Below, piece by piece: positions 1-64,000 of a stretch of 64,000 bases of DNA. Made by a program: the position numbers and the translations under genes. The DNA is taken from assembly GCF_040782645.1 (NCBI RefSeq), contig NZ_CP160403.1, forward strand, positions 3,224,001 through 3,288,000, in the 5' to 3' direction. The notes under the pieces are model-generated. The model was not told the DNA's origin. It made no database searches and saw only the letters and a program-made list of their open reading frames with translations. This stretch comes from Streptomyces sp. HUAS ZL42 (GTDB taxonomy: Bacteria; Actinomycetota; Actinomycetes; Streptomycetales; Streptomycetaceae). Every line of letters starts with the position of its first letter. Within the stretch, counting starts at the first letter, position 1.

Positions 1-332
1 ATCCGGATCTCGTGGGCCGCGCGCTGGATCTCGGCCCTGGGCGCCTCCCGCCCCAGCAGATCCGTCATGCGGCGCAGATCGGGCGCGGGCAGCATGCCGG
101 ACTGCGGGAAGGTGAGCCGGAAGATCGGATCGTCGAGCCCGGCCGACCAGTCGATCAGCTCGTCGACGACGTACGTGTTCGTGCGGAACGGCAGGACCAC
201 CGACACCGCCCGCAGGGCGAGGCGATCGGTGGCGGACAGGGGCACGCGCCGCAGCAGACCGTCCAGATCACGGGGCAGGAAGGCGCGGAAGCGGGGGCTC
301 CCGGGGGGAGCGGGGTGGTGCGCTGAACTCAT
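1..332 (-). CDS. KamA-family radical SAM protein (lysine 2,3-aminomutase-like), N-terminal part
   Basis: Partial gene: the window holds the first ~110 residues and the rest lies beyond position 1. It starts at ATG 332, 15 bp after the stop of the gene at 348-1418, so the two are probably one transcript. The visible protein contains RTNTYVVDELIDW and DDPIFRLTFPQSGML, which match the N-terminal segment preceding the radical SAM domain in lysine 2,3-aminomutase/KamA proteins. The CxxxCxxC iron-sulfur motif would lie outside the window and could not be seen. Family members use SAM, a 4Fe-4S cluster and PLP to move an amino group on lysine or related amino acids; the substrate here is unknown. The family call is from motif memory. 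Confidence 0.75.
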   Translation of the reverse strand, partial: MSSAHHPAPPGSPRFRAFLPRDLDGLLRRVPLSATDRLALRAVSVVLPFRTNTYVVDELIDWSAGLDDPIFRLTFPQSGMLPAPDLRRMTDLLGREAPRAEIQRAAHEIR

Positions 333-347
333 GTGTGCCAGGGCCCT

Positions 348-1418
348 CTATTCCGTGACCAGGACCGGCGGCCGCAGTTCGACGAAGGCGGTCGCCGACG
401 CATCGTACTTCTCCGTGAAGTGCTGGATGAGTTGCTCGTGCAGCGCGCTCTCGTCGTCGACGACGAACAGCTCGTGCGCGCCCGCGGCACTCAGGGCCTC
501 GCTGTATGCGGAGAGTTGGTCGAGACGGTGGCGGGCGAGGTAGGTGACGAGGTCGGGGGCGGAGACGTACAGGCAGTCGTCGACGAAGACGAAGTGGCAC
601 GTGAACTCGCGTCGTCCGTCCTCCGTGTCGACGAGGGTGACCGGCATCCGGGTGAACCGTTCCATCGGCTTGCCCTGCTGCCACAGCTCGTCGAACCGCT
701 GCTCCACGAACGTGCCGAGCGGGGAGCGGGCGGCGACCTCCAGCTGGACGCCCTCGCCCGAGAGCCGGCCGACGGTCAGGAAGGAGACCAGGCAGCGCTC
801 GTCCCAGCGGTAGAGCGTCACTCCGGGGGAGGTGGAGCACAGCCGTACTTCGAGCAGTTGCCTCGCGTTCTCGTCGAGGCGCTGGGCGAACCGGTCCAGG
901 GTGCGCAGGTTGCGCAGGATGTCTCGGCGGATGTCGGCGCTGCGCTCGCCCAGTTCGCGGCCGCGCAGGATGACGGCGAGGGAGTCCGGGTCGAGGAGCA
1001 GGATCTGCACGCGCGTGCCGTGCGCGGTGGCCGACTTGACGCCCCGGAAGAGGCGTTCGGAGAACTGGGGGCCGAAGAGGTTGGAGAAGGTGTCGAGGAC
1101 CTTCACGTTGGAGGTGGCGCCGTGGACCTGGGCGGCGAACCACTCGTAGTCCAGCCGGGTGTGCTCGCGGACCCGGCCCTCCTGGGCGCGGGAGATCAGC
1201 GGGCCGATCACGAAGATGGTGACGACGACGCCGACGATGTCGGTGCCGAGGTTGAGGGCGAAGTTCTGGCCGTAGGCGGCCATGCTGTGGGAGCTCCACA
1301 ACAGGAACCCGGCGCAGGCCGTGAGCAGCACGAGCACAGTGAGGCTCTGGGGGCGGCGCGGGGTGCGTAACGTCCGCGCCAGCCAGCGCAGCCGAGGTAT
1401 CGGCGACCGTCCGCTCAC
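348..1418 (-). CDS. membrane protein with phospholipase-D-like cytoplasmic region; contains a TTA codon
   Basis: A 356-residue protein starting at GTG 1418, chosen because GGAGGGAG lies just upstream; the longer reading frame has no such site. Two hydrophobic segments (about residues 26-42 and 50-75) are followed by a soluble region of ~280 residues. The stretch VKVLDTFSNLF...GTRVQILLLDPDS resembles the strand/loop pattern of PLD-like nucleotide- or lipid-binding folds, but I see no HxK catalytic motif, so catalysis is doubtful. Codon 17 is TTA (positions 1368-1370), rare in Streptomyces and read only by the developmental tRNA encoded by bldA. The kamA-like gene follows by 15 bp and may share this control. 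Function unknown. Confidence 0.7.
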   Translation of the reverse strand: MSGRSPIPRLRWLARTLRTPRRPQSLTVLVLLTACAGFLLWSSHSMAAYGQNFALNLGTDIVGVVVTIFVIGPLISRAQEGRVREHTRLDYEWFAAQVHGATSNVKVLDTFSNLFGPQFSERLFRGVKSATAHGTRVQILLLDPDSLAVILRGRELGERSADIRRDILRNLRTLDRFAQRLDENARQLLEVRLCSTSPGVTLYRWDERCLVSFLTVGRLSGEGVQLEVAARSPLGTFVEQRFDELWQQGKPMERFTRMPVTLVDTEDGRREFTCHFVFVDDCLYVSAPDLVTYLARHRLDQLSAYSEALSAAGAHELFVVDDESALHEQLIQHFTEKYDASATAFVELRPPVLVTE

Positions 1419-1514
1419 CCGTGCTCCCTCCCCCGGCCGTGGACACACGGGAGAGCACGCTCCCCCCGCGGAATCAGTCAATACCCGCGCGGGGGAAGCG
1501 CTACGCGTCGAACG

Positions 1515-1541
1515 AACGGGCCCGTGTCCGTATGCCCGTTT
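1515..1541 (-). terminator. putative terminator hairpin after ilvE
   Basis: Arms AACGGGC (1515-1521) and GCCCGTT (1534-1540) can pair around a 12-nt loop, immediately downstream of the ilvE stop in the leftward direction. The stem is short and lacks a clear U-tract, as is usual in Streptomyces. Confidence 0.45.
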
Positions 1542-1549
1542 GGGGTTGC

Positions 1550-2638
1550 TCAGCCCAGCTCGTGCATCCAGCCGTGCTTGTCCTCGGCCGTGCCGCGCTG
1601 GATGTCCAGCAGCGCCTGGCGCAGCTTCAGTGTGACCTCGCCGGGCTCGCCGCCCGACTGCTTCCACTCGGCGCCCTCTCGCTTGACCGTGCCGACGGGG
1701 GTGATCACGGCCGCCGTGCCGCAGGCGAAGACCTCGGTCAGCGTGCCGTTCTCGGAGTCCCGCTGCCACTGGTCGATGGAGACGCGGCCCTCCTCGGCCT
1801 CGTAGCCGAGGTCGCGGGCGACGCTGAGGAGGGAGTCACGGGTGACGCCCTCGAGGATGGAGCCGGTCAGCGACGGGGTGACGATCTTGTTGTCGTACAC
1901 GAAGTACAGGTTCATGCCGCCGAGTTCCTCGACCCACGTGTGCTCGACCGCGTCGAGGTAGCAGACCTGGTCGCAGCCCTTGCCGGCGGCCTCGGCCTGG
2001 GCGAGGAGGGAGGCCGCGTAGTTGCCGCCCGTCTTGGCGTCGCCCATGCCACCGGGCACCGCGCGGACGCGGTCCTCGGAGACCCAGATGGAGACCGGCT
2101 TGACGCCGCCGGCGAAGTACGCGCCGGCCGGGGACGCGATGACCATGAAGAGGTACTCGTTGGCCGGCTTCACGCCCAGGCCGACCTCCGTGGCGATCAT
2201 GAAGGGGCGCAGGTAGAGGGACTCCTCGCCGCCGTGCGCCGGCACCCACGCCTTGTCCTGCCGGACCAGTACGTCGCACGCCTCGATGAACGTCTCGACC
2301 GGCAGCTCGGGCATGGCCAGGCGGCGGGCGGAGGCCTGGAAGCGCTTGGCGTTCTTGTCCGGGCGGAAGGTGGCGACGGACCCGTCGGGACGGCGGTAGG
2401 CCTTCAGACCCTCGAAGATCTCCTGTGCGTAGTGGAGGACCATCGTGGCCGGGTCGAGGGAGATCGGCGCGTACGGCACGAGCTGGCCGTCGTGCCAACC
2501 GCGGCCCTCCGTCCACTTGATCGTCACCATGTGGTCGGTGAAGTGTCGGCCGAACCCGGGGTTGGCGAGGATCGCCTCGCGCTCCGCGCTGGAGAGCGGG
2601 CTGGCGGAGGGCTTGAGCTCGATCGTGGGCGTCGTCAT
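1550..2638 (-). CDS. ilvE: branched-chain amino-acid aminotransferase
   Basis: A 362-residue fold-type IV PLP enzyme that transfers amino groups between glutamate and the 2-oxo acids of valine, leucine and isoleucine, the last step of their synthesis. Start ATG 2638 ([10 protein letters not shown]) is preceded by GAAGGA; the frame is open further upstream but has no ribosome site there. Diagnostic segments are [26 protein letters not shown] and [13 protein letters not shown], with the PLP lysine at K202, then GGMNLYFV and [15 protein letters not shown]. The length is typical of actinobacterial IlvE. leuB lies upstream in the same direction but is separated by a strong terminator, so ilvE probably has its own promoter in 2639-2860. 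Confidence 0.95.
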
Positions 2639-2862
2639 GAGTAGTTGTCCTTCACCGGTTGTGTGTGACGGGCCGCGCTCACGCCAGTACTGCCAGTGGC
2701 CAGTGCTAGGACGTCCGAGCATTCCCTCAATCCGCGGCTCCGCGTTCGATTATCGCAAGCGGGGGTCCGTTGGGGGTACCACCCAGGCCCTTAAGGCACT
2801 GGGGGAGAAACGGCGTGAATGCGACCCAGGGGAAGATGGTGGCACCCGGCGACGCATACGAA

Positions 2863-2895
2863 AAGCCGCCGGGTGCGGATGCGACCCGGCGGCTT
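2863..2895 (-). terminator. intrinsic terminator of leuB
   Basis: Perfect 12-bp inverted repeat (2863-2874 / 2884-2895) with a 9-nt loop. Leftward transcripts from leuB run through the stem and then into a short U-run (plus-strand AAAA at 2861-2864). It begins 25 bp past the leuB stop. Confidence 0.85.
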
Positions 2896-2919
2896 CGAGA
2901 GTTGGTGCAGCGCGGCGGG

Positions 2920-3963
2920 TCAGCCGGCTACTCGTACGGAGAGCGCGTCGCCGATCTCGGAGGTGCTGCGGGTGCGCAGCGCGCCGCGCTCCGCGAGGTC
3001 GGTGGAGACGGCGTCCTCGATGCGGGTGGCCTCGCCCTCGTAGCCGAGGTGGCGCAGGAGCAGGGCGACGGACAGGACCGTGGCGGTCGGGTCGGCCTTG
3101 CCCTGGCCGGCGATGTCCGGGGCCGAGCCGTGGACGGGCTCGAACATGGACGGGAACTCGCCGGACGGGTTGATGTTCCCGCTCGCGGCGACGCCGATGC
3201 CGCCGGAGACGGCGGCGGCGAGGTCGGTGATGATGTCGCCGAAGAGGTTGTCGGTGACGATCACGTCGAACCGCTCAGGCTGCGTGACCAGGTAGATGGT
3301 CGCCGCGTCCACGTGCATGTACTCCGTGGTGACCTCGGGGAACTCCGCGGCCACCTTGTTGAAGATGTTGGTCCACAGGTGACCCGCGAAGGTCAGCACG
3401 TTGTTCTTGTGGATCAGGGCGAGCTTCTTGCGGGGGCGAGCCTGGGCGCGGGCGAACGCGTCGCGGACCACGCGCTCCACACCGAAGGCGGTGTTGACGG
3501 AGACCTCGGTGGCGACCTCGTGCTCGGTGCCCTTGCGGATGGTGCCGCCGTTGCCGGTGTACGGGCCCTCGGTGCCCTCTCGGACCACGACGAAGTCGAT
3601 CTGCGGCTCGCCGGCCAGCGGGGTGGCGACACCCGGAAGGAGCTTCGACGGACGCAGGTTGACGTGGTGGTCGAAGGCGAAGCGGAGCTTGAGCAGGAAG
3701 CCGCGCTCCAGGACGCCGGACGGGACGCTCGGGTCGCCGATCGCGCCGAGCAGGATGGCGTCGTGCTTCTTGAGGGAGTCGAGGTCGGCGTCGGTGAGGG
3801 TCTCACCGGTGGCGTGGTAGCGCTTGGCGCCGAAGTCGTACTCCTTGGTCTCCAGCTTCACATCCTGCGGAAGGACGGCGGAGAGGACCTTCAGGCCTTC
3901 GGCCACGACCTCCTGGCCGATGCCGTCACCGGGGATCACTGCGAGATTGATGCTGCGAGACAT
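2920..3963 (-). CDS. leuB: 3-isopropylmalate dehydrogenase
   Basis: A 347-residue enzyme that oxidises and decarboxylates 3-isopropylmalate with NAD+ in leucine synthesis. Start ATG 3963 gives [19 protein letters not shown], the conserved family N-terminus; an in-frame GTG 36 bp upstream is less likely. Visible family features are GDGIGQEV near the start, the substrate-binding region around [16 protein letters not shown], the metal-binding segment [23 protein letters not shown], and the NAD site [19 protein letters not shown]. It is the shorter, actinobacterial type of LeuB. A terminator directly downstream separates it from ilvE. Confidence 0.95.
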
Positions 3964-4106
3964 GCCCGGAACCCTACTCCTCGTCCCATGGGATGACACA
4001 CGCCGTCCGCCATACGGACATGAGGCGAGGGGGCAACTTCATTCTGACGGGTTGCGTTCACCGGTACGCCTGGCGGGGGTTGGGAATCGCTGGGAAGTTC
4101 CAGCAC

Positions 4107-5723
4107 ATGACTGTGTTTCCCAGGGCACTGCCCCCATCAGCGGCTCCGCCGCGGGCCCCCGGACCCCCCGGTCCCGACTTCGGCATCCCGGCACAGCTCG
4201 CGGGCCGGATGAGCATGGCGGAGCAGTACGAGTACCTGCGCACGAAGCTGTCCCGGCGCCGCACGCTGGTGACCGCGGGCGCGGTGGCGGGCGGGCTGCT
4301 GACGGGCTGCTCGGGGGCGCAGGGTTCCTCCGCGCCGACGCGCTCGGTCTCCCCGCTCACGACGGCCCCCGGCTCCACCGTCGCTCCCTTCGGCCGCCAT
4401 CTCGCGTTCGGCGCCGATCCGCGGACGGGGATGCGGATCTCCTGGCAGGTGCCGTCCGCGGTGCGCAAGCCCTACCTGCGGATCGGCGCCCGGCCCGACG
4501 ACCTGGGTGAGAGGGTCGAGGCCGAGGTGCGTGCCCTGCACACCCCGGGCGTCGCGGGTGTGCGGCCGGCGGTCGAGCAGTACTACGTGCACGCGACCCT
4601 GGACGGCCTGCTGCCCGGCACGACGTACCACTACGGCGTCGGCCACGACGGCTTCGACCCGGCCGACCCGCGGCACCGCTTCACCCTCGCCTCCTTCCGT
4701 ACGGCACCGGCGAACCCGGAGACCTTCGTGTTCACCGCCTTCGGCGACCAGGGCGTGGGACGGGCCGCGGCCGCCAACGACCAGGTGCTGCTGCGCCGGA
4801 AACCGGCCTTCCACCTGCACGCGGGCGACATCTGCTACGCCGACGTGAACGGGCGGGGCAGGACGTCGGACGGCTACGACCCCACGTTCTGGGACCGGTT
4901 CTTCGAGCAGAACGAACCGGTGGCCGGGTCCGTGCCGTGGATGGTGACGACCGGCAACCACGACATGGAGGCCTGGTACTCCCCCGACGGCTACGGCGGC
5001 CAACTGGCCCGATTCTCCCTCCCGGAGACCGGCTTCGATCCGCGTGGGGCGCCGGGCGTGTACGCGTTCACGTACGGCAACGTGGGCTTCGTGGCGCTGG
5101 ACGCGAACGACGTGTCGTACGAGATCCCCGCCAACTTCGGCTACACGGAGGGGAAGCAGACGGCGTGGCTGAACCGCAGGCTCGGCGAGCTGCGGGCGGC
5201 GGAGGGCGTCGACTTCGTCGTCGTCTTCTTCCACCACTGCGCGTACTCGACCTCGGCGCACGCCTCCGACGGCGGGATCCGCGCCGAGTGGCTGCCGCTG
5301 TTCACCGAGCACCAGGTCGACCTGGTGATCAACGGCCACAACCACGTGTACGAGCGGACGGACGCCATCAGGAACGGTGAGGTGGGCCGGCCGGTGCCGA
5401 TCGGCGGATCCACGGATCCGGCGCGGGACGGGATCGTGTACGTCACCGCGGGCGGGGGCGGCAAGGATCTGTACGGCTTTCCGGCGGGCGCACAGGAGAG
5501 TTACGAGGGGCACGTGCGCGAGCACGAGTCCGTCGACACCTTCCAGTGGACGAAGTCGCGCCACGCCAGGCCGGAGACGGTGGAGTGGTCGCGGGTGCGC
5601 TACCGGGGCTTCTCCTTCCTCTCGGTGGAGGCGGAGAGCGGCGCGGCCCCGAGGCTGAAGGTTTCGGCGCTCGCGCAGAGGGGCGAGCGCATCGACCATT
5701 TCGAGGTGCGGCGCGGCGGGTGA
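4107..5723 (+). CDS. secreted Tat-dependent metallophosphoesterase (purple acid phosphatase-like), probable lipoprotein
   Basis: A 538-residue phosphoesterase starting at ATG 4107 with GGGAAG upstream; ATG 4209 is an alternative that would still keep the signal peptide. The signal region has a twin-arginine stretch (SRRRTLVTAGAVAGG) running into the lipobox LLTGC, implying Tat export of a folded metalloenzyme followed by lipid anchoring. An N-terminal fibronectin-like domain is followed by the binuclear-metal phosphatase domain. Metal ligands are visible in FGDQG, HAGDICYAD, GNHD, FFHHC and NGHNHVYERT. Family members hydrolyse phosphate esters outside the cell; the substrate is not determinable. 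The stop codon sits inside the loop of a 14-bp terminator stem. No obvious operon partner. Confidence 0.88.
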   Translation: MTVFPRALPPSAAPPRAPGPPGPDFGIPAQLAGRMSMAEQYEYLRTKLSRRRTLVTAGAVAGGLLTGCSGAQGSSAPTRSVSPLTTAPGSTVAPFGRHLAFGADPRTGMRISWQVPSAVRKPYLRIGARPDDLGERVEAEVRALHTPGVAGVRPAVEQYYVHATLDGLLPGTTYHYGVGHDGFDPADPRHRFTLASFRTAPANPETFVFTAFGDQGVGRAAAANDQVLLRRKPAFHLHAGDICYADVNGRGRTSDGYDPTFWDRFFEQNEPVAGSVPWMVTTGNHDMEAWYSPDGYGGQLARFSLPETGFDPRGAPGVYAFTYGNVGFVALDANDVSYEIPANFGYTEGKQTAWLNRRLGELRAAEGVDFVVVFFHHCAYSTSAHASDGGIRAEWLPLFTEHQVDLVINGHNHVYERTDAIRNGEVGRPVPIGGSTDPARDGIVYVTAGGGGKDLYGFPAGAQESYEGHVREHESVDTFQWTKSRHARPETVEWSRVRYRGFSFLSVEAESGAAPRLKVSALAQRGERIDHFEVRRGG

Positions 5724-5739
5724 GACCGCGCCGCACCTC
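5703..5739 (+). terminator. terminator overlapping the phosphoesterase stop codon
   Basis: Perfect 14-bp inverted repeat, arms 5703-5716 and 5726-5739. The TGA stop (5721-5723) lies in the 9-nt loop, so the left arm encodes the last residues. It could also serve the convergent small gene at 5797-5928. Confidence 0.75.
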
Positions 5740-5796
5740 ACACGGGTGCGGCTCCCGGCTCAGGGTTGTGACACGTGTACGTCCGCCGTGCGCGGC

Positions 5797-5928
5797 TCAG
5801 TGGCCGGTCTCGCCGCCGTTGTCCCGGCGGTCGAGGGCGCGCTGGAGGGCGGCGGCGGCGTTCTTGCGGTCGGACTCGCTCGTACGGGAGACGTGACGGA
5901 CTCGGCGGCGGACGGTCGTCTCGGCCAT
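5797..5928 (-). CDS. small basic protein, 43 aa
   Basis: Short frame from ATG 5928 encoding MAETTVRRRVRHVSRTSESD and continuing through an Ala/Arg-rich helix to a C-terminal GGETGH. A strong AAGGAG site lies 10 nt upstream of the start, the main reason for calling it real. Strongly basic N-terminal half, acidic/polar end, no membrane segment or cysteine. Its convergent neighbour is the secreted phosphoesterase. Function unknown; I have the impression that similar short proteins occur in other Streptomyces, but could not check. Confidence 0.6.
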   Translation of the reverse strand: MAETTVRRRVRHVSRTSESDRKNAAAALQRALDRRDNGGETGH

Positions 5929-6257
5929 GGGGAATCGACTCCTTCGAAAACCCGGGAGTGCGGAAAGGGTTACGAGACGCCGGATGGGGCGGGGAGCGGT
6001 GCCGCAGGGGTTGCCTGCACGGGGCCCGGCTCACGACCGCCATTCGCTTGGTCGAGCGAGACGTTCGGCTTCTACAAACGTAAGGGAGGACCGCGCGTCT
6101 GTCTCCACAATTACTCGGACTTCCTACTATCTGAGACGGTGAATCGAGTCACACGGCTCTGAACTGGGCTTTCGCCGTACGTGTCACCCGGAGAGTAGCG
6201 ACCTCCCCGCTCCGAGAGCACGATGAGGGGGGACCGGAGACTCGGGAGGGAGACCCG
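5929..6257. other. gene-free divergent region
   Basis: A 329-bp region between the small minus-strand gene and the oxidoreductase. It is locally richer in A/T around 6060-6140, consistent with promoters firing both ways, but I find no convincing -35/-10 pair, hairpin or frame with a ribosome site. Confidence 0.5.
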
Positions 6258-7205
6258 ATGGCCACGCCACAGTCCCGCACCCAGGTGATGACCCAGCGCC
6301 GGTTCGGCGGCCCGGAGGTCCTGGAGATCGGGGAGCGGCCGCTCCCCGAACCCGGCCCCGGAGAGATCCTCCTGCGGGTCCGGGCGGCCGGCGTCAACCC
6401 GGTCGACTGGCTGGTGCGTTCGGGCACGGCCCCGCTGTACGGGGAGCCTCCCTTCACGCTGGGCCGGGACGTGTCCGGCGTGGTCGAGGCGGCCGGCCCG
6501 GACGCCAGTCTCTTCCGTCCAGGCGACGAGGTGTTCGGGCAGGTCGACGGCGGCGGTTACGCCGCGCACCTCGCCGCCCCCGAGACCTGTTTCGCCGTCA
6601 AGCCCGCCGCCCTCGACCACGTCCACGCGGCCGCCGCCCCGACGGCGACGCTCACCGCCTGGCAGGCCCTGATCGACATCGGCCGCATCGGCCCGGGCAC
6701 CCGCGTGCTGATCCACGCGGCGGCGGGCGGCGTCGGACACGCGGCGGTGCAGCTCGCCAAGGCGGAGGGGGCGTACGTCGTCGGCACGGCCCGGGCCGAC
6801 AAGCACGGCTTCCTGCACGACCTCGGCGCCGACGAGGTGATCGACTACACGACCGCCGACTTCGCCGCCGAGGTCCTTGACATCGACGTGGCCCTCGACC
6901 TGGTCGGCGGCGACTACGGCCCCCGCACCCTCAACACCCTCCGTCCGAACGGCCTGCTGGTCTCGGCGCTCCCAGGCAACCTGGGCCTGGCCCCGGAGGA
7001 GGTGGAGGCACGTGGGATGCGGTTCGCGGTCGTCCAGGTGGAACCCTCGGGGGCACGCCTCACCAAGATCGCCTCCCTCCTGGCCGACCGGCGCATCCGC
7101 GTCCACGTCGAGGCGACGCTGCCCTTCGCGGAGGCGGCCAAGGCCCATGAGCTGGGCGAGACAGGGCACACGAAGGGCAAGATCGTACTCAGCCTCCCCG
7201 ACTAG
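6258..7205 (+). CDS. NADP-dependent quinone oxidoreductase-like protein (zinc-free MDR family)
   Basis: A 315-residue medium-chain dehydrogenase/reductase. Start ATG 6258 follows GGGAGGGAG. The N-terminal GroES-like domain has the typical FGGPEVLEIGERPLPEPGPGE opening and GVNPVDW. The nucleotide-binding domain contains AAAGGVGHAAVQLAKAEGAYVVGTA. The cysteine/glutamate zinc ligands of alcohol dehydrogenases are absent, so it belongs with zeta-crystallin-like quinone or enone reductases using NADPH. Monocistronic as far as can be seen; physiological substrate unknown. Confidence 0.85.
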   Translation: MATPQSRTQVMTQRRFGGPEVLEIGERPLPEPGPGEILLRVRAAGVNPVDWLVRSGTAPLYGEPPFTLGRDVSGVVEAAGPDASLFRPGDEVFGQVDGGGYAAHLAAPETCFAVKPAALDHVHAAAAPTATLTAWQALIDIGRIGPGTRVLIHAAAGGVGHAAVQLAKAEGAYVVGTARADKHGFLHDLGADEVIDYTTADFAAEVLDIDVALDLVGGDYGPRTLNTLRPNGLLVSALPGNLGLAPEEVEARGMRFAVVQVEPSGARLTKIASLLADRRIRVHVEATLPFAEAAKAHELGETGHTKGKIVLSLPD

Positions 7206-7294
7206 GTGTGCTGCTCTCGCGGACGGATCGCCCACACGACTGATCCTCCGTGCGGCTCGCGACATCGGCCTCCGGCAATGGGAACGGTGACGTC

Positions 7295-7501
7295 ATGAAC
7301 GACAAGGTCAAAGCAGTTCTCGAGGGCGGTCCGCACGATCTGCCCGAGCGGATCGTCCCGGTTCCCGCCCCAGGAGAGGATGTGAAGATCCAGCTCCGCG
7401 GTGGGTACGAGCATTTCAGGGCGACCCCGCGGCAGGCGGACACGCCCGAAGGCAGGCTGCCCGTGTACGAGTGGTGGGAGCGGACGGAAATGCCCGGCTA
7501 G
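7295..7501 (+). CDS. small conserved protein, DUF5988-like, 68 aa
   Basis: Starts at ATG 7295 (MNDKVKAVLEGGPHDLPERI) with a weak GGGAACGG site upstream; an in-frame ATG at 7250 is possible but unsupported. The sequence pattern EGGPHDLPERIVPVPAPGE ... LRGGYEHF ... GRLPVYEWWERTE matches small Streptomyces proteins I recall as DUF5988 (from memory). Soluble, acidic, no cysteine. Upstream bases 7262-7285 resemble a segment at 25484-25507 that has no comparable gene after it. Function unknown. Confidence 0.7.
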   Translation: MNDKVKAVLEGGPHDLPERIVPVPAPGEDVKIQLRGGYEHFRATPRQADTPEGRLPVYEWWERTEMPG

Positions 7502-7531
7502 AACCTCCTCCGGCTCGGAGCGGGAGCCGGC

Positions 7532-8404
7532 TCACCGCACGACCGCCGTCACCGCCTCCCGGAAACCCTTCGGATCCTCGACCCACGGCATGTGCCCCGC
7601 CTCCGGCAGGATCACCCGCCGCACGCGCGGCAGGGCCCGCTCCAGCGAGTCCACCGCGGAGCGCGGCCGGATGTCCCGGGCGCCGTCGACGATCAGCACG
7701 GGCACGTCGAGCGCCCGGCAGGCCGCGTACAGCTCGGGAGTGCCCCACGTCCGCTTCCGCTCGGCGTTCAGGGCCTTGTTGCACTCGGCGTTGATCCCGA
7801 ACCAGGGGTCGGCCATGCGCCCGGCGTGCTCCAGTGCCCGCCCGCGGTCCTCGAACTCGATCGACCACTGCAGGACGGCGCGCTCCCGCTCCTCCTCGTC
7901 GGAGAGGTTCGGACGGTCCGTCAGCTCCTGCCAGCGCGCCATCCGTTGGGGATCCCGGCCGAGCCGTCCGAGGAGGTTCTCCTTGTAGGCGGGGTGCCAG
8001 TCCGCGTCGGGGCCGATGCCGGTCCCCGCCACGTACACCAGCGAGCTCACCCGCTCCGGGTGCGCCAGCGCGTAGCTCAGCGCGAGCTGGGCGCCCCAGG
8101 AGTGGCCGAGCAACACCATGCGGCCGAGGCCGAAATGCCGTCGTACGGCGTCCAGATCCGCCACGAACCGCTCGCTCGTCCACGGCCCGGCGCACCGTTC
8201 CGACCGTCCGCAGCCCCGCTGGTCCCAGCGCACAGTCGTGGCAAGGCCGGCCGGCAGCGCGGCCACGTCCCCGAACATGTCCCACAGCCCGGGCCCGCCG
8301 TGGCACAGCACCAGCGGCTCGGCACCGTGTCCCGACCGCGACGCCCACAGCCGTACGCCGTCGTCGGCCGTGACCGTCTCCGTCTCGTTCTCCGTCCACG
8401 TCAT
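7532..8404 (-). CDS. alpha/beta hydrolase, proline iminopeptidase-like
   Basis: A 290-residue alpha/beta hydrolase with the oxyanion motif HGGPG, WDQRGCGRS, the nucleophile elbow GHSWG, a late acid (VDGARD) and catalytic His in AGHMPWVEDP. HGGPG plus GHSWG are hallmarks of the S33/proline iminopeptidase group, so it may release N-terminal proline or hydrolyse small esters or amides. ATG 8404 has no Shine-Dalgarno upstream (CAGACTCTCCCTC), suggesting a leaderless or weakly initiated message. It lies next to the proline catabolism operon but is separated from it by a terminator; a link to proline supply is speculation. Confidence 0.8.
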   Translation of the reverse strand: MTWTENETETVTADDGVRLWASRSGHGAEPLVLCHGGPGLWDMFGDVAALPAGLATTVRWDQRGCGRSERCAGPWTSERFVADLDAVRRHFGLGRMVLLGHSWGAQLALSYALAHPERVSSLVYVAGTGIGPDADWHPAYKENLLGRLGRDPQRMARWQELTDRPNLSDEEERERAVLQWSIEFEDRGRALEHAGRMADPWFGINAECNKALNAERKRTWGTPELYAACRALDVPVLIVDGARDIRPRSAVDSLERALPRVRRVILPEAGHMPWVEDPKGFREAVTAVVR

Positions 8405-8431
8405 GAGGGAGAGTCTGCCCGGCCGGGCACA

Positions 8432-8466
8432 CGAACGGGCCAGGTGTTCTCGGCCTGGCCCGTTCG
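8432..8466 (-). terminator. terminator of the proline catabolism operon
   Basis: Perfect 13-bp inverted repeat (8432-8444 / 8454-8466) with a 9-nt loop, 14 bp downstream of the P5C dehydrogenase stop in the direction of transcription. Confidence 0.85.
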
Positions 8467-8480
8467 CGTGTGAGGGGGTG

Positions 8481-10112
8481 TCAGCCCATGTGCGGGTAGG
8501 TGTAGTCGGTCGGCGGGACCAGGGTCTCCTTGATGGCGCGGGTCAGGGTCCAGCGCATCAGGTTCTGCGGGGCGCCGGCCTTGTCGTTGGTGCCGGAGGC
8601 CCGGCCGCCGCCGAAGGGCTGCTGGCCGACGACGGCACCGGTGGACTTGTCGTTGATGTAGAAGTTGCCGGCCGCGTAGCGCAGCTTCTCCATGGTGTAC
8701 GCGGCTGCCGCACGGTCGTTCGCGACGACCGAGCCGGTGAGGGCGTAGTCGGACACCGACTCCATCTGGGTCAGCATCTCGTCGTACTTGTCGTCCTCGT
8801 AGACGTGCACGGCGAGGAACGGGCCGAAGTACTCGGTGCGGAAGACCTCGTTCTCAGGGTCGCTGCACTCGACGACGGTCGGGCGGACGAAGTAGCCGAC
8901 CGAGTCGTCGTAGGAGCCGCCGGCGACGATCGTGCAGGCCGGGTCCTCCTTCGCCCGGTCGATCGCGGCCTTGTTCTTGGCGAAGGCGCGCTCGTCGATG
9001 ACCGCGCCGATGAAGTTGGCGAGGTCGGTGACGTCACCCATGGTCAGGTAGTCGACCTCTGCGGCGAACTCCTCCTTGAAGCCGGAGTTCCAGATCGACG
9101 CCGGGATGTACGCCCGGGACGTCGCCGAACACTTCTGGCCCTGGTACTCGAAGGCGCCGCGGGTCAGGGCGGTCTTGAGCACCGCGCGGTCGGCCGACGG
9201 GTGGGCGACCAGGAAGTCCTTGCCGCCGGTCTCGCCGACCAGACGCGGGTAGGAGCGGTACCTCTCGATGTTGGCGCCGACCGTCTTCCACAGGTACTGG
9301 AAGGTCCTGGTCGAGCCGGTGAAGTGGATGCCGGCCAGGTCACGGTGGACCAGGGCGACCTGGGAGACCTCGACGCCGTCGCCGGTGACAAGGTTGATGA
9401 CGCCCTTGGGCAGGCCCGCCTCCTCCAGCAGCCGCATCAGCAGCACGGCGGCGTGGGTCTGCGTCGGGGACGGCTTCCAGACGACGACGTTGCCCATCAG
9501 GGCGGGGGCCGTCGGCAGGTTGCCCGCGATCGCCGAGAAGTTGAACGGGGTGATCGCGTAGACGAAGCCCTCCAGCGGTCGGTGGTCGAGGCGGTTCCAG
9601 ACGCCCGGAGCGTTGGCGACGGGCTGCTCGGCCAGGATCTGGCGGGCGTAGTGGACGTTGAAGCGCCAGAAGTCGATCAGCTCGCAGGGGGCGTCGATCT
9701 CCGCCTGCTGGGCGGTCTTGGACTGGCCGAGCATGGTGGAGGCGGCGATCGTCTCGCGCCACGGGCCGGCCAGCAGTTCGGCGGCGCGCAGGATGATCGC
9801 CGCGCGGTCGTCGAAGGACATCGCGCGCCAGGCGGGCGCGGCGGCGAGGGCCGCGTCGATGGCGTCCTGCGCGTCCTGCTGGGTCGCGTTGCGGTACGTG
9901 CCGAGCACGGCCTTGTGGTTGTGCGGCTGGACGACCTGGAACGCGTCACCGCCGCCCAACCGCTTCTCGCCGCCGATCGTGCAGGGCAGGTCGATCGGGT
10001 TCTCCGCCAGTTCCTTCAGCTTGGCCTCGAGGCGGGCGCGCTCGGGCGAGCCGGGGGCGTAGCCGTGCACCGGCTCGTTGACGGGGGTGGGGACCTGTGT
10101 CACAGCGTCCAT
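8481..10112 (-). CDS. pruA: L-glutamate gamma-semialdehyde (1-pyrroline-5-carboxylate) dehydrogenase
   Basis: A 543-residue aldehyde dehydrogenase of the P5C dehydrogenase group (TIGR01236-like, from memory). It oxidises glutamate semialdehyde to glutamate with NAD+, the second step of proline breakdown. Start ATG 10112 with AAGGAGT upstream. Key segments are ITPFNFSAIAGNLPTAPALMGN, HFTGSTRTFQYLWK, VGETGGKDF and GAFEYQGQKCSATSRAYIP, the last containing the catalytic cysteine. The next gene upstream is proline dehydrogenase. In what looks like the ancestral arrangement the two were 33 bp apart; now 298 bp of tandem repeats with stable hairpins separate them, which could lower pruA expression. 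Confidence 0.95.
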   Translation of the reverse strand: MDAVTQVPTPVNEPVHGYAPGSPERARLEAKLKELAENPIDLPCTIGGEKRLGGGDAFQVVQPHNHKAVLGTYRNATQQDAQDAIDAALAAAPAWRAMSFDDRAAIILRAAELLAGPWRETIAASTMLGQSKTAQQAEIDAPCELIDFWRFNVHYARQILAEQPVANAPGVWNRLDHRPLEGFVYAITPFNFSAIAGNLPTAPALMGNVVVWKPSPTQTHAAVLLMRLLEEAGLPKGVINLVTGDGVEVSQVALVHRDLAGIHFTGSTRTFQYLWKTVGANIERYRSYPRLVGETGGKDFLVAHPSADRAVLKTALTRGAFEYQGQKCSATSRAYIPASIWNSGFKEEFAAEVDYLTMGDVTDLANFIGAVIDERAFAKNKAAIDRAKEDPACTIVAGGSYDDSVGYFVRPTVVECSDPENEVFRTEYFGPFLAVHVYEDDKYDEMLTQMESVSDYALTGSVVANDRAAAAYTMEKLRYAAGNFYINDKSTGAVVGQQPFGGGRASGTNDKAGAPQNLMRWTLTRAIKETLVPPTDYTYPHMG

Positions 10113-10145
10113 GTGTTCCGTACTCCTTGACTTGAGCGGTGTGGG

Positions 10146-10215
10146 TCAGCCCTTGGTGATCATGCTTCGCGCGAAGAAGCGCAGGTTCGCCGGCTTCTCA
10201 GCGAGCCGCCTCATG
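10146..10215 (-). pseudogene. stranded original 3' end of the proline dehydrogenase gene
   Basis: Reading leftwards from 10215, this stretch encodes MRRLAEKPANLRFFARSMITKG and a stop (TCA at 10146-10148). It repeats the last part of the live gene but ends in ARSMITKG rather than LRSVVGHG. It lies 33 bp before pruA. The simplest reading is that this was the true gene end before two 132/133-bp units were inserted upstream. It has no ribosome site and is not expected to be translated. Confidence 0.65.
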
Positions 10216-10480
10216 CTGCGCCCCCCGGGGGCCAACCCCCGGACCCCCGGCAGAAGCCACAGCACAACCCAGATGCATCAGCCATGACCGACCACGCTCC
10301 GCAGGAAAAACCGCAGGTTCGCCGGCTTCTCAGCGAGCCGCCTCATGCTGCGCCCCCCCGGGGGCCAACCCCCGGACCCCCGGCAGAAACCACAGCACAA
10401 CCCAGATGCATCAGCCATGACCGACCACGCTCCGCAGGAAAAACCGCAGGTTCGCCGGCTTCTCAGCGAGCCGCCTCATG
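10180..10480. repeat. 132/133-bp tandem repeat in the 3' end of the proline dehydrogenase gene
   Basis: Two full units (10180-10311 and 10312-10444) and a third copy of the first 36 bp (10445-10480). The units differ by one C in a C-run and one G/A. The 36-bp core is coding sequence of the dehydrogenase (minus strand MRRLAEKPANLR). The ~96-bp remainder of each unit supplies an alternative in-frame end (FFLRSVVGHG, stop) followed by a G/C hairpin (for example CCGGGGG at 10225-10231 with CCCCCGG at 10236-10242). The live gene now stops at 10411, inside the second unit. Confidence 0.9.
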
Positions 10481-11337
10481 AAGTAGCCGTACCAGTCCGT
10501 GCCGTAGGCGGTGTAGACGCGCATGCGGTGGCCCTCGGCGGCCAGCCGCAGGTGCTCCTCGCTGCGGATGCCGTACAGCATCTGGAACTCGTACTCGTCG
10601 AGCTTGCGCGCGGCGCGGCGGGCCAGCTCCTGGGCGATGGAGATCAGCCGCGGGTCGTGGGACCCGATCATCGGGTACCCGTCGCCCTCCATCAGAGTCC
10701 GCAGGACCCGGACGTACGCCTTGTCGATCTCGTGCTTCTTCTGGTGGGCGACCTCGGCGGGCTCCTTGTACGCGCCCTTCACCAGCCGCACGCGGCTGCC
10801 GTTCGCGGCGAGGCGGTGGGCGTCGGCCTCGGTGCGGAAGAGATATGCCTGGATGACACAGCCGGTCTCCGGGTGGTCCTTCCGCAGCTCCTCGTGGATG
10901 GCGAACATCGAGTCGAGCGTGGTGTGGTCCTCCGCGTCGAGGGTGACGGCCGTACCGATGGCGGCGGCTGCCTCGACGACGGGCCGGACGTTGGCGAGCG
11001 CGAGTTCGTGGCCGCCTTCGAGTGCCTGGCCGAACATGGAGAGCTTGACGGACATCTCGACCTTCGGGCCGAGGCCCAGCGGCTTGAGCCGGTCGATCAG
11101 CCCGAGGTAGGCGTCGCGGGCGGCGGCGGCCTGCCCGGGGGTGGTGATGTCCTCGCCGACGACGTCCATGGTGAGCTCGAGACCGCGGTCCGTGAGCTCC
11201 TCGATGATCGGCACGATGTCGTCCACCGTCTCACCGGGTATGAAGCGGTCGACGACCTGCTTGGTCACCGGGGCCGCCGAGATCAGGCGTCGCATCCGGT
11301 CGCTGCGCGACGCGGCGAGAATCACGGGACCCAGCAC
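10411..11337 (-). CDS. proline dehydrogenase
   Basis: A 308-residue monofunctional FAD-dependent proline dehydrogenase (named putB, pruB or fadM in different species). It oxidises proline to 1-pyrroline-5-carboxylate and passes electrons to the respiratory chain. Start GTG 11337 (VLGPVILAASRSD) has GGAGGTG 7 nt upstream. Family segments include LTMDVVGEDI, VSVKLS-like MSVKLSMFG, TLDAEDHTTLDS, CVIQAYLFRTEAD, RLVKGAYKEPAE and IGSHDPRLI, then YEFQMLYGIR and RVYTAYGTDWYGYFMRRLAE. The C-terminal 10 residues come from an inserted repeat unit (see 10180-10480). The gene is divergent from a PucR-type regulator, a usual arrangement for proline-induced operons. Confidence 0.94.
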   Translation of the reverse strand: MLGPVILAASRSDRMRRLISAAPVTKQVVDRFIPGETVDDIVPIIEELTDRGLELTMDVVGEDITTPGQAAAARDAYLGLIDRLKPLGLGPKVEMSVKLSMFGQALEGGHELALANVRPVVEAAAAIGTAVTLDAEDHTTLDSMFAIHEELRKDHPETGCVIQAYLFRTEADAHRLAANGSRVRLVKGAYKEPAEVAHQKKHEIDKAYVRVLRTLMEGDGYPMIGSHDPRLISIAQELARRAARKLDEYEFQMLYGIRSEEHLRLAAEGHRMRVYTAYGTDWYGYFMRRLAEKPANLRFFLRSVVGHG

Positions 11338-11518
11338 GGGGCACCTCCACATACCAACCCATATGAGGCCGATTCCCGAAGATTCGGGTACGGCACGGGG
11401 AACCACCGTGAAACCTAAGGATCCCTCCGATCGTCAGCCATCGACAGCTGTCACGCATCCGTGCGGCAGATCTCAGACAGATGTATGAAGGGGCGCGGAA
11501 TTGGGGGAGAATGCCCGG

Positions 11519-12706
11519 GTGACGCCGGAGTACAAGGACCACAAGGGTGACTACCAGGAGCTGGTCGACGAGATCTCGGAGCTGCTCGGCGCCCCGGCGA
11601 CCCTGGAGAACCGGGACTTCGAGCTGATCGCGTTCGGCGCGTACGACAGCGAGGACGACCTGGACGCCACTGCCCTGGACCCTGTCCGCACCCGCTCGAT
11701 CCTGACGCGCCGCTCCACGGCGAAGGTCCGGAAATGGTTCGAGGGGTTCGGCATCACGCGAGCGACGGGGCCGGTCCGTATTCCGCCGACCCCGGAGGCG
11801 GGGGTGTACCGGGGGCGCATCTGCCTGCCCGTACGGCACCGGGGCGTGGTTCTCGGCTACGTCTGGCTCCTCGAGGGCGAGCCGGGCCCCTCCGACGAGC
11901 AGCTGACCGCCTCCATGGAGGTCACGGGACGCATCGGCGCGCTGCTCGCGGACGAGGCCCAGCACGGCGCCGACCTCACCCGCGAACTGCGGGCGGTCCT
12001 CTCCGCGGAGCGCGGCTGGCAGCGGGACATGGCGGTGGCCGAGTTGCGCACCGCCCTGGGAGTCCGCGCGGACGGTCCGCACACGGTGGTGTGCGTGGCG
12101 CCCTGGCCGTCGGCCGACCCCGACGACGCCCCTTCTGTCCGTACGCTGCCGGGGGCGACGGCGCTGTGCACGGTCCCGTGGGGAGCCACGGGGCACTCCC
12201 TCGCCCTGCTGGTCCGGCTGCGCTCGACGGACACGCTGACACCGGCCACGTCGGCGGCGGGGCGGCTGCTGGAGCGGGCGGGCGCGGGAGGAGGTCCTCC
12301 AGCGGCCGGGATCGCGGCGGCGCGTCTCGGCCTCGCCGATCTGGGCGCCGCGTGGCACGAGGCGTCCGCGGCGGCCCGTGCGGCACTGGCGGAGCCCCGC
12401 TTCGGCCCGGTCGCCGAGTGGTCCGGCATCGGGCCGTACCGCCTGCTGACCTCGCTCCCGCCGGAAACGTCCCGCGACCCCGCGGTCGCCCCCCTCCTCT
12501 CCCCCGCCCACCACGAACTGGCCCGCACGGCGGAGGTCTACCTCGACTGCGCGGGCCAGGCGGGCCGCACGGCAGCGGAGCTGGGTATCCACCGCCAGAC
12601 CCTGTACTACCGACTGTCCCGCGTGGAGCAACTGACGGGCCTGGACCTGGACGACGGCGAGGACAGGCTGCTGCTGCACATGGCATTGAAGGCGACACGA
12701 CTGTAG
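11519..12706 (+). CDS. PucR/CdaR-family transcriptional regulator, probable activator of proline catabolism
   Basis: A 395-residue regulator. I chose GTG 11519 ([16 protein letters not shown]) because GGGGGAG sits about 9 nt upstream; a TTG at 11501 is possible. The N-terminal part ([22 protein letters not shown]) resembles a sensory domain. The C-terminal helix-turn-helix region contains [42 protein letters not shown], diagnostic of PucR C-terminal HTH_30 domains. Divergent placement from proline dehydrogenase suggests it senses proline and activates that operon, like PutR-type regulators described in actinomycetes; this is inference from position. The 181-bp spacer should hold its binding sites. 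Confidence 0.85.
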
Positions 12707-12733
12707 ACAGCCCACCGGGGACCACTTCGGCCC

Positions 12734-12795
12734 GGGCTCCGCCCCTGGACCCCGTCGGTCTCAACGGCCTCGTCCTGAAACGCCGGACGGGCCGG
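12734..12795 (+). repeat. dispersed Streptomyces palindromic repeat, copy A
   Basis: Contains GGGCTCCGCCCC, GGACCCCG, then ACGGCCTCGTCCTGAAACGC and CGGACGGGCCGG. The same element occurs inverted at 14230-14295 and again at 45481-45575. Such elements are common in Streptomyces intergenic DNA. Confidence 0.75.
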
Positions 12796-12810
12796 AATGG
12801 GTCACCCTTC

Positions 12811-13495
12811 TGCGAAGTGCCCGCCCTCGTCGGCGAATCGGGCGGGGGCAAGTCCCTCACGGCGCGGGCGCTCCTCGGGATGGCGCCGCGGGGCGCGGCC
12901 ACGGGCGGGGAGATCCGGCTGGACGGTTGCGCCGGCCTCGCCGCGCTCCGGCGCCGCCGTATCGCCCTGGTCCCGCAGGACGCCCTGGCCGCCCTCTCCC
13001 CCGTGCACGCCGTGGGTGACCAACTCGCCACCGCCGTACGGTCGGTGAGCCGGGTCTCCGGCAGGGAGGCGCGGGCCCGGGCGGTCGCCGCGCTCGACCG
13101 GGTGGGCATCCCGGACGCGGCCCGCAGAGCGGCGGGCGTATCCGCACGAGTACTCCGGCGGCATGCGGCAGCGAGCGGGGGTCCAGGTGCGCTGGACCCC
13201 CGCCCAGGGCCCCGCTCGCGTGGCCGAACTCCTCGACCGGGTCGGTCTGGACCCGTCGTACGGCGACCGCCGCCCGCACGAACTCTCCGGCGGCCAGTGT
13301 CAACGGGTGGGCATCGCCCGCGCGTTGGCCTCCGGTCCGCGCCTGCTGGTCCTGGACGAGCCGGTGTCGGCCCTGGATCCGTCCGTGCGGGCCGGCGTGC
13401 TCAACCTGCTCGCCGACCTGCAGGACGAGTTGGGCCTCGGATACCTGTTCATCTGCCACGACCGCGCGGTGGTAAGGCACTTCGCGGACCGGGGG
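12811..13495 (+). pseudogene. broken oligopeptide-type ABC transporter ATPase (two half-domains, frameshifted)
   Basis: The first reading frame shows Walker A (VGESGGGKS), then a Q-loop region (ALVPQDALAALSPVHAVGDQL). Around 13138 the frame changes, and [13 protein letters not shown], a typical DppD signature, appears in the next frame. That frame then jumps to a second ATPase half: [33 protein letters not shown] (Walker B) and [16 protein letters not shown]. This looks like a two-domain ABC ATPase with its middle deleted and at least one frameshift. No start codon or ribosome site precedes it, and the sequence upstream is repeat DNA. It joins directly to an MFS remnant. Confidence 0.85.
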
Positions 13496-13499
13496 GGGC

Positions 13500-14177
13500 G
13501 GAGATGCGGGCTCGGCCTTCTTCACCACGCAGTACCTGCAGTCCGTGCTGGACAAGCGCGCACTGGACGCCGCTCTGTGGACGCTGCTCCCCTCGGTGCC
13601 GATCGGCATGGCGGCGCCGATGGCCACCGCCCTCGTCCAGAAGGGCGTCAACCGCGCCACGGTGGTGACCGCGGGCTTCGTGATCGCGGCGGCCGGTTAC
13701 GGGATGCCGGCCCTCGCCGGTACGGACTCGATGTGGCTGGTGCCGGCCGCCTGCGGTGTCCTCGCCTCGGGAATCGGCATGGTCATCTCCCAGGTGACGG
13801 ACCTCGCGATGGGCACCGCGCCGGTCGAGCGGGCCGGTGCCGCCTCCTCCCTGATGGAGACCGGGGCGGAGTTCGGCGGCGCGCTGGGCATGGCGGTCCC
13901 CGGGTCCATCGGTACGGCGATCTACCGCCACGGGATCCCGGACTCGGCGCCGACACCGGTCCACGAGACGCTGGGCGGCGCGCTGGCGGTGGCCCGGCAG
14001 CTTCCGGAGCGCACGGGTGACGCGCTGGCGACGACGGCCCGGGAGGCGTTCCCCAGCGGGATGCAGGGGGCGACGATCGCGGGGGCCCTGCTTCTGACGG
14101 GGGCGGCGGTGCTGGCGACGGTGACGCTGCGGGGAGTTCGGGTGCGGAGGAGGCGACCGAAAAACTGGAGACGGTGA
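13500..14177 (+). pseudogene. C-terminal half of an MFS drug-efflux transporter (14-TMS type)
   Basis: From about 13500 the frame reads [22 protein letters not shown] and on through several membrane helices ([70 protein letters not shown]) to GALLLTGAAVLATVTLRGV and a basic tail. This matches the last six or so segments of QacA/SmvA-like exporters. The first half is missing and the fragment abuts the broken ABC gene at ~13497. A GTG at 13545 could start a 210-residue product, but it has no good ribosome site, so I treat it as a remnant. Confidence 0.8.
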
Positions 14178-14203
14178 CTGCCTGAGGAAACATGCGGAAC
14201 GCG

Positions 14204-14247
14204 CGAACGCTGGACGGGCTGACAGATGTCAGCCCGTCCGGCGTTCG
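14204..14247 (-). terminator. long palindrome, likely serA terminator
   Basis: A 21-bp near-perfect inverted repeat (14204-14224 / 14227-14247, one mismatch), about 95 bp past the serA stop. It overlaps dispersed repeat copy B and may stop both leftward (serA) and rightward transcripts. Confidence 0.6.
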
Positions 14248-14295
14248 AGGACGAGCCCGTTCAGGGCGAACGGGGGTCTGGGGGCAGAGCCCCCA
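14230..14295 (-). repeat. dispersed Streptomyces palindromic repeat, copy B (inverted)
   Basis: On the minus strand: GGGGGCTCTGCCCCCAGAC..., then CTGAACGGGCTCGTCCTCGA and ACGCCGGACGGGCTG, the same order as copies A and C. It lies opposite copy A around the ABC/MFS scar. Confidence 0.75.
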
Positions 14296-14340
14296 GGGAC
14301 GGCTACCTCAACCGACGGTCACCCGAGGCAGGCGGCAACG

Positions 14341-15930
14341 TCAGGCCAGGTTCACCGAGCGGGCGGAGGTCGCGCCGATCTCCGCCTCGACCTCCGCCAG
14401 AACCCCGGCGGACACCGTGTCGTCCACGGTCAGCACCGCCAGCGCCTCACCGCCCGCCACCGCACGCGCGACCTGCATACCGGCGATGTTGATACCGGCC
14501 TCGCCGAGGATGCGGCCCACCGTGCCGACGACGCCCGGACGGTCCTCGTACTTGAGGACGACCATGTGGTCGGCGAGCGCGAGGTCGACGTCGTAGTCGC
14601 CGACGGCCACGATCTTCTGCAGGTGCTTGGGGCCGGCCAGGGTGCCGGAGACCGACACCTCCTCGCCGCCGGCGAGCGTGCCGCGCACGGTGACGACGTT
14701 GCGGTGGTCCGAAGACTCGGAGCTGGTGGTCAGCCGTACCTCGACACCGCGCTCCTGGGCGAACAGCGGGGCGTTGACGTACGACACGGTCTCGTCGACG
14801 ACGTCCTCGAAGACGCCCTTGAGGGCGCTGAGCTCCAGCACCTTCACGTCGTGCTGGGTGATCTCGCCGTACACCTCGACGTCGAGGCGGACCGCGACCT
14901 CACCGGCGAGCGCGGTGAAGATCCGGCCGAGGCGCTCGGCGAGCGGCAGGCCGGGCTTGACGTCCTCGGCGATGACACCGCCCTGGACGTTCACCGCGTC
15001 CGGCACGAGCTCGCCCGCGAGGGCCAGCCGCACGGACCTGGCGACGGCGATACCCGCCTTCTCCTGGGCCTCGTCGGTCGACGCGCCGAGGTGCGGCGTG
15101 GCCACGACCTGGTCGAACTCGAAGAGCGGCGAGTCCGTGCACGGCTCCTTCGCGTACACGTCGAGGCCGGCGCCTGCGACCCGGCCCTCCTTGAGGGCGG
15201 AGTACAGCGCCTCCTCGTCGACGATCCCGCCGCGCGCGGCGTTGACGATGCGCACGCTGGGCTTGACCTTGCGCAGCGCCTCGTCGCCGATGAGGCCGAG
15301 CGTCTCGGGGGTCTTCGGCAGGTGGACGGTGATGAAGTCGGAAACCTCGAGCAGCTCGTCCAGCGACAGCACCTTGACGCCCATCTGCGCGGCGCGCGCA
15401 GGCTGGATGTAGGGGTCGTAGGCGACGACCTTCATGCCGAAGGCGGACATGCGCTGAGCGACGAGCGCACCGATGCGGCCGAGGCCGACGACACCGAGGG
15501 TCTTCTCGGCGAGCTCCACGCCCGTGTACTTGCTCCGCTTCCACTCGCCGTTCTTCAGCGCGGCGTTGGCCTGCGGGATGTGCCGGGCGGTGGCGACGAG
15601 GAGACCGCAGGCCAGCTCGGCGGCGGTCACGATGTTCGAGGTGGGGGCGTTGACGACCATCACGCCGGCCTTGGTGGCGGCGGAGACGTCGACATTGTCC
15701 AGGCCGACGCCGGCTCGTGCGACGACCTTCAGCTTGTTCGCGGCGGCGATGGCCTCCGCGTCGACCTTCGTCGCCGAGCGGATCAGGATCGCGTCGACGT
15801 CGGCGATGGCCGGGAGCAGTTCGGCTCGGTCCGCTCCGTTGCAGTGCCGGATCTCGAAGTCCGGGCCAAGCGCGTCCACGGTTGCGGGCGACAGCTCTTC
15901 AGCGATGAGTACGACAGGTTTCGAGCTCAC
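14341..15930 (-). CDS. serA: D-3-phosphoglycerate dehydrogenase
   Basis: A 529-residue enzyme oxidising 3-phosphoglycerate with NAD+, the entry to serine synthesis. GTG 15930 (VSSKPVVLIAEELSP) is preceded by GAGGA; a GTG 12 nt further upstream is less likely. Domains in order: substrate/nucleotide-binding (LGVVGLGRIGALVAQR, NAARGGIVDEEAL, catalytic TPHLGASTDEAQ with the active-site His), the ASB intervening domain (~residues 320-450, the long actinobacterial type), and a C-terminal ACT domain (PGVVGTVGRILGEAGINIAGMQV) that binds serine for feedback inhibition. It stands downstream of ilvC in the same orientation, separated by about 300 bp and a terminator. Confidence 0.95.
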   Translation of the reverse strand: MSSKPVVLIAEELSPATVDALGPDFEIRHCNGADRAELLPAIADVDAILIRSATKVDAEAIAAANKLKVVARAGVGLDNVDVSAATKAGVMVVNAPTSNIVTAAELACGLLVATARHIPQANAALKNGEWKRSKYTGVELAEKTLGVVGLGRIGALVAQRMSAFGMKVVAYDPYIQPARAAQMGVKVLSLDELLEVSDFITVHLPKTPETLGLIGDEALRKVKPSVRIVNAARGGIVDEEALYSALKEGRVAGAGLDVYAKEPCTDSPLFEFDQVVATPHLGASTDEAQEKAGIAVARSVRLALAGELVPDAVNVQGGVIAEDVKPGLPLAERLGRIFTALAGEVAVRLDVEVYGEITQHDVKVLELSALKGVFEDVVDETVSYVNAPLFAQERGVEVRLTTSSESSDHRNVVTVRGTLAGGEEVSVSGTLAGPKHLQKIVAVGDYDVDLALADHMVVLKYEDRPGVVGTVGRILGEAGINIAGMQVARAVAGGEALAVLTVDDTVSAGVLAEVEAEIGATSARSVNLA

Positions 15931-16187
15931 GTGAGTCCTCACAAGTCCAATGCATGCGGACGGCCGTCCCGACGGCCGCAGGCGGAGGAGGGGGTGCGGC
16001 GCCGGGAAAGCCTCGGTGTCGCTTAGCCGCGTGGAAGACGCACGACGCTGTGGGCCTGACGCGTATATGTGCAGCAGTGTAGTGGCGCGGCGGAGGCCGT
16101 CTTGCGCCCCTGCGGAAGGATCACCCGTCTGTGGCTGGACGGGGTGGACAACACCTTTTTCTTCGGATGTTACCCGTGGTTCGCCGA

Positions 16188-16216
16188 AGGGGCCGGAGCA
16201 TGGTGCTCCGGCCCCT
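16188..16216 (-). terminator. terminator of the ilvBNC operon
   Basis: Arms AGGGGCCGGAGCA (16188-16200) and TGCTCCGGCCCCT (16204-16216) pair perfectly, starting 12 bp past the ilvC stop. Confidence 0.85.
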
Positions 16217-16227
16217 CGACCCGAGGC

Positions 16228-17869
<1,642 letters not shown>

Positions 17870-17891
17870 GGTCTTTTTGCGTCTCTCTCGC

Positions 17892-19742
17892 TCAGTCGTC
17901 TTCGTTGTCGCCGAAGTCGGGGCGGACGTCCCGGGCGGCCATGATCTCGTCGTTGGAGGTGCCGGCGGCGACCATCGGCCACACCATCGCGTCCTCGTGG
18001 ACGATGAAGTCGACGACGACCGGACGGTCGTTGATGGAGTTCGCCTCTTCGATGACCTTGTCCAGCTCGTCCGGGGACTCGCAGCGGATCGCGTGGCAGC
18101 CCATGGCCTCCGACAGCTTCACGAAGTCGGGGACGCGGGTGCCGCGCGCGGCCGGGTTGACGTCGTCCGGCCCGGAGTGCAGCACCGTGTTGGAGTACCG
18201 CTGGTTGTAGAAGAGGGTCTGCCACTGGCGGACCATCCCCAGGGCGCCGTTGTTGATGACGGCGACCTTGATCGGGATGTTGTTCAGGGCGCAGGTGGTG
18301 AGCTCCTGGTTGGTCATCTGGAAGCAGCCGTCGCCGTCGATCGCCCAGACGGCCCGCTCCGGCGCGCCGGCCTTGGCGCCCATGGCGGCCGGGACGGCGT
18401 AGCCCATCGTCCCGGCGCCGCCGGAGTTCAGCCAGGTGGCCGGCTTGTCGTACGTGATGAAGTGCGCGGCCCACATCTGGTGCTGGCCGACGCCCGCCGC
18501 GAAGATCGTGCCCTCCGGCGCGAGCTGCCCGATGCGCTCGATGACCTGCTGCGGGGAGAGCGAGCCGTCGTCGGGCTGGTCGTAGCCGAGCGGGTAGGTC
18601 TCGCGCCAGCGGTTGAGGTCGGTCCACCAGGCGGTGTAGTCGCCCTGTTGGCCCTCGCTGTGCTCCTTCTGGACGGCCTGGATCAGGTCGGCGATGACCT
18701 CGCGGGCGTCACCGACGATCGGCACGTCGGCGGCGCGGTTCTTGCCGATCTCGGCCGGGTCGATGTCGGCGTGGACGATCTTGGCGTACGGGGCGAAGCT
18801 GTCCAGCTTGCCGGTGACGCGGTCGTCGAAGCGGGCTCCGAGGGCGACGATCAGGTCGGCCTTCTGCAGCGCGGTGACGGCGGTGACCGAACCGTGCATG
18901 CCCGGCATTCCCACGTGCAGCGGGTGGCTGTCGGGGAACGCGCCGAGCGCCATCAGGGTGGTGGTGACGGGCGCTCCGGTGAGTTCTGCGAGGACCTTCA
19001 GCTCGGCGGTGGCATTGGCCTTGAGGACGCCGCCGCCGACGTAGAGGACGGGCCGCCTGGCCGAGGTGATCAGCTTGGCCGCCTCACGGATCTGCTTGGC
19101 GTGCGGCTTGGTCACCGGGCGGTAGCCGGGCAGGTCCGTGGTGGGCGGCCAGCTGAAGACGGTCTGCGCCTGGAGGGCGTCCTTGGCGATGTCGACCAGG
19201 ACCGGGCCGGGGCGGCCGGTGGAAGCGATGTGGAAGGCCTGCGCGATGGTGCGCGGGATGTCCTCGGCCTTGGTGACCAGGAAGTTGTGCTTCGTGATCG
19301 GCATCGTGATGCCGACGATGTCCGCCTCCTGGAAGGCGTCCGTGCCGATCGCCTTGGACGCGACCTGACCGGTGATCGCCACGAGCGGCACCGAGTCCAT
19401 GTGCGCGTCCGCGATCGGGGTGACGAGGTTGGTGGCGCCCGGGCCCGAGGTGGCCATGCAGACGCCGACCCGGCCGGTGGCCTGCGCGTAACCCGTGGCC
19501 GCGTGACCGGCGCCCTGCTCGTGCCTGACCAGGACGTGACGGACCTTGGTGGAGTCCATCAGCGGGTCGTAGGCGGGAAGGATCGCACCGCCGGGAATGC
19601 CGAATACCGTGTCGGCGCCGACCTCCTCGAGAGAGCGGATGAGGGACTGCGCACCCGTCACGTGCTCGACGGGGGCGGACTGCTGTCCTCCGGATCGGGG
19701 CCGCGGCTGCGGATGATGGGCCCCGGTGGCCTGCTCGGTCAT
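17892..19742 (-). CDS. ilvB: acetolactate synthase large (catalytic) subunit
   Basis: A 616-residue ThDP- and FAD-dependent enzyme making acetolactate or acetohydroxybutyrate, the committed step of branched-chain amino-acid synthesis. I favour ATG 19742 ([10 protein letters not shown]), 9 nt after GAGAAG; ATG 19748 two codons earlier is possible. Seen are [11 protein letters not shown] with the catalytic-Glu region [31 protein letters not shown], the FAD region, and the ThDP motif [29 protein letters not shown]. The gene is preceded by a leader peptide and an intrinsic terminator (19823-19952) that probably couple expression to charged Ile/Leu/Val tRNA. Confidence 0.96.
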
Positions 19743-19822
19743 CGGCATTCTCTTCTCGATGCTGAGGGTTTTTGCGAAGTTCGTGCGGTGTGCGGCTGCT
19801 GTACGGCAGGTGCCTGTGCAAC

Positions 19823-19856
19823 AAAAAACCCCTCGTGCCAAAAGGCAAGCGAGGGG
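19823..19856 (-). terminator. ilvB attenuator (intrinsic terminator in the leader)
   Basis: On the minus strand CCCCTCG (from 19856) pairs with CGAGGGG (to 19829), with an inner TGCC/GGCA pairing, followed by six U residues (plus-strand A at 19823-19828). It lies between the leader peptide stop (19911) and ilvB (19742). A U-run this clear is rare in this window, and it fits a conditional terminator. Confidence 0.85.
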
Positions 19857-19910
19857 AGCGCGCCGGTGTGGTCGCTGGGGTTTCCGGATCGTCCTCCGGT
19901 GGGTCCCAGC

Positions 19911-19952
19911 TCAGCCGACGCGCTGTCCAAGTACGAGAATTCGGGTGCGCAT
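19911..19952 (-). CDS. ilv operon leader peptide, 13 aa
   Basis: Small frame from ATG 19952: MRTRILVLGQRVG, stop TGA at 19911-19913. A GGGGGGAGGG ribosome site is ~8 nt upstream. The run Ile-Leu-Val-Leu uses ATT CTC GTA CTT; ATT, GTA and CTT are rare codons in a GC-rich genome, which would make stalling more sensitive to Ile, Val and Leu tRNA charging. With the terminator 55 nt downstream this forms a classic attenuator. Leader peptides before ilvB have been predicted by comparative genomics in actinobacteria (from memory). The start overlaps no other gene; the GGDEF gene upstream ends at 19986. Confidence 0.85.
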   Translation of the reverse strand: MRTRILVLGQRVG

Positions 19953-19985
19953 GGCACAGACCCTCCCCCCGGCACGCACCCGGTG

Positions 19986-22900
19986 TCAAGTGGGTGGGAC
20001 GGGAGTCTCATTATGTGAGCGCAGAGTGGTCCCGCCGCCCAGGACGGCGGTCACACCACTCGTGCCACTGGTGTACACCCCGCCACCGCCTCCCGCGAAG
20101 GCGGGTTCGGCCGGGCCGTGCGGCACCGGACAGTGGCCGGAACGGAGCGCCCGGCGCAGCCGGTACTCGTCCAGCGGCCCGGCGAACACCATGCCCTGTC
20201 CGTGTGTGCAGCCCATCGAGCGAAGGGCGACGACCTGCTCCGGAAGGTCCACGCCCTCGGCCACGGACTGCAGCCCGAGGTCGGTGGCGATGCGCAGCAG
20301 ACCGCTGGTGATCTTGTGCAGCCGCGCGGACTCGACGACGCCCTCGACCAGGGTACGGTCGAGTTTCAGCACGTCGACGGGGAGCCGCCGCAGGGCCGTG
20401 ATCGCCGCGTAGCCGCTGCCGAAGCCGTCGAGCGCGATCCGGACCCCGAGCCGCCTGAGCGCCCCCAGACGTCGCTCCAGCTCGTCCAGCGGGACCCGTG
20501 GATCGGTGTCGGCCAGTTCGATCAGCAGCGAGCCGGACGGCAGCCCGTGCCGGGTGAGCAGGGCCTCGACGGAGCCCAGCGGCATCGACCGGTCCAGCAG
20601 GCGCGGGGCGCTCATGCGCACGGCAACCGGCACGTTCAGGCCGGTCGCGGCGCGCTCGGCGGCCTGCTCGACCGCCTCCTCCAGGATCCAGCGGCCCAGT
20701 TCGGACGTCTTGTCGCTGTCCTCCGCCACCCGCAGGAACTCGGCCGGCGTGAACAGCACGCCCTGCGAGGAGCGCCAGCGCGCCTGGGCGGCGACCGATG
20801 CGATCCGGCCGTCCTCCAGACAGACCACGGGCTGGTGCAGCAGCGTGAACTCGCCGTCGTTCAGCGCGGCCCGCAGCCGTGTGGCCAGTTCCGCCCTGCG
20901 TACGACGTCCTGCTGCATCTGCGGCTTGTACAGCTCGACGCGGCCCTTGCCGCCGGCCTTGGCCCGGTACATGGCGAGATCGGCGTTGCGCAGCAACTCG
21001 CCCGCACCGAGGCCGGGTTCGGCGAAGGAGACGCCGATGGAGGCGTTGACCCGGACATCGTTACCGTCGATCTCGTACGGCTGTGAAAGGGTCACCCTGA
21101 GGCGGTCGGCGAGCTCCAGGATGTGGCGTTCACGGGCGGTGCGGTCGCGGGTTCCGTCGCCGACGATCAGGGCCGCGAACTCGTCGCCGCCCAGCCGGGA
21201 CGCGGTGTCCCCCTGCCGGACCGCGTCCTGGAGTCTGCGGGCGGCCTGGACGAGCAGCTCGTCCCCGGCCTGGTGCCCGATCGTGTCGTTGACGGCCTTG
21301 AAGCCGTCCAGGTCGATGAAGAGGACGGCCGTGCCCCTCAGGGCGGCGCCCCGGTCGGAGGAACGGCGGCCGGACAGCGCCTGCTGCACACGCTTGGTGA
21401 ACAGCGCGCGGTTGGGCAGGTCGGTGAGCGGGTCGTGTTCGGCGTTGTGCTGGAGCTGCGCCTGCAGGCGCACCCTTTCGGTCACGTCCCGGCTGTTGAG
21501 GATGAGCCCGCCGTGGTGGCGGTTGACGGTCGACTCCACGTTCAGCCAGCCGCCGTCGCCGGACCGGAAACGGCACTCGATGCGCGTGGTCGGTTCCTCG
21601 AGCGGGCCGGCGGCGAGGAAGCGGCGCACCTCGTGCACCACGCAGCCCAGATCCTCCGGGTGGATGAGATTGGCCAGTTCGCTGCCCACGAGCTCGTCCG
21701 CGGGGCGTCCGTAGACCCCGGCCGCGGCCGGGGAGACGTACCGGAGGACGCCGTTGGGCGCGGCGATCATGATGACGTCACTGGAGTCCTGCACCAGGGA
21801 GCGGAAGTGGTTCTCCTTCTGCGCCAGTTCCTGGGTGAGGGTGATGTTGTCGAGCAGCATGATGCCCTGGCGCACCACGAGGGCCAGTACCACGGTGCCG
21901 CCGGTGAGCAGGACCACACGGTCGACGCTGCGGCCGCTGAGGACGTTGTAGAGGATCCCCAGAGTGCAGACCGCTGCGGCGAGGTACGGGGTGAGCGCGG
22001 TCAGGGAGCCGGTGAGGGGCCGGCCGGCCGGGTACCGGCTGTGATCACCCCCCTGTGGCGGCACGGAGTGGTTCGTCGTGCGCTGTCCGGGCACGTGCTC
22101 GTGCACCACGCGCGTGTGCCCCTCGTCGGGCGGTCCGCCCCGCCGGGAGGTGGCCCAGGGGGCGTACGCCAATAGCAGCGAGCCGGCGAACCAGCCCGCG
22201 TCGAGCAGCTGACCCGAGCGGTAGGTGGCGTGCAGCAGCGGCGAGGTGAACAGGGCGTCGCACATCACGGTCAGGGCGAGCGCGCCGATCGCGGTGTTCA
22301 CGGCGGTGCGGTTCACCGCGGAGCGCGTGAAGTGCAGCGCCAGCACCATGCTCACCAGGGCGATGTCGAGCAGCGGGTACGCCAGCGACAGCGCGATGTG
22401 CGCCACGCTGGACCCGTCGGCCTTGGCGGCCTGTGCGAGCGCCAGGCTCCACGACAGCGTGAGCAGCGAGCCGCCGATCAGCCAGGCGTCCAGTGCGAGG
22501 CACACCCAGCCGGACCTGGTCACCGGCCGCTTGGCGAGCACCAGCAGCCCGACGATGGCGGGCGGCGCGAAGCACAGGAAGAACCCGTCGGCGTAGGAGG
22601 GGCTGGGCACGGGCAGTCCCAGGACGACCTCGTACCACCCCCAGACCAGGTTGCCGAGGGCCGCCATCGCCGAGGAGAGGGCGAAGAGCAGCCAGGCGAG
22701 TCGAAAGCGGACCCGGCGGGTGCGCGCGTAGAGGAAGCACGAGACCGCGGCGGTGCCTGCCGCGGCGCTCAGCCCGAAGTCGCCCATGATCAGCGCGACT
22801 TCGTCCGAGCCCCAGCCGAGCGCGGAACCGACGGCGTATCCCCCGCACACCAGGGCCAGTGCGAGTTGGCGGGCCAGGCCCGACCCGGGGCCGCGCAACG

Positions 22901-23240
22901 GTGGCCGGACGCGCGTCACCTCCGCAGGAGGCTGTGCCCTCCGCGCCCCGTCGAGGGTTGTCGTGGGAGAGGAGAGCGGGGTCACCGGGCCCTCCCGGTC
23001 CTCGCCGCTCCCGGGTCGTCGTGAGTGTGCCGGCCGCTGTGGCTGCCGTGGTGGCCGTGTCTGCGCGCCGCCGAGTACCAGGGTCGCCGCCGGCGGCTCC
23101 GCCGCGTCGGATCGCTCGTCCATAGGCCGTGCATCGCCCGTCGCCCCCCTCACAAGTCTGAGATGTCCATCCCCGGCGCCGAACGGTGCGCGGCGCAGCC
23201 CCTGTCGGGACGATACACCAGTCTCGTCACTCAGGGACAT
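19986..23240 (-). CDS. membrane GGDEF/EAL protein with degenerate EAL domain (probable diguanylate cyclase)
   Basis: A 1084-residue protein starting at ATG 23240 (MSLSDETGVSS) after GAGGAA; a later ATG near 23120 is possible. Order: ~120 disordered residues rich in Pro/Arg, an integral membrane region of about eight helices (~125-450), a PAS domain (~477-590, HFRSLVQDSSDVIMIAAPNG), GGDEF domain with intact RLGGDEF (684-688), and an EAL-type domain. In the latter the catalytic EAL Glu is Ala (817, AAQARW instead of EALVRW), and other signature segments are altered (DGFGSGYAA, AEGVD). It therefore probably makes but does not degrade c-di-GMP, the EAL domain acting as a sensor or scaffold. Upstream of ilvB but functionally unrelated. 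Confidence 0.88.
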   Translation of the reverse strand: MSLSDETGVSSRQGLRRAPFGAGDGHLRLVRGATGDARPMDERSDAAEPPAATLVLGGAQTRPPRQPQRPAHSRRPGSGEDREGPVTPLSSPTTTLDGARRAQPPAEVTRVRPPLRGPGSGLARQLALALVCGGYAVGSALGWGSDEVALIMGDFGLSAAAGTAAVSCFLYARTRRVRFRLAWLLFALSSAMAALGNLVWGWYEVVLGLPVPSPSYADGFFLCFAPPAIVGLLVLAKRPVTRSGWVCLALDAWLIGGSLLTLSWSLALAQAAKADGSSVAHIALSLAYPLLDIALVSMVLALHFTRSAVNRTAVNTAIGALALTVMCDALFTSPLLHATYRSGQLLDAGWFAGSLLLAYAPWATSRRGGPPDEGHTRVVHEHVPGQRTTNHSVPPQGGDHSRYPAGRPLTGSLTALTPYLAAAVCTLGILYNVLSGRSVDRVVLLTGGTVVLALVVRQGIMLLDNITLTQELAQKENHFRSLVQDSSDVIMIAAPNGVLRYVSPAAAGVYGRPADELVGSELANLIHPEDLGCVVHEVRRFLAAGPLEEPTTRIECRFRSGDGGWLNVESTVNRHHGGLILNSRDVTERVRLQAQLQHNAEHDPLTDLPNRALFTKRVQQALSGRRSSDRGAALRGTAVLFIDLDGFKAVNDTIGHQAGDELLVQAARRLQDAVRQGDTASRLGGDEFAALIVGDGTRDRTARERHILELADRLRVTLSQPYEIDGNDVRVNASIGVSFAEPGLGAGELLRNADLAMYRAKAGGKGRVELYKPQMQQDVVRRAELATRLRAALNDGEFTLLHQPVVCLEDGRIASVAAQARWRSSQGVLFTPAEFLRVAEDSDKTSELGRWILEEAVEQAAERAATGLNVPVAVRMSAPRLLDRSMPLGSVEALLTRHGLPSGSLLIELADTDPRVPLDELERRLGALRRLGVRIALDGFGSGYAAITALRRLPVDVLKLDRTLVEGVVESARLHKITSGLLRIATDLGLQSVAEGVDLPEQVVALRSMGCTHGQGMVFAGPLDEYRLRRALRSGHCPVPHGPAEPAFAGGGGGVYTSGTSGVTAVLGGGTTLRSHNETPVPPT

Positions 23241-23322
23241 AGTTCCTCTACGCTCCGTGACGATCACGGGGTGCACGAGTACCCATCGCGCCCGAAAGGC
23301 CGCGGAGAGTACTCGAACCGGA

Positions 23323-24285
23323 CTAAGCGCTTGTTGTTCCCGTCGTCAGAATCACGTGCCGCAGCGGCTCCCGGTTCACGAAACGGTTCAACTGGTCCAC
23401 CAGCAGCCGCTTGGCGCGCGGCAGGAACGCGGACGTGGGCCCCCCGACGTGCGGGCTGATCAGCACGCCCGGCGCACGCCACAACGGGTGTCCCGGGGGC
23501 AGCGGTTCGGGCTCGACGACGTCGAGGGCCGCGGTGATGCGGCCGGTCTCCAACTCCGCGAGCAGCGCCTTCGTGTCGACGACGCCTCCGCGGGCCACGT
23601 TCACGAGCAGCGCGCCGTCCTTCATCCGGGACAGGAAGTCGGCGTCGACCAGGTGGCGGGTGGTCTCGGAGAGGGGCGTGGAAAGGATCACGACGTCCGC
23701 GTCGGGAAGCAGGGCGGGCAGTTTGGCGAGCGGATGCACCGGACCGCGTGCCGTGGTGCGCGCGGAGCGCGCGACGCGCGCCACCCGCGCCACCTCGAAG
23801 GGCACGAGCCGGTCCTCGATGGCCGAGCCGATGGCTCCGTAGCCGACGACGAGGACGTTCTTGTCGGCGAGCGCCGGACGGAACTCGCTCTGCCAGAGCC
23901 CCTGTTGCTGCGCCCGGACGAACTCGGGGATCCCGCGCAGCGATGCCAGGGCCAGGGCGAGCGCGAGTTCGGCCGTGCTCGCCTCGTGCACACCCCGCGC
24001 GTTGCACAGCTGCACTCCGGGCACCAGGTCGGACAGGGCGGCGGTGATGTCGTCCACACCCGCGGTCAGCGTCTGGACGACCTTCAGGTTCCGCATCTCC
24101 CGCAGCGGGCGGACCTTGACCGACTGACGCTTCATGTACGGCACGACGTACACGGCGCACCGGGCGGGGTCGCCGGGGAACTCCTGGTCTCCTCGGTCAC
24201 CCCCGTCCCAGAAGAGGTAGTCGGGCCCTTCGGGAAGCCCTTCGATGTCGTCCGGAGGGATGGGGAGCCACACGTCGGATGTCAT
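23323..24285 (-). CDS. D-isomer-specific 2-hydroxyacid dehydrogenase
   Basis: A 320-residue NAD(P)-dependent dehydrogenase. Seen are TLTAGVDDI, NARGVHEASTAELALAL, the dinucleotide-binding VVGYGAIGSAIEDRL, the catalytic region VNVARGGVVDTKALLAELETGRI, and LDVVEPEPLPPGHPLWRAPGVLISPHVGG with the active-site His. It reduces an unidentified 2-oxo acid or oxidises a D-2-hydroxy acid. ATG 24285 has no ribosome site and a possible -10 (CATAGC) lies just upstream, so the mRNA may be leaderless. It is divergent from an aldo/keto reductase. Confidence 0.85.
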   Translation of the reverse strand: MTSDVWLPIPPDDIEGLPEGPDYLFWDGGDRGDQEFPGDPARCAVYVVPYMKRQSVKVRPLREMRNLKVVQTLTAGVDDITAALSDLVPGVQLCNARGVHEASTAELALALALASLRGIPEFVRAQQQGLWQSEFRPALADKNVLVVGYGAIGSAIEDRLVPFEVARVARVARSARTTARGPVHPLAKLPALLPDADVVILSTPLSETTRHLVDADFLSRMKDGALLVNVARGGVVDTKALLAELETGRITAALDVVEPEPLPPGHPLWRAPGVLISPHVGGPTSAFLPRAKRLLVDQLNRFVNREPLRHVILTTGTTSA

Positions 24286-24361
24286 GGTCGCGAGGCTATG
24301 TCAGGCACGCCTGTGTGCAGAGGTTAGGTTGGGGGGCCAGGAGAGGGAGGGTCACGGGCAG

Positions 24362-25360
24362 GTGGAGCGCAGGACGATCGGCGCGGCGGCGCTCGCGGTG
24401 GGGGCTGTCGGACTCGGGTGCATGCCGATGAGCTGGGCGTACAGCGGGTCTCGGCAGCGCGGGGACGAGTCGCTGCGGGCGGTGCACCGGGCGCTCGACC
24501 TGGGCTCGACCCTCCTGGACACGGCGGACATGTACGGCCCGTTCACCAACGAGCTGCTGGTGGGGCGGGTGCTGAAGGAGCGCCGGCAGGACGCGTTCGT
24601 GTCGACCAAGGTCGGCCTGCTGGTGGGCGAACAGCACGTCGTGGCCAACGGACGGCCCGGGTATGTGAAGCGCGCCTGCGACGCCTCGCTGAGACGGCTC
24701 CAGACGGATGTGATCGACCTGTACCAGCTGCACCGCGCCGACCCCGAGGTCCCGGTCGAGGAGACGTGGGGTGCGATGGCGGAGCTCGTCCAGGCCGGGA
24801 AGGTACGGGCGTTGGGGCTGTGCGCGGTGGGTGCCAGGGGCGGCCGCAGGTCCGGGACCCGTCTGCACGACACGACGATCCGGCAGCTGCGGCGGGTGCA
24901 GCAGGTCTTCCCGGTGAGTGCGGTGGAGGCCGAGTTGTCGGTGTGGTCGACGGAGGCCCTGGACACGCTGCTGCCGTGGTGCGAGGCGCGCGGCGTCGGC
25001 TTCCTGGCCGCGATGCCGCTCGGCAACGGCTTCCTGACCGGCACGCTGACGCCGGGCGAGGGTTTCGAACCGGATGACATGCGGGCCCGCCACCCTCGTT
25101 TCACCGCCGAGATGATGGCGGCGAACCAGCCGATCGTGGCCGGACTGCGACGGATCGCCGCGCGGTACGGGGAGGCGGTCACGCCCGCTCAGGTGGCCCT
25201 GGCGTGGGTGCTGGCGCAGGGCCGCCACGTGGTCCCCGTACCGGGGACGAAGCAGGCGCGCTGGGTCGCGGAGAACGCGGCGGCGGCCGCGCTGCGGCTC
25301 ACGGCGCAGGACCTGGCGGAGGCGGCGGGACTGCCGGGGGCGCAGGGGTCCTGGGACTGA
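24362..25360 (+). CDS. aldo/keto reductase
   Basis: A 332-residue NADPH-dependent oxidoreductase starting at GTG 24362 (VERRTIGAAALAVGAVGLGCMPMSWAYS begins here), 11 nt after GGAGG. Catalytic residues are recognisable: Asp and Tyr in LLDTADMYGPFTNELLVG, Lys in VSTKVG, His in YQLHRADPEVP. The cofactor-binding C-terminal region is present (VVPVPGTKQARWVAENAAA). The substrate is unknown. It resembles AKR13-type proteins in length and in the GLGCMPMS start. Confidence 0.88.
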   Translation: MERRTIGAAALAVGAVGLGCMPMSWAYSGSRQRGDESLRAVHRALDLGSTLLDTADMYGPFTNELLVGRVLKERRQDAFVSTKVGLLVGEQHVVANGRPGYVKRACDASLRRLQTDVIDLYQLHRADPEVPVEETWGAMAELVQAGKVRALGLCAVGARGGRRSGTRLHDTTIRQLRRVQQVFPVSAVEAELSVWSTEALDTLLPWCEARGVGFLAAMPLGNGFLTGTLTPGEGFEPDDMRARHPRFTAEMMAANQPIVAGLRRIAARYGEAVTPAQVALAWVLAQGRHVVPVPGTKQARWVAENAAAAALRLTAQDLAEAAGLPGAQGSWD

Positions 25361-25577
25361 GGAGGAGCGCCGGGTCGCGAAGATCGCGAACGTGTCCGTC
25401 CTCGGACGGCCCCGACCAGGCGCGATGCGTCAGCCTCTCGCGGGCCGGCCGGGCCGAAGCCGTGTGCCGGGCCGAGTGTCCTGATATCGGCCTCCGCGAT
25501 CGGGAACCCGTGAGGCGCGGGCGGTGTAAGACATGTAGAACCTGCCGCTGGACCGCCGCGTCGAAGGGACCAAGATC

Positions 25578-26741
25578 GTGCAACGTCGAGCTGTGACGGC
25601 CGTGCTGGCCGCGGGCGCGCTGCTGCTGACGGCCGGATGCTCCTCCGACGACGGAGGGAACCCGGGCGACGGCACCAGCTCCCCACCGAGTCGTACGACC
25701 GCGCAGGCGTCCCCCACACAGCAGGCCGCCGAGGAGACCCCGCCCGCGAAGGGCACGGTGAAGGTGGTCCGGACGGTCGCCACGGGCCTGAACACCCCCT
25801 GGGGCCTCGCCCCGCTCCCCGACGGCGACCTGCTCGTCTCCTCCCGCGACGAGGCGACGATCACGCGGGTCGACGCGGAGACGGGCAGGAAGACCGAGGT
25901 GGGCGAGGTGCCAGGGGTCTCACCCGCGGGCGAGGGCGGCCTGATGGGCCTCGCCCTCTCCCCGGACTACGCCTCGGACCACATGGTCTACGCGTACTTC
26001 ACCTCGGCCTCGGACAACCGCATCGTCCGCATGCTGTACGAGGAGCAGAAGCCGCCCGGCGAGCAGCTGGGCGCGCCCGACACGATCTTCAAGGGCATCC
26101 CCAAGGGTTTCGTCCACAACGGCGGCCGGATCGCCTTCGGCCCGGACAAAATGCTGTACGCGGGCACGGGCGAGAGCGGCGACCGGGGCCTCTCCCAGGA
26201 CAAGAAGTCCCTGGGCGGGAAGATCCTGCGCCTGACACCGGAGGGCGAGCCCGCGCCGGGCAACCCGTTCCCCGGCTCCCCGGTGTATTCGTACGGCCAC
26301 CGCAATGTGCAGGGTCTGGCCTGGGACTCCCGACAGCGCCTGTTCGCCGCGGAGTTCGGCCAGGACACCTGGGACGAGCTCAACGCGGTCAAGCCGGGCG
26401 ACAACTACGGCTGGCCGGAGGCCGAGGGCAGGTCGGACGACCCGGCCTACCACAACCCGATAGCCCAGTGGGGCACGGACGACGCCTCCCCCAGCGGCAT
26501 CGCCTTCGCCGAGGGGTCCATATGGATGGCCGGCCTGAAGGGCCAGCGCCTGTGGCGCATCCCTCTGAAGGGCACGGAGGCCTCCGCCGACCCTCAGGCG
26601 TTCCTAGAGGGCGATTACGGGCGGCTGCGCACGGTGGCGGACGCGGGCGGGAACAAGCTGTGGCTCACGACCAGCAACACGGACGGCCGGGGCGATGCGA
26701 GGAAGGGCGACGACCGGATTCTGGAGCTGGAGGTGAGCTGA
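25578..26741 (+). CDS. lipoprotein PQQ-type sugar (glucose/sorbosone) dehydrogenase-like protein
   Basis: A 387-residue extracellular lipoprotein starting at GTG 25578 with AAGGGA upstream. The signal peptide ends in the lipobox LTAGC, followed by a Ser/Thr/Pro-rich linker. The rest is a six-bladed beta-propeller of the glucose/sorbosone dehydrogenase family (PF07995): GLNTPWGLAPLPDGDLLV, GEGGLMGLALSPDY, FVHNGGRIAFGPD, YSYGHRNVQGLAWD, FAAEFGQDTWDELN and NYGWPEAEG. Related soluble enzymes bind PQQ and calcium; whether this one does is unproven. No partner gene is evident. Confidence 0.87.
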   Translation: MQRRAVTAVLAAGALLLTAGCSSDDGGNPGDGTSSPPSRTTAQASPTQQAAEETPPAKGTVKVVRTVATGLNTPWGLAPLPDGDLLVSSRDEATITRVDAETGRKTEVGEVPGVSPAGEGGLMGLALSPDYASDHMVYAYFTSASDNRIVRMLYEEQKPPGEQLGAPDTIFKGIPKGFVHNGGRIAFGPDKMLYAGTGESGDRGLSQDKKSLGGKILRLTPEGEPAPGNPFPGSPVYSYGHRNVQGLAWDSRQRLFAAEFGQDTWDELNAVKPGDNYGWPEAEGRSDDPAYHNPIAQWGTDDASPSGIAFAEGSIWMAGLKGQRLWRIPLKGTEASADPQAFLEGDYGRLRTVADAGGNKLWLTTSNTDGRGDARKGDDRILELEVS

Positions 26742-26750
26742 CCCCCTCTG

Positions 26751-26942
26751 TCACTCCTCGCCGGGCTCCTCGTCGGCCGACTGCTCGGGCGGGCGTACGA
26801 CCACCTTCCCGGAGGCGAGGTCTATCGGCCCCCGCCCCGGATCGTTGTCCCCCACGTCGACCCGGGTCAGCTCCAGCCGGTTCTGCTCGTCGCGGGTGTG
26901 TTTGCGGCCGGGTGCGAACAGTTCCTCGAACATGTTGAACAC
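26751..26942 (-). CDS. small acidic conserved protein, 63 aa (DUF6191-like)
   Basis: Starts at GTG 26942 (VFNMFEELFAPGRKHTRDEQ), GGGGAGG six nt upstream. The pattern FEELFAPGRKHT.DEQNRL.LTR.D.GD.DPGRGPIDL.SGKVVV is one I recall from short Streptomyces proteins labelled DUF6191 (from memory). It is hydrophilic with a very acidic C-terminus (ADEEPGEE). It stands between a convergent lipoprotein gene, whose stop is 9 bp away, and the LAL regulator. Function unknown. Confidence 0.75.
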   Translation of the reverse strand: MFNMFEELFAPGRKHTRDEQNRLELTRVDVGDNDPGRGPIDLASGKVVVRPPEQSADEEPGEE

Positions 26943-26989
26943 GGTCGCCTCCCCGTACGCCGGTCAGCCGGTCCCGTCCAGCGTACGCC

Positions 26990-29900
26990 TCACCCCGCCA
27001 CGGAGGCCGTGCGAGCGTCCGGCGGGAACAGTCCCAGCCGATGTGCCACCGCCGCCGCCTCTCCCCGGCCGGAGACGCCGAGCTTGCCCAGGATGTTCGA
27101 GACATGGACGCTCGCCGTCTTCGGGGAGATGAAGAGTTCCTCGGCGATCTGGCGATTGGTGCGGCCGGCGGAGACCAGGCGCAGGACGTCGCGTTCCCGG
27201 CTGGTGAGACCGAGGGCCTCGACGGGGTCGGACGAGTGCTCGGGCGCACCGGTCAGGGGGAGGCGGGCGCGCTGGGCGAGGAGGGTGACCGCGTCGGTCA
27301 GCGGGCGGGCGCCGAGGTGGTCGGCGACGGCGTGGGCCAGGCGCAGCAGTTCCGTGGCGCGGGCGCGCTCGTCCTCGCCGCCCGCCCAGAGGAGGGCACC
27401 GGCCAGGCGGTGGCGGACGCGGGCGAGGTCGTAGGGGCGCTCCAGGCGTTCGAAGGCGGCTACCGCCTGCGACCAGATGTCGGCGGTGTCCCGGCCCTCG
27501 GCGCGCTGGAGTTCGGCGCGCACCCATGCCTCGTACGCGAGCCAGATGGGCGCGTCGGTGGTGGTCCTCTTGGCGGCCTCGAGGATCCGTTCGAGGGCGG
27601 CGGCTCGTCCCTCTGTCACGGCGGGCAGTGCCGGGGCGTCCGCCTCGGCGGTGACCGCGGCCAGCAGCAGCGGCCAGCTGTAGCGGTGGGTGCCGGGCGG
27701 GACGCCGGCGTCCAGGGCGCGTTGGAGTTCCGCTCGGGCGTCGAGGATGCGGCCCTCGGCCGCTGCCACGCCGACGGCGATGCGGGCCACGGACAGCCAC
27801 TGCTGGGGTACGGGGTCATGGGTGCCGAAGTGGTCACGGGCAGCGGCCAGTTGGCGCGCCGCCTCGGCCACGTCGCCCCGGCCCAGCGCGACATGCGCCA
27901 GGCGCAGGGCGCCCGTGCCCTGGGGTTTGGCGCTGTTCTCGCGCCGCTGCGCGCGGGTGGCGGCCTCGGCGGCCTCGTCCCAGCGGCCCAGCGAGTACAG
28001 GGAGTCGGAGAGGTTGCCCCAGGCCCAGGCCTCGGTGTGCAGCAGGCCGACCTTCCGGGTGTAGACGGTCCCTTCCCGGAGGATCGCGGCGGCCTCCTGG
28101 GAACGGCCGACCCCTTCGAGTTCGGAGGGCAGGTTCACATAGGTGCGCCCCGCGACGGACGAGATGCCTTCCTGAAGCGCCTGTTCCTTGACCTCGTACA
28201 TCGCCGCGAGCCCGGCTTCGATGTCGCCCGAGTTGACCATGAGGCTGCCGAGGGTGAGGCGCGCGTTCAGCTCGATCTCGCGGGCGTTCACCATGCGCGC
28301 GTACTCCACGGCGCGCTCGGCCGCGGCAAGGGCGTCGGGGCCGGGTTCGTGGAGCATGGACCAGTTGGCGACGGTGCTGAGCACCTCGGCGTGGACCTCG
28401 GAGGGAGGCAGACCGCGCACGAGTTCCTGGGCGGTGGCCAGTTCTCGCCATCCGTCGCCGCGGGCCTGCGCCTGGACCAGCAGGGAGCGCTGGGTCCAGA
28501 ACCAGGCGGCGCGCTGCGGATCCGCCTCGTCCTCCAGCAGATGCAGCGCCCGCTTGGTGATCTTCAGGGCACGCTCGCGCTCCCCGCACAGCCGTCCGGC
28601 GACGGCCGCCTCGGCCATCAGGTCGAGGTAGTGCAGGGGGGTGGTCTCCGGCTCGCAGCCGCAGGGGGCGTAGACCTCGGTGTAGTCGACGGGGCGCAGC
28701 TGGGCGCGCAATTCCTCGGGGGTGGAGTCCCACAGCTCCATCGCCCTTTCCAGGAGCCGCAGTTGCTCGCTGTAGGCGTGCCGGCGGCGGGCGGCGGCGG
28801 AGGCGGCCAGGACGGCGGGCAGGGCCTTGGCGGCGTCGTGGGCGTGGTACCAGTAGCTGGCCAGGCGCATGACGCGCTCGTCGGCGGGGACGAGCGTGGG
28901 ATCGGCTTCCAGGGCCTCGGCGTAGCGGCGGTTGAGGCGGGAGCGTTCGCCGGGCAGCAGGTCGTCGCTGACGGCCTCGCGGACCAGGGAGTGACGGAAG
29001 CGGTAGCCGTCGCCGCCGGGCGCGGCCAGCAGGATGTTGGCGTTCACGGCGGCCCGCAGCGCCTCGATGAGGTCGTCCTCGACGAGCCCGGCGACGGCGG
29101 CCAGCAGCGGGTACTCGACGGTGGAGCCGCCCTCGGCGACGACCCGGGCGACCCGCTGGGCGCTCTCGGGCAGGCTCTCCACGCGGACGAGCAGCAGATC
29201 GCGCAGGGAGTCGGTGAGGCCGGTGCGGCAGCCCTCGTGGGCCGCGCAGGCGAGTTCCTCGACGAAGAAGGCGTTGCCGTCGGAGCGTTCGAAGATCTCG
29301 TCGACCTGGGCGGGGTCGGGCTCGGTGGCCAGAATTCCGGCGATCTGGCGGCTGACCTCGTCGCGGTTGAAGCGGGCGAGTTCGAGGCGGCGGACCGTGC
29401 GCAGCCGGTCGAGTTCGGCGAGGAGGGGGCGCAGCGGGTGGCGGCGGTGGATGTCGTCGGCGCGATAGGTGGCGAGGACGAGGAGGCGACCGGTGCGCAG
29501 GGTGCGGAAAAGGAAGGCGAGAAGGTGGCGGGTGGAGGCGTCGGCCCAGTGCAGGTCCTCCAGGGCGACGACGACCGTGCGGTCGGCGGCGACGCGTTCC
29601 AGCAGTCGCGCGGTGAGTTCGAAGAGGCGGGCCATGCCCTCCTCGTCGTGCCGGCCCGTTCCGGTCTCGCCCAGTTCGGGCAGCAGTCTGGCCAGTTCGG
29701 CCTCCTGGCCGGCGGCTGCGGCGGCCAGTTCGCCGGGCAGTTCGCGGCGCAGGGCACGCAGGGCGGTGGAGAACGCGGCGAAGGGCAGTCCGTCGGCGCC
29801 GATCTCGACACAGCCGCCGAGCGCGACGACGGCGCCCCGGCGGCAGGCCGCCGTGGCGAACTCCTCGACGAGCCGGGTCTTCCCGACGCCGGCCTCGCCC

Positions 29901-30025
29901 CCGATGAGCAACGCCTGCGGCTCACCCGCGGCGGCTCGGGCGAGCGCGTCGTTCAGTGTCTCCAACTCGTCGGCTCGGCCCACGAAAACGGGGCTGACGG
30001 ACCTGGTCTCCACAGGCCCGAGCAT
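26990..30025 (-). CDS. LAL-type LuxR-family transcriptional regulator (large ATP-binding)
   Basis: A ~1011-residue regulator with an N-terminal AAA/STAND ATPase (Walker A GGEAGVGKT at ~42-51; Walker B VVVALEDLHWAD), a long TPR-like helical middle (~400-900), and a C-terminal LuxR helix-turn-helix (GLTSRERDVLRLVSAGRTNRQIAEELFISPKTASVHVSNILGKL). Such proteins couple nucleotide and ligand binding to activation of target promoters. I chose ATG 30025 (MLGPVETRSVSPVFVGR) because conservation should begin there, but no ribosome site precedes it; the frame is open to 30223. No pathway cluster is adjacent, so its targets are unknown. Confidence 0.88.
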   Translation of the reverse strand: MLGPVETRSVSPVFVGRADELETLNDALARAAAGEPQALLIGGEAGVGKTRLVEEFATAACRRGAVVALGGCVEIGADGLPFAAFSTALRALRRELPGELAAAAAGQEAELARLLPELGETGTGRHDEEGMARLFELTARLLERVAADRTVVVALEDLHWADASTRHLLAFLFRTLRTGRLLVLATYRADDIHRRHPLRPLLAELDRLRTVRRLELARFNRDEVSRQIAGILATEPDPAQVDEIFERSDGNAFFVEELACAAHEGCRTGLTDSLRDLLLVRVESLPESAQRVARVVAEGGSTVEYPLLAAVAGLVEDDLIEALRAAVNANILLAAPGGDGYRFRHSLVREAVSDDLLPGERSRLNRRYAEALEADPTLVPADERVMRLASYWYHAHDAAKALPAVLAASAAARRRHAYSEQLRLLERAMELWDSTPEELRAQLRPVDYTEVYAPCGCEPETTPLHYLDLMAEAAVAGRLCGERERALKITKRALHLLEDEADPQRAAWFWTQRSLLVQAQARGDGWRELATAQELVRGLPPSEVHAEVLSTVANWSMLHEPGPDALAAAERAVEYARMVNAREIELNARLTLGSLMVNSGDIEAGLAAMYEVKEQALQEGISSVAGRTYVNLPSELEGVGRSQEAAAILREGTVYTRKVGLLHTEAWAWGNLSDSLYSLGRWDEAAEAATRAQRRENSAKPQGTGALRLAHVALGRGDVAEAARQLAAARDHFGTHDPVPQQWLSVARIAVGVAAAEGRILDARAELQRALDAGVPPGTHRYSWPLLLAAVTAEADAPALPAVTEGRAAALERILEAAKRTTTDAPIWLAYEAWVRAELQRAEGRDTADIWSQAVAAFERLERPYDLARVRHRLAGALLWAGGEDERARATELLRLAHAVADHLGARPLTDAVTLLAQRARLPLTGAPEHSSDPVEALGLTSRERDVLRLVSAGRTNRQIAEELFISPKTASVHVSNILGKLGVSGRGEAAAVAHRLGLFPPDARTASVAG

Positions 30026-30219
30026 TGCACGAGCCTGCGGTGACGGGGCACCGGTTTTCGGGAGGCGAGCCGGGGGTGCCGTGGAGACGCCGCCGGCCGC
30101 CGCGCGCACGGCCGCGGGGAGGAGCGGTGGGTGCGCGGGCGGCCGGGTCGACGGGTGGTGGGACGGCGGTGCCGGCCGGTCGGTGCCGGTGCGGCCGCCG
30201 CCCCCTCCCTCCCCCGCGT

Positions 30220-30405
30220 TCACGCGACGCGGGCGAACCAGTGCCGACGGGAGCGACCGGTATGGGCCTCGTGCTCGGCGGTGCGCTCGGCCGCCTCCCG
30301 GCGGGCGGCGCGACGGTGGCGTACGGCCTCGCGGGCGAGCCGATCGTGCTCGGCCCGGCGGCGCAGTTCCGCGGAACGCATCTGGTGGAGCTCGTACTCG
30401 TACAT
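30220..30405 (-). CDS. small Arg/Glu/Ala-rich protein, 61 aa
   Basis: Starts at ATG 30405 (MYEYELHQMRSAELRRRAEH), GGGGGA 7 nt upstream. Almost entirely predicted helix with alternating charge (Arg, Glu, His, Ala), no membrane segment. The MYEYEL.QMRSAEL opening recurs in short Streptomyces proteins (from memory). It precedes the LAL regulator by 195 bp. Function unknown; it could be nucleic-acid-binding given its charge, which is only a guess. Confidence 0.75.
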   Translation of the reverse strand: MYEYELHQMRSAELRRRAEHDRLAREAVRHRRAARREAAERTAEHEAHTGRSRRHWFARVA

Positions 30406-30546
30406 GGCAGGTCCCCCTGTGTCGTGGTGAGAGGCCGGTTTCTCGGCTCGCTTGCTGCGATGCCTCAACCTTCGTCTCCCAGGTGGGTCCGCCACATCGG
30501 GAGAGTTCCGCATCTTCGGGAGCGGGCGGGGCCTTAGACGCACGCG

Positions 30547-30598
30547 AGGGGCCTCAGGGCCGCCGTAAGTGCCTTACGGCGGGCCTAAGACCCCTCGG
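30547..30598 (-). terminator. long imperfect terminator hairpin
   Basis: Nested complementary arms: CGAGGGG at the left with CCCCTCG at the right, and inner CCGCCGTAAG with CTTACGGCGG around a TGC loop. It follows the stop of the membrane protein gene at 30624. Confidence 0.75.
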
Positions 30599-30623
30599 GA
30601 CCTGCGGTAATGCGAGCCTTGGC

Positions 30624-31184
30624 TCAACTGGTGGAGGGCAGGCCGAGCAGGACGTCGGTGTACTTCAGGACGGCGAGGAGCAGGCCGATGACGCCGAGCG
30701 AGACTCCCGCCCAGGCGACGGACTTGATCCAGGCGGCCTGCGGCTTCCCCGGGGCGCCGAACGCGGGCCGGGCCAGCACCACGACGCCGACGATCAGCGC
30801 GGCCAGCGCGAACAGGCCGCCCCACAGGGCGGTGGTCTGCCAGGCGTCCCCGTACACCTCCTTGACCTGCTTGGCGACGCTCGCGGTCGACGAGGTCTGC
30901 AGCTGACCCACGAGGGTCTCGCGCGCGGCGGCGACGGTCCCGACCCAGTTGCCGGTGAGCGAGACGATGCCGAGCGCGGCGGAGACGACGGCGCCGGCGC
31001 CCTGGCCGACACCGGACGGGCCCTCCTCCTCCACGGCACCCTCGGCGTGTTCGTCGTCGTCCCGGGCCTCGCTCTCCGTCACCTCGGCCGAGGTGTCGGC
31101 CTTGGTGACGTCCACGTTCTCTTCGTCGGTCTTCGTCTCGGCGCCCGTCTCGGCCCCGGTCTCGTCAACAGTCTTGGTTCCCAT
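30624..31184 (-). CDS. membrane protein with acidic N-terminal tail, 186 aa
   Basis: Starts probably at ATG 31184 (MGTKTVDETGAETG); a GTG at 31193 is possible, and the ribosome site does not decide. Residues 1-60 are dominated by Glu, Asp, Thr and Ala and look disordered. Three hydrophobic segments follow: GAGAVVSAALGIVSLTGNWVG, ALWGGLFALAALIVGVVVLA and SVAWAGVSLGVIGLLLAVL. No recognised domain. The acidic tail would face one side of the membrane and may be regulatory; function unknown. Confidence 0.7.
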   Translation of the reverse strand: MGTKTVDETGAETGAETKTDEENVDVTKADTSAEVTESEARDDDEHAEGAVEEEGPSGVGQGAGAVVSAALGIVSLTGNWVGTVAAARETLVGQLQTSSTASVAKQVKEVYGDAWQTTALWGGLFALAALIVGVVVLARPAFGAPGKPQAAWIKSVAWAGVSLGVIGLLLAVLKYTDVLLGLPSTS

Positions 31185-31229
31185 GCCTCGCACCGTACGG
31201 ACGCTCTCTGAGAGGTCTCTTAATGATCG

Positions 31230-31805
31230 TTACTGGTCCTTGTCATTGGCACGCGCGCGTGCTTCACGCCACTCGGGCGCGAGAACGGACCACACTTCGA
31301 GGTCGTGCCGGACACCACCATAGGGGTGCGCCTGCCGCCGTACGCCGTCCCGGGTCATTCCCAGCCGCCGCGCCACGTTCAGGCTGGGCCGGTTCCCCGC
31401 GGCGGCGACCCATTCGACCCGGTGGATGCCGCGCTGTTCCACTGCGAAGTCGATGAGCACGCGCATCGCGCGGGTGACCAGTCCGCGCCCGGTGCCTGCG
31501 GGTTCCAGCCAGCACCCGACCTCGCAGTTCCCGTTCGCCGCGTCGAAGTTGAGGAAGAGCACGCCGCCCACGAGCTTGCCGTTCAGCCACAGGCCGTGCA
31601 GGGACGCGGTGTCGGCGGCCCGCATGTCGGCGTACCGCTGCAGCATGGCCCGCGCGGACTGGACGTCAGTCTCCTTCGACCCGAAGGCGATGAACTGGCC
31701 GATGAACTCCCGCCCCCGGTCCAGATGCGCCAGGAACTCCTCGGCGTGCCACGGCTCCAGAGGCCGCAGCTGCGCTCCGTCGTCACCCAGGGATATCGCG
31801 TACAT
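31230..31805 (-). CDS. GNAT-family N-acetyltransferase (RimJ/RimL-like)
   Basis: A 191-residue acetyltransferase. Start ATG 31805 (MYAISLGDDGAQLRPLEPWHAEEFLAHL begins here) has GGGAG close upstream and overlaps the 3' end of the MMPL gene by 23 bp, implying coupled translation. GNAT features: VGGVLFLNFD..NGNCEVGCWLEPAGTGRGLVTRAMRVLIDFA (acetyl-CoA loop region, here GTGRG), then RVEWVAAAGNRPSLNVARRLGM. RimJ/RimL-like enzymes acetylate protein N-termini or small amines. Sharing a transcript with an exporter could mean modification and export of the same compound; this is inference. Confidence 0.85.
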   Translation of the reverse strand: MYAISLGDDGAQLRPLEPWHAEEFLAHLDRGREFIGQFIAFGSKETDVQSARAMLQRYADMRAADTASLHGLWLNGKLVGGVLFLNFDAANGNCEVGCWLEPAGTGRGLVTRAMRVLIDFAVEQRGIHRVEWVAAAGNRPSLNVARRLGMTRDGVRRQAHPYGGVRHDLEVWSVLAPEWREARARANDKDQ

Positions 31806-34026
31806 CCGGCTCCCGCCCCTTCGCCAGTACGTCCGCCACCTCGGCGTCCGTCGCCTCGGCCAGCCTTTCATGGGCGGCCCGGCACTCGGGCGGTTCGATG
31901 CTGATCCGGGGCAGGATGCGGCCGAGCCACTGCGGCAGCCACCAGTTGGCGCCGCCGAGCATGTGCATCAGGGCCGGCACCAGCAGCGTACGCAGGACGA
32001 AGGCGTCGAGGGCGACGGCGGAGGCCAGTGCGATGCCGAACATGGCGATCACGCGGTCGCCGCTGAGGACGAAGGCGAGGAAGACCGAGATCATGATGAC
32101 CGCGGCGGAGTTGATCACCCGGCTGGTCTCGGCGAGGCCGACGCGGACGGCACGCCGGTTGTCGCCGGTCTCCAGCCACTCCTCGTACATCCGGCTGACG
32201 AGGAAGACCTGGTAGTCCATGGACAGCCCGAACAGCACCGACACCATGATCACGGGCAGGAACGGCTCGATGGGCCCGGCCCGGCCCAGGCCGAGGAGCT
32301 CGCTCCCCCAGCCCCACTGGAAGATCGTCACGACGATGCCGAAGGCGGCGGCGACGGCGGCGATGTTCATCACGGCGGCCTTCAGCGGGATGCCGATGGA
32401 CCGGAAGGCGAGCAGGAGCAGCACACAGCCGAGTCCGACGACGACCCCCACGAACAGGGGCAGCTTGCCGACGATGACGTCCGCGAAGTCGTCGTAGGAA
32501 GCCGTCACGCCGCCGACGTGCACGTCGAGGGAGGTGCCGGTCTCGGCGCGGGGCAGTACCTCGGTGCGCAGGCGTTCCACGAGGTCGCTGGTCTTCTGCG
32601 ACTGAGGGGCCGACTCCGGGACGATCGTGAAGTACGCGGTGTCGCCGCCCGTGTTGTAGGTCACCGGTGTCACCGAGGCGACGCCGTCGGTGGTGCGGAT
32701 CGTGGCGTCGAGGTTGTCGAGGGCGAGTTTGTCCTCGGCGCCGTCGACCTCGGTGACCAGGGTGAGGGGGCCGTTCACGCCGGGTCCGAGGCCGTCGGCG
32801 AGGAGGTCGTAGGCCTGGCGCGTGGTGGCTGACCGGGGATCGTTTCCCTGGTCGGAGGTGCCGAGGCGGAGGGAGAACGTGGGCAGGGCGAGGACGGCGA
32901 TCACGCCGACGGCTATCGCGCCGAGCAGCTTGGGGTGGCGCTCCACGAACGCCGACCAGCGGGCGGCGAGCCCGGTCGGCAGCTCGGGTTCCGGCCCGTG
33001 CTCGGCCAGCCTGCGCCGCTCGCGACGGCTCAGGGCGCGCATGCCGATGAAGGACAGCAGCGCGGGCAGCAGGGTCACGGAGGCCGCGACCGTCAGGACG
33101 ACGGTCAGGGAGGCGGCTATCGCGACGCCGTTGAGGAAGTTCAGGCGGAGGATCAGCATGCCCAGCAGGGCGATGCAAACGGTGGCACCCGCGAAGACGA
33201 CCGCGCGTCCCGTGGTGGCGACGGCGTTGGTGGACGCCTCGGTGACGGTGAGGCCGCGTTTCAGTCCGCGCCGGTGTCTGGTGACGATGAACAGCGCGTA
33301 GTCGATGCCGACGCCGAGCCCGATCAGCATGCCGAGCATGGGCGCGAAGTCGGCGACGTCCATGGCGTGCCCGAGGAGCACGATCCCGGCGTACGCGGTG
33401 CCGACGCCGACCAGGGCGGTGGCGATGGGCAGCAGGGACGCGGCGAGCGAGCCGAAGGCGAGGAACAGCACGACCGCGGCGACGACCACGCCGACGACCT
33501 CGGCGAGATGCCCGCCGGACGACTCGGTGAGTGCGATCGCGGTGCCGCCCAGCTCCACCTGGAGCCCGTCGGCCTCGGCGGCCTTGGCGGCGCTCACCAC
33601 GGCCTGCGCCTCGGACTTGTCGATGTCCTCGGCCCGGCCCGCGAAGGCGATCGTGGCGTACGCCGTGTGCCCGTCCTCGCTGATCCGGGCGGCACCCTGG
33701 TCGTCGTACGGGCTGACCACGGCGGCCACGCCGGGCAGGTCCGCGATCTTCTCCAGGGTGCCGGTCATCGTCTGCTCGACGTCGGCGGCGCGGACGGTGC
33801 CGGACGTGGTGTGCCAGACGACGGTGTCGCTGTCGCCGCCGAGGCCGGGGAAGCCCTCCTGGAGCAGCTGGGTGGCGCGGCCCGACTCGGTTCCGGGGGC
33901 CTCGTAGTCGTTGGAGTACGCGGAGCCGGCGACGGCGGCGGCCGCGGTCACCCCGCCGAAGGCGAGGAGCCACAGCAGTACGGCGATCAGGCGCCGTTGG
34001 ACACACCAGCGTGCGAGGGCTGCCAC
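31783..34026 (-). CDS. MMPL-family RND transporter
   Basis: A 747-residue membrane transporter starting at GTG 34026, GGAG 9 nt upstream. Two repeated halves, each with an N-terminal helix, a large extracytoplasmic loop and a block of membrane helices; the proton-relay region shows GMLIGLGVGIDYALFIVTRHR in the first half and VLFGLSMDYQVFLVSRMYEEW in the second, typical of MMPL proteins. Family members export lipids, siderophores or polyketide-type products using the proton gradient. The C-terminal tail overlaps the acetyltransferase start. The 250 bp upstream is comparatively A/T-rich and should hold the promoter, but I see no clear operator. Confidence 0.93.
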   Translation of the reverse strand: MAALARWCVQRRLIAVLLWLLAFGGVTAAAAVAGSAYSNDYEAPGTESGRATQLLQEGFPGLGGDSDTVVWHTTSGTVRAADVEQTMTGTLEKIADLPGVAAVVSPYDDQGAARISEDGHTAYATIAFAGRAEDIDKSEAQAVVSAAKAAEADGLQVELGGTAIALTESSGGHLAEVVGVVVAAVVLFLAFGSLAASLLPIATALVGVGTAYAGIVLLGHAMDVADFAPMLGMLIGLGVGIDYALFIVTRHRRGLKRGLTVTEASTNAVATTGRAVVFAGATVCIALLGMLILRLNFLNGVAIAASLTVVLTVAASVTLLPALLSFIGMRALSRRERRRLAEHGPEPELPTGLAARWSAFVERHPKLLGAIAVGVIAVLALPTFSLRLGTSDQGNDPRSATTRQAYDLLADGLGPGVNGPLTLVTEVDGAEDKLALDNLDATIRTTDGVASVTPVTYNTGGDTAYFTIVPESAPQSQKTSDLVERLRTEVLPRAETGTSLDVHVGGVTASYDDFADVIVGKLPLFVGVVVGLGCVLLLLAFRSIGIPLKAAVMNIAAVAAAFGIVVTIFQWGWGSELLGLGRAGPIEPFLPVIMVSVLFGLSMDYQVFLVSRMYEEWLETGDNRRAVRVGLAETSRVINSAAVIMISVFLAFVLSGDRVIAMFGIALASAVALDAFVLRTLLVPALMHMLGGANWWLPQWLGRILPRISIEPPECRAAHERLAEATDAEVADVLAKGREPDVRDIPG

Positions 34027-34275
34027 GAAACGTGCTCCCAGAGTGACGAATTGTGGATCTTTGACCGGGAACAGTCGTCGAAGAACTGAACAGCCCGCAA
34101 AGAACGCATGAGCAATGCCAGGCCACTCTTACAGGCGAAAGTGATCGTTTGCCGCGTTCGTGGGCTTATTCACAGGAGTGGGAGGCAGATCACAGGACAG
34201 TAACGGTCACTCTGTCTTCCGGCGTGGCGTCTCTCACGGAAATACGGTCCCGCAACGGGAACTTCTCAGCACCGC

Positions 34276-34590
34276 TCAGTCGGACTGGTCTCCCACAGCC
34301 ATCACCATCACCCCGGCGATCAGCAGCCACAGGGCCCGCCGGGTGCGTCCCCGGGAGCCCAGCACGGCGGCGAGCGCACAGACGACGGCACCGAGGGCGT
34401 AGGCGGTGGGGACGAGGGCCGGTGCGGAGCCGGTGAGGCGGAGCACCGACGCGGCGAGGCCGACGAGGGTCAGCAGGGTTCCGGTACCGGCCGCCGTCCA
34501 GCGGGCCCGACGCGCGTCCCCCGCCATGTCCTCGGCGTCCTCCGCCTCGGCCATCCCGGCATCGGTTTCGGAATCGGCACGTCCACTCAT
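34276..34590 (-). CDS. small membrane protein, 104 aa
   Basis: Starts at ATG 34590 (MSGRADSETDAGMAEAEDAE). About 30 acidic, disordered residues are followed by three hydrophobic segments: AAGTGTLLTLVGLAASVLRL, ALVPTAYALGAVVCALAAVLG and ALWLLIAGVMVMAVGD. No Shine-Dalgarno lies at a usable distance, but a TAGGCT -10-like hexamer ends 8 nt before the start, suggesting a leaderless transcript. No known family recognised. Confidence 0.7.
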   Translation of the reverse strand: MSGRADSETDAGMAEAEDAEDMAGDARRARWTAAGTGTLLTLVGLAASVLRLTGSAPALVPTAYALGAVVCALAAVLGSRGRTRRALWLLIAGVMVMAVGDQSD

Positions 34591-34598
34591 GCCGCGCG

Positions 34599-34604
34599 AG
34601 CCTA
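34599..34604 (-). promoter_or_regulatory. candidate -10 element for a leaderless transcript
   Basis: TAGGCT on the minus strand, 8 nt upstream of ATG 34590; the resulting mRNA would start at or near the start codon. The -35 region is not convincing. Confidence 0.4.
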
Positions 34605-34775
34605 GCGCCTCCCTCTGAGAAAAGCGGATGCGGGGCGGCGCACCCGTTGCCGGCGTCCGCGCCGCCCCGTCCCCGGCACTTCCGCGCCAACGCGGGCAGG
34701 TGCATTGTTTGAGCGTCCGACCGAGCTCCTCCGTACCCCTTTCCGCTTCCCAGGACTCAAGGAGCCCGTTCACCG

Positions 34776-35579
34776 ATGCCAGACATCACCCCGAGGACCT
34801 CGACGGAGGACCTCACCAGACGGCTGGCCCACGCCCGCTACCCGCGCAGCACCAACTACGACGTCCGCTGGGTCATCGAGAACCAGATGGGTCCGAACGC
34901 GCTGTGGCTGCTGGAGTGGCTGGCGCCCGCCCTCGGCCTGGACGCCCTGCGCCCCTGCGCCCGGGTCCTCGACCTCGGCTGCGGCCGGGCGATGACCTCG
35001 GTCTTCCTGGCCAGGGAGTACGACGCCCAGGTCACCGCGGCCGACCTGTGGGTCGAGCCCGACGACAACGCCCGGCCCATCGCCCAGGCCGGCTTCGCGG
35101 ACCGGGTGCTACCCGTGCACACCGAGGCGCACGACCTTCCCTTCGCCGAGGGAAGCTTCGACGCGATCGTGAGCATCGACGCGTACCAGTACTTCGGCAC
35201 GAACGACCTCTATCTGCCCACGCTGACCCGGCTGCTCAAGCCGGGCGGGCGGATCGGCGTCGTCGTACCGGCACTGCGCGAGGAGCCGGACGGCGTCGAG
35301 CCGCCGGAGCATCTCATGCAGTGGTGGCAGCCCGACTTCTGGTGCTTCCACACCGCCGGCTGGTGGCGCCGGCACTGGACCCGCAGCGGTGCCGTCGAGG
35401 TGGAGGCGGCCGACTGGCAGCCGGACGGCTGGCGGGACTGGCTGCTGTGGTGCGAGGTGATCGCCGAGGAGAGCCCCGAGGAGTTCCATCGCACGATGGC
35501 CCGCGAGGTCGGCGAGATGGTGCGGGCGGACGAGGGCCGCTCGCTGGGTTTCGTACGGGTCGTCGGGCGCCGTAAGTGA
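34776..35579 (+). CDS. class I SAM-dependent methyltransferase
   Basis: A 267-residue methyltransferase starting at ATG 34776 with AAGGAG upstream. Motif I is VLDLGCGRAMTSVFLA; the acidic residue binding SAM lies in VTAADLW; motif II/III region is DLPFAEGSFDAIVSIDAYQYFG; LKPGGRIGVVVPAL is the typical post-motif. Trp-rich C-terminal part (MQWWQPDFWCFHTAGWWRRHW) is unusual and may shape the acceptor site. The acceptor is unknown. It converges on gatB, sharing a 17-bp terminator. Confidence 0.86.
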   Translation: MPDITPRTSTEDLTRRLAHARYPRSTNYDVRWVIENQMGPNALWLLEWLAPALGLDALRPCARVLDLGCGRAMTSVFLAREYDAQVTAADLWVEPDDNARPIAQAGFADRVLPVHTEAHDLPFAEGSFDAIVSIDAYQYFGTNDLYLPTLTRLLKPGGRIGVVVPALREEPDGVEPPEHLMQWWQPDFWCFHTAGWWRRHWTRSGAVEVEAADWQPDGWRDWLLWCEVIAEESPEEFHRTMAREVGEMVRADEGRSLGFVRVVGRRK

Positions 35580-35580
35580 G

Positions 35581-35617
35581 CGAACGGCCCCGGAGGCCGA
35601 GCCTCCGGGGCCGTTCG
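35581..35617. terminator. bidirectional terminator between methyltransferase and gatB
   Basis: Perfect 17-bp inverted repeat (35581-35597 / 35601-35617) with a CGA loop, between two convergent genes. Confidence 0.92.
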
Positions 35618-35627
35618 CCTAACGGCC

Positions 35628-37142
35628 TCAGCCCTCGCTGACGCCCAGCTTCTCCAGGATCAGCTCCTTGACGCGGGCCGCGTCCGCCTGACCGCGGGTG
35701 GCCTTCATGACGGCGCCGACCAGGGCGCCGGCCGCGGCCACCTTGCCGCCGCGGATCTTGTCCGCGATGCCCGGGTTTCCGGCGATGGCCTCGTCGACCG
35801 CCGTACCCAGCGCCGAGTCGTCGGAGACGACCTTCAGGCCGCGCTTGTCGACGACCTCGTCCGGGGTGCCCTCGCCGGCGAGGACGCCCTCGATGACCTG
35901 GCGGGCCAGCTTGTCGTTGAGCGAGCCCTCGGACACCAGCGCGGTCACCCGGGCGACCTGCTCCGGAGTGATGGCCAGCTCGTCCAGCGCCTTGCCCGAC
36001 TCGTTGGCGCTGCGGGCCAGTTCGCCCATCCACCACTTGCGGGCGGAGGCGGAGTCGGCACCGGCCTCGATCGTGGCGACGATCGGGTCCAGCGCACCGG
36101 CGTTGAGGATCGCCTGCATGTCGGTGGCGGAGATGCCCCACTCCGCGAGGAGGCGGTTGCGGCGGGCCAGCGGCAGCTCGGGCAGCCCGGCGCGGATCTC
36201 CTCGACCCACTCGCGCGAGGGGGCCACCGGAACGAGGTCCGGCTCGGGGAAGTACCGGTAGTCCTCGGCCTCTTCCTTCACGCGGCCCGAGGTCGTCGAC
36301 CCGGTGTCCTCGTGGAAGTGCCGGGTCTCCTGCACGATCGTGCCGCCACCGCTCAGCACGGCCGCGTGCCGCTGGATCTCGTAACGGCAGGCCCGCTCCA
36401 CGGAACGCAGCGAGTTGACGTTCTTCGTCTCGGAGCGGGTGCCGAACTTGTCGGAGCCCTTGGGCATCAGCGACAGGTTCACGTCGCAGCGCATCTGCCC
36501 CATCTCCATGCGGGCTTCCGACACGCCGAGCGCCTTGATGAGTTCGCGCAGCTCACGGACGTACGCCTTCGCCACCTCGGGAGCGCGCTCGCCGGCCCCG
36601 ACGATCGGCTTGGTGACGATCTCGATGAGCGGGATGCCCGCGCGGTTGTAGTCGAGGAGCGAGTGCGAGGCGCCGTGGATACGGCCCGTCGCGCCGCCGA
36701 CGTGCGTCGACTTGCCGGTGTCCTCCTCCATGTGGGCGCGCTCGATCTCCACGCGGAAGGTCTCGCCGTCCTCCAGCTGTACGTCGAGGTAGCCGTTGAA
36801 GGCGATCGGCTCGTCGTACTGGGAGGTCTGGAAGTTCTTCGGCATGTCCGGATAGAAGTAGTTCTTCCGGGCGAAGCGGCACCACTCGGCGATCTCGCAG
36901 TTCAGCGCGAGACCGATCCTGATCGCGGACTCGACGCCGGTCGCGTTGACGACCGGGAGCGAGCCGGGCAGGCCGAGGCAGGTGGGGCAGGTCTGGGTGT
37001 TCGGCTCGGCACCGAGCGCGGTCGAACAGCCACAGAACATCTTGGTCTTGGTGCCGAGTTCGACATGGACCTCGAGGCCCATGACGGGGTCGTACGACGC
37101 CAGCGCGTCCTCGTACGACACCAGGTCGGTCGTGGTGGTCAC
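35628..37142 (-). CDS. gatB: Asp-tRNA(Asn)/Glu-tRNA(Gln) amidotransferase subunit B
   Basis: A 504-residue subunit that binds misacylated tRNA and activates the side-chain carboxylate with ATP. GTG 37142 with GGGAAG upstream. The N-terminal catalytic domain shows [60 protein letters not shown] and the zinc cysteines; the C-terminal YqeY/tail region follows ([20 protein letters not shown]). It is the last gene of the gatC-gatA-small gene-gatB operon. Confidence 0.96.
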
Positions 37143-37157
37143 GGTGAAACTTCCCTC

Positions 37158-37397
37158 TCAGCCCAGCAGGACGTCGTCGTCGCCCAGCCGCTTCAGCTCG
37201 CGGTAGAGGATGGCGAGGCCGGTGACGATGGCGACGGCGGACACGGTGGCGTCGATCAGGACCAGGGTGTCCTTCTCGGCACGGGCCTTCTTGAGTCGCT
37301 TGGCGACGCCGAACGCGCCGAACGCGGTCCCGGCCATGGACAGGTACGTGCCGGACTTGGACTTCTTGAAGCCTTTGGCCTTGGTCAGTGCACTCAC
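37158..37397 (-). CDS. small membrane protein inside the gat operon, 79 aa
   Basis: Starts at GTG 37397 ([20 protein letters not shown]), GGAGG 10 nt upstream. The GTGA sequence makes a 4-bp overlap with the gatA stop, and the gatB start follows its stop by 15 bp, so it is an integral member of the operon. A Lys-rich N-terminus, one moderately hydrophobic stretch ([15 protein letters not shown]) and one clear membrane segment ([20 protein letters not shown]), then a charged tail. A similar gene sits between gatA and gatB in S. coelicolor (from memory). Function unknown; position suggests a link to translation or membrane anchoring, unproven. Confidence 0.8.
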
Positions 37398-38887
37398 AGC
37401 GACGGAGCCTCCTCGAGGAGCGGGTGACCCCACTTTTCCACGAAGGCGGCCTCGACGGCTGCTCCCACCTTGTACAGGCGGTCGTCCTTCAGCGCAGGGG
37501 CGATGATCTGCAGACCGACCGGGAGGTTGTCCTCCGGTGCGAGACCGCACGGCAGCGACATGGCCGCGTTGCCCGCCAGGTTGGTCGGGATGGTGCACAG
37601 GTCGGCCAGGTACATCGCCATCGGGTCGTCGGCTCGCTCGCCGATCGGGAAGGCGGTGGTCGGCGTGGTCGGGGAGACGATCACGTCGACCTGCTCGAAG
37701 GCCTTCTCGAAGTCGCGGGTGATGAGGGTGCGGACCTTCTGCGCGCTGCCGTAGTACGCGTCGTAGTACCCGCTCGACAGGGCGTAGGTGCCGAGCATGA
37801 TGCGGCGCTTCACCTCGGGGCCGAAGCCGGCCTCACGGGTGATCGAGGTGACCTCCTCGGCCGAGTGCGTGCCGTCGTCGCCGGTACGCAGGCCGTAGCG
37901 CAGGCCGTCGAAGCGGGCGAGGTTGGACGAACACTCGGACGGCGCGATCAGGTAGTACGCCGACAGCGCGAGGTCGAAGGACGGGCAGTCCAGCTCGACG
38001 ATCTCGGCGCCGAGCTCCTTGAGGAGGGCGACGGACTCGTCGAACCGCTGGATGACGCCGGCCTGGTAGCCCTCGCCGCGGAACTGCTTGACGACACCGA
38101 CGCGCATGCCTTCGACGCTGCCGTTGCGGGCGGCCTCGACGACCGGGGGGACGGGGGCGTCGATGGAGGTGGAGTCGAGCGGGTCGTGCCCGGCGATGAC
38201 CTCGTGCAGCAGGGCCGCGTCCAGGACCGTACGGGCGCAGGGCCCGCCCTGGTCGAGGGAGGAGGAGAAGGCGACCATCCCGAAGCGGGAGACCGCGCCG
38301 TACGTCGGCTTCACGCCGACCGTGCCGGTGACGGCGGCCGGCTGACGGATGGAGCCGCCGGTGTCGGTGCCGATGGCGAGCGGGGCCTGGAAGGAGGCGA
38401 GCGCGGCGGACGAACCGCCACCGGAGCCGCCGGGGATCCTGGTCAGGTCCCAGGGGTTGCCGGTGGGCCCGAACGCGCTGTTCTCCGTCGACGACCCCAT
38501 GGCGAACTCGTCCATGTTGGTCTTGCCGAGGATGACGACGTCGGCGGCCTTCAGCTTCTTGGTGAGGGTCGCGTCGTACGGCGGGATCCAGCCCTCGAGG
38601 ATCTTCGAACCGACGGTCGTCGGGATGCCCTCGGTGGTGAAGATGTCCTTGAGAGCGAGGGGGACACCGGCCAGCGGACCGAGCTTCTCGCCGCGCTCGC
38701 GCTTCTCGTCGACGGCGCGGGCCTGGGCCAGCGCCCCCTCACGGTCGACGTACAGGAAGGCGTGCACCTTCTCGTCGACGGCCTCGATGCGCGCGAGGTG
38801 GGCCTCGGTGACCTCGACGGCCGTGAGCTCGCCGGAGGCGATCTTCGCGGCGGTTTCGGCGGCCGTGAGCTTGATGATGTCCGTCAT
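37394..38887 (-). CDS. gatA: Asp-tRNA(Asn)/Glu-tRNA(Gln) amidotransferase subunit A
   Basis: A 497-residue amidase-signature enzyme that releases ammonia from glutamine. The Ser-cisSer-Lys triad is visible: Lys in [13 protein letters not shown] and the serines in [15 protein letters not shown] and [16 protein letters not shown] 38887 follows the gatC stop by 3 bp, so translation is coupled. The partner GatB modifies tRNA; this organism presumably makes Gln-tRNA and/or Asn-tRNA by transamidation. Confidence 0.97.
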
Positions 38888-38890
38888 GGA

Positions 38891-39187
38891 TCAGTCCTCC
38901 CCCAGGATCTGCGGCACCTTGAAACGCTGCTGCTCCTGGGCCGGGGCGCCGGAGAGCGCCTGCTCGGGGGTGAGCGAGGGACGGACCTCGTCCGCCCGCA
39001 TGACGTTGGTCAGCGGGAGCGGGTGCGAGGTCGGCGGTACGTCTTGGTCGGCGACCTCGCTGACGCGGGCCACCGCGCCGATGATGTCGTCCAGCTGGCC
39101 TGCGAAGTGGTCGAGCTCTTCGGGCTTCAGCTCCAGACGCGCCAGCCGGGCGAGGTGGGCGACCTCCTCGCGCGTGATGCCAGGCAT
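38891..39187 (-). CDS. gatC: Asp-tRNA(Asn)/Glu-tRNA(Gln) amidotransferase subunit C
   Basis: A 98-residue belt-like subunit holding GatA and GatB together. [20 protein letters not shown] and the C-terminal [10 protein letters not shown] are typical. First gene of the operon; the promoter should lie in 39188-39293, ahead of the tandem repeat. Confidence 0.95.
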
Positions 39188-39293
39188 GCAGCGATCCTCT
39201 GGGGTGAGTGTGTGTGGTTTGGGCTGGGGCTAGTCGTCCCAATCCTATGGGGCTGGCCCCCGTGCCCGTGAAACGGTTTGCCGGGCCCCTTCA

Positions 39294-39518
39294 CCTCAGC
39301 CGCACCGCTTCCAGGCCCCATGACCGGTCATCTCACGGCGGAATCGGGCCGAGGGCCGGGTCGGCAGGCCCACTCGCGCATCCACGAGCGCCGGGGACAC
39401 AGGCCGCCTCAGCCGCACCGCTTCCAACCCCCATGACCGGCCATCTCACGGCGTAATCGGCCAAGGGCCGGGTCGGCACGCCCGCTCGCGGATCGACGAG
39501 CGACGGGGACACAGGCCG
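39294..39518. repeat. two-copy 113-bp tandem repeat in a gene-free region
   Basis: Copy 1 (39294-39406) and copy 2 (39407-39518) both begin CCTCAGCCGCACCGCTTCCA and end GGGGACACAGGCCG, with roughly a dozen substitutions between them. The whole 39188-39697 stretch (510 bp, between gatC and the RmdB-like gene) has no frame with a ribosome site. After the repeat comes a hairpin-capable GGAGCCTCCGCCGGGGTCC segment (~39533-39553) and short GGCGGGCA repeats near 39668. Confidence 0.85.
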
Positions 39519-39697
39519 GAAGGGTCCAGGGACGGAGCCTCCGCCGGGGTCCCGGGCGGAGCAACGGTGGCCGGCGCCGAATGCATCGCCTCGCTCCGGC
39601 CGCGGACGCCGACGGCGAGTCACCCCCGCCGGCGACGTCCACCCGGCATCCGGGCTGGGCTGAACCGGCGGGCAGGCGGGCAGGCGGGAAAAGCACC

Positions 39698-41920
39698 TCA
39701 CTCGGCCGCCGGCAGCGCCGCGCGCGGTCGCTGCCAGCCCCGCGATCCCCGGGCCCGCAGCCACGCCGTCGTCTCCTCCGGCGGCATCGCGGCCGCGACC
39801 AGCCACCCCTGTACGGCGTCGCAGCCCAGGTCCCGCAGCCGCTCCCACGTCTCGTCGTCCTCGACTCCCTCGGCCACCACGAGCAGCCCCAGTGAGTGCG
39901 CGAGGTCGACCGTGCACCGCACGATCTCCGCGTCCTCGGCGTCGACGGCCAGCCTCGCCACGAACGACCGGTCGATCTTCAGTTCGCTCACCGGCAGCCG
40001 CCGCAGATGCACCAGCGACGAGTAACCCGTCCCGAAGTCGTCCAGGGACATCTTCACGCCGTGCCCGGTCAGCCCGTTGAGCGTGTCGGCGGCCCGCTGC
40101 GGGTCCTCCAGCAGGACGTGCTCCGTGATCTCGAGCTGGAGCGCTCCCGCCGGGACTCCGTGCCGGGCGAGCCGCGCGGCCACCGAGCCCGCGAAACCGG
40201 GCGTGTGGACGTCGCGCGGGGAGACGTTGACCGCCACCGGCACGTACAGCCCCTGGGCCCGCCAGGCGGCGACCTGCCCGAGCGCCGTCTCCAGCACGTA
40301 CTCCGTCAGGTGCGGCATCAGACCCGACGACTCGGCGATGGCGATGAACTCGTCCGGCGGCACCTTCCCGCGCTCGGGATGCACCCACCGCACCAGCGCC
40401 TCCAGCCCCGCGACCTGCCCGTCGAAGCGGACCTTCGGCTGGTAGTGCAGCTGCACCTCGTGCGCGTCCAGGGCCCGGCGCAGATCGCCGAGCAGACCGA
40501 GCCGGTCGGGGGTGTTCGAGTCCCGCTTGGACTCGTACACCTCCACGCCCGTACGGTCCCGCTTCGCCTGGTACATCGCCACGTCCGCCCGCCGCAGCAT
40601 CCCCTCCGCGTCCAGCGCGTGGTCGGGGAAGACGGCGACCCCGGCGCTGGCCTCAAGGACGAGGGTGAGCCCGTCGAGGTCGAGCGGGGAGCTGAGCGCG
40701 GCGACCAGGCCCCGGGCGATACGGGTCGCGGACGTGGTGGAGTCGGCGACCGGCAGTAAGACGGCGAACTCGTCACCGCCGAGCCGCGCGGCCTCCGCCC
40801 CGCGCGGCAGGGCGAGGCGCAGCCGGTCGGCGATCTGCAACAGCAACCGGTCACCGGCGAGATGACCGAGCGTGTCGTTCACCGAGCGGAAGCGGTCCAG
40901 GTCGATCAGCATCAGGGCGGAGCGGGCGCCGATGCGCTCGGCGTCGTCCAGGGCGGTCCAGATGCGTTCCAGCAGCCACTGCCGGTTGGGCAGCCCGGTC
41001 AGCGGGTCGCGCAGCTGCTCCTCGGCCCGCGCGCGGGCGATCCACAGGGTGGAGTCGAGGGCGATGAGCGGGATGGCGAACAGCGGCAGCAGGATCGGTT
41101 TGGCCATGGCGACCACGCAGACGAGCGGCGCGATGCCGAGCAGGGCGACCGCGACCAGGCCCTGTCTGACCAGGGCGGTGCGGGCGACGGTGGGCAGGCC
41201 TCGGGAGCGCGGGGTGTGCAGGTACCAGAGCAGGACGCGGGTGACCGCGAGGTAGGCGGCCGCGACCAACACAACTTCCGGGGCGGTGTAGACCGTCCAG
41301 TGGTCCGGGTTCCAGGGGTTCTCGACGGACGGTACGGCCCCGAAGGCAGCCAGGACCAGGGCACCGGCGCCGATGCCGAGGATGTCCGCGGCACCGTGCA
41401 GAACGCCCTGCCGCCAGCGATTGCGGCGGGCGATGCCGACCAGGACGACGACGGTGAGGCTGACCATGCCGGCGGGCACCCAGCCGTACAGCAGCAGCAC
41501 GGCGAGGGTGAGGGCGGCGCCGGAGCCGGTGCCGCCCCACCAGCGCGCGCGGCCCAGCATGACCAGGTGACCGACGATGATGCCGGTCAGCACGGCCAGG
41601 GACCAGCCCACGGTGCCGGACGGGAAGAGCGCGTGGTTGCCGGTGAACCCCCGGTAGAAACCGGCGCCGAGGACGACCCCGGCCGCCGCGACCACCGCCG
41701 AGGGCAGTGCGGGCCAGGACAGGTGCCGTTCGGGCTCGGTGCCCGCGAGACCGTCGGGGTGCTCGGCGGTGAACGGCCCGTGCGTGTCCGCGGGGGTGTA
41801 CTGTCCGGGGACGCGCCCCTCCGCGCCCGTACGCTCCGATGACCGCGCCGCCCGCCCCCGCCATGCGCCGGTCAACCGGCGCAGCCGTGAGTCCGGGGCG
41901 GCGCTCTCGGTCGGTTCCAT
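39698..41920 (-). CDS. rmdB: membrane GGDEF-EAL protein, RmdB-like c-di-GMP phosphodiesterase; contains a TTA codon
   Basis: A 740-residue protein, start ATG 41920 (MEPTESAAPDSRLRRL) after AGGGA. About 80 soluble residues, a membrane region of roughly seven helices (~85-290), a GGDEF domain with intact GGDEF (381-385) and an EAL domain with intact EALVRW (E507), VAVNVS, ITEHVL, SLDDFGTGYSSL, LKIDRSFV and VAEGVE. Position next to ligA and the domain order match RmdB of S. coelicolor (SCO5495, from memory), a phosphodiesterase affecting development. Codon 388, just after GGDEF, is TTA (40757-40759), implying dependence on the bldA tRNA. Confidence 0.88.
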   Translation of the reverse strand: MEPTESAAPDSRLRRLTGAWRGRAARSSERTGAEGRVPGQYTPADTHGPFTAEHPDGLAGTEPERHLSWPALPSAVVAAAGVVLGAGFYRGFTGNHALFPSGTVGWSLAVLTGIIVGHLVMLGRARWWGGTGSGAALTLAVLLLYGWVPAGMVSLTVVVLVGIARRNRWRQGVLHGAADILGIGAGALVLAAFGAVPSVENPWNPDHWTVYTAPEVVLVAAAYLAVTRVLLWYLHTPRSRGLPTVARTALVRQGLVAVALLGIAPLVCVVAMAKPILLPLFAIPLIALDSTLWIARARAEEQLRDPLTGLPNRQWLLERIWTALDDAERIGARSALMLIDLDRFRSVNDTLGHLAGDRLLLQIADRLRLALPRGAEAARLGGDEFAVLLPVADSTTSATRIARGLVAALSSPLDLDGLTLVLEASAGVAVFPDHALDAEGMLRRADVAMYQAKRDRTGVEVYESKRDSNTPDRLGLLGDLRRALDAHEVQLHYQPKVRFDGQVAGLEALVRWVHPERGKVPPDEFIAIAESSGLMPHLTEYVLETALGQVAAWRAQGLYVPVAVNVSPRDVHTPGFAGSVAARLARHGVPAGALQLEITEHVLLEDPQRAADTLNGLTGHGVKMSLDDFGTGYSSLVHLRRLPVSELKIDRSFVARLAVDAEDAEIVRCTVDLAHSLGLLVVAEGVEDDETWERLRDLGCDAVQGWLVAAAMPPEETTAWLRARGSRGWQRPRAALPAAE

Positions 41921-42006
41921 TCCCGTCCCTCTCACAGCCGGCGGTGCCCACGCCACGCGGCCCGATGCCCGACATCCATCAACGGCGCCGCGTTGGAAAG
42001 CCCTTC

Positions 42007-42031
42007 CCCCTGCTCATCAAGAGCACAGGGG
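42007..42031 (-). terminator. possible terminator downstream of ligA
   Basis: CCCCTGCTC (42007-42015) can pair with GAG...CAGGGG (42021-42031) with a two-base bulge, 150 nt past the ligA stop. The rest of 41921-42180 shows nothing else I can assign. Confidence 0.4.
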
Positions 42032-42180
42032 ATGCCCCGACCGCAGCTGGGCACGGCAGGCGCACATCTCAACAGTAGGCCGCAGAAGGCTTCCACGGGC
42101 AGCGGTCGTAGACGGTTGCCCGAATGCGACCCGGCCACCCGTATGCATCTGGTATGCGCCGAACAGCTGTCCTTCAACCG

Positions 42181-44388
<2,208 letters not shown>

Positions 44389-45390
44389 TTACTCAGGGTT
44401 GTCCGCGAGGGATCTCGCCGCCCGGACGCAGTGGGCCAGGGCCCCCCGCGCGTACTCGGGGGAAGCGCCCGCGAGTCCGCACGCCGGAGTGACCGTGACG
44501 GCCTCCGCGAGAAGGCCCGGTCGCAGCCCCAGCCTGCGCCACAGCGTCCTGACACCCATGACGCTACCGGCAGGGTCCGACAATGGGCCGTCGGTGCCCG
44601 CGACGGTCCCGACGAAGAGCCGCGTGCCTCCTTCCACGGCTTCCCCGATCGCGTCGTCGTCACGCTCGGTGAGGAGCGAGAAGTCGAAGGAGATCGCTGC
44701 CGCGCCCGCCCGGCGCAGGAGGGCGAACGGGACGTCCGGTGCGCACGAGTGCACCACGACCGGGCCGTCGCCGTGAACCCCGATGACGTCCCGGAGCGCG
44801 GCTTCGACGATCTGCCGGTCCATGGCGCGGTGGGTGCGGTAGCCACTGGCGGTCTTCACGCGGCCGCGGAGTACGGCGGTGAGGGAGGGCTCGTCGAGCT
44901 GGAGGACGAGCTGGGCGCCGGGGACACGGCGCTGGGTTTCGGCGAGGTGGAGACGCAGGCCCTCGGTGAGGGAGGCGGTGAGGTCGCGGCAGGCGCCGGG
45001 GTCGGAGAGGGCGGCCTCGCCGTTCTTCAGCTCGAGGTTGGCAGCAAGGGTCCAGGGCCCTACGGCCTGCACCTTCAGCGGTCCCTCGTACCCCTGGGTG
45101 AACTCCTCCAGCGCGTCCAGGTCCTCCCCCAGCCAGGACCTTGCCCGTTTCGTGTCCCGGCCCGGGTGGTCGCCGATGCGCCAGCCGCTGGGCTCCACGC
45201 GCGCGTACAGCTCGACGAGCATTCCGGCGGTCCGGCCGGTCATGTCCGCGCCGGGGCCGCGGGCGGGCAGCTCGGGGAGGAACGGGAAGTCCTCGAACGT
45301 ACCGGTGACGGCCTTGGCGGCCTCTCGGGCGTCGCCGCCGGGCATGGAGCCGACGCCGGTGGCTGCGCCGAAGCTGAAGTGTGCGTTCAC
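44389..45390 (-). CDS. cobalamin-independent methionine synthase-like protein (C-terminal catalytic domain only)
   Basis: A 333-residue TIM-barrel protein of the MetE C-terminal family (PF01717). It lacks the N-terminal half of classical MetE. Zinc ligands are recognisable: His and Cys in VVVHSCAPDVPF and Cys in VTPACGLAGASPEYA; where MetE has a Glu ligand the sequence reads AISFDFS, so Asp may substitute. LQLDEPSL matches the homocysteine region. Such short core enzymes may use other methyl donors than polyglutamyl folate. GTG 45390 has no ribosome site but TAGGCT lies 6 nt upstream: a leaderless start. It probably forms an operon with ligA (15 bp gap). Confidence 0.82.
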   Translation of the reverse strand: MNAHFSFGAATGVGSMPGGDAREAAKAVTGTFEDFPFLPELPARGPGADMTGRTAGMLVELYARVEPSGWRIGDHPGRDTKRARSWLGEDLDALEEFTQGYEGPLKVQAVGPWTLAANLELKNGEAALSDPGACRDLTASLTEGLRLHLAETQRRVPGAQLVLQLDEPSLTAVLRGRVKTASGYRTHRAMDRQIVEAALRDVIGVHGDGPVVVHSCAPDVPFALLRRAGAAAISFDFSLLTERDDDAIGEAVEGGTRLFVGTVAGTDGPLSDPAGSVMGVRTLWRRLGLRPGLLAEAVTVTPACGLAGASPEYARGALAHCVRAARSLADNPE

Positions 45391-45396
45391 GTCTGA

Positions 45397-45402
45397 AGCC
45401 TA
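45397..45402 (-). promoter_or_regulatory. -10 element for a leaderless metE-like/ligA transcript
   Basis: TAGGCT on the minus strand, 6 nt before GTG 45390. AGGACA 19 nt further upstream is a weak -35 match. The predicted transcript begins at the start codon. Confidence 0.5.
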
Positions 45403-45480
45403 CGTATGTCGTCGAGTGCGGTGTCCTGGTGCCCACGTCGGCCTTCTCGCGCCCCCGCCGCCCCTACCCGTCCCATCCCG

Positions 45481-45575
45481 GGGCGCTGCCCCGGACCCCC
45501 GCTGGGGGCTGCGCCCCCGCCCCCAACCCCGCTTCGGCCCTGAACGGGCCTCGTCCGCAAACGCCGGACGGGCTG
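45481..45575 (+). repeat. dispersed Streptomyces palindromic repeat, copy C
   Basis: G/C stem segments (GGGCGCTGCCCCGGACCCCC, GGGGGCTGCGCCCCC) followed by CTGAACGGGCCTCGTCCGCA and ACGCCGGACGGGCTGG, the same order as copies A and B near 12.7 and 14.3 kb. It lies in the spacer between the SDR and MetE-like genes. Confidence 0.75.
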
Positions 45576-45643
45576 GATGATGCAGACCGGCGCTGAGCGG
45601 CCCGCCTCGCGGCCGACCGCGTCGGGTGGTGGGTGGGCATAGG

Positions 45644-45662
45644 CCGGGGGCGGAGCCCCCGG
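45644..45662 (-). terminator. terminator of the SDR gene
   Basis: CCGGGGGC (45644-45651) pairs with GCCCCCGG (45655-45662) around a GGA loop, 25 bp downstream of the SDR stop. Confidence 0.65.
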
Positions 45663-45686
45663 CGGTGTCCGGGGAGCTCACGGCGC

Positions 45687-46376
45687 TCAGCGGCCCGGCC
45701 GCACCGTCACGTCGTTGATCTCCGCGTCCCTCGGCAGGTCGATCGCCATCAGGATCGTCGTCGCCACCGACTCGGGGTCGATCCACTGCGACGCGTCATA
45801 CTCCTTGCCCTCCTGCCGGTGGACCTTCGCCTGCATCGGACTCGCCGTGCGGCCGGGGTAGACCGAGGTGACGCGGACGCCGCTCGCGTGCTCCTCGTGG
45901 CGCAGCGAATCGGCCAGAGCCTTCAGGCCGTGCTTCGACGCCGCGTACGCGGACCACTCGGCGTGGGCGTTCAGCCCCGCGCCCGAGTTGACGAACACCA
46001 CGTGGCCCCGCGCCGTCCGCAGCTGCGGCAGGAAGTGCCGGGTCAGCTCCGCGGGGGCGATCAGGTTGACGTTGAGCTGGTGGCGCCAGGTCTTCGGGGT
46101 GAGGTCGCCGACCCGGCCCAGATCGACCACGCCGGCGATGTGCAGCAGCGAGTCCACCCGGTCCGGGAGCGTCTGGTGTGAGAACGCCCAGCTCAGCTTG
46201 TCGGGATCCGCAAGATCGCCGACCAGCGTCCGCGCCCCGGGGAACTCCGCCGCCAGCTCCTTCGCCCGGCCGGCGTCACGCGCGTGCAGCACGAGATCGT
46301 CCCCGCGCGCGTGCAGACGGCGGGCCACGGCCGCGCCGATGCCGGAACCCGCCCCGGTGATCACATGAGTAGCCAT
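45687..46376 (-). CDS. short-chain dehydrogenase/reductase
   Basis: A 229-residue classical SDR. Start ATG 46376 (MATHVITGAGSGIGAAVARRL); ATG 46385 three codons upstream is equally possible, as neither has a good ribosome site. Cofactor motif TGAGSGIG, NVNLIAPAELTRHF, catalytic Ser in VFVNSGAG and Tyr/Lys in YAASKHGLKALADSL. A basic residue after the first strand (HARDAGR) suggests NADP(H). Substrate unknown. The LOG-like gene is just upstream in the same direction (30 bp), so they may be co-transcribed. Confidence 0.87.
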   Translation of the reverse strand: MATHVITGAGSGIGAAVARRLHARGDDLVLHARDAGRAKELAAEFPGARTLVGDLADPDKLSWAFSHQTLPDRVDSLLHIAGVVDLGRVGDLTPKTWRHQLNVNLIAPAELTRHFLPQLRTARGHVVFVNSGAGLNAHAEWSAYAASKHGLKALADSLRHEEHASGVRVTSVYPGRTASPMQAKVHRQEGKEYDASQWIDPESVATTILMAIDLPRDAEINDVTVRPGR

Positions 46377-46406
46377 GTCCGCCATGCTCGCATCACCCGC
46401 ACCCGC

Positions 46407-46946
46407 TCACTCCACGCCCCTGCGCTCTTCCAGGTAGGCCAGCGCCCCCACCGCTTCCTCCGCGAAGAACACCAGGTCGGTGAGCGGGCGGGGCAGGAAG
46501 CCCTCGTCCTCCATGCGCCGGAACTGCTCCTTCAGGCCGTCGTAGAAGCCCGCGGTGTTGAGGAGGACCACTGGCTTGTCCGTGTGGCCGTGTTTCTTCA
46601 GCTCCAGGATCTCCGTCGCCTCGTCGAGCGTCCCCGTCCCGCCGACCATGATCACCACCGCGTCGGCCTTCTCGAGGAGCAGTTTCTTCCGCTCGGCGAG
46701 GTCCTTCGCGATCACCATCTCGTCCGCGCCCTGGCGTGCCTTGGCGGCGAGGAAGTCCACGGAGACCCCGCAGAGCCGGCCTCCCGCCTCCTGCACACCG
46801 TCGGCGACCACCTTCATCAGGCCGACGTCCGAGCCGCCCCAGACGAGGGTGTGACCGCCCTTGCCCAGCAGGTTCGCGAATTCCCGCGCGGGGCGCGTGT
46901 ATCGGTCGTCGAGGTCGGCGGCGGAGAGGAAGACAGAGATGCGCAT
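46407..46946 (-). CDS. LOG-family protein (TIGR00730; nucleoside-monophosphate phosphoribohydrolase-like)
   Basis: A 179-residue Rossmann-type protein. It has SVFLSAADLDDRYTRPAREFANLLGKGGHTLVWGGSDVGLM and the family motif as VGGTGTLDEATEIL (usually PGGxGTxxE; here Val replaces Pro), with Glu present. Enzymes of this family split nucleoside 5'-monophosphates or their cytokinin-type derivatives into base and ribose 5-phosphate. ATG 46946 has a poor ribosome site. Not to be mistaken for lysine decarboxylase, an old misannotation. Confidence 0.82.
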   Translation of the reverse strand: MRISVFLSAADLDDRYTRPAREFANLLGKGGHTLVWGGSDVGLMKVVADGVQEAGGRLCGVSVDFLAAKARQGADEMVIAKDLAERKKLLLEKADAVVIMVGGTGTLDEATEILELKKHGHTDKPVVLLNTAGFYDGLKEQFRRMEDEGFLPRPLTDLVFFAEEAVGALAYLEERRGVE

Positions 46947-46996
46947 GGGGCCACCGTACGCGGGAAGAACCCGGGGCCCGCGAGTGCTTTTCCGGT

Positions 46997-47320
46997 ATGG
47001 CCGATGGACACACGATCACGATCGAGCAGGGCACGCAGCGCGTACGGGTCGTCCGCGGGGAGCAGGTGCTTGCGGAGACCGACCGGCCCCTCCTCCTGAA
47101 GGAGACCGGCTGTCCCGTGCGGTACTACATCCCGGCCGAGGACGTACGCCTCGACCTCCTCACCCCTTCCGACACCCACACGTACTGCCCCTTCAAGGGC
47201 ACGGCGTCCTACTGGTCGCTGCCCGGCGCGGCGGACCTCGTCTGGGCCTATCCCGACCCCAAGCCCGACGTCGCGCAGATCAAGGACCATCTGTGCTTCT
47301 ACGAAGTGGAAGTGTCGTGA
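46997..47320 (+). CDS. DUF427 domain protein, 107 aa
   Basis: Starts at ATG 46997 (MADGHTITIEQGTQRVRVV). The family pattern VLLKETGCPVRYYIPAEDVRLDLL, then THTYCPFKGTASYWSL and AWAYPDPKP, is complete; TYCPFKG is the hallmark of DUF427 (PF04248). The domain is a small beta-barrel of unknown function. No ribosome site precedes the start. The hydrolase gene begins 37 bp downstream and may be co-transcribed. Confidence 0.9.
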   Translation: MADGHTITIEQGTQRVRVVRGEQVLAETDRPLLLKETGCPVRYYIPAEDVRLDLLTPSDTHTYCPFKGTASYWSLPGAADLVWAYPDPKPDVAQIKDHLCFYEVEVS

Positions 47321-47357
47321 CCGATTAGTTCCGGTGCCGTCCGGCAGTCTGACCGGC

Positions 47358-48146
47358 ATGGACAAGAAGACCCTTTCGCGCGACGGCACCCCCATCGCCT
47401 ACGGACGCTCCGGACAGGGCCCCGCGGTCATCCTGGTGAGCGGCGCGATGTCGACGGGCGCCACGGTGGCACCCCTTGCCGCCCTCCTCGCGAGCCGCTT
47501 CACGGTCGTCCGGTACGACCGCCGGGGCCGCGGGGAGAGCGGCGACACGGCGCCGTACGCGGTGGAACGCGAGGTCGAGGACCTGGCGGCGCTCATCGAC
47601 GTGGTGGGCGGTGAAGCGGCGCTGTACGGCATGTCGTCGGGCGGTGCGCTGGTGCTCGAGGCGACGGCGAGCGGGCTGCCGGTCCGTCAGGCCGCCGTCT
47701 ACGAGACGCCGTTCGCCGACTTCTCGGAGTCCGGAGCCGAGGAGCGCGCCCGGTACACGGCGGACCTGACCGAGGCGCTCGACCAGGGGCGGCGCGGGGA
47801 CGCGGTCGAGTTGTTCCTCCGGCTCACCGGCATGGCCGAGGCGATGATCCAGGGCGCCCGCCAGTCCCCCATGTGGGCCGGCATGGAGGCGATCGCGCCG
47901 ACCCTGGCGTACGACGACGCCGTCATGGGCGGCGGTCTGGTGCCCCGGGAACGGCTGGCGTCGATCACCGTTCCCGTCCTGGCCGTCGCCGGCTCGGCGA
48001 GCCCCGCATGGCTGCGCCAGGCCGTGAAGGCCGTCGCGGACGCCGTGCCGCAGGGCACCTACCGCACGCTGGAGGACCAGACCCACATGGTGGACCCGAA
48101 CGTCCTGGCGCCGGTGCTGGCCGGCTTCTTCACACAGGGGCGGTAG
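47358..48146 (+). CDS. alpha/beta hydrolase
   Basis: A 262-residue hydrolase from ATG 47358 (MDKKTLSRDGTPIAYGRSG). Oxyanion region ILVSGAMSTG, DRRGRGESGDTAPY, nucleophile elbow YGMSSGGALVLE, a late acid region near AGSASPAW and catalytic His in EDQTHMVDPN. The GMSSGG elbow (second position Met) is common in actinobacterial hydrolases of unknown substrate. Convergent with mnmA, whose stop lies 27 bp away in a 12-bp tandem repeat. Confidence 0.85.
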   Translation: MDKKTLSRDGTPIAYGRSGQGPAVILVSGAMSTGATVAPLAALLASRFTVVRYDRRGRGESGDTAPYAVEREVEDLAALIDVVGGEAALYGMSSGGALVLEATASGLPVRQAAVYETPFADFSESGAEERARYTADLTEALDQGRRGDAVELFLRLTGMAEAMIQGARQSPMWAGMEAIAPTLAYDDAVMGGGLVPRERLASITVPVLAVAGSASPAWLRQAVKAVADAVPQGTYRTLEDQTHMVDPNVLAPVLAGFFTQGR

Positions 48147-48173
48147 GGACTGCGCGTACGGTCACGCGTACGG

Positions 48174-49304
48174 TCACGCCACCGCGGTCGCCGCGCGCGT
48201 GGTCGACGCGATCGTGGCCGAGCCCACCACGCGCGTGCCGTCGTACAGCACGATCGCCTGGCCGGGCGCCACGCCCCGGACCGGCTGCGCGAACGTGACC
48301 TCCAGGGAGCCGTCGACCGGTTCGGCGGTCACCTCGGTCTCGCCGCCGTGGGCGCGGAGCTGGGCCGTGTAGGTGCCGGGGCCGGTCGGGGGGGCGCCGC
48401 ACCAGCGAGGCTTGACGGCCGTCAGCCCCGTCACGTCCAGGGCGGCGGCCGGGCCGACCGTCACCGTGTTGTCGACCGGCGAGATGTCGAGGACGTAGCG
48501 CGGCTTGCCGTCGGCGGCCGGGGTGCCGATCCTGAGCCCCTTGCGCTGGCCGATGGTGAAGCCGTACGCGCCCTCGTGCGTGCCGAGCCTGTTGCCGGCC
48601 TCGTCGACGATGTCGCCCTCGGCCTTGCCGAGACGGGACGCGAGGAAGCCCTGGGTGTCGCCGTCCGCGATGAAGCAGATGTCGTGCGAGTCGGGCTTCC
48701 TGGCCACCGCCAGGCCCCGGCGCTCGGCCTCCGCGCGGATCTCGTCCTTGGTGGTGACGGTGTCGCCGAGCGGGAACATCGCGTGCGCGAGCTGCTTCTC
48801 GTCGAGCACTCCGAGGACGTACGACTGGTCCTTGGCCATGTCGGAGGCGCGGTGCAGTTCGCGGCTGCCGTCCGCACGCACGACCACCTGGGCGTAGTGA
48901 CCGGTGCAGACCGCGTCGAAGCCCAGCGCCAGCGCCTTGTCGAGGAGGGCGGCGAACTTGATCTTCTCGTTGCAGCGCAGGCACGGGTTCGGGGTGCGGC
49001 CGGCCTCGTACTCGGCGATGAAGTCCTCGACCACGTCCTCTCGGAAGCGGTCGGCGAGGTCCCACACGTAGAACGGGATGCCGATGACGTCTGCGGCGCG
49101 GCGGGCGTCGCGCGAGTCCTCGATGGTGCAACAGCCCCGGGCGCCCGTGCGGAACGACTGCGGGTTCGCGGAGAGCGCGAGGTGGACGCCGGTCACGTCG
49201 TGGCCGGCTTCAGCGGCGCGGGCCGCGGCGACGGCGGAGTCGACCCCGCCGGACATGGCGGCGAGGACGCGGAGGGGGCGGGGGCGCTGCGGAGTGTCAG
49301 TCAT
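48174..49304 (-). CDS. mnmA: tRNA-specific 2-thiouridylase
   Basis: A 376-residue enzyme adding sulfur to uridine 34 of tRNA(Lys/Glu/Gln). The PP-loop SGGVDS is at the N-terminus; the catalytic cysteines are in [16 protein letters not shown] and [15 protein letters not shown], and TGHYA marks the tRNA/ATP site. The C-terminal beta-barrel follows ([18 protein letters not shown]). ATG 49304, GAGG close upstream. Cysteine desulfurase 3 kb away (52279-53448) is the expected sulfur donor. The stop codon lies within an exact 12-bp tandem repeat (48153-48164 / 48165-48176). Confidence 0.95.
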
Positions 49305-49364
49305 AACACCTCAAGAGTACGGGTCGGCGGGAACCCCGGCCCGCGTGTATCCGTTGGCGGTCAC

Positions 49365-50030
49365 ATGGGGGAACGAAGGACTCCGAAGGACGGCGACCGG
49401 CGGATCGGGCGGCGTGCGCTGCTGGTGGGCGGGGCCGTGGCCGCCGTCGGTACGGCAGCGCTCGCGCGCGAGGAGCTGGCGCACCTGTGGTGGCGGTTGC
49501 CGGGTGTGGAGAAGTCGCGCGTAGAGGGGGCGGTCGACTACCGGGGTGCGCAGTGGGTGTCGGCCTCGTCGGCCAACTTCCGGTGGGCGGACCGGCCCGC
49601 CGACTACTCGATAGACATGGTGGTCGTCCATGTCACCCAGGGCGGCTTCGCCAGCGCGGTCAAGGCCTTCCAGGACCCGGGCCACCGTGCCGCGGCCCAC
49701 TACATCGTGCGCAAGGACGGGCGGATCACCCAGATGATCCGCGAGCTGGACGTGGCGTTCCACGCGGGCAACCGGGAGTACAACGAGCGCAGCATCGGCA
49801 TCGAGCACGAGGGCTTCGTGGAGAAGGCGTCGTCCTTCACCGACGCGATGTACGCGTCCTCCGCGCGGCTGACGGCGGGGATCTGTGCGCGCTACGGCAT
49901 ACCCGTCGACCGGGAGCACATCATCGGCCACGTGGAGGTGCCGGGGACGGACCACACCGACCCCGGGAAGTACTGGGACTGGGACCGGTACATGCGGCTG
50001 GTGCGGCAGGCCCGCACCACCTCCGCATGA
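49365..50030 (+). CDS. Tat-exported N-acetylmuramoyl-L-alanine amidase (Amidase_2)
   Basis: A 221-residue cell-wall hydrolase. ATG 49365 (MGERRTPKDGDRRIGRR) leads into a twin-arginine signal (GRRALLVGGAVAAVGTAALA). The Amidase_2/PGRP-like domain carries the zinc ligands in VVVHVTQGG, SIGIEHEGF and GHVEVPGTDHTDPG, plus AAHYIVRKDGRITQMI and AFHAGNREYNERS. It cleaves the amide between muramic acid and the peptide in peptidoglycan. Compact, with no cell-wall-binding repeats. The ribosome site is weak. Confidence 0.9.
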   Translation: MGERRTPKDGDRRIGRRALLVGGAVAAVGTAALAREELAHLWWRLPGVEKSRVEGAVDYRGAQWVSASSANFRWADRPADYSIDMVVVHVTQGGFASAVKAFQDPGHRAAAHYIVRKDGRITQMIRELDVAFHAGNREYNERSIGIEHEGFVEKASSFTDAMYASSARLTAGICARYGIPVDREHIIGHVEVPGTDHTDPGKYWDWDRYMRLVRQARTTSA

Positions 50031-50045
50031 CGGAGTAACGCACAT

Positions 50046-50087
50046 CACATGTCTTGCACGTTGTGAGCGGCCTGCGCAAGTAATGTG
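50046..50087. promoter_or_regulatory. inverted repeat upstream of the multicopper oxidase
   Basis: CACATGTCTTGC (50046-50057) and GCAAGTAATGTG (50076-50087) form a 10-of-12 inverted repeat with an 18-nt centre, about 165 bp upstream of the oxidase start. It may be an operator or hairpin; no regulator binding site of this form is known to me. Confidence 0.4.
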
Positions 50088-50252
50088 TCCGATGCGTCCC
50101 ACACCCCGGACGTGACCTGCAGCACGTCAACTTGGCTTTGACTCAAGGGAGTTGGCGGGCCGCACCCACTCACGGCACGCGCACAGCCTCCCCGGCTCGC
50201 TCCTGATTCCGCCTCAGTCTTCACATAGCCCTTAGGTCAAACATCCACGCCC

Positions 50253-51827
50253 ATGACTCACTCCACAGAGCCCACTTCGGGATCCGGTCGACACAGCAAG
50301 GGCGCCCACGCGCGAAGCGGTCAGCGCAAGGACGAGCACTCCAAGGAGAGCAGGGGCCGGGGCGGCAAGGGCGTCCACCGGCGGAAGTTCCTCGGCGGCA
50401 TGGCGGGGGCAGGTCTCGCCGCCGTGGGAGCGGCAGGAGCGGCGTTCTCTCTGCTGCCCGACGCGGGCCGGAACAAGGCCGGCGCCGCGACCAACACCGC
50501 GACCCTGTCCGTCCCGGACCTCCTGGAGGGGACCACCTCCGACGGCACGACCACGTTCACGCTCGAGGCGCAGACCGGCTCCGCGGAGGTGATCAGCGGC
50601 GTCACCAGCACCACGGCGGGCTACAACCAGTCGTTCCTCGGACCCACCATGAAGTGGACCAAGGGCGACACGGTCCTGCTGAACATCACCAACAGCCTCG
50701 GTGAGGACACCACGGTCCACTTCCACGGCGCCCACGTCCCGCCCAAGATGGACGGCGGGCCGCAGGTCGCGTTCGCCGACGGTGAGACCTGGTCGCCGAC
50801 CTTCGAGGTCCTCGACGAGGCGATGACGCTCTGGTACCACCCGCACGCCCTCGGGACCACGGCGAAGCAGGCCGTGCACGGCCTGGCCGGCCTGATCATC
50901 GTCGAGGACGACGACACGACCAGTGCGGCGCTGCCCAGCGACTACGGCACCGACGACATTCCGCTGATCTTCCAGTGCCTGGCCGTCGACGACTCCGGCG
51001 ACATCAAGTACGACCTGAGCGGCTACCTCGGCGGCAACCTCAACTTCCCGCTGCTGGTCAACGGAACGAACGTCGACGACACGACGCTCACCTTCAGCGC
51101 CACCAGGACCCGGACCCGGTTCCGGCTGCTCAACGCGTCGCCCTCGGACATAATCACCATCCAGCGCAGCGACGGCGGCACGATGACCCAGGTCGCCACC
51201 GACCAGGGCTATCTGGCCGAGGCCGCCGACGTGACGGAGATCCGGCTGGTGGCGGGTGCCCGGGCCGAGATGGTCATGGACCTCTCCGCGGACGTCACCC
51301 TCCAGGCGGTCGTCACCACCGGCTGGGTCCGCGGCGGCAGCGGTACGTACGACTTCCTCACCGTCACCGCGAGCGGCACCGACACCCCGGACGACCTGCC
51401 CGGTTCACTCCGGACGATCGACCGCTACGACACCAGCGACTTCACCGCACGCACCATCACGCTCGGCCAGAGTGGGCTGAACATGACCATCAACGGCTCG
51501 GTCGGCACGACCATGGACGCGATGGCCATGATCAGTACGACGCTCGGCGCCAAGGAGATCTGGACGATCACCAACGCCACGCAGCTGGAACACTCCTTCC
51601 ATCTGCACGACGTGCCCTATCAGCTCATCGAGATCAACGGCGCGGAACCGACCGGCGTCGAACTGGGCTGGTACGACACGTACGAGGTGGTCGGCGGCGG
51701 CTCGATCAAGATCGCGATGGAGTTCACCGACTTCACCGACGACACGTACATGTACATGCTCCACTGCCATCTCCTGCAGCACGAGGACGAAGGCATGATG
51801 GCCTCCCTCATGGTGACGGAGAGTTAG
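50253..51827 (+). CDS. Tat-exported multicopper oxidase (CotA/bilirubin-oxidase-like)
   Basis: A 524-residue three-domain oxidase. The N-terminus has ~40 charged residues and then a twin-arginine signal (HRRKFLGGMAGAGLAAVGAAG). All copper ligands are intact: HFHGAH (156-161), WYHPH (194-198), HSFHLH (447-452) and HCHLLQH..M (504-515, Cys505 and axial Met515). The enzyme couples oxidation of phenols, bilirubin or Cu/Mn/Fe to reduction of O2 to water outside the cell. ATG 50253 has no strong ribosome site. An inverted repeat lies in its 222-bp upstream spacer; a DUF1304 gene converges 8 bp after its stop. Confidence 0.93.
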   Translation: MTHSTEPTSGSGRHSKGAHARSGQRKDEHSKESRGRGGKGVHRRKFLGGMAGAGLAAVGAAGAAFSLLPDAGRNKAGAATNTATLSVPDLLEGTTSDGTTTFTLEAQTGSAEVISGVTSTTAGYNQSFLGPTMKWTKGDTVLLNITNSLGEDTTVHFHGAHVPPKMDGGPQVAFADGETWSPTFEVLDEAMTLWYHPHALGTTAKQAVHGLAGLIIVEDDDTTSAALPSDYGTDDIPLIFQCLAVDDSGDIKYDLSGYLGGNLNFPLLVNGTNVDDTTLTFSATRTRTRFRLLNASPSDIITIQRSDGGTMTQVATDQGYLAEAADVTEIRLVAGARAEMVMDLSADVTLQAVVTTGWVRGGSGTYDFLTVTASGTDTPDDLPGSLRTIDRYDTSDFTARTITLGQSGLNMTINGSVGTTMDAMAMISTTLGAKEIWTITNATQLEHSFHLHDVPYQLIEINGAEPTGVELGWYDTYEVVGGGSIKIAMEFTDFTDDTYMYMLHCHLLQHEDEGMMASLMVTES

Positions 51828-51834
51828 CCCGCGG

Positions 51835-52212
51835 TCAGGAGAGCGCTGCCGCCAGCAGGGCGACCGCCGGCGGCAGCCCCTGCCCCAGAGCACCGCGCCA
51901 CAGGCGGGGGAAGGAAGCGGCGAAAACGAGCGCGGAGACGATCAGGAACGCGCAGAGGTAGATGACCAGGGTGCGGCCGGCCGTGGTGCTGCCGCCCTGG
52001 AGGGCGATCACACCGGCGACGAGACCGAGGCCGAGCAGGATGTTGTAGACGGCGACTCCCGAGCGCCACAGGGTGACTTCGGGCGCGTCCGCCGTGGACG
52101 TGGTGAGCAGGACGCGGACCGCGGGACGGTCGTAGAAGAAGCGCTCCAGCGTGCCGACGACGATGTGGGTCACGGCCGCGATCAGGGCGAAGACCTGCGA
52201 GACGAGGTTCAC
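51835..52212 (-). CDS. DUF1304 membrane protein, 125 aa
   Basis: GTG 52212 (VNLVSQVFALIAAVTHIVVG); a TTG at 52248 would add 12 residues. Four hydrophobic segments: FALIAAVTHIVVG, AVYNILLGLGLVAGVIAL, LVIYLCAFLIVSALVFAA and PPAVALLAAAL. The HIVVGTLE..FF segment and the WRSGVAVYNILLGLGL region match DUF1304 (PF06993). Function unknown. It converges on the oxidase (8 bp), with no room for a separate terminator. Confidence 0.78.
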   Translation of the reverse strand: MNLVSQVFALIAAVTHIVVGTLERFFYDRPAVRVLLTTSTADAPEVTLWRSGVAVYNILLGLGLVAGVIALQGGSTTAGRTLVIYLCAFLIVSALVFAASFPRLWRGALGQGLPPAVALLAAALS

Positions 52213-52278
52213 GGAGCGGAGTGTCCGCCCGGGTACGGACGTCGGCAAGAGCGTGCGCGGCCTCCCGTGCCCCCCTTA

Positions 52279-53448
52279 TTACGTCAGACCCGCCGCCCTG
52301 GCCCGCTCCACCGCCGGGCCGATGGCCTTGGCGACCGCCTCCACGTCGGCCTCCGTGGAGGTGTGGCCGAGGGAGAAACGGAGCGTGCCACGGGCAAGGT
52401 CGGGGTCGGTGCCGGTGGCGAGCAGGACATGGCTGGGCTGTGCGACCCCGGCGGTGCAGGCGGAGCCGGTGGAGCACTCGATGCCCTGGGCGTCGAGCAG
52501 GAGGAGGAGGGAGTCCCCCTCGCAGCCGGGGAAGGTGAAGTGGGCGTTCGCCGGGAGGCGGCCCTCAGGGGACGGATCGCCGCCGAGGATCGCGTCGGGC
52601 ACCGCCGTACGGACCGCTTCCACCAGGCTGTCGCGCAGGGCGCCGATCTCCCGGGTGAACCACTCGCGCTGCTCGGCGGCCAGGCGTCCGGCTACCGCGA
52701 AGGACGCGATCGCGGGGACGTCGAGAGTGCCGGAGCGGACGTGGCGCTCCTGGCCGCCACCGTGCAGGACGGGTACGGGGGTGTACTCGCGGCCGAGGAC
52801 CAGGGCGCCGATGCCGTACGGCCCGCCGATCTTGTGGCCGGAGACCGTCATCGCGGCGAGCCCGGAGGCGGCGAAGTCGATGGGGACCTGGCCGAAGGCC
52901 TGGACGGCGTCGGCGTGCAGAGGGACGTCGAACTCCCCTGCGGCGTCGGCGAGTTCACGGATCGGCATCACCGTGCCGATCTCGTTGTTCGCCCACATGA
53001 CCGTGGCCAGGGCGACGTCGTGGGGGTTGCGGGCGACGGCCTCGCGAAGGGCCTCGGGGTGGACCCGTCCGTACGGGTCGACCGGGAGGTACTCGATCGT
53101 GGCGCCCTCGTGTTCGCCGAGCCAGTGCACCGCGTCGAGGACCGCGTGGTGCTCGACGGGGCTGGCGAGGACTCGGGTGCGGGCCGGGTCGGCGTCGCGG
53201 CGGGACCAGTACAGGCCCTTGACGGCGAGGTTGTCGGCCTCGGTGCCGCCGGAGGTGAAGACGACCTCGCTCGGGCGGGCGCGAAGCGCTTCGGCGAGGG
53301 TTTCGCGGGACTCCTCGACCGTGCGGCGGGCCTGGCGGCCGGATGCGTGGAGGGAGGAGGCGTTGCCCGTGATGCTCAGCTGGGCGGTGAGTGCCTCTGC
53401 CGCCTCCGGGAGCATCGGGGTTGTCGCGGCGTGGTCGAGGTATGCCAT
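52279..53448 (-). CDS. cysteine desulfurase
   Basis: A 389-residue PLP enzyme (NifS/IscS-like) releasing sulfur from cysteine as a protein persulfide. ATG 53448 ([16 protein letters not shown]). PLP lysine in [36 protein letters not shown]; active-site cysteine loop [11 protein letters not shown]. It likely serves MnmA 3 kb away, and possibly other sulfur acceptors. A TAGAAT -10-like hexamer (plus 53459-53464) ends 10 nt before the start and there is no Shine-Dalgarno, so transcription may start nearly at the start codon. Confidence 0.93.
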
Positions 53449-53587
53449 GGTGACGCCGATTCTACGGCGCGCTGTTTTTGGGCCTCGTGTCAAGGTCGGC
53501 CTGGGGTGCGGCGAGGTCTCGCGCCTTGCCTGGGCTGCACCTGGCGTCGTTGGCGGCGCACCCTGCGCTGCAGGCCGTGCCCGCCCT

Positions 53588-53626
53588 CCCCCGCTCTCGG
53601 CTTCGCTCGAGCCGGGGGACCCCCAC
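53588..53626. repeat. dispersed G/C palindrome
   Basis: CCCCCGCTC (53588-53596) and GAGCCGGGGG (53609-53618), then GACCCCCAC. This hairpin with a TCGGCTTCGCT loop is a common Streptomyces intergenic repeat (from memory). The surrounding spacer 53449-53704 holds no supported gene. Confidence 0.65.
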
Positions 53627-53704
53627 CGCCCTGCGGAACGACTGCCCACGGCGGTAGCGGACCGGCTGCCGACAGGCGGTACCACCGCCGTGAAAAGGTC
53701 CCCC

Positions 53705-53971
53705 TCAGAAGCTCCACGAGATCGTGCTGTCCGCCTGCATGAATGCCGCCAGGACCAGGAGGTCCGCCACGCCCAGGCCGAGGCCGAGGTAGGCGCGGCC
53801 GCGGCGGGTCGTGCCGCGCCAGAGGGCCACCGAGGCCAGGGCGATGGCGATCGGGCCGAGGAAGACGTTGAGGACGAGGAGGCCCAGGAGGCCCAGGATG
53901 AAGGACGCCACGGCCATGCCGTCGGCGTCGCGGGTACCGGTGGGGCGCGTTGCCGGTGCGGTGAGTTGCAT
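53705..53971 (-). CDS. DUF4190-like small membrane protein, 88 aa
   Basis: ATG 53971 ([20 protein letters not shown]), GGGAG 11 nt upstream. Two membrane segments: [32 protein letters not shown] and [15 protein letters not shown], separated by a basic turn [13 protein letters not shown]. The layout (A.ASF.LGL....LGPIAI..G...) is like DUF4190 proteins. It sits 21 bp after the 55-residue gene in the same direction and both are likely under the twin TetR operators. Confidence 0.75.
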
Positions 53972-53992
53972 GGTCGGTCAGCTCCCGAGGAG

Positions 53993-54160
53993 TCAGTGGT
54001 TCCGGATGTGACGCCGGCGGCCGTGGCGCTCCCGGAGCGCGAAGATGCCGAGCCAGGCGGCGATGACGGTGGCCGCGACGAGGGTGAACGTGAACGGCGC
54101 GTGGGCGACGGTGCCCATCACGACACCGAGCAGCAGGAGCGCTGCGACAAGGAACAGCAT
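53993..54160 (-). CDS. tiny membrane protein, 55 aa
   Basis: Frame from ATG 54160 ([20 protein letters not shown]) to TGA at 53993, with GGAGGGGG upstream. Two membrane segments are separated by a short turn (HAPFTFT), then [17 protein letters not shown] and a His/Arg-rich tail ([13 protein letters not shown]). It reads away from a TetR gene, and the first operator begins 19 bp before its start, so it is a likely target of that regulator. No family recognised. Confidence 0.72.
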
Positions 54161-54178
54161 GGGATCGAATCCCCCTCC

Positions 54179-54196
54179 GAGAACAGTTGTTCACTG
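54179..54196. promoter_or_regulatory. TetR operator 1
   Basis: GAGAACAGTTGTTCACTG, containing the palindrome GAACAGTTGTTC. 17 of 18 bases match operator 2. It lies 19 bp upstream of the tiny membrane gene start. Confidence 0.7.
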
Positions 54197-54235
54197 ACTA
54201 TCGAGTCTAGCGCGCCGTACGCCTTTTCAATTCCA

Positions 54236-54253
54236 GAGAACAGTTGTTAACTG
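54236..54253. promoter_or_regulatory. TetR operator 2
   Basis: GAGAACAGTTGTTAACTG, 57 bp from operator 1 in the same orientation and ending 6 bp before the regulator's start codon. Occupancy would block both divergent promoters. Confidence 0.7.
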
Positions 54254-54259
54254 CATGGC

Positions 54260-54886
54260 ATGAGTCACACCCTCGGCATCCGGCAGGCCCAGAAGCAGAA
54301 GACCCGGCAGGCCCTCCTGGACGCGGCGCTGCGACTGCTGGAGGAGCAGAGCCTGAGCAGTCTGGGCCTGCGCGAGGTCACCCGCGCGGTCGGCGTCGCC
54401 CCGACGGCCTTCTACCGGCACTTCCGTTCCACTGCGGATCTGGGCGTCGCCCTCGTGGAGGAGGCGCTGGGCAGCCTGCACCCGATGATCCGGGACACCG
54501 TGAGCGCGGCCGAGACCAGTGAGGAACGCATCACGCGTGCCGTGCAGTTGATCGCCCGTCATGTGGAGAGCCACCCCGCGCACGTCCGGTTCATCGCCCG
54601 CGAGCGCCACGGCGGGGTGCAGTCGGTGCGGGCGGCCATCCGGGACCAACTGGCCCGGTTCGCCGAGGAGGTGAGGGACGAGCTGGCCAAGGACACGGAG
54701 GCGCAGGGCTGGAGCGACGACGACCTGCTCATGCTCGCCCACCTCTACGTCGACCAGATGCTCATCACGGCCTCGCTGTTCCTGGAGGCCCTGGAGGCGC
54801 CGGAGGAGGAGCGGGAGCGCGTGGCGCAGCTCGCGACCCGCCAGATGCGGCTCATCACCGTCGGCCGCCGGCACTGGCTGGACTGA
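54260..54886 (+). CDS. TetR-family transcriptional regulator (FabR/DesT-like)
   Basis: A 208-residue repressor starting at ATG 54260 (an overlapping ATG at 54255 is out of frame). The N-terminal helix-turn-helix is LGLREVTRAVGVAPTAFYRHFRSTADLG; the ligand domain (residues ~60-208) contains HPAHVRFIARERHGG, a feature of FabR-type sensors of acyl chains. Twin operators in the 99-bp spacer toward two tiny membrane protein genes suggest autoregulation and repression of those genes. Ligand is inferred, possibly a fatty acid or acyl-CoA. Confidence 0.85.
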   Translation: MSHTLGIRQAQKQKTRQALLDAALRLLEEQSLSSLGLREVTRAVGVAPTAFYRHFRSTADLGVALVEEALGSLHPMIRDTVSAAETSEERITRAVQLIARHVESHPAHVRFIARERHGGVQSVRAAIRDQLARFAEEVRDELAKDTEAQGWSDDDLLMLAHLYVDQMLITASLFLEALEAPEEERERVAQLATRQMRLITVGRRHWLD

Positions 54887-54907
54887 GCGCGGGCAGCCGG
54901 GCGGCAC

Positions 54908-54948
54908 ACAGGGGCGGCACCCCCGGTGAACGGGGGTGCCGCCCCTGT
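54908..54948. terminator. bidirectional terminator
   Basis: Perfect 17-bp inverted repeat (54908-54924 / 54932-54948), 7-nt loop, between the convergent TetR and lipoprotein genes. Confidence 0.92.
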
Positions 54949-54964
54949 CGTACGACGTCCGAGG

Positions 54965-55375
54965 TCAGCTCTTGGTCGCCGATGCCGTCGCCTGCTGGGT
55001 CGGGGCGCCGCTGGGCGCCGCACCGCCGGCGCCACCGCCCCCGCCCGGGCCGCCACAGCCGCCTCCCTGACCGCCTCCCTGACCGCCGCCGGGGCCGCCC
55101 TGACCGCCCTGCCCACCGCCGGGGCCCCCGCTGGGCGCACCGCTCGGCGCCCCGGACGGCCGGGCGGTCCCGTCGGCGGCGGGAGCGCCCGACGGGGCAC
55201 CGCTTTCCATTCCCGACGGAGCACCGCTCGGCGCTCCGGACGGTGCCTGACAGGCCTGCTGCTGCCCGGAGTTGCCGCTGCCGGAGGACGACGAGTCGCC
55301 CGAGCCGCAGGCCACCAGGGCCAGAGGCGAGAGCGCCAGCAGGGCCACCGCCGGGATGACACGCACACGCTTCAT
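54965..55375 (-). CDS. low-complexity secreted lipoprotein, 136 aa
   Basis: ATG 55375 (MKRVRVIPAVALLALSPLAL), GGAG about 10 nt upstream. Type II signal peptide with lipobox LVAC. The mature part is nearly all low complexity: Ser/Gly, then PSGA repeats (APSGAPSGAP), then Gly/Gln-rich GGQGGQGGPGG segments with one free cysteine in GGGCGGPGG, ending in a Thr/Ala/Ser tail. Such surface tails are typical of small Streptomyces lipoproteins of unknown role. Expect length variation between strains. Confidence 0.75.
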   Translation of the reverse strand: MKRVRVIPAVALLALSPLALVACGSGDSSSSGSGNSGQQQACQAPSGAPSGAPSGMESGAPSGAPAADGTARPSGAPSGAPSGGPGGGQGGQGGPGGGQGGGQGGGCGGPGGGGGAGGAAPSGAPTQQATASATKS

Positions 55376-55513
55376 GAGAAACAACTCCAGGGAAGATGAG
55401 GGAGTCCTGAGGCGTGCACTCAACCAACGGCGTTTAGGCCTTCCTTGAGACCGCTCTGTCCGCTGCCTGTCAATCAGGTAAAGCGGAGCTACAGAGAACG
55501 CTCTGAACAGGGA

Positions 55514-56494
55514 TTACTGCTCCGGCCCCGCACCTGCCCGCTGGTACAAGGCCGTGACAGAAGCGGCCGCCGCGCGCAGTTCCTCACGCACCTCGGGCGG
55601 CGAGAGGACCTCCACCCGGTCGGTGAACGCGAGCAGTTGACGGGCTTCGCGGACGACGCCGTACGACAGTCGAGCGGTCACCCACTCGCTCCGGCCGTCG
55701 TCGTCGGGGAGTTCGGCCAGCTGCGAGGCGTTCAGGCGCAGGAACATGTCGAGCCGGTCCCGCCTGACGCGGACGGTGACGTCGAGTCCGCCGGGGCGTT
55801 CCTCGACCTGGCGGCGCAGCACCTCCCAGGCGTCGGCGAGTTCGACCCCGGGCCGCCGGCGCACCGCGTCGTCGAGGACCTCGGCCGAGTGCACCCGGTC
55901 GGCGCGGAAGAGCTGCGGTTTCGCCCGCCGGTCGGCGACCAGGTACCAGACGCCCGCCTTGGAGACGAGGCCGTACGGGTCGACGGTGTAGGTGCTCGGC
56001 TCCCGATCGCCGCTGTGCCGGTAGCGCAGTCGCAGCCGGCGGTCGGCGAAGACCGCGTCCTGGAGCGCCTCCAGGTCCACGGCGGGCCGCGGGCCGCCCT
56101 TCCAGCGGGTGGCGTCGACCAGTACGCGGCGGCTGGTCACCTCGGCGGCCGGCCGGTGCGGGGCGGGCAGCGCGGCCATCACCTTGCGCAGCGCGGAGCC
56201 GAGCGCGGCGTCCAGGCCGAGCGCGGCGTGCGCGCCCTGCGCGGCCAGGACGAACAGCGCGCGCGACTCGTCGGCGGTCAGTCCCGTGACGTCCGTACGG
56301 AAGCCGGCGAGCAGTTCGATACCGCCGTACCGCCCGCGCTCGGCGTACACGGGCACACCGGAGGCGGACAGCGCCTCGATGTCGCGGTAGATGGTGCGCA
56401 CCGACACCTCGAGCCGCTCGGCGAGTTCGTGCGCGGGGACGCGGCCGCGGGTCTGCAGGAGCAGCAGGATCGAGAGCAGGCGGTCGGACTTCAC
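55514..56494 (-). CDS. WYL-domain transcriptional regulator (HTH_11)
   Basis: A 326-residue regulator from GTG 56494 (VKSDRLLSILLLLQTRGRVP). The N-terminal winged helix (AHELAERLEVSVRTIYRDIEALSASGVPVYAERG) is followed by the WYL domain, seen in VDPYGLVSKAGVWYLVADRR, and by a WCX-type C-terminus. WYL regulators respond to nucleic-acid or small-molecule ligands and often to DNA damage. Divergent from the TIGR03086-like gene, which may be its target; the 102-bp spacer should hold the sites. Confidence 0.86.
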   Translation of the reverse strand: MKSDRLLSILLLLQTRGRVPAHELAERLEVSVRTIYRDIEALSASGVPVYAERGRYGGIELLAGFRTDVTGLTADESRALFVLAAQGAHAALGLDAALGSALRKVMAALPAPHRPAAEVTSRRVLVDATRWKGGPRPAVDLEALQDAVFADRRLRLRYRHSGDREPSTYTVDPYGLVSKAGVWYLVADRRAKPQLFRADRVHSAEVLDDAVRRRPGVELADAWEVLRRQVEERPGGLDVTVRVRRDRLDMFLRLNASQLAELPDDDGRSEWVTARLSYGVVREARQLLAFTDRVEVLSPPEVREELRAAAASVTALYQRAGAGPEQ

Positions 56495-56596
56495 GGCCCC
56501 AGGATCCCGCCCTGCACGGCCTCGGGCAAATGTTGACGGAAGCTGTCAGGTTATGCGGCGAATCTCTGAGCACCGATCCGAACAGAGAGGCCCGTT

Positions 56597-57184
56597 ATGA
56601 ACGCCGTCGACCCCCGACCGCTGTATGCCCGTGCCACCGAACAGGCGGCCGCGCTGATCAAGACCGTACGGCCCGAGCAGCTGAACGACCCGACGCCTTG
56701 TGCCGAGTTCGACGTCCGCCTGCTGCTCAGCCACATGGTCGGCGGCACCCTCCGTATCGCGGTGGTCGGCGAGGGCGGCGACGGGCTCGCCGTGCGGCCG
56801 TTCGCGGACGAGGTCGAGGACGACGCCTGGACGGGTGCGTACGACGAGGTCAGGACACGGGCGTTGAAGGCATGGGAGACCGACGCCAGGATGGAGTCAC
56901 CGGTCCGGGTGCCGTGGGGCGAGGTGCCGGGGCGGGCCGCGCTCTCCGGCTATGTCATGGAGATCGTCACCCACACCTGGGATCTCTCCGAGGCGCTCGG
57001 ACACCCGCTCGAACTCGACCCCGAACTCGCCGAGTTCGCGCTCGCCACCGCCCGCCGCGTCCTGCCGGACGAGCAGCGCGACGCGAACACGCCCTTCTTC
57101 TCGGCGCTGCCCGCTGCCGAAGGGACGGACACGTATGGCGAGTTGGCGGCCTGGCTCGGCCGGAAACCCCTCAGCCGAGCCTGA
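56597..57184 (+). CDS. TIGR03086-family metal-binding protein (maleylpyruvate isomerase N-terminal/DinB-like)
   Basis: A 195-residue helical-bundle protein from ATG 56597 (MNAVDPRPLYARATEQAAAL) with AGAGAGG upstream. Likely metal ligands are His in LLLSHMVGG and His in VMEIVTHTWDLSEALG. Family members may conjugate mycothiol or bacillithiol-type thiols; here only the fold is supported. Adjacent to the WYL regulator. Its 3' end overlaps the convergent thioesterase gene by 14 bp. Confidence 0.82.
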   Translation: MNAVDPRPLYARATEQAAALIKTVRPEQLNDPTPCAEFDVRLLLSHMVGGTLRIAVVGEGGDGLAVRPFADEVEDDAWTGAYDEVRTRALKAWETDARMESPVRVPWGEVPGRAALSGYVMEIVTHTWDLSEALGHPLELDPELAEFALATARRVLPDEQRDANTPFFSALPAAEGTDTYGELAAWLGRKPLSRA

Positions 57185-58031
57185 CCCTCGCCAGCTGGCG
57201 GGACTGGGCGACCAGGCGGTCACTGCTGTCCCAGACCTCGGCGTCCTCCTCCAGGAAGCCGCCGGCGAGGTTGCGTGTGGTGATGGAGACCCTGAGCGGG
57301 CCCGGTGCCGGGCGGCAGCGGATGTGGACGGTGAGTTCGACGGTCGGCACCCAGCCGGTCAGGCCGAGTTCGAAGGCGGTGGGCGGCAGGGCGTCCACCG
57401 CGAGGAGGAGCGAGAGGGGGTCGGGGTCGCGGCCGTCGGCCAGCCCGAACCACGCCCGCATCTCCCCCTTGCCGGAGGGCTGCCCGAGCGCCCAGCCCAG
57501 GGTGGCCGGGTCGAGCTTGAGCATCAGGCGGTCGGTGATGGCCGAGCTGCCGTCGACGGGGGCCGGTCCGTCCTCGGGTCCGAAGCAGTGGTCCATGGGC
57601 GGGAAGGCGGGCGGCTTCGCGGTCGTACGGACGTCGTCCGGCAGGGAGTCCAGGTCGCCGAACGAGGCGAGGACGCGGATCCGCTCGATCTCCTCGCCGT
57701 GCTCGTCGTACTGGAAGAGCGAGGCCTGTCCGGTGGAGAGGTTCCGCCCGGTGCGCGCCACGTCCGTGCGGACGACCGCCGGGCCCGGCTGGGAGGCCGT
57801 CAGGTAGTGGGCGGAGATCGTGAACGGGTCGCCGTGCGGCAGGGCGTCCGCGAGCGCGCGGCCCAGGACGGCCAGCAGGTAGCCGCCGTTGACCGCGCTG
57901 ATGATCGTCCAGCCGGCCGAGAGGTCGATGCCGTAGACACCGGGGGCGCGCCGGGTGACCGCTGTGTCCCGGTCGAACTCGCTGTCGCCGATCGTGGCCC
58001 GTGTGGCCGCTGCGGAAGCTGCTTCTGGCAT
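57171..58031 (-). CDS. acyl-CoA thioesterase (TesB-like, double hot-dog)
   Basis: A 286-residue protein starting at ATG 58031 (MPEAASAAATRATIGDSEFDRD). Two hot-dog halves: residues ~30-130 (AVTRRAPGVYGIDLSAGWTIISAVNGGYLLAVLGRAL, FTISAHYLTASQPGPAVVRTDVARTGRNLSTGQASLFQYD) and 170-286 (MRAWFGLADGRDPDPLSLLLAVDALPPTAF). It probably hydrolyses acyl-CoA esters of unknown chain type. No ribosome site; a palindromic CTAC...GTAG element lies 23 bp before the start. Confidence 0.8.
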   Translation of the reverse strand: MPEAASAAATRATIGDSEFDRDTAVTRRAPGVYGIDLSAGWTIISAVNGGYLLAVLGRALADALPHGDPFTISAHYLTASQPGPAVVRTDVARTGRNLSTGQASLFQYDEHGEEIERIRVLASFGDLDSLPDDVRTTAKPPAFPPMDHCFGPEDGPAPVDGSSAITDRLMLKLDPATLGWALGQPSGKGEMRAWFGLADGRDPDPLSLLLAVDALPPTAFELGLTGWVPTVELTVHIRCRPAPGPLRVSITTRNLAGGFLEEDAEVWDSSDRLVAQSRQLARVRLG

Positions 58032-58053
58032 GCCTGAACGGTACAACAAGTAA

Positions 58054-58067
58054 CTACTAAGCGGTAG
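58054..58067. promoter_or_regulatory. candidate operator CTACTAAGCGGTAG
   Basis: Inverted CTAC/GTAG arms around a 6-bp centre, in the divergent spacer between the thioesterase and the esterase. It resembles sites for TetR regulators of acyl-CoA metabolism in actinomycetes (general recollection); no specific regulator is implied. Confidence 0.35.
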
Positions 58068-58188
58068 CTTTTCTTCTCTGGCGGCTGCGCGAAGCAGGCC
58101 GGCCACCCTGGGTGAGGGTCCGGCAATTTCTCGGTAAGTGTCCGAACTCGTCCGTAACCAGGGGCCCCGGATTCCCCTCTGTAGGGGC

Positions 58189-59421
58189 ATGAGCCTCACC
58201 GGGACTCCGTTCCTCTACACCCTGATCGTGCTGTCCGTGGTCGCCGTCGCGCTGCCGCTGCTGCTGTGGTCGCGACTGCGCGGGCACAGAGCCCTGCGGG
58301 CCGTGGCCCGGCTGCTGATGCTGCTGTTCGCGCAGGGCACGGCCGTGGCCCTGGTGTTCGTGATGGTCAACAACGCCAACAACCTGTACGACAACTGGTC
58401 CGACCTGCTCGGCACCAAGAGCCACGTCGCACAGGCCGCCGACCTCGGCCCGAACGGCACCGGCGACATAGCCCTGGAGCGGCTGCCCAAGGTCAGACAG
58501 ACGTTCAAGGAGGCTTCCGGTCCGTCCATGCGCGCGGCCGGCGGCGTCCGCGTCACCCAGCTCAAGGGCCGGGTGTCGGGCGTGAACGCCGAGGTCTACG
58601 TCTGGCTGCCGCCCCAGTACGACCAGCCCGCCTACCGGCACCACAGGTTCCCCGTCGTCGAGGTGCTGCCCGGCTACCCGGGCTCGGCGAAGGCGTGGTT
58701 CGGGGCGCTGCACGCCCACGAGCAGCTGCTGCCGCTGATGCGCAGCGGTCAGGTCGCACCCTTCATCCTGGTCGCCCCCCGCACCACCCTGCTGCCAGGC
58801 GTGGACACCGGCTGCGCCAACATCGCGGGCACGGTCAACGCCGACAGCTGGCTGAGCGTCGACGTGCCGAAGATGGTCATGGACAACTTCCGGGCCGAAC
58901 CGGCGCCCAAGGGCTGGGCCGTGGCCGGGTACTCGGCCGGAGCGCACTGCGCCACCAAGCTGGCCGTGGCCCACCCCGACCGCTACCGCGCCTCGGTCAG
59001 CCTCTCCGGCTACAACGACCCGATCGGCGAACGCAATTCGCTCGCAGCCGAGACACCCGCGCTGCGCGCCGCGAACAACCCCTATGTGCTGCTGAAGAAG
59101 GCACCCACTCCGCCGGCCGTCGCCCTCTACCTCTCCGGCCAGCCCCGGGACGGCTATGAGGCGGCCCTCGCCCTGCGACAGGCCGCGAAGGCGCCGACGA
59201 CCGTACACGTGGTCTACATCCCGAGGAGTGCGGGCGGGCACACCATGGCGCTGTGGCGGCCGCAGGTGGTTCCCGCGTTCCGCTGGCTCACCGAGGAGAT
59301 GGGCCGGCACCACGTCGGCAAGCGCGGCTCTACTCCTCGCGCACCGTCGAACGACGATTCCACGCACGCGGCGCTCGCCAGTGGAACCGCATCGCGAGAA
59401 GGCGCAGGACGAAAGCCGTGA
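58189..59421 (+). CDS. membrane-anchored esterase (putative esterase/Esterase D-like family)
   Basis: A 410-residue protein from ATG 58189 (MSLTGTPFLYTLIVLSVVAV). Two N-terminal membrane segments (~7-25 and 38-58), then an alpha/beta hydrolase domain of the PF00756 type: VYVWLPPQYDQPAYRHHRFPVVEVLPGYPGSA, nucleophile elbow AVAGYSAGAHCATK, and late His in GGHTMALWRP. The family includes mycolyltransferases and feruloyl-type esterases acting at the cell surface. The last ~35 residues are low-complexity and overlap the convergent TRIC gene by 92 bp. Confidence 0.83.
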   Translation: MSLTGTPFLYTLIVLSVVAVALPLLLWSRLRGHRALRAVARLLMLLFAQGTAVALVFVMVNNANNLYDNWSDLLGTKSHVAQAADLGPNGTGDIALERLPKVRQTFKEASGPSMRAAGGVRVTQLKGRVSGVNAEVYVWLPPQYDQPAYRHHRFPVVEVLPGYPGSAKAWFGALHAHEQLLPLMRSGQVAPFILVAPRTTLLPGVDTGCANIAGTVNADSWLSVDVPKMVMDNFRAEPAPKGWAVAGYSAGAHCATKLAVAHPDRYRASVSLSGYNDPIGERNSLAAETPALRAANNPYVLLKKAPTPPAVALYLSGQPRDGYEAALALRQAAKAPTTVHVVYIPRSAGGHTMALWRPQVVPAFRWLTEEMGRHHVGKRGSTPRAPSNDDSTHAALASGTASREGAGRKP

Positions 59422-60004
59422 GGGCGGCGAAGCCGCCGGCCAGCGGGGTCAGGGCGGCGTAGCGGATACAGAGCACCACCATCGTGGCGCCGACCATCGC
59501 CGGGACCGCGTACAGATCGCGGTCCCAGCGCAGCAGTGACGGTACCTCGTTGGCCAGGACGTCGCGCAGCACTCCCCCGCCCACGGCGGTCCCGAGGCCG
59601 AGGGCGGCGGAGGCGGTGAGACCGAGGCCGTGGTCGTACGCCTTCGTCGTCCCGGTGACGCAGAACAGGCCGAGCCCCGCCGCGTCGAAGACGTTCACGC
59701 CTTTCTGGATGCGCTCCACCTGCGGATGGAGGAAGCAGACCAGCAGGGCGGCGAGCAGAGGGGTGAGGAAGTATCCCAGGTCCGTGAAGGCCGCGGGTGG
59801 CACCGCCCCGATGACCACGTCCCGGAACAGCCCGCCGCCCAGCGCCGTGACCTCGGCGAGCATGGCGATGCCGAAGACGTCGAAGTTCTTGCGGACGGCC
59901 AGCAGGGCTCCGGAGATGGCGAACACGAAGATGCCGACGAGGTCGAGCGTGTGCTGGACCGAAGGGGTGAAGAGTTGCTGGACCACCCTTACATTCTTAC
60001 CCAT
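59330..60004 (-). CDS. TRIC/UPF0126-family membrane channel protein
   Basis: A 224-residue protein of seven predicted helices in a three-plus-three repeat plus one. Each repeat has the signature glycine-rich kink: ALGGGLFRDVVIG and AVGGGVLRDVLANEVP, in the positions of the TRIC cation-channel family (PF03458). ATG 60004 is used; its GGCGGGGG ribosome site forms the right arm of the terminator of the upstream ABC operon. Its 3' end overlaps the esterase gene. Confidence 0.88.
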   Translation of the reverse strand: MGKNVRVVQQLFTPSVQHTLDLVGIFVFAISGALLAVRKNFDVFGIAMLAEVTALGGGLFRDVVIGAVPPAAFTDLGYFLTPLLAALLVCFLHPQVERIQKGVNVFDAAGLGLFCVTGTTKAYDHGLGLTASAALGLGTAVGGGVLRDVLANEVPSLLRWDRDLYAVPAMVGATMVVLCIRYAALTPLAGGFAALTAFVLRLLAMRFHWRAPRAWNRRSTVREE

Positions 60005-60010
60005 GAAACA

Positions 60011-60039
60011 GCCCCCGCCTTACATAGCAAGGCGGGGGC
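60011..60039 (-). terminator. terminator of the oligopeptide ABC operon, overlapping the TRIC leader
   Basis: GCCCCCGCCTT (60011-60021) pairs with AAGGCGGGGGC (60029-60039). It lies 12 bp past the last ABC stop and its left arm contains the TRIC ribosome site. Confidence 0.85.
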
Positions 60040-60050
60040 CGCGATCGGGT

Positions 60051-61231
<1,181 letters not shown>

Positions 61232-61235
<4 letters not shown>

Positions 61236-62329
61236 AGCTTCGGCGCAATCTCTTCGGTCCAGATCCGCGTGCGGTCCTCCGCCGAGAGGTGGCAGGCGGA
61301 CCAGTGCCCGCCGGGGACCAGCTCCAGCTCGGGGCGCACGGTGCGGGTGACGTTCCCCCTGGGCACGTCCGCGTACGGGCAGCGGGGGTGGAAGGCGCAG
61401 CCCGAGGGGACGTTGATGAGGCTCGGCGGCTGGCCCTTGACCGGGGTGAGCCGCTCGGAGGTCTCACGGTCGATACGCGGCATCGAGCCGAGCAGGCCCC
61501 AGGTGTACGGGTGCTGCGGCTTCTCGAAGACCTCGTCGACCGGGCCGCGCTCCACGCACCGGCCGCCGTACATCACCAGGACGTCGTCCGCGATCTCGGC
61601 AACCACGCCGAGATCGTGGGTGATGAGGATGACCGCGGAGCCGAACTCCTTCTGCAGATCCCGGATGAGGTCGAGGATCTGCGCCTGGACGGTCACGTCG
61701 AGGGCGGTCGTCGGCTCGTCGGCGATGAGCAGCTCGGGGTTGTTGACCAGAGCCATGGCGATCATCGCGCGCTGGCGCATACCGCCGGAGAACTCGTGCG
61801 GGTAGCCGTCGACGCGCTTGGCGGGCTCGGGGATGCCGACCCGGTCGAGCATCTCGATGGCCCGCTTGCGCGCGACCTTCTTGCTGACGTCGTGGTGGAC
61901 CCGGTACGCCTCGACGATCTGGTCGCCGACCTTGTAGTAGGGGTGCATCGCGGACAGCGGGTCCTGGAAGATCATCGCCATCTCGCGGCCACGCAGCCGG
62001 CGCACCTCCTCCGGATCGGCGGAGACCAGCTCCTTGCCGTCGAGCCAGATCTCGCCGGACATCCGGACGTTCTTGCCGCTCGCGCCGAGCCGGTGCAGGC
62101 CCATGATGGCCAGCGAGGTGACGGACTTGCCGGAGCCCGACTCGCCCACGATGCAGAGGGTCTTGCCCTTCTCCACCTCGAAGCTGAGCCCGTCGACGGA
62201 CCTGACCAGGCCGTCGTCGGTGGGGAAGTGCACCTTGAGGTCACGGACCGCGAGGAAGGCGTCGGGCGCGTTCGCGGGCGAGCTCGTGGGCTCGCCCACG
62301 GCGGCACCGGTCTTGGAGAGTTCGGTCAC
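61232..62329 (-). CDS. oligopeptide ABC transporter ATPase (DppD/OppD-type)
   Basis: A 365-residue ATPase. Walker [10 protein letters not shown], signature [19 protein letters not shown], Walker [13 protein letters not shown]-loop [11 protein letters not shown], and the C-terminal [14 protein letters not shown] cysteine motif. GTG 62329 overlaps the permease stop (GTGA, 4 bp). Its sequence is the intact counterpart of the first half of the broken ABC gene at 12811-13495. Confidence 0.95.
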
Positions 62330-63333
62330 GAGAGCCTCACGCGCGGGTCGGCGGCGGCGTACAGCAGGTCCACCAGGAGATTTGCGATCACGACGAAGAA
62401 GGCGGCGAGCAGGGTGACGCCGAGGATCGGGGGCAGGTCGTTGTCGGTAATGCCCTTCACCGCGTACTCACCGACGCCGTGCAGCGAGAACACCGTCTCG
62501 GTGATCACGGCACCGCCGAGCAGCAGGCCGAGGTCCATGCCGAACACGGTGATGATCGGCGTCAGCGCGGCCCTGAGGCCGTGCCGGGCGACCACCCTGC
62601 GCTCGCGCAGGCCCTTGGCCCGGGCCGTGCGGATGAAGTCCTCGTTCATCGTCTCCAGCATGCCCGAACGGGTCAGCCGCGCGTAGATGGCGGAGTACAG
62701 CAGGGCGAGTGTGCACCAGGCCGGGAAGAGGGTGTTGGCCCACTGCGCCGGGTTCTCGGTGAACGGGACGTAGGTGCGGCCGAAGATCGGCCACTGGTAG
62801 GTGAACAGCAGGATCGCCAGGCTGCCGGTGAAGAACATGGGCAGCGAGACACCGGCGAGCGCGACACCCATGAAGGTGCGGTCGAAGAACGAGCGCGGCT
62901 TCAGGGCGGAGATCACACCGACCACCACACCGGACACCAGCCACAGGATGGCGGCACCGAGGGCCAGCGAACCCGTCACCGGGAGGCGGGAGGTCAGCTG
63001 CGGCCAGACCGCCTCGTGGGTCTTGAAGGAGTAGCCGAAGCACGGCGCGTCGCAGTGCGCGGTCGTGGGACCCAGGTTGTAGGTGGCGCCGGCCACGATC
63101 CCCTTGATGAAGTGCCAGTACTGGATGTACACGGGCTCGTCGAGACCGAGGTTGTGCTTGACCGCTGCGATGTCGGCCTTCGTCGGGCTCTTGCCGATGT
63201 ACTGCTGCGCGAGCTGGTCGGCCGTCTGGCCTGCGAGCCGTGGCAGCAGGAAGAAGATGGCGAAGGTGACCGCAGTGACGACCAGCAGCAGGATCAATGC
63301 CGCGAACGTCCGGCGGAGGATGTACGAGATCAC
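62326..63333 (-). CDS. oligopeptide ABC transporter permease (DppB/OppB-type)
   Basis: A 335-residue inner-membrane permease from ATG 63333 (MISYILRRTFAALILLLVVTAV). N-terminal helix, ~100-residue extracellular loop, then five helices with the EAA-like cytoplasmic loop MNEDFIRTARAKGLRERRVVARHGLRAAL that contacts the ATPases. Usual length for DppB. The second permease (DppC) is not between this gene and the ATPases; it would have to lie beyond the right edge. Confidence 0.94.
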   Translation of the reverse strand: MISYILRRTFAALILLLVVTAVTFAIFFLLPRLAGQTADQLAQQYIGKSPTKADIAAVKHNLGLDEPVYIQYWHFIKGIVAGATYNLGPTTAHCDAPCFGYSFKTHEAVWPQLTSRLPVTGSLALGAAILWLVSGVVVGVISALKPRSFFDRTFMGVALAGVSLPMFFTGSLAILLFTYQWPIFGRTYVPFTENPAQWANTLFPAWCTLALLYSAIYARLTRSGMLETMNEDFIRTARAKGLRERRVVARHGLRAALTPIITVFGMDLGLLLGGAVITETVFSLHGVGEYAVKGITDNDLPPILGVTLLAAFFVVIANLLVDLLYAAADPRVRLS

Positions 63334-63345
63334 GGGGACCGGCGC

Positions 63346-63379
63346 TGGTGCCCGCGGGCCGCGAAGCCCGCGGGCACCA
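63346..63379 (-). terminator. intercistronic hairpin between binding protein and permease
   Basis: Perfect 14-bp inverted repeat (63346-63359 / 63366-63379) in the 69-bp spacer. It probably gives partial termination or protects the binding-protein mRNA, so that the lipoprotein is made in excess. Confidence 0.75.
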
Positions 63380-63402
63380 ATGCCTTCACCTGCCTTCCGG
63401 GG

Positions 63403-64000
63403 CTACTTCTTGGTCGTGCCGATGTTGAGGTAGTCGTACTGCCCGCTCCAGGCCGCCGAGGAGACCATGTTGGTGAACGTCGTCGGGCGGTACAGCAGGA
63501 CCTTGAAGTAGGTCAGCGGAACGAGGGCAGCCTCGTCCATCACCTTCTTGTCGATCTGTGTGTACAGGGCGTCGCGGGCGGACTTGTCCTCGGTCGCGAT
63601 CGCCTTCTCCAGGTTCGCGTTGACCTCGGGGTTGTTCAGCTGCGACAGGTTGGTGTTGCCGGACGCGCCGATGGCGTCACCGTGCAGGATCTGCTGCAGG
63701 AAGCCGTAGCCGGACGGCCAGTCGGCACCCCACTGCATCATCATCAGACCGATGTTCTGCTTCTTGTCGAACTCCGGCACACCCGCGTAGTCGGTGAAGT
63801 ACTTGCCCGACGGGTACTGCTTCAGCGTGGCGTTGATGCCGGCCGCCTTCAGCGAGTTGATGATCGCGGTGGCCGCGTCGATCTCCTGCGGACGGTCGCT
63901 GCGCGCGGAGATGTTCGTGCTGATCGACGTCTTGCCGCAGGCCTTCAGCTGCTCCTTGGCCTTGGCCACGTCGCCCTTGTTGCCGTCGGTGGCGTACACG
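63403..64000 (-). CDS. oligopeptide-binding protein of the ABC transporter (C-terminal part)
   Basis: The last ~199 residues of a family-5 solute-binding protein; the start and the signal peptide are beyond position 64000. The sequence shows the C-terminal lobe features: VAKAKEQLKACG, DAATAIINSLKAAGINATLKQYP, LMMMQWGADWPSGYGFLQQI, NPEVNANLEKAIATED and the final VLLYRPTTF..M. It captures peptides outside the membrane and delivers them to the permease pair. Expect an N-terminal lipobox outside the window. Confidence 0.9.
   Translation of the reverse strand, partial: VYATDGNKGDVAKAKEQLKACGKTSISTNISARSDRPQEIDAATAIINSLKAAGINATLKQYPSGKYFTDYAGVPEFDKKQNIGLMMMQWGADWPSGYGFLQQILHGDAIGASGNTNLSQLNNPEVNANLEKAIATEDKSARDALYTQIDKKVMDEAALVPLTYFKVLLYRPTTFTNMVSSAAWSGQYDYLNIGTTKK

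Follow-up and report, generated by a model that had tools for sequence, protein, structure and literature searches.

A tiny hairpin element with duplicated gene ends behind proline dehydrogenase and other Streptomyces genes

The tandem repeat that lies between the genes for proline dehydrogenase and (presumably) PruA in Streptomyces sp. HUAS ZL42 is one case of a tiny hairpin element, here called H, that is seen at many Streptomyces gene ends and leaves the gene whole. It was analysed in a window of 64,000 nucleotides (the whole stretch of DNA studied), drawn from a genome that is a single 9.87-Mb contig and whose close relatives are Streptomyces. In our best reading, to which we give a probability of about one half, a non-autonomous H would have inserted after a TTC near the end of the proline dehydrogenase gene and duplicated the gene end so that a direct copy lies to either side of H, giving the arrangement A'-H-A in which A' and A are the left and right copies. 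The plainer description of the locus, an element plus a target duplication, is very likely correct.

The preliminary description placed a tandem repeat at 10146..10480 and its position is confirmed; the gene lies on the minus strand, and the units of 133 and 132 bp differ from each other by one substitution and one single-base indel (Table 1). Tandem Repeats Finder reports 2.3 copies of period 133 with 97% matches. Each unit consists of a 69-nt gene end with its stop codon, 26 nt of filler and 37–38 nt of H ending in CAGC. The 36-bp piece of gene end reported as repeated is indeed so: from the ATG onwards, copies 1 and 3 have their first 35 nt in common (36 when the preceding C is counted), and they differ at 12 of 69 positions, 2 within the first 42 and 10 within the last 27. 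The tails are also as first reported, with one sequence in both copies of the gene-attached type and another in the third copy, next to pruA, and the distance from the proline dehydrogenase stop codon to pruA measures the same 298 nt, against 33 originally. The proline dehydrogenase ORF matches the NCBIfam ProDh model at 1.7e-64 and 217.9 bits, which is below the model's curated cut-off of 500, whilst the downstream ORF is presumably pruA, as it was named in the preliminary description. The downstream copy has an ATG with a GGGAAGG-like stretch upstream and was considered as a small translated ORF; the differences between the copies are both silent and amino-acid changes.

Table 1. Features of the repeat locus between proline dehydrogenase and pruA (window positions)
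Feature	Position	Strand	Basis or remark
Proline dehydrogenase ORF, ends RFFLRSVVGHG and stop	10411..11406	-	ORF list and NCBIfam ProDh model
TTC codon, insertion point; duplicated segment begins after it	10480..10482	-	TTC-like trinucleotide at many other targets
Copy 1, gene-attached gene end, ATG to stop (stop 10413-10411), tail RFFLRSVVGHG and stop	10411..10479	-	
Filler, unit 1, between copy 1 and H	10385..10410	-	Fillers differ among loci
H element 1, 38 nt, hairpin-forming, last bases CAGC	10347..10384	-	
Copy 2 of gene end, tail as in copy 1	10278..10346	-	
Filler, unit 2	10252..10277	-	
H element 2, 37 nt	10215..10251	-	Predicted fold computed on this copy
Copy 3, displaced original-type gene end, RFFARSMITKG and stop	10146..10214	-	
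Original 33-nt pruA leader	10113..10145	-	Aligns with spacer of H-less relatives
pruA-like ORF, start at 10112	8481..10112	-	ORF list

H is an interspersed repeat family. Its members are about 37–45 nt long and comprise a GC hairpin and then about 11 nt that end in CAGY. The search pattern GGGGTCYGGGGGNNNNCCCCCRG(3-6 nt)RCAG finds 10 exact copies at seven loci in the source genome, where the reversed pattern has no occurrence, and is present in 62 of 150 Streptomyces genomes (the source genome counted). A second draw of genomes gave H in 13 of 28 Streptomyces and, among other members of their taxonomic family, in 11 of 93 genomes; outside that family none of 190 genomes carried the pattern, as against 4 of the 8 Streptomyces in the same draw. 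Copies at other gene ends, for which the preliminary description had proposed a search, are found both in the source genome and in other Streptomyces, and its view that a mini-element sits repeated at a gene end through tandem amplification is borne out. Rfam gave no match in window positions 10000-10600 at E<=1, nor any at gathering score in the six loci tested. No earlier description of H was found in the literature searched, which took in few subscription papers and no repeat database of the ISfinder kind; PMC4681348 discusses stable 3' UTR stem-loops generally, the consulted part of which does not include this element. Tandem units at one further locus (L131, G073:C577) contain an H-like hairpin that ends in CAGG, not CAGY, and may belong to another family.

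Three of the seven H loci in the source genome have copies of a gene end: proline dehydrogenase, a GntR-like regulator and an alpha/beta-hydrolase-like gene. At the GntR-like gene (L089, G000:C1:3575540-3575830) there are three H in 88-bp units and four copies of a gene end of about 50 nt, the final one partial, whilst the hydrolase-like gene has one H flanked by 101-nt copies that are 96% alike. A direct repeat across H was present in 29 of 60 further sites (score at least 45; highest shuffle 31), a sample taken in list order among the H matches listed, with sites fetched earlier left out. In 28 of these 29 the right copy begins 0–2 nt past CAG. The copies are 30–118 nt long in this sample and up to 144 nt over all scanned sites, where the longest are inflated by arrays. 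Only 5 of the 31 sites without duplication at this threshold are of the longer type F discussed below. Over all scanned H sites duplication is seen in 80 of 134; 74 of the 134 (51 with copies) were partly chosen, among them loci fetched for their tandem H, the window's two H and seven proline dehydrogenase loci, and the counts are non-independent because related species have target sites in common. Other GC hairpins of the same loci served as a control and showed duplication in 3 of 246 cases.

Grouping of the 74 first units gave 27 target clusters, a count in which Der appears twice (L114, L217), proline dehydrogenase relatives appear at other points (L133, L207) and the second row of L106 is an array artefact. 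CAG is required by the pattern itself; the base that follows it is C or T for 26 of the 27 clusters. Ahead of the left copy, T occupies -3 in 35 and -2 in 39 of 45 first units, and C occupies -1 in 30; by cluster, the flank is TTC in 13 of 27, TTT or TTA in 5 and something else, with no TT ahead of the copy, in 9. Between the left copy and H the junction varies, with a filler that ranges from 0 to about 60 nt. Many unrelated targets have copy A starting at the right end of H, which is a fixed boundary. The preliminary description had taken the whole non-core part of about 100 bp to be the element; this needs revision, as the mobile-looking part is H with its fixed right end. An outer stem between the filler and the right arm, suggested by single folds, was rejected, since arm swapping gives it no support (own arms pair at 5.36 of 7, a value inside the range of swapped arms, which give 5.29).

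As judged by eye, about 18 of the 27 clusters mark the 3' end of a same-strand gene, and in most members the copies reach or pass the stop codon. The targets include proline dehydrogenase, MurA, the GTPase Der, a DrrA-like ABC ATPase, a TldD-like protease, DnaJ, a sugar-type ABC permease, a PduO-type adenosyltransferase and tRNA-Lys, with the names TldD, DrrA, GntR, permease, hydrolase and proline dehydrogenase given on matches below model cut-offs. (Naming targets by their longest ORF was dropped, as the antisense ORFs of GC-rich DNA misled it.) The copy in the ABC ATPase operon extends over the overlapping start of the next gene as well, two sites (L146, L251) resemble gene starts on the opposite strand and at the tRNA-Lys sites the copy begins in the anticodon loop. 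A duplicated tRNA-Lys 3' half is probably behind the extra unnamed tRNA calls made by ARAGORN at L208 and L227, and annotations may carry false tRNAs at such sites.

Proline dehydrogenase offers a comparison across species. Of 80 relatives fetched, 69 are free of H at this gene and 11 have H or a decayed trace of it. The spacer to pruA in the H-less relatives is mostly 31–69 nt and the protein ends in KG in 67 of the 69, as does the window copy beside pruA, which keeps the original-type end. The comparison of C-termini and spacers that had been suggested at the outset thus agrees with an insertion. Empty-site relatives L058 and L075 were compared with the window, and L075 and L036 are without H beside the carriers L065 and L059. 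Of the 12 loci compared, 10 retain KG in the downstream copy and L079 and L081 have RG there, whilst the gene-attached tail has R or H in place of K in the window and in all 11 carriers among the 80 relatives. The exception is L236, with K in its gene-attached tail: here 72 nt, stop codon included, are the same in both copies, each copy has KG, the locus looks fresh, and the best-matching H-less relative, L085, shows an empty site.

Across the 12 loci, copies that share a locus have on average 1.83 differences in their first 42 nt and copies of different loci 5.1–6.1, from which we read local duplication or homogenisation of this part. Over the last 27 nt the mean differences are 7.6 within a locus, 7.5 among gene-attached tails, 6.5 among downstream tails and 9.4 across the two. 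The gene-attached tails form a lineage of their own, so that in the proline dehydrogenase family tail and H have probably been inherited or exchanged as one block. The proposal that each unit supplies its own replacement C-terminus is not supported as a general rule, the copy being local and in L236 identical over 72 nt. In a quick tree of flanking coding DNA (81 rows, 12 carriers) the fewest changes that account for the carriers are 9, with at least 8 on starred branches, compared with 11.4 for shuffled carrier labels; a value as low was reached in 10 of 500 shuffles. That the carriers are scattered yet somewhat clustered, and have a tail lineage of their own, points to a mixture of gain, inheritance, exchange and loss. 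A different conserved proline dehydrogenase–pruA spacer of 175–270 nt, H-less and with a GACTCCGCCCCCGAAGGGGCTTC-like hairpin, is found in L017, L051, L055, L060, L068 and L076, and in the three of these searched (L017, L055, L060) it has no Rfam match at gathering score.

Type F, a form of about 95 nt, has the same right end as H together with a conserved left part beginning ACTYRGG. It accounts for 10 of the 134 sites, none of which has a target copy, and a DNA search identified additional examples, often straight after TTC or TTT. A search with the left-end pattern gave 10 matches in 7 of 30 genomes, none of them a gene-bearing form; in 8 of the 10 an H-like hairpin follows at no more than about 60 nt, in L293 a variant right end follows at no more than about 120 nt, and in L296 the 140 nt inspected have no visible right end. 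Since type F is without copies and has the right end in common with the A'-H-A sites, the target copy at the latter stands where type F has its left part. One type F copy (L144/L157/L283, G079:C1:478951-479042) lies directly after GTTC within a GTPase-like frame, and the gene looks interrupted. In L266, L286, L293 and L296 a type F left end is followed by a different right-hand part, possibly marking subfamilies; that of L266 has CCCGCGGCGGAGCCGCTGATG ahead of a CCCCGGGA..GCAGC end.

The strongest rival to our reading, which we nevertheless consider unlikely, makes use of this form in two steps: type F would insert without duplication and break the gene end, and repair from an intact chromosome would then overwrite its left part to leave A'-H-A. 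The right end and the TTC-like left flank that type F and A'-H-A have in common fit such a scheme, as does the lack of a copy at all 10 type F sites, and a restored gene end would be selected. The fillers at L267 and L277 align with the interior of type F. However, 48 of the 51 A'-H-A fillers compared with the type F left part are no closer to it than shuffles at the 5% level, so that the idea of fillers as type F remains is unsupported for these 48, and in a casual rather than systematic look no locus was noticed at which some species have type F and others A'-H-A.

An explanation without transposition appears improbable. GC-rich hairpins are obstacles to replication, and replication or repair at a pre-existing, terminator-like H hairpin might have duplicated the gene end locally, which would suit the differing number of units among loci. 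Against this, the last copy in the proline dehydrogenase cases compared runs straight into the original downstream DNA with no H there, and the spacer has no H-like pattern in 69 of the 80 relatives. The rarity of duplication at other GC hairpins of the same loci (only 3 of 246) and the constancy of the right boundary across targets also argue against a purely local event.

AICE-like integrative elements use the 3' ends of protein or tRNA genes, rebuild the gene and are flanked by direct copies of the gene end, and H sites could in principle be shrunken remnants of such elements, with A' and A as copies of the attachment site. The direct copies on both sides of H, the choice of gene and tRNA 3' ends, the rebuilt gene end and the start of the tRNA-Lys copy in the anticodon loop are all in keeping with this idea, but we find it more improbable still. 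The 132–133-bp window units have no room for an integrase gene, one conserved H serves some two dozen different targets, the copies are local in their core region and type F has no copies at all. Moreover, no clear distant copy of the right flank was found upstream of 20 single-H sites (best score 38, control 36), over about 12 kb for 19 of them and 7.8 kb for L163; two of the 20, L149 (proline dehydrogenase) and L152 (MurA), appear by eye to have decayed targets. Tandem repeats are open to mis-assembly, but the single contig, the two changes between the units and the presence of single units at the same proline dehydrogenase position in other species speak against an artefact, which has a negligible chance of accounting for the repeat.

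Returning to the insertion of a non-autonomous H with duplication of its target, we found no larger parent of H in the upstream flanks of the 20 single-H sites or among the left-end matches, and no transposase that goes with it. Y1_Tnp is present in 11 of 20 genomes, including the source genome, and missing from the H-rich genomes G104, G060 and G067; a Y1 transposase as the machinery of H gains no support from this, its presence not following that of H in these 20 genomes.

How A'-H-A might arise can be set out in steps. A trans-acting enzyme would join H by its right end to the TTC|A site of the target strand. Because the left end present in the form of about 95 nt is missing, the free TTC end would be extended by copying A. 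The other junction, of copy A' with the left side of H, would then form imprecisely. Taken together, these three steps are a possible account that we hold with some reserve. Insertions whose copy passes the stop codon, the start region or the tRNA 3' half would be those to survive, because the gene still works. Recombination between A copies would later add units (A-H-A-H-A, as in the window) or cleanly delete the insert. Whereas the arrangement itself is observed, we infer the enzyme, the order of the steps and any present activity. More tentatively, the insertions may represent a one-ended mode, in which a hairpin element of about 40 nt is joined precisely at its right end only and host flank is copied in place of a left end. 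If so, they would be self-healing insertions that spare neighbouring genes, and this would explain duplicated gene ends across the genus.

H was compared with known classes of small element. REP/REP-transposase systems comprise short interspersed extragenic hairpins; H differs in having a fixed insertion boundary and long target copies. The terminal inverted repeats and short target duplications of fixed length that mark MITEs are absent, with copies of 30–144 nt and outer arms that pair no better than swapped ones. Another parallel is offered by the palindrome-associated transposable elements (PATEs) of Haloquadratum, which, in the part of the account consulted, are related to IS605-type transposons and include a 52-bp terminal-only form thought possibly mobile (PMC3119063). 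Like these, H and type F are too short for a transposase, have a near-terminal palindrome and are without inverted terminal repeats. The lack of target duplication in PATEs is matched by type F (0 of 10) but not by the window or the A'-H-A sites, with copies of at least 30 nt, and no IS605-type parent with matching ends was seen for H, the search having covered Y1 genes in 20 genomes. From the parts consulted of PMC6544945 and PMC13393415, Helitron, IS91 and ISCR rolling-circle (HUH) elements likewise have a hairpin near the 3' end and, as in type F, no target duplication, whereas A'-H-A has target copies and type F ends are ACTC...CAGY in place of the TC...CTRR of Helitrons. Type F thus looks like a PATE or rolling-circle derivative. 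A'-H-A, with its duplications and without an integrase, would work like the one-ended insertion of a non-autonomous element.

If the mode of insertion is as inferred, it would be distinct from cut-and-paste, IS605-type and integrase-type insertion. The CAGY right end, the TTC-like target and the exact copies provide clean, countable events for finding the enzyme. For Streptomyces, H is a simple source of duplicated gene ends and of tandem repeats behind conserved genes, and also of C-terminal variation, in which the gene-attached tail is free to drift whilst the old tail remains downstream.
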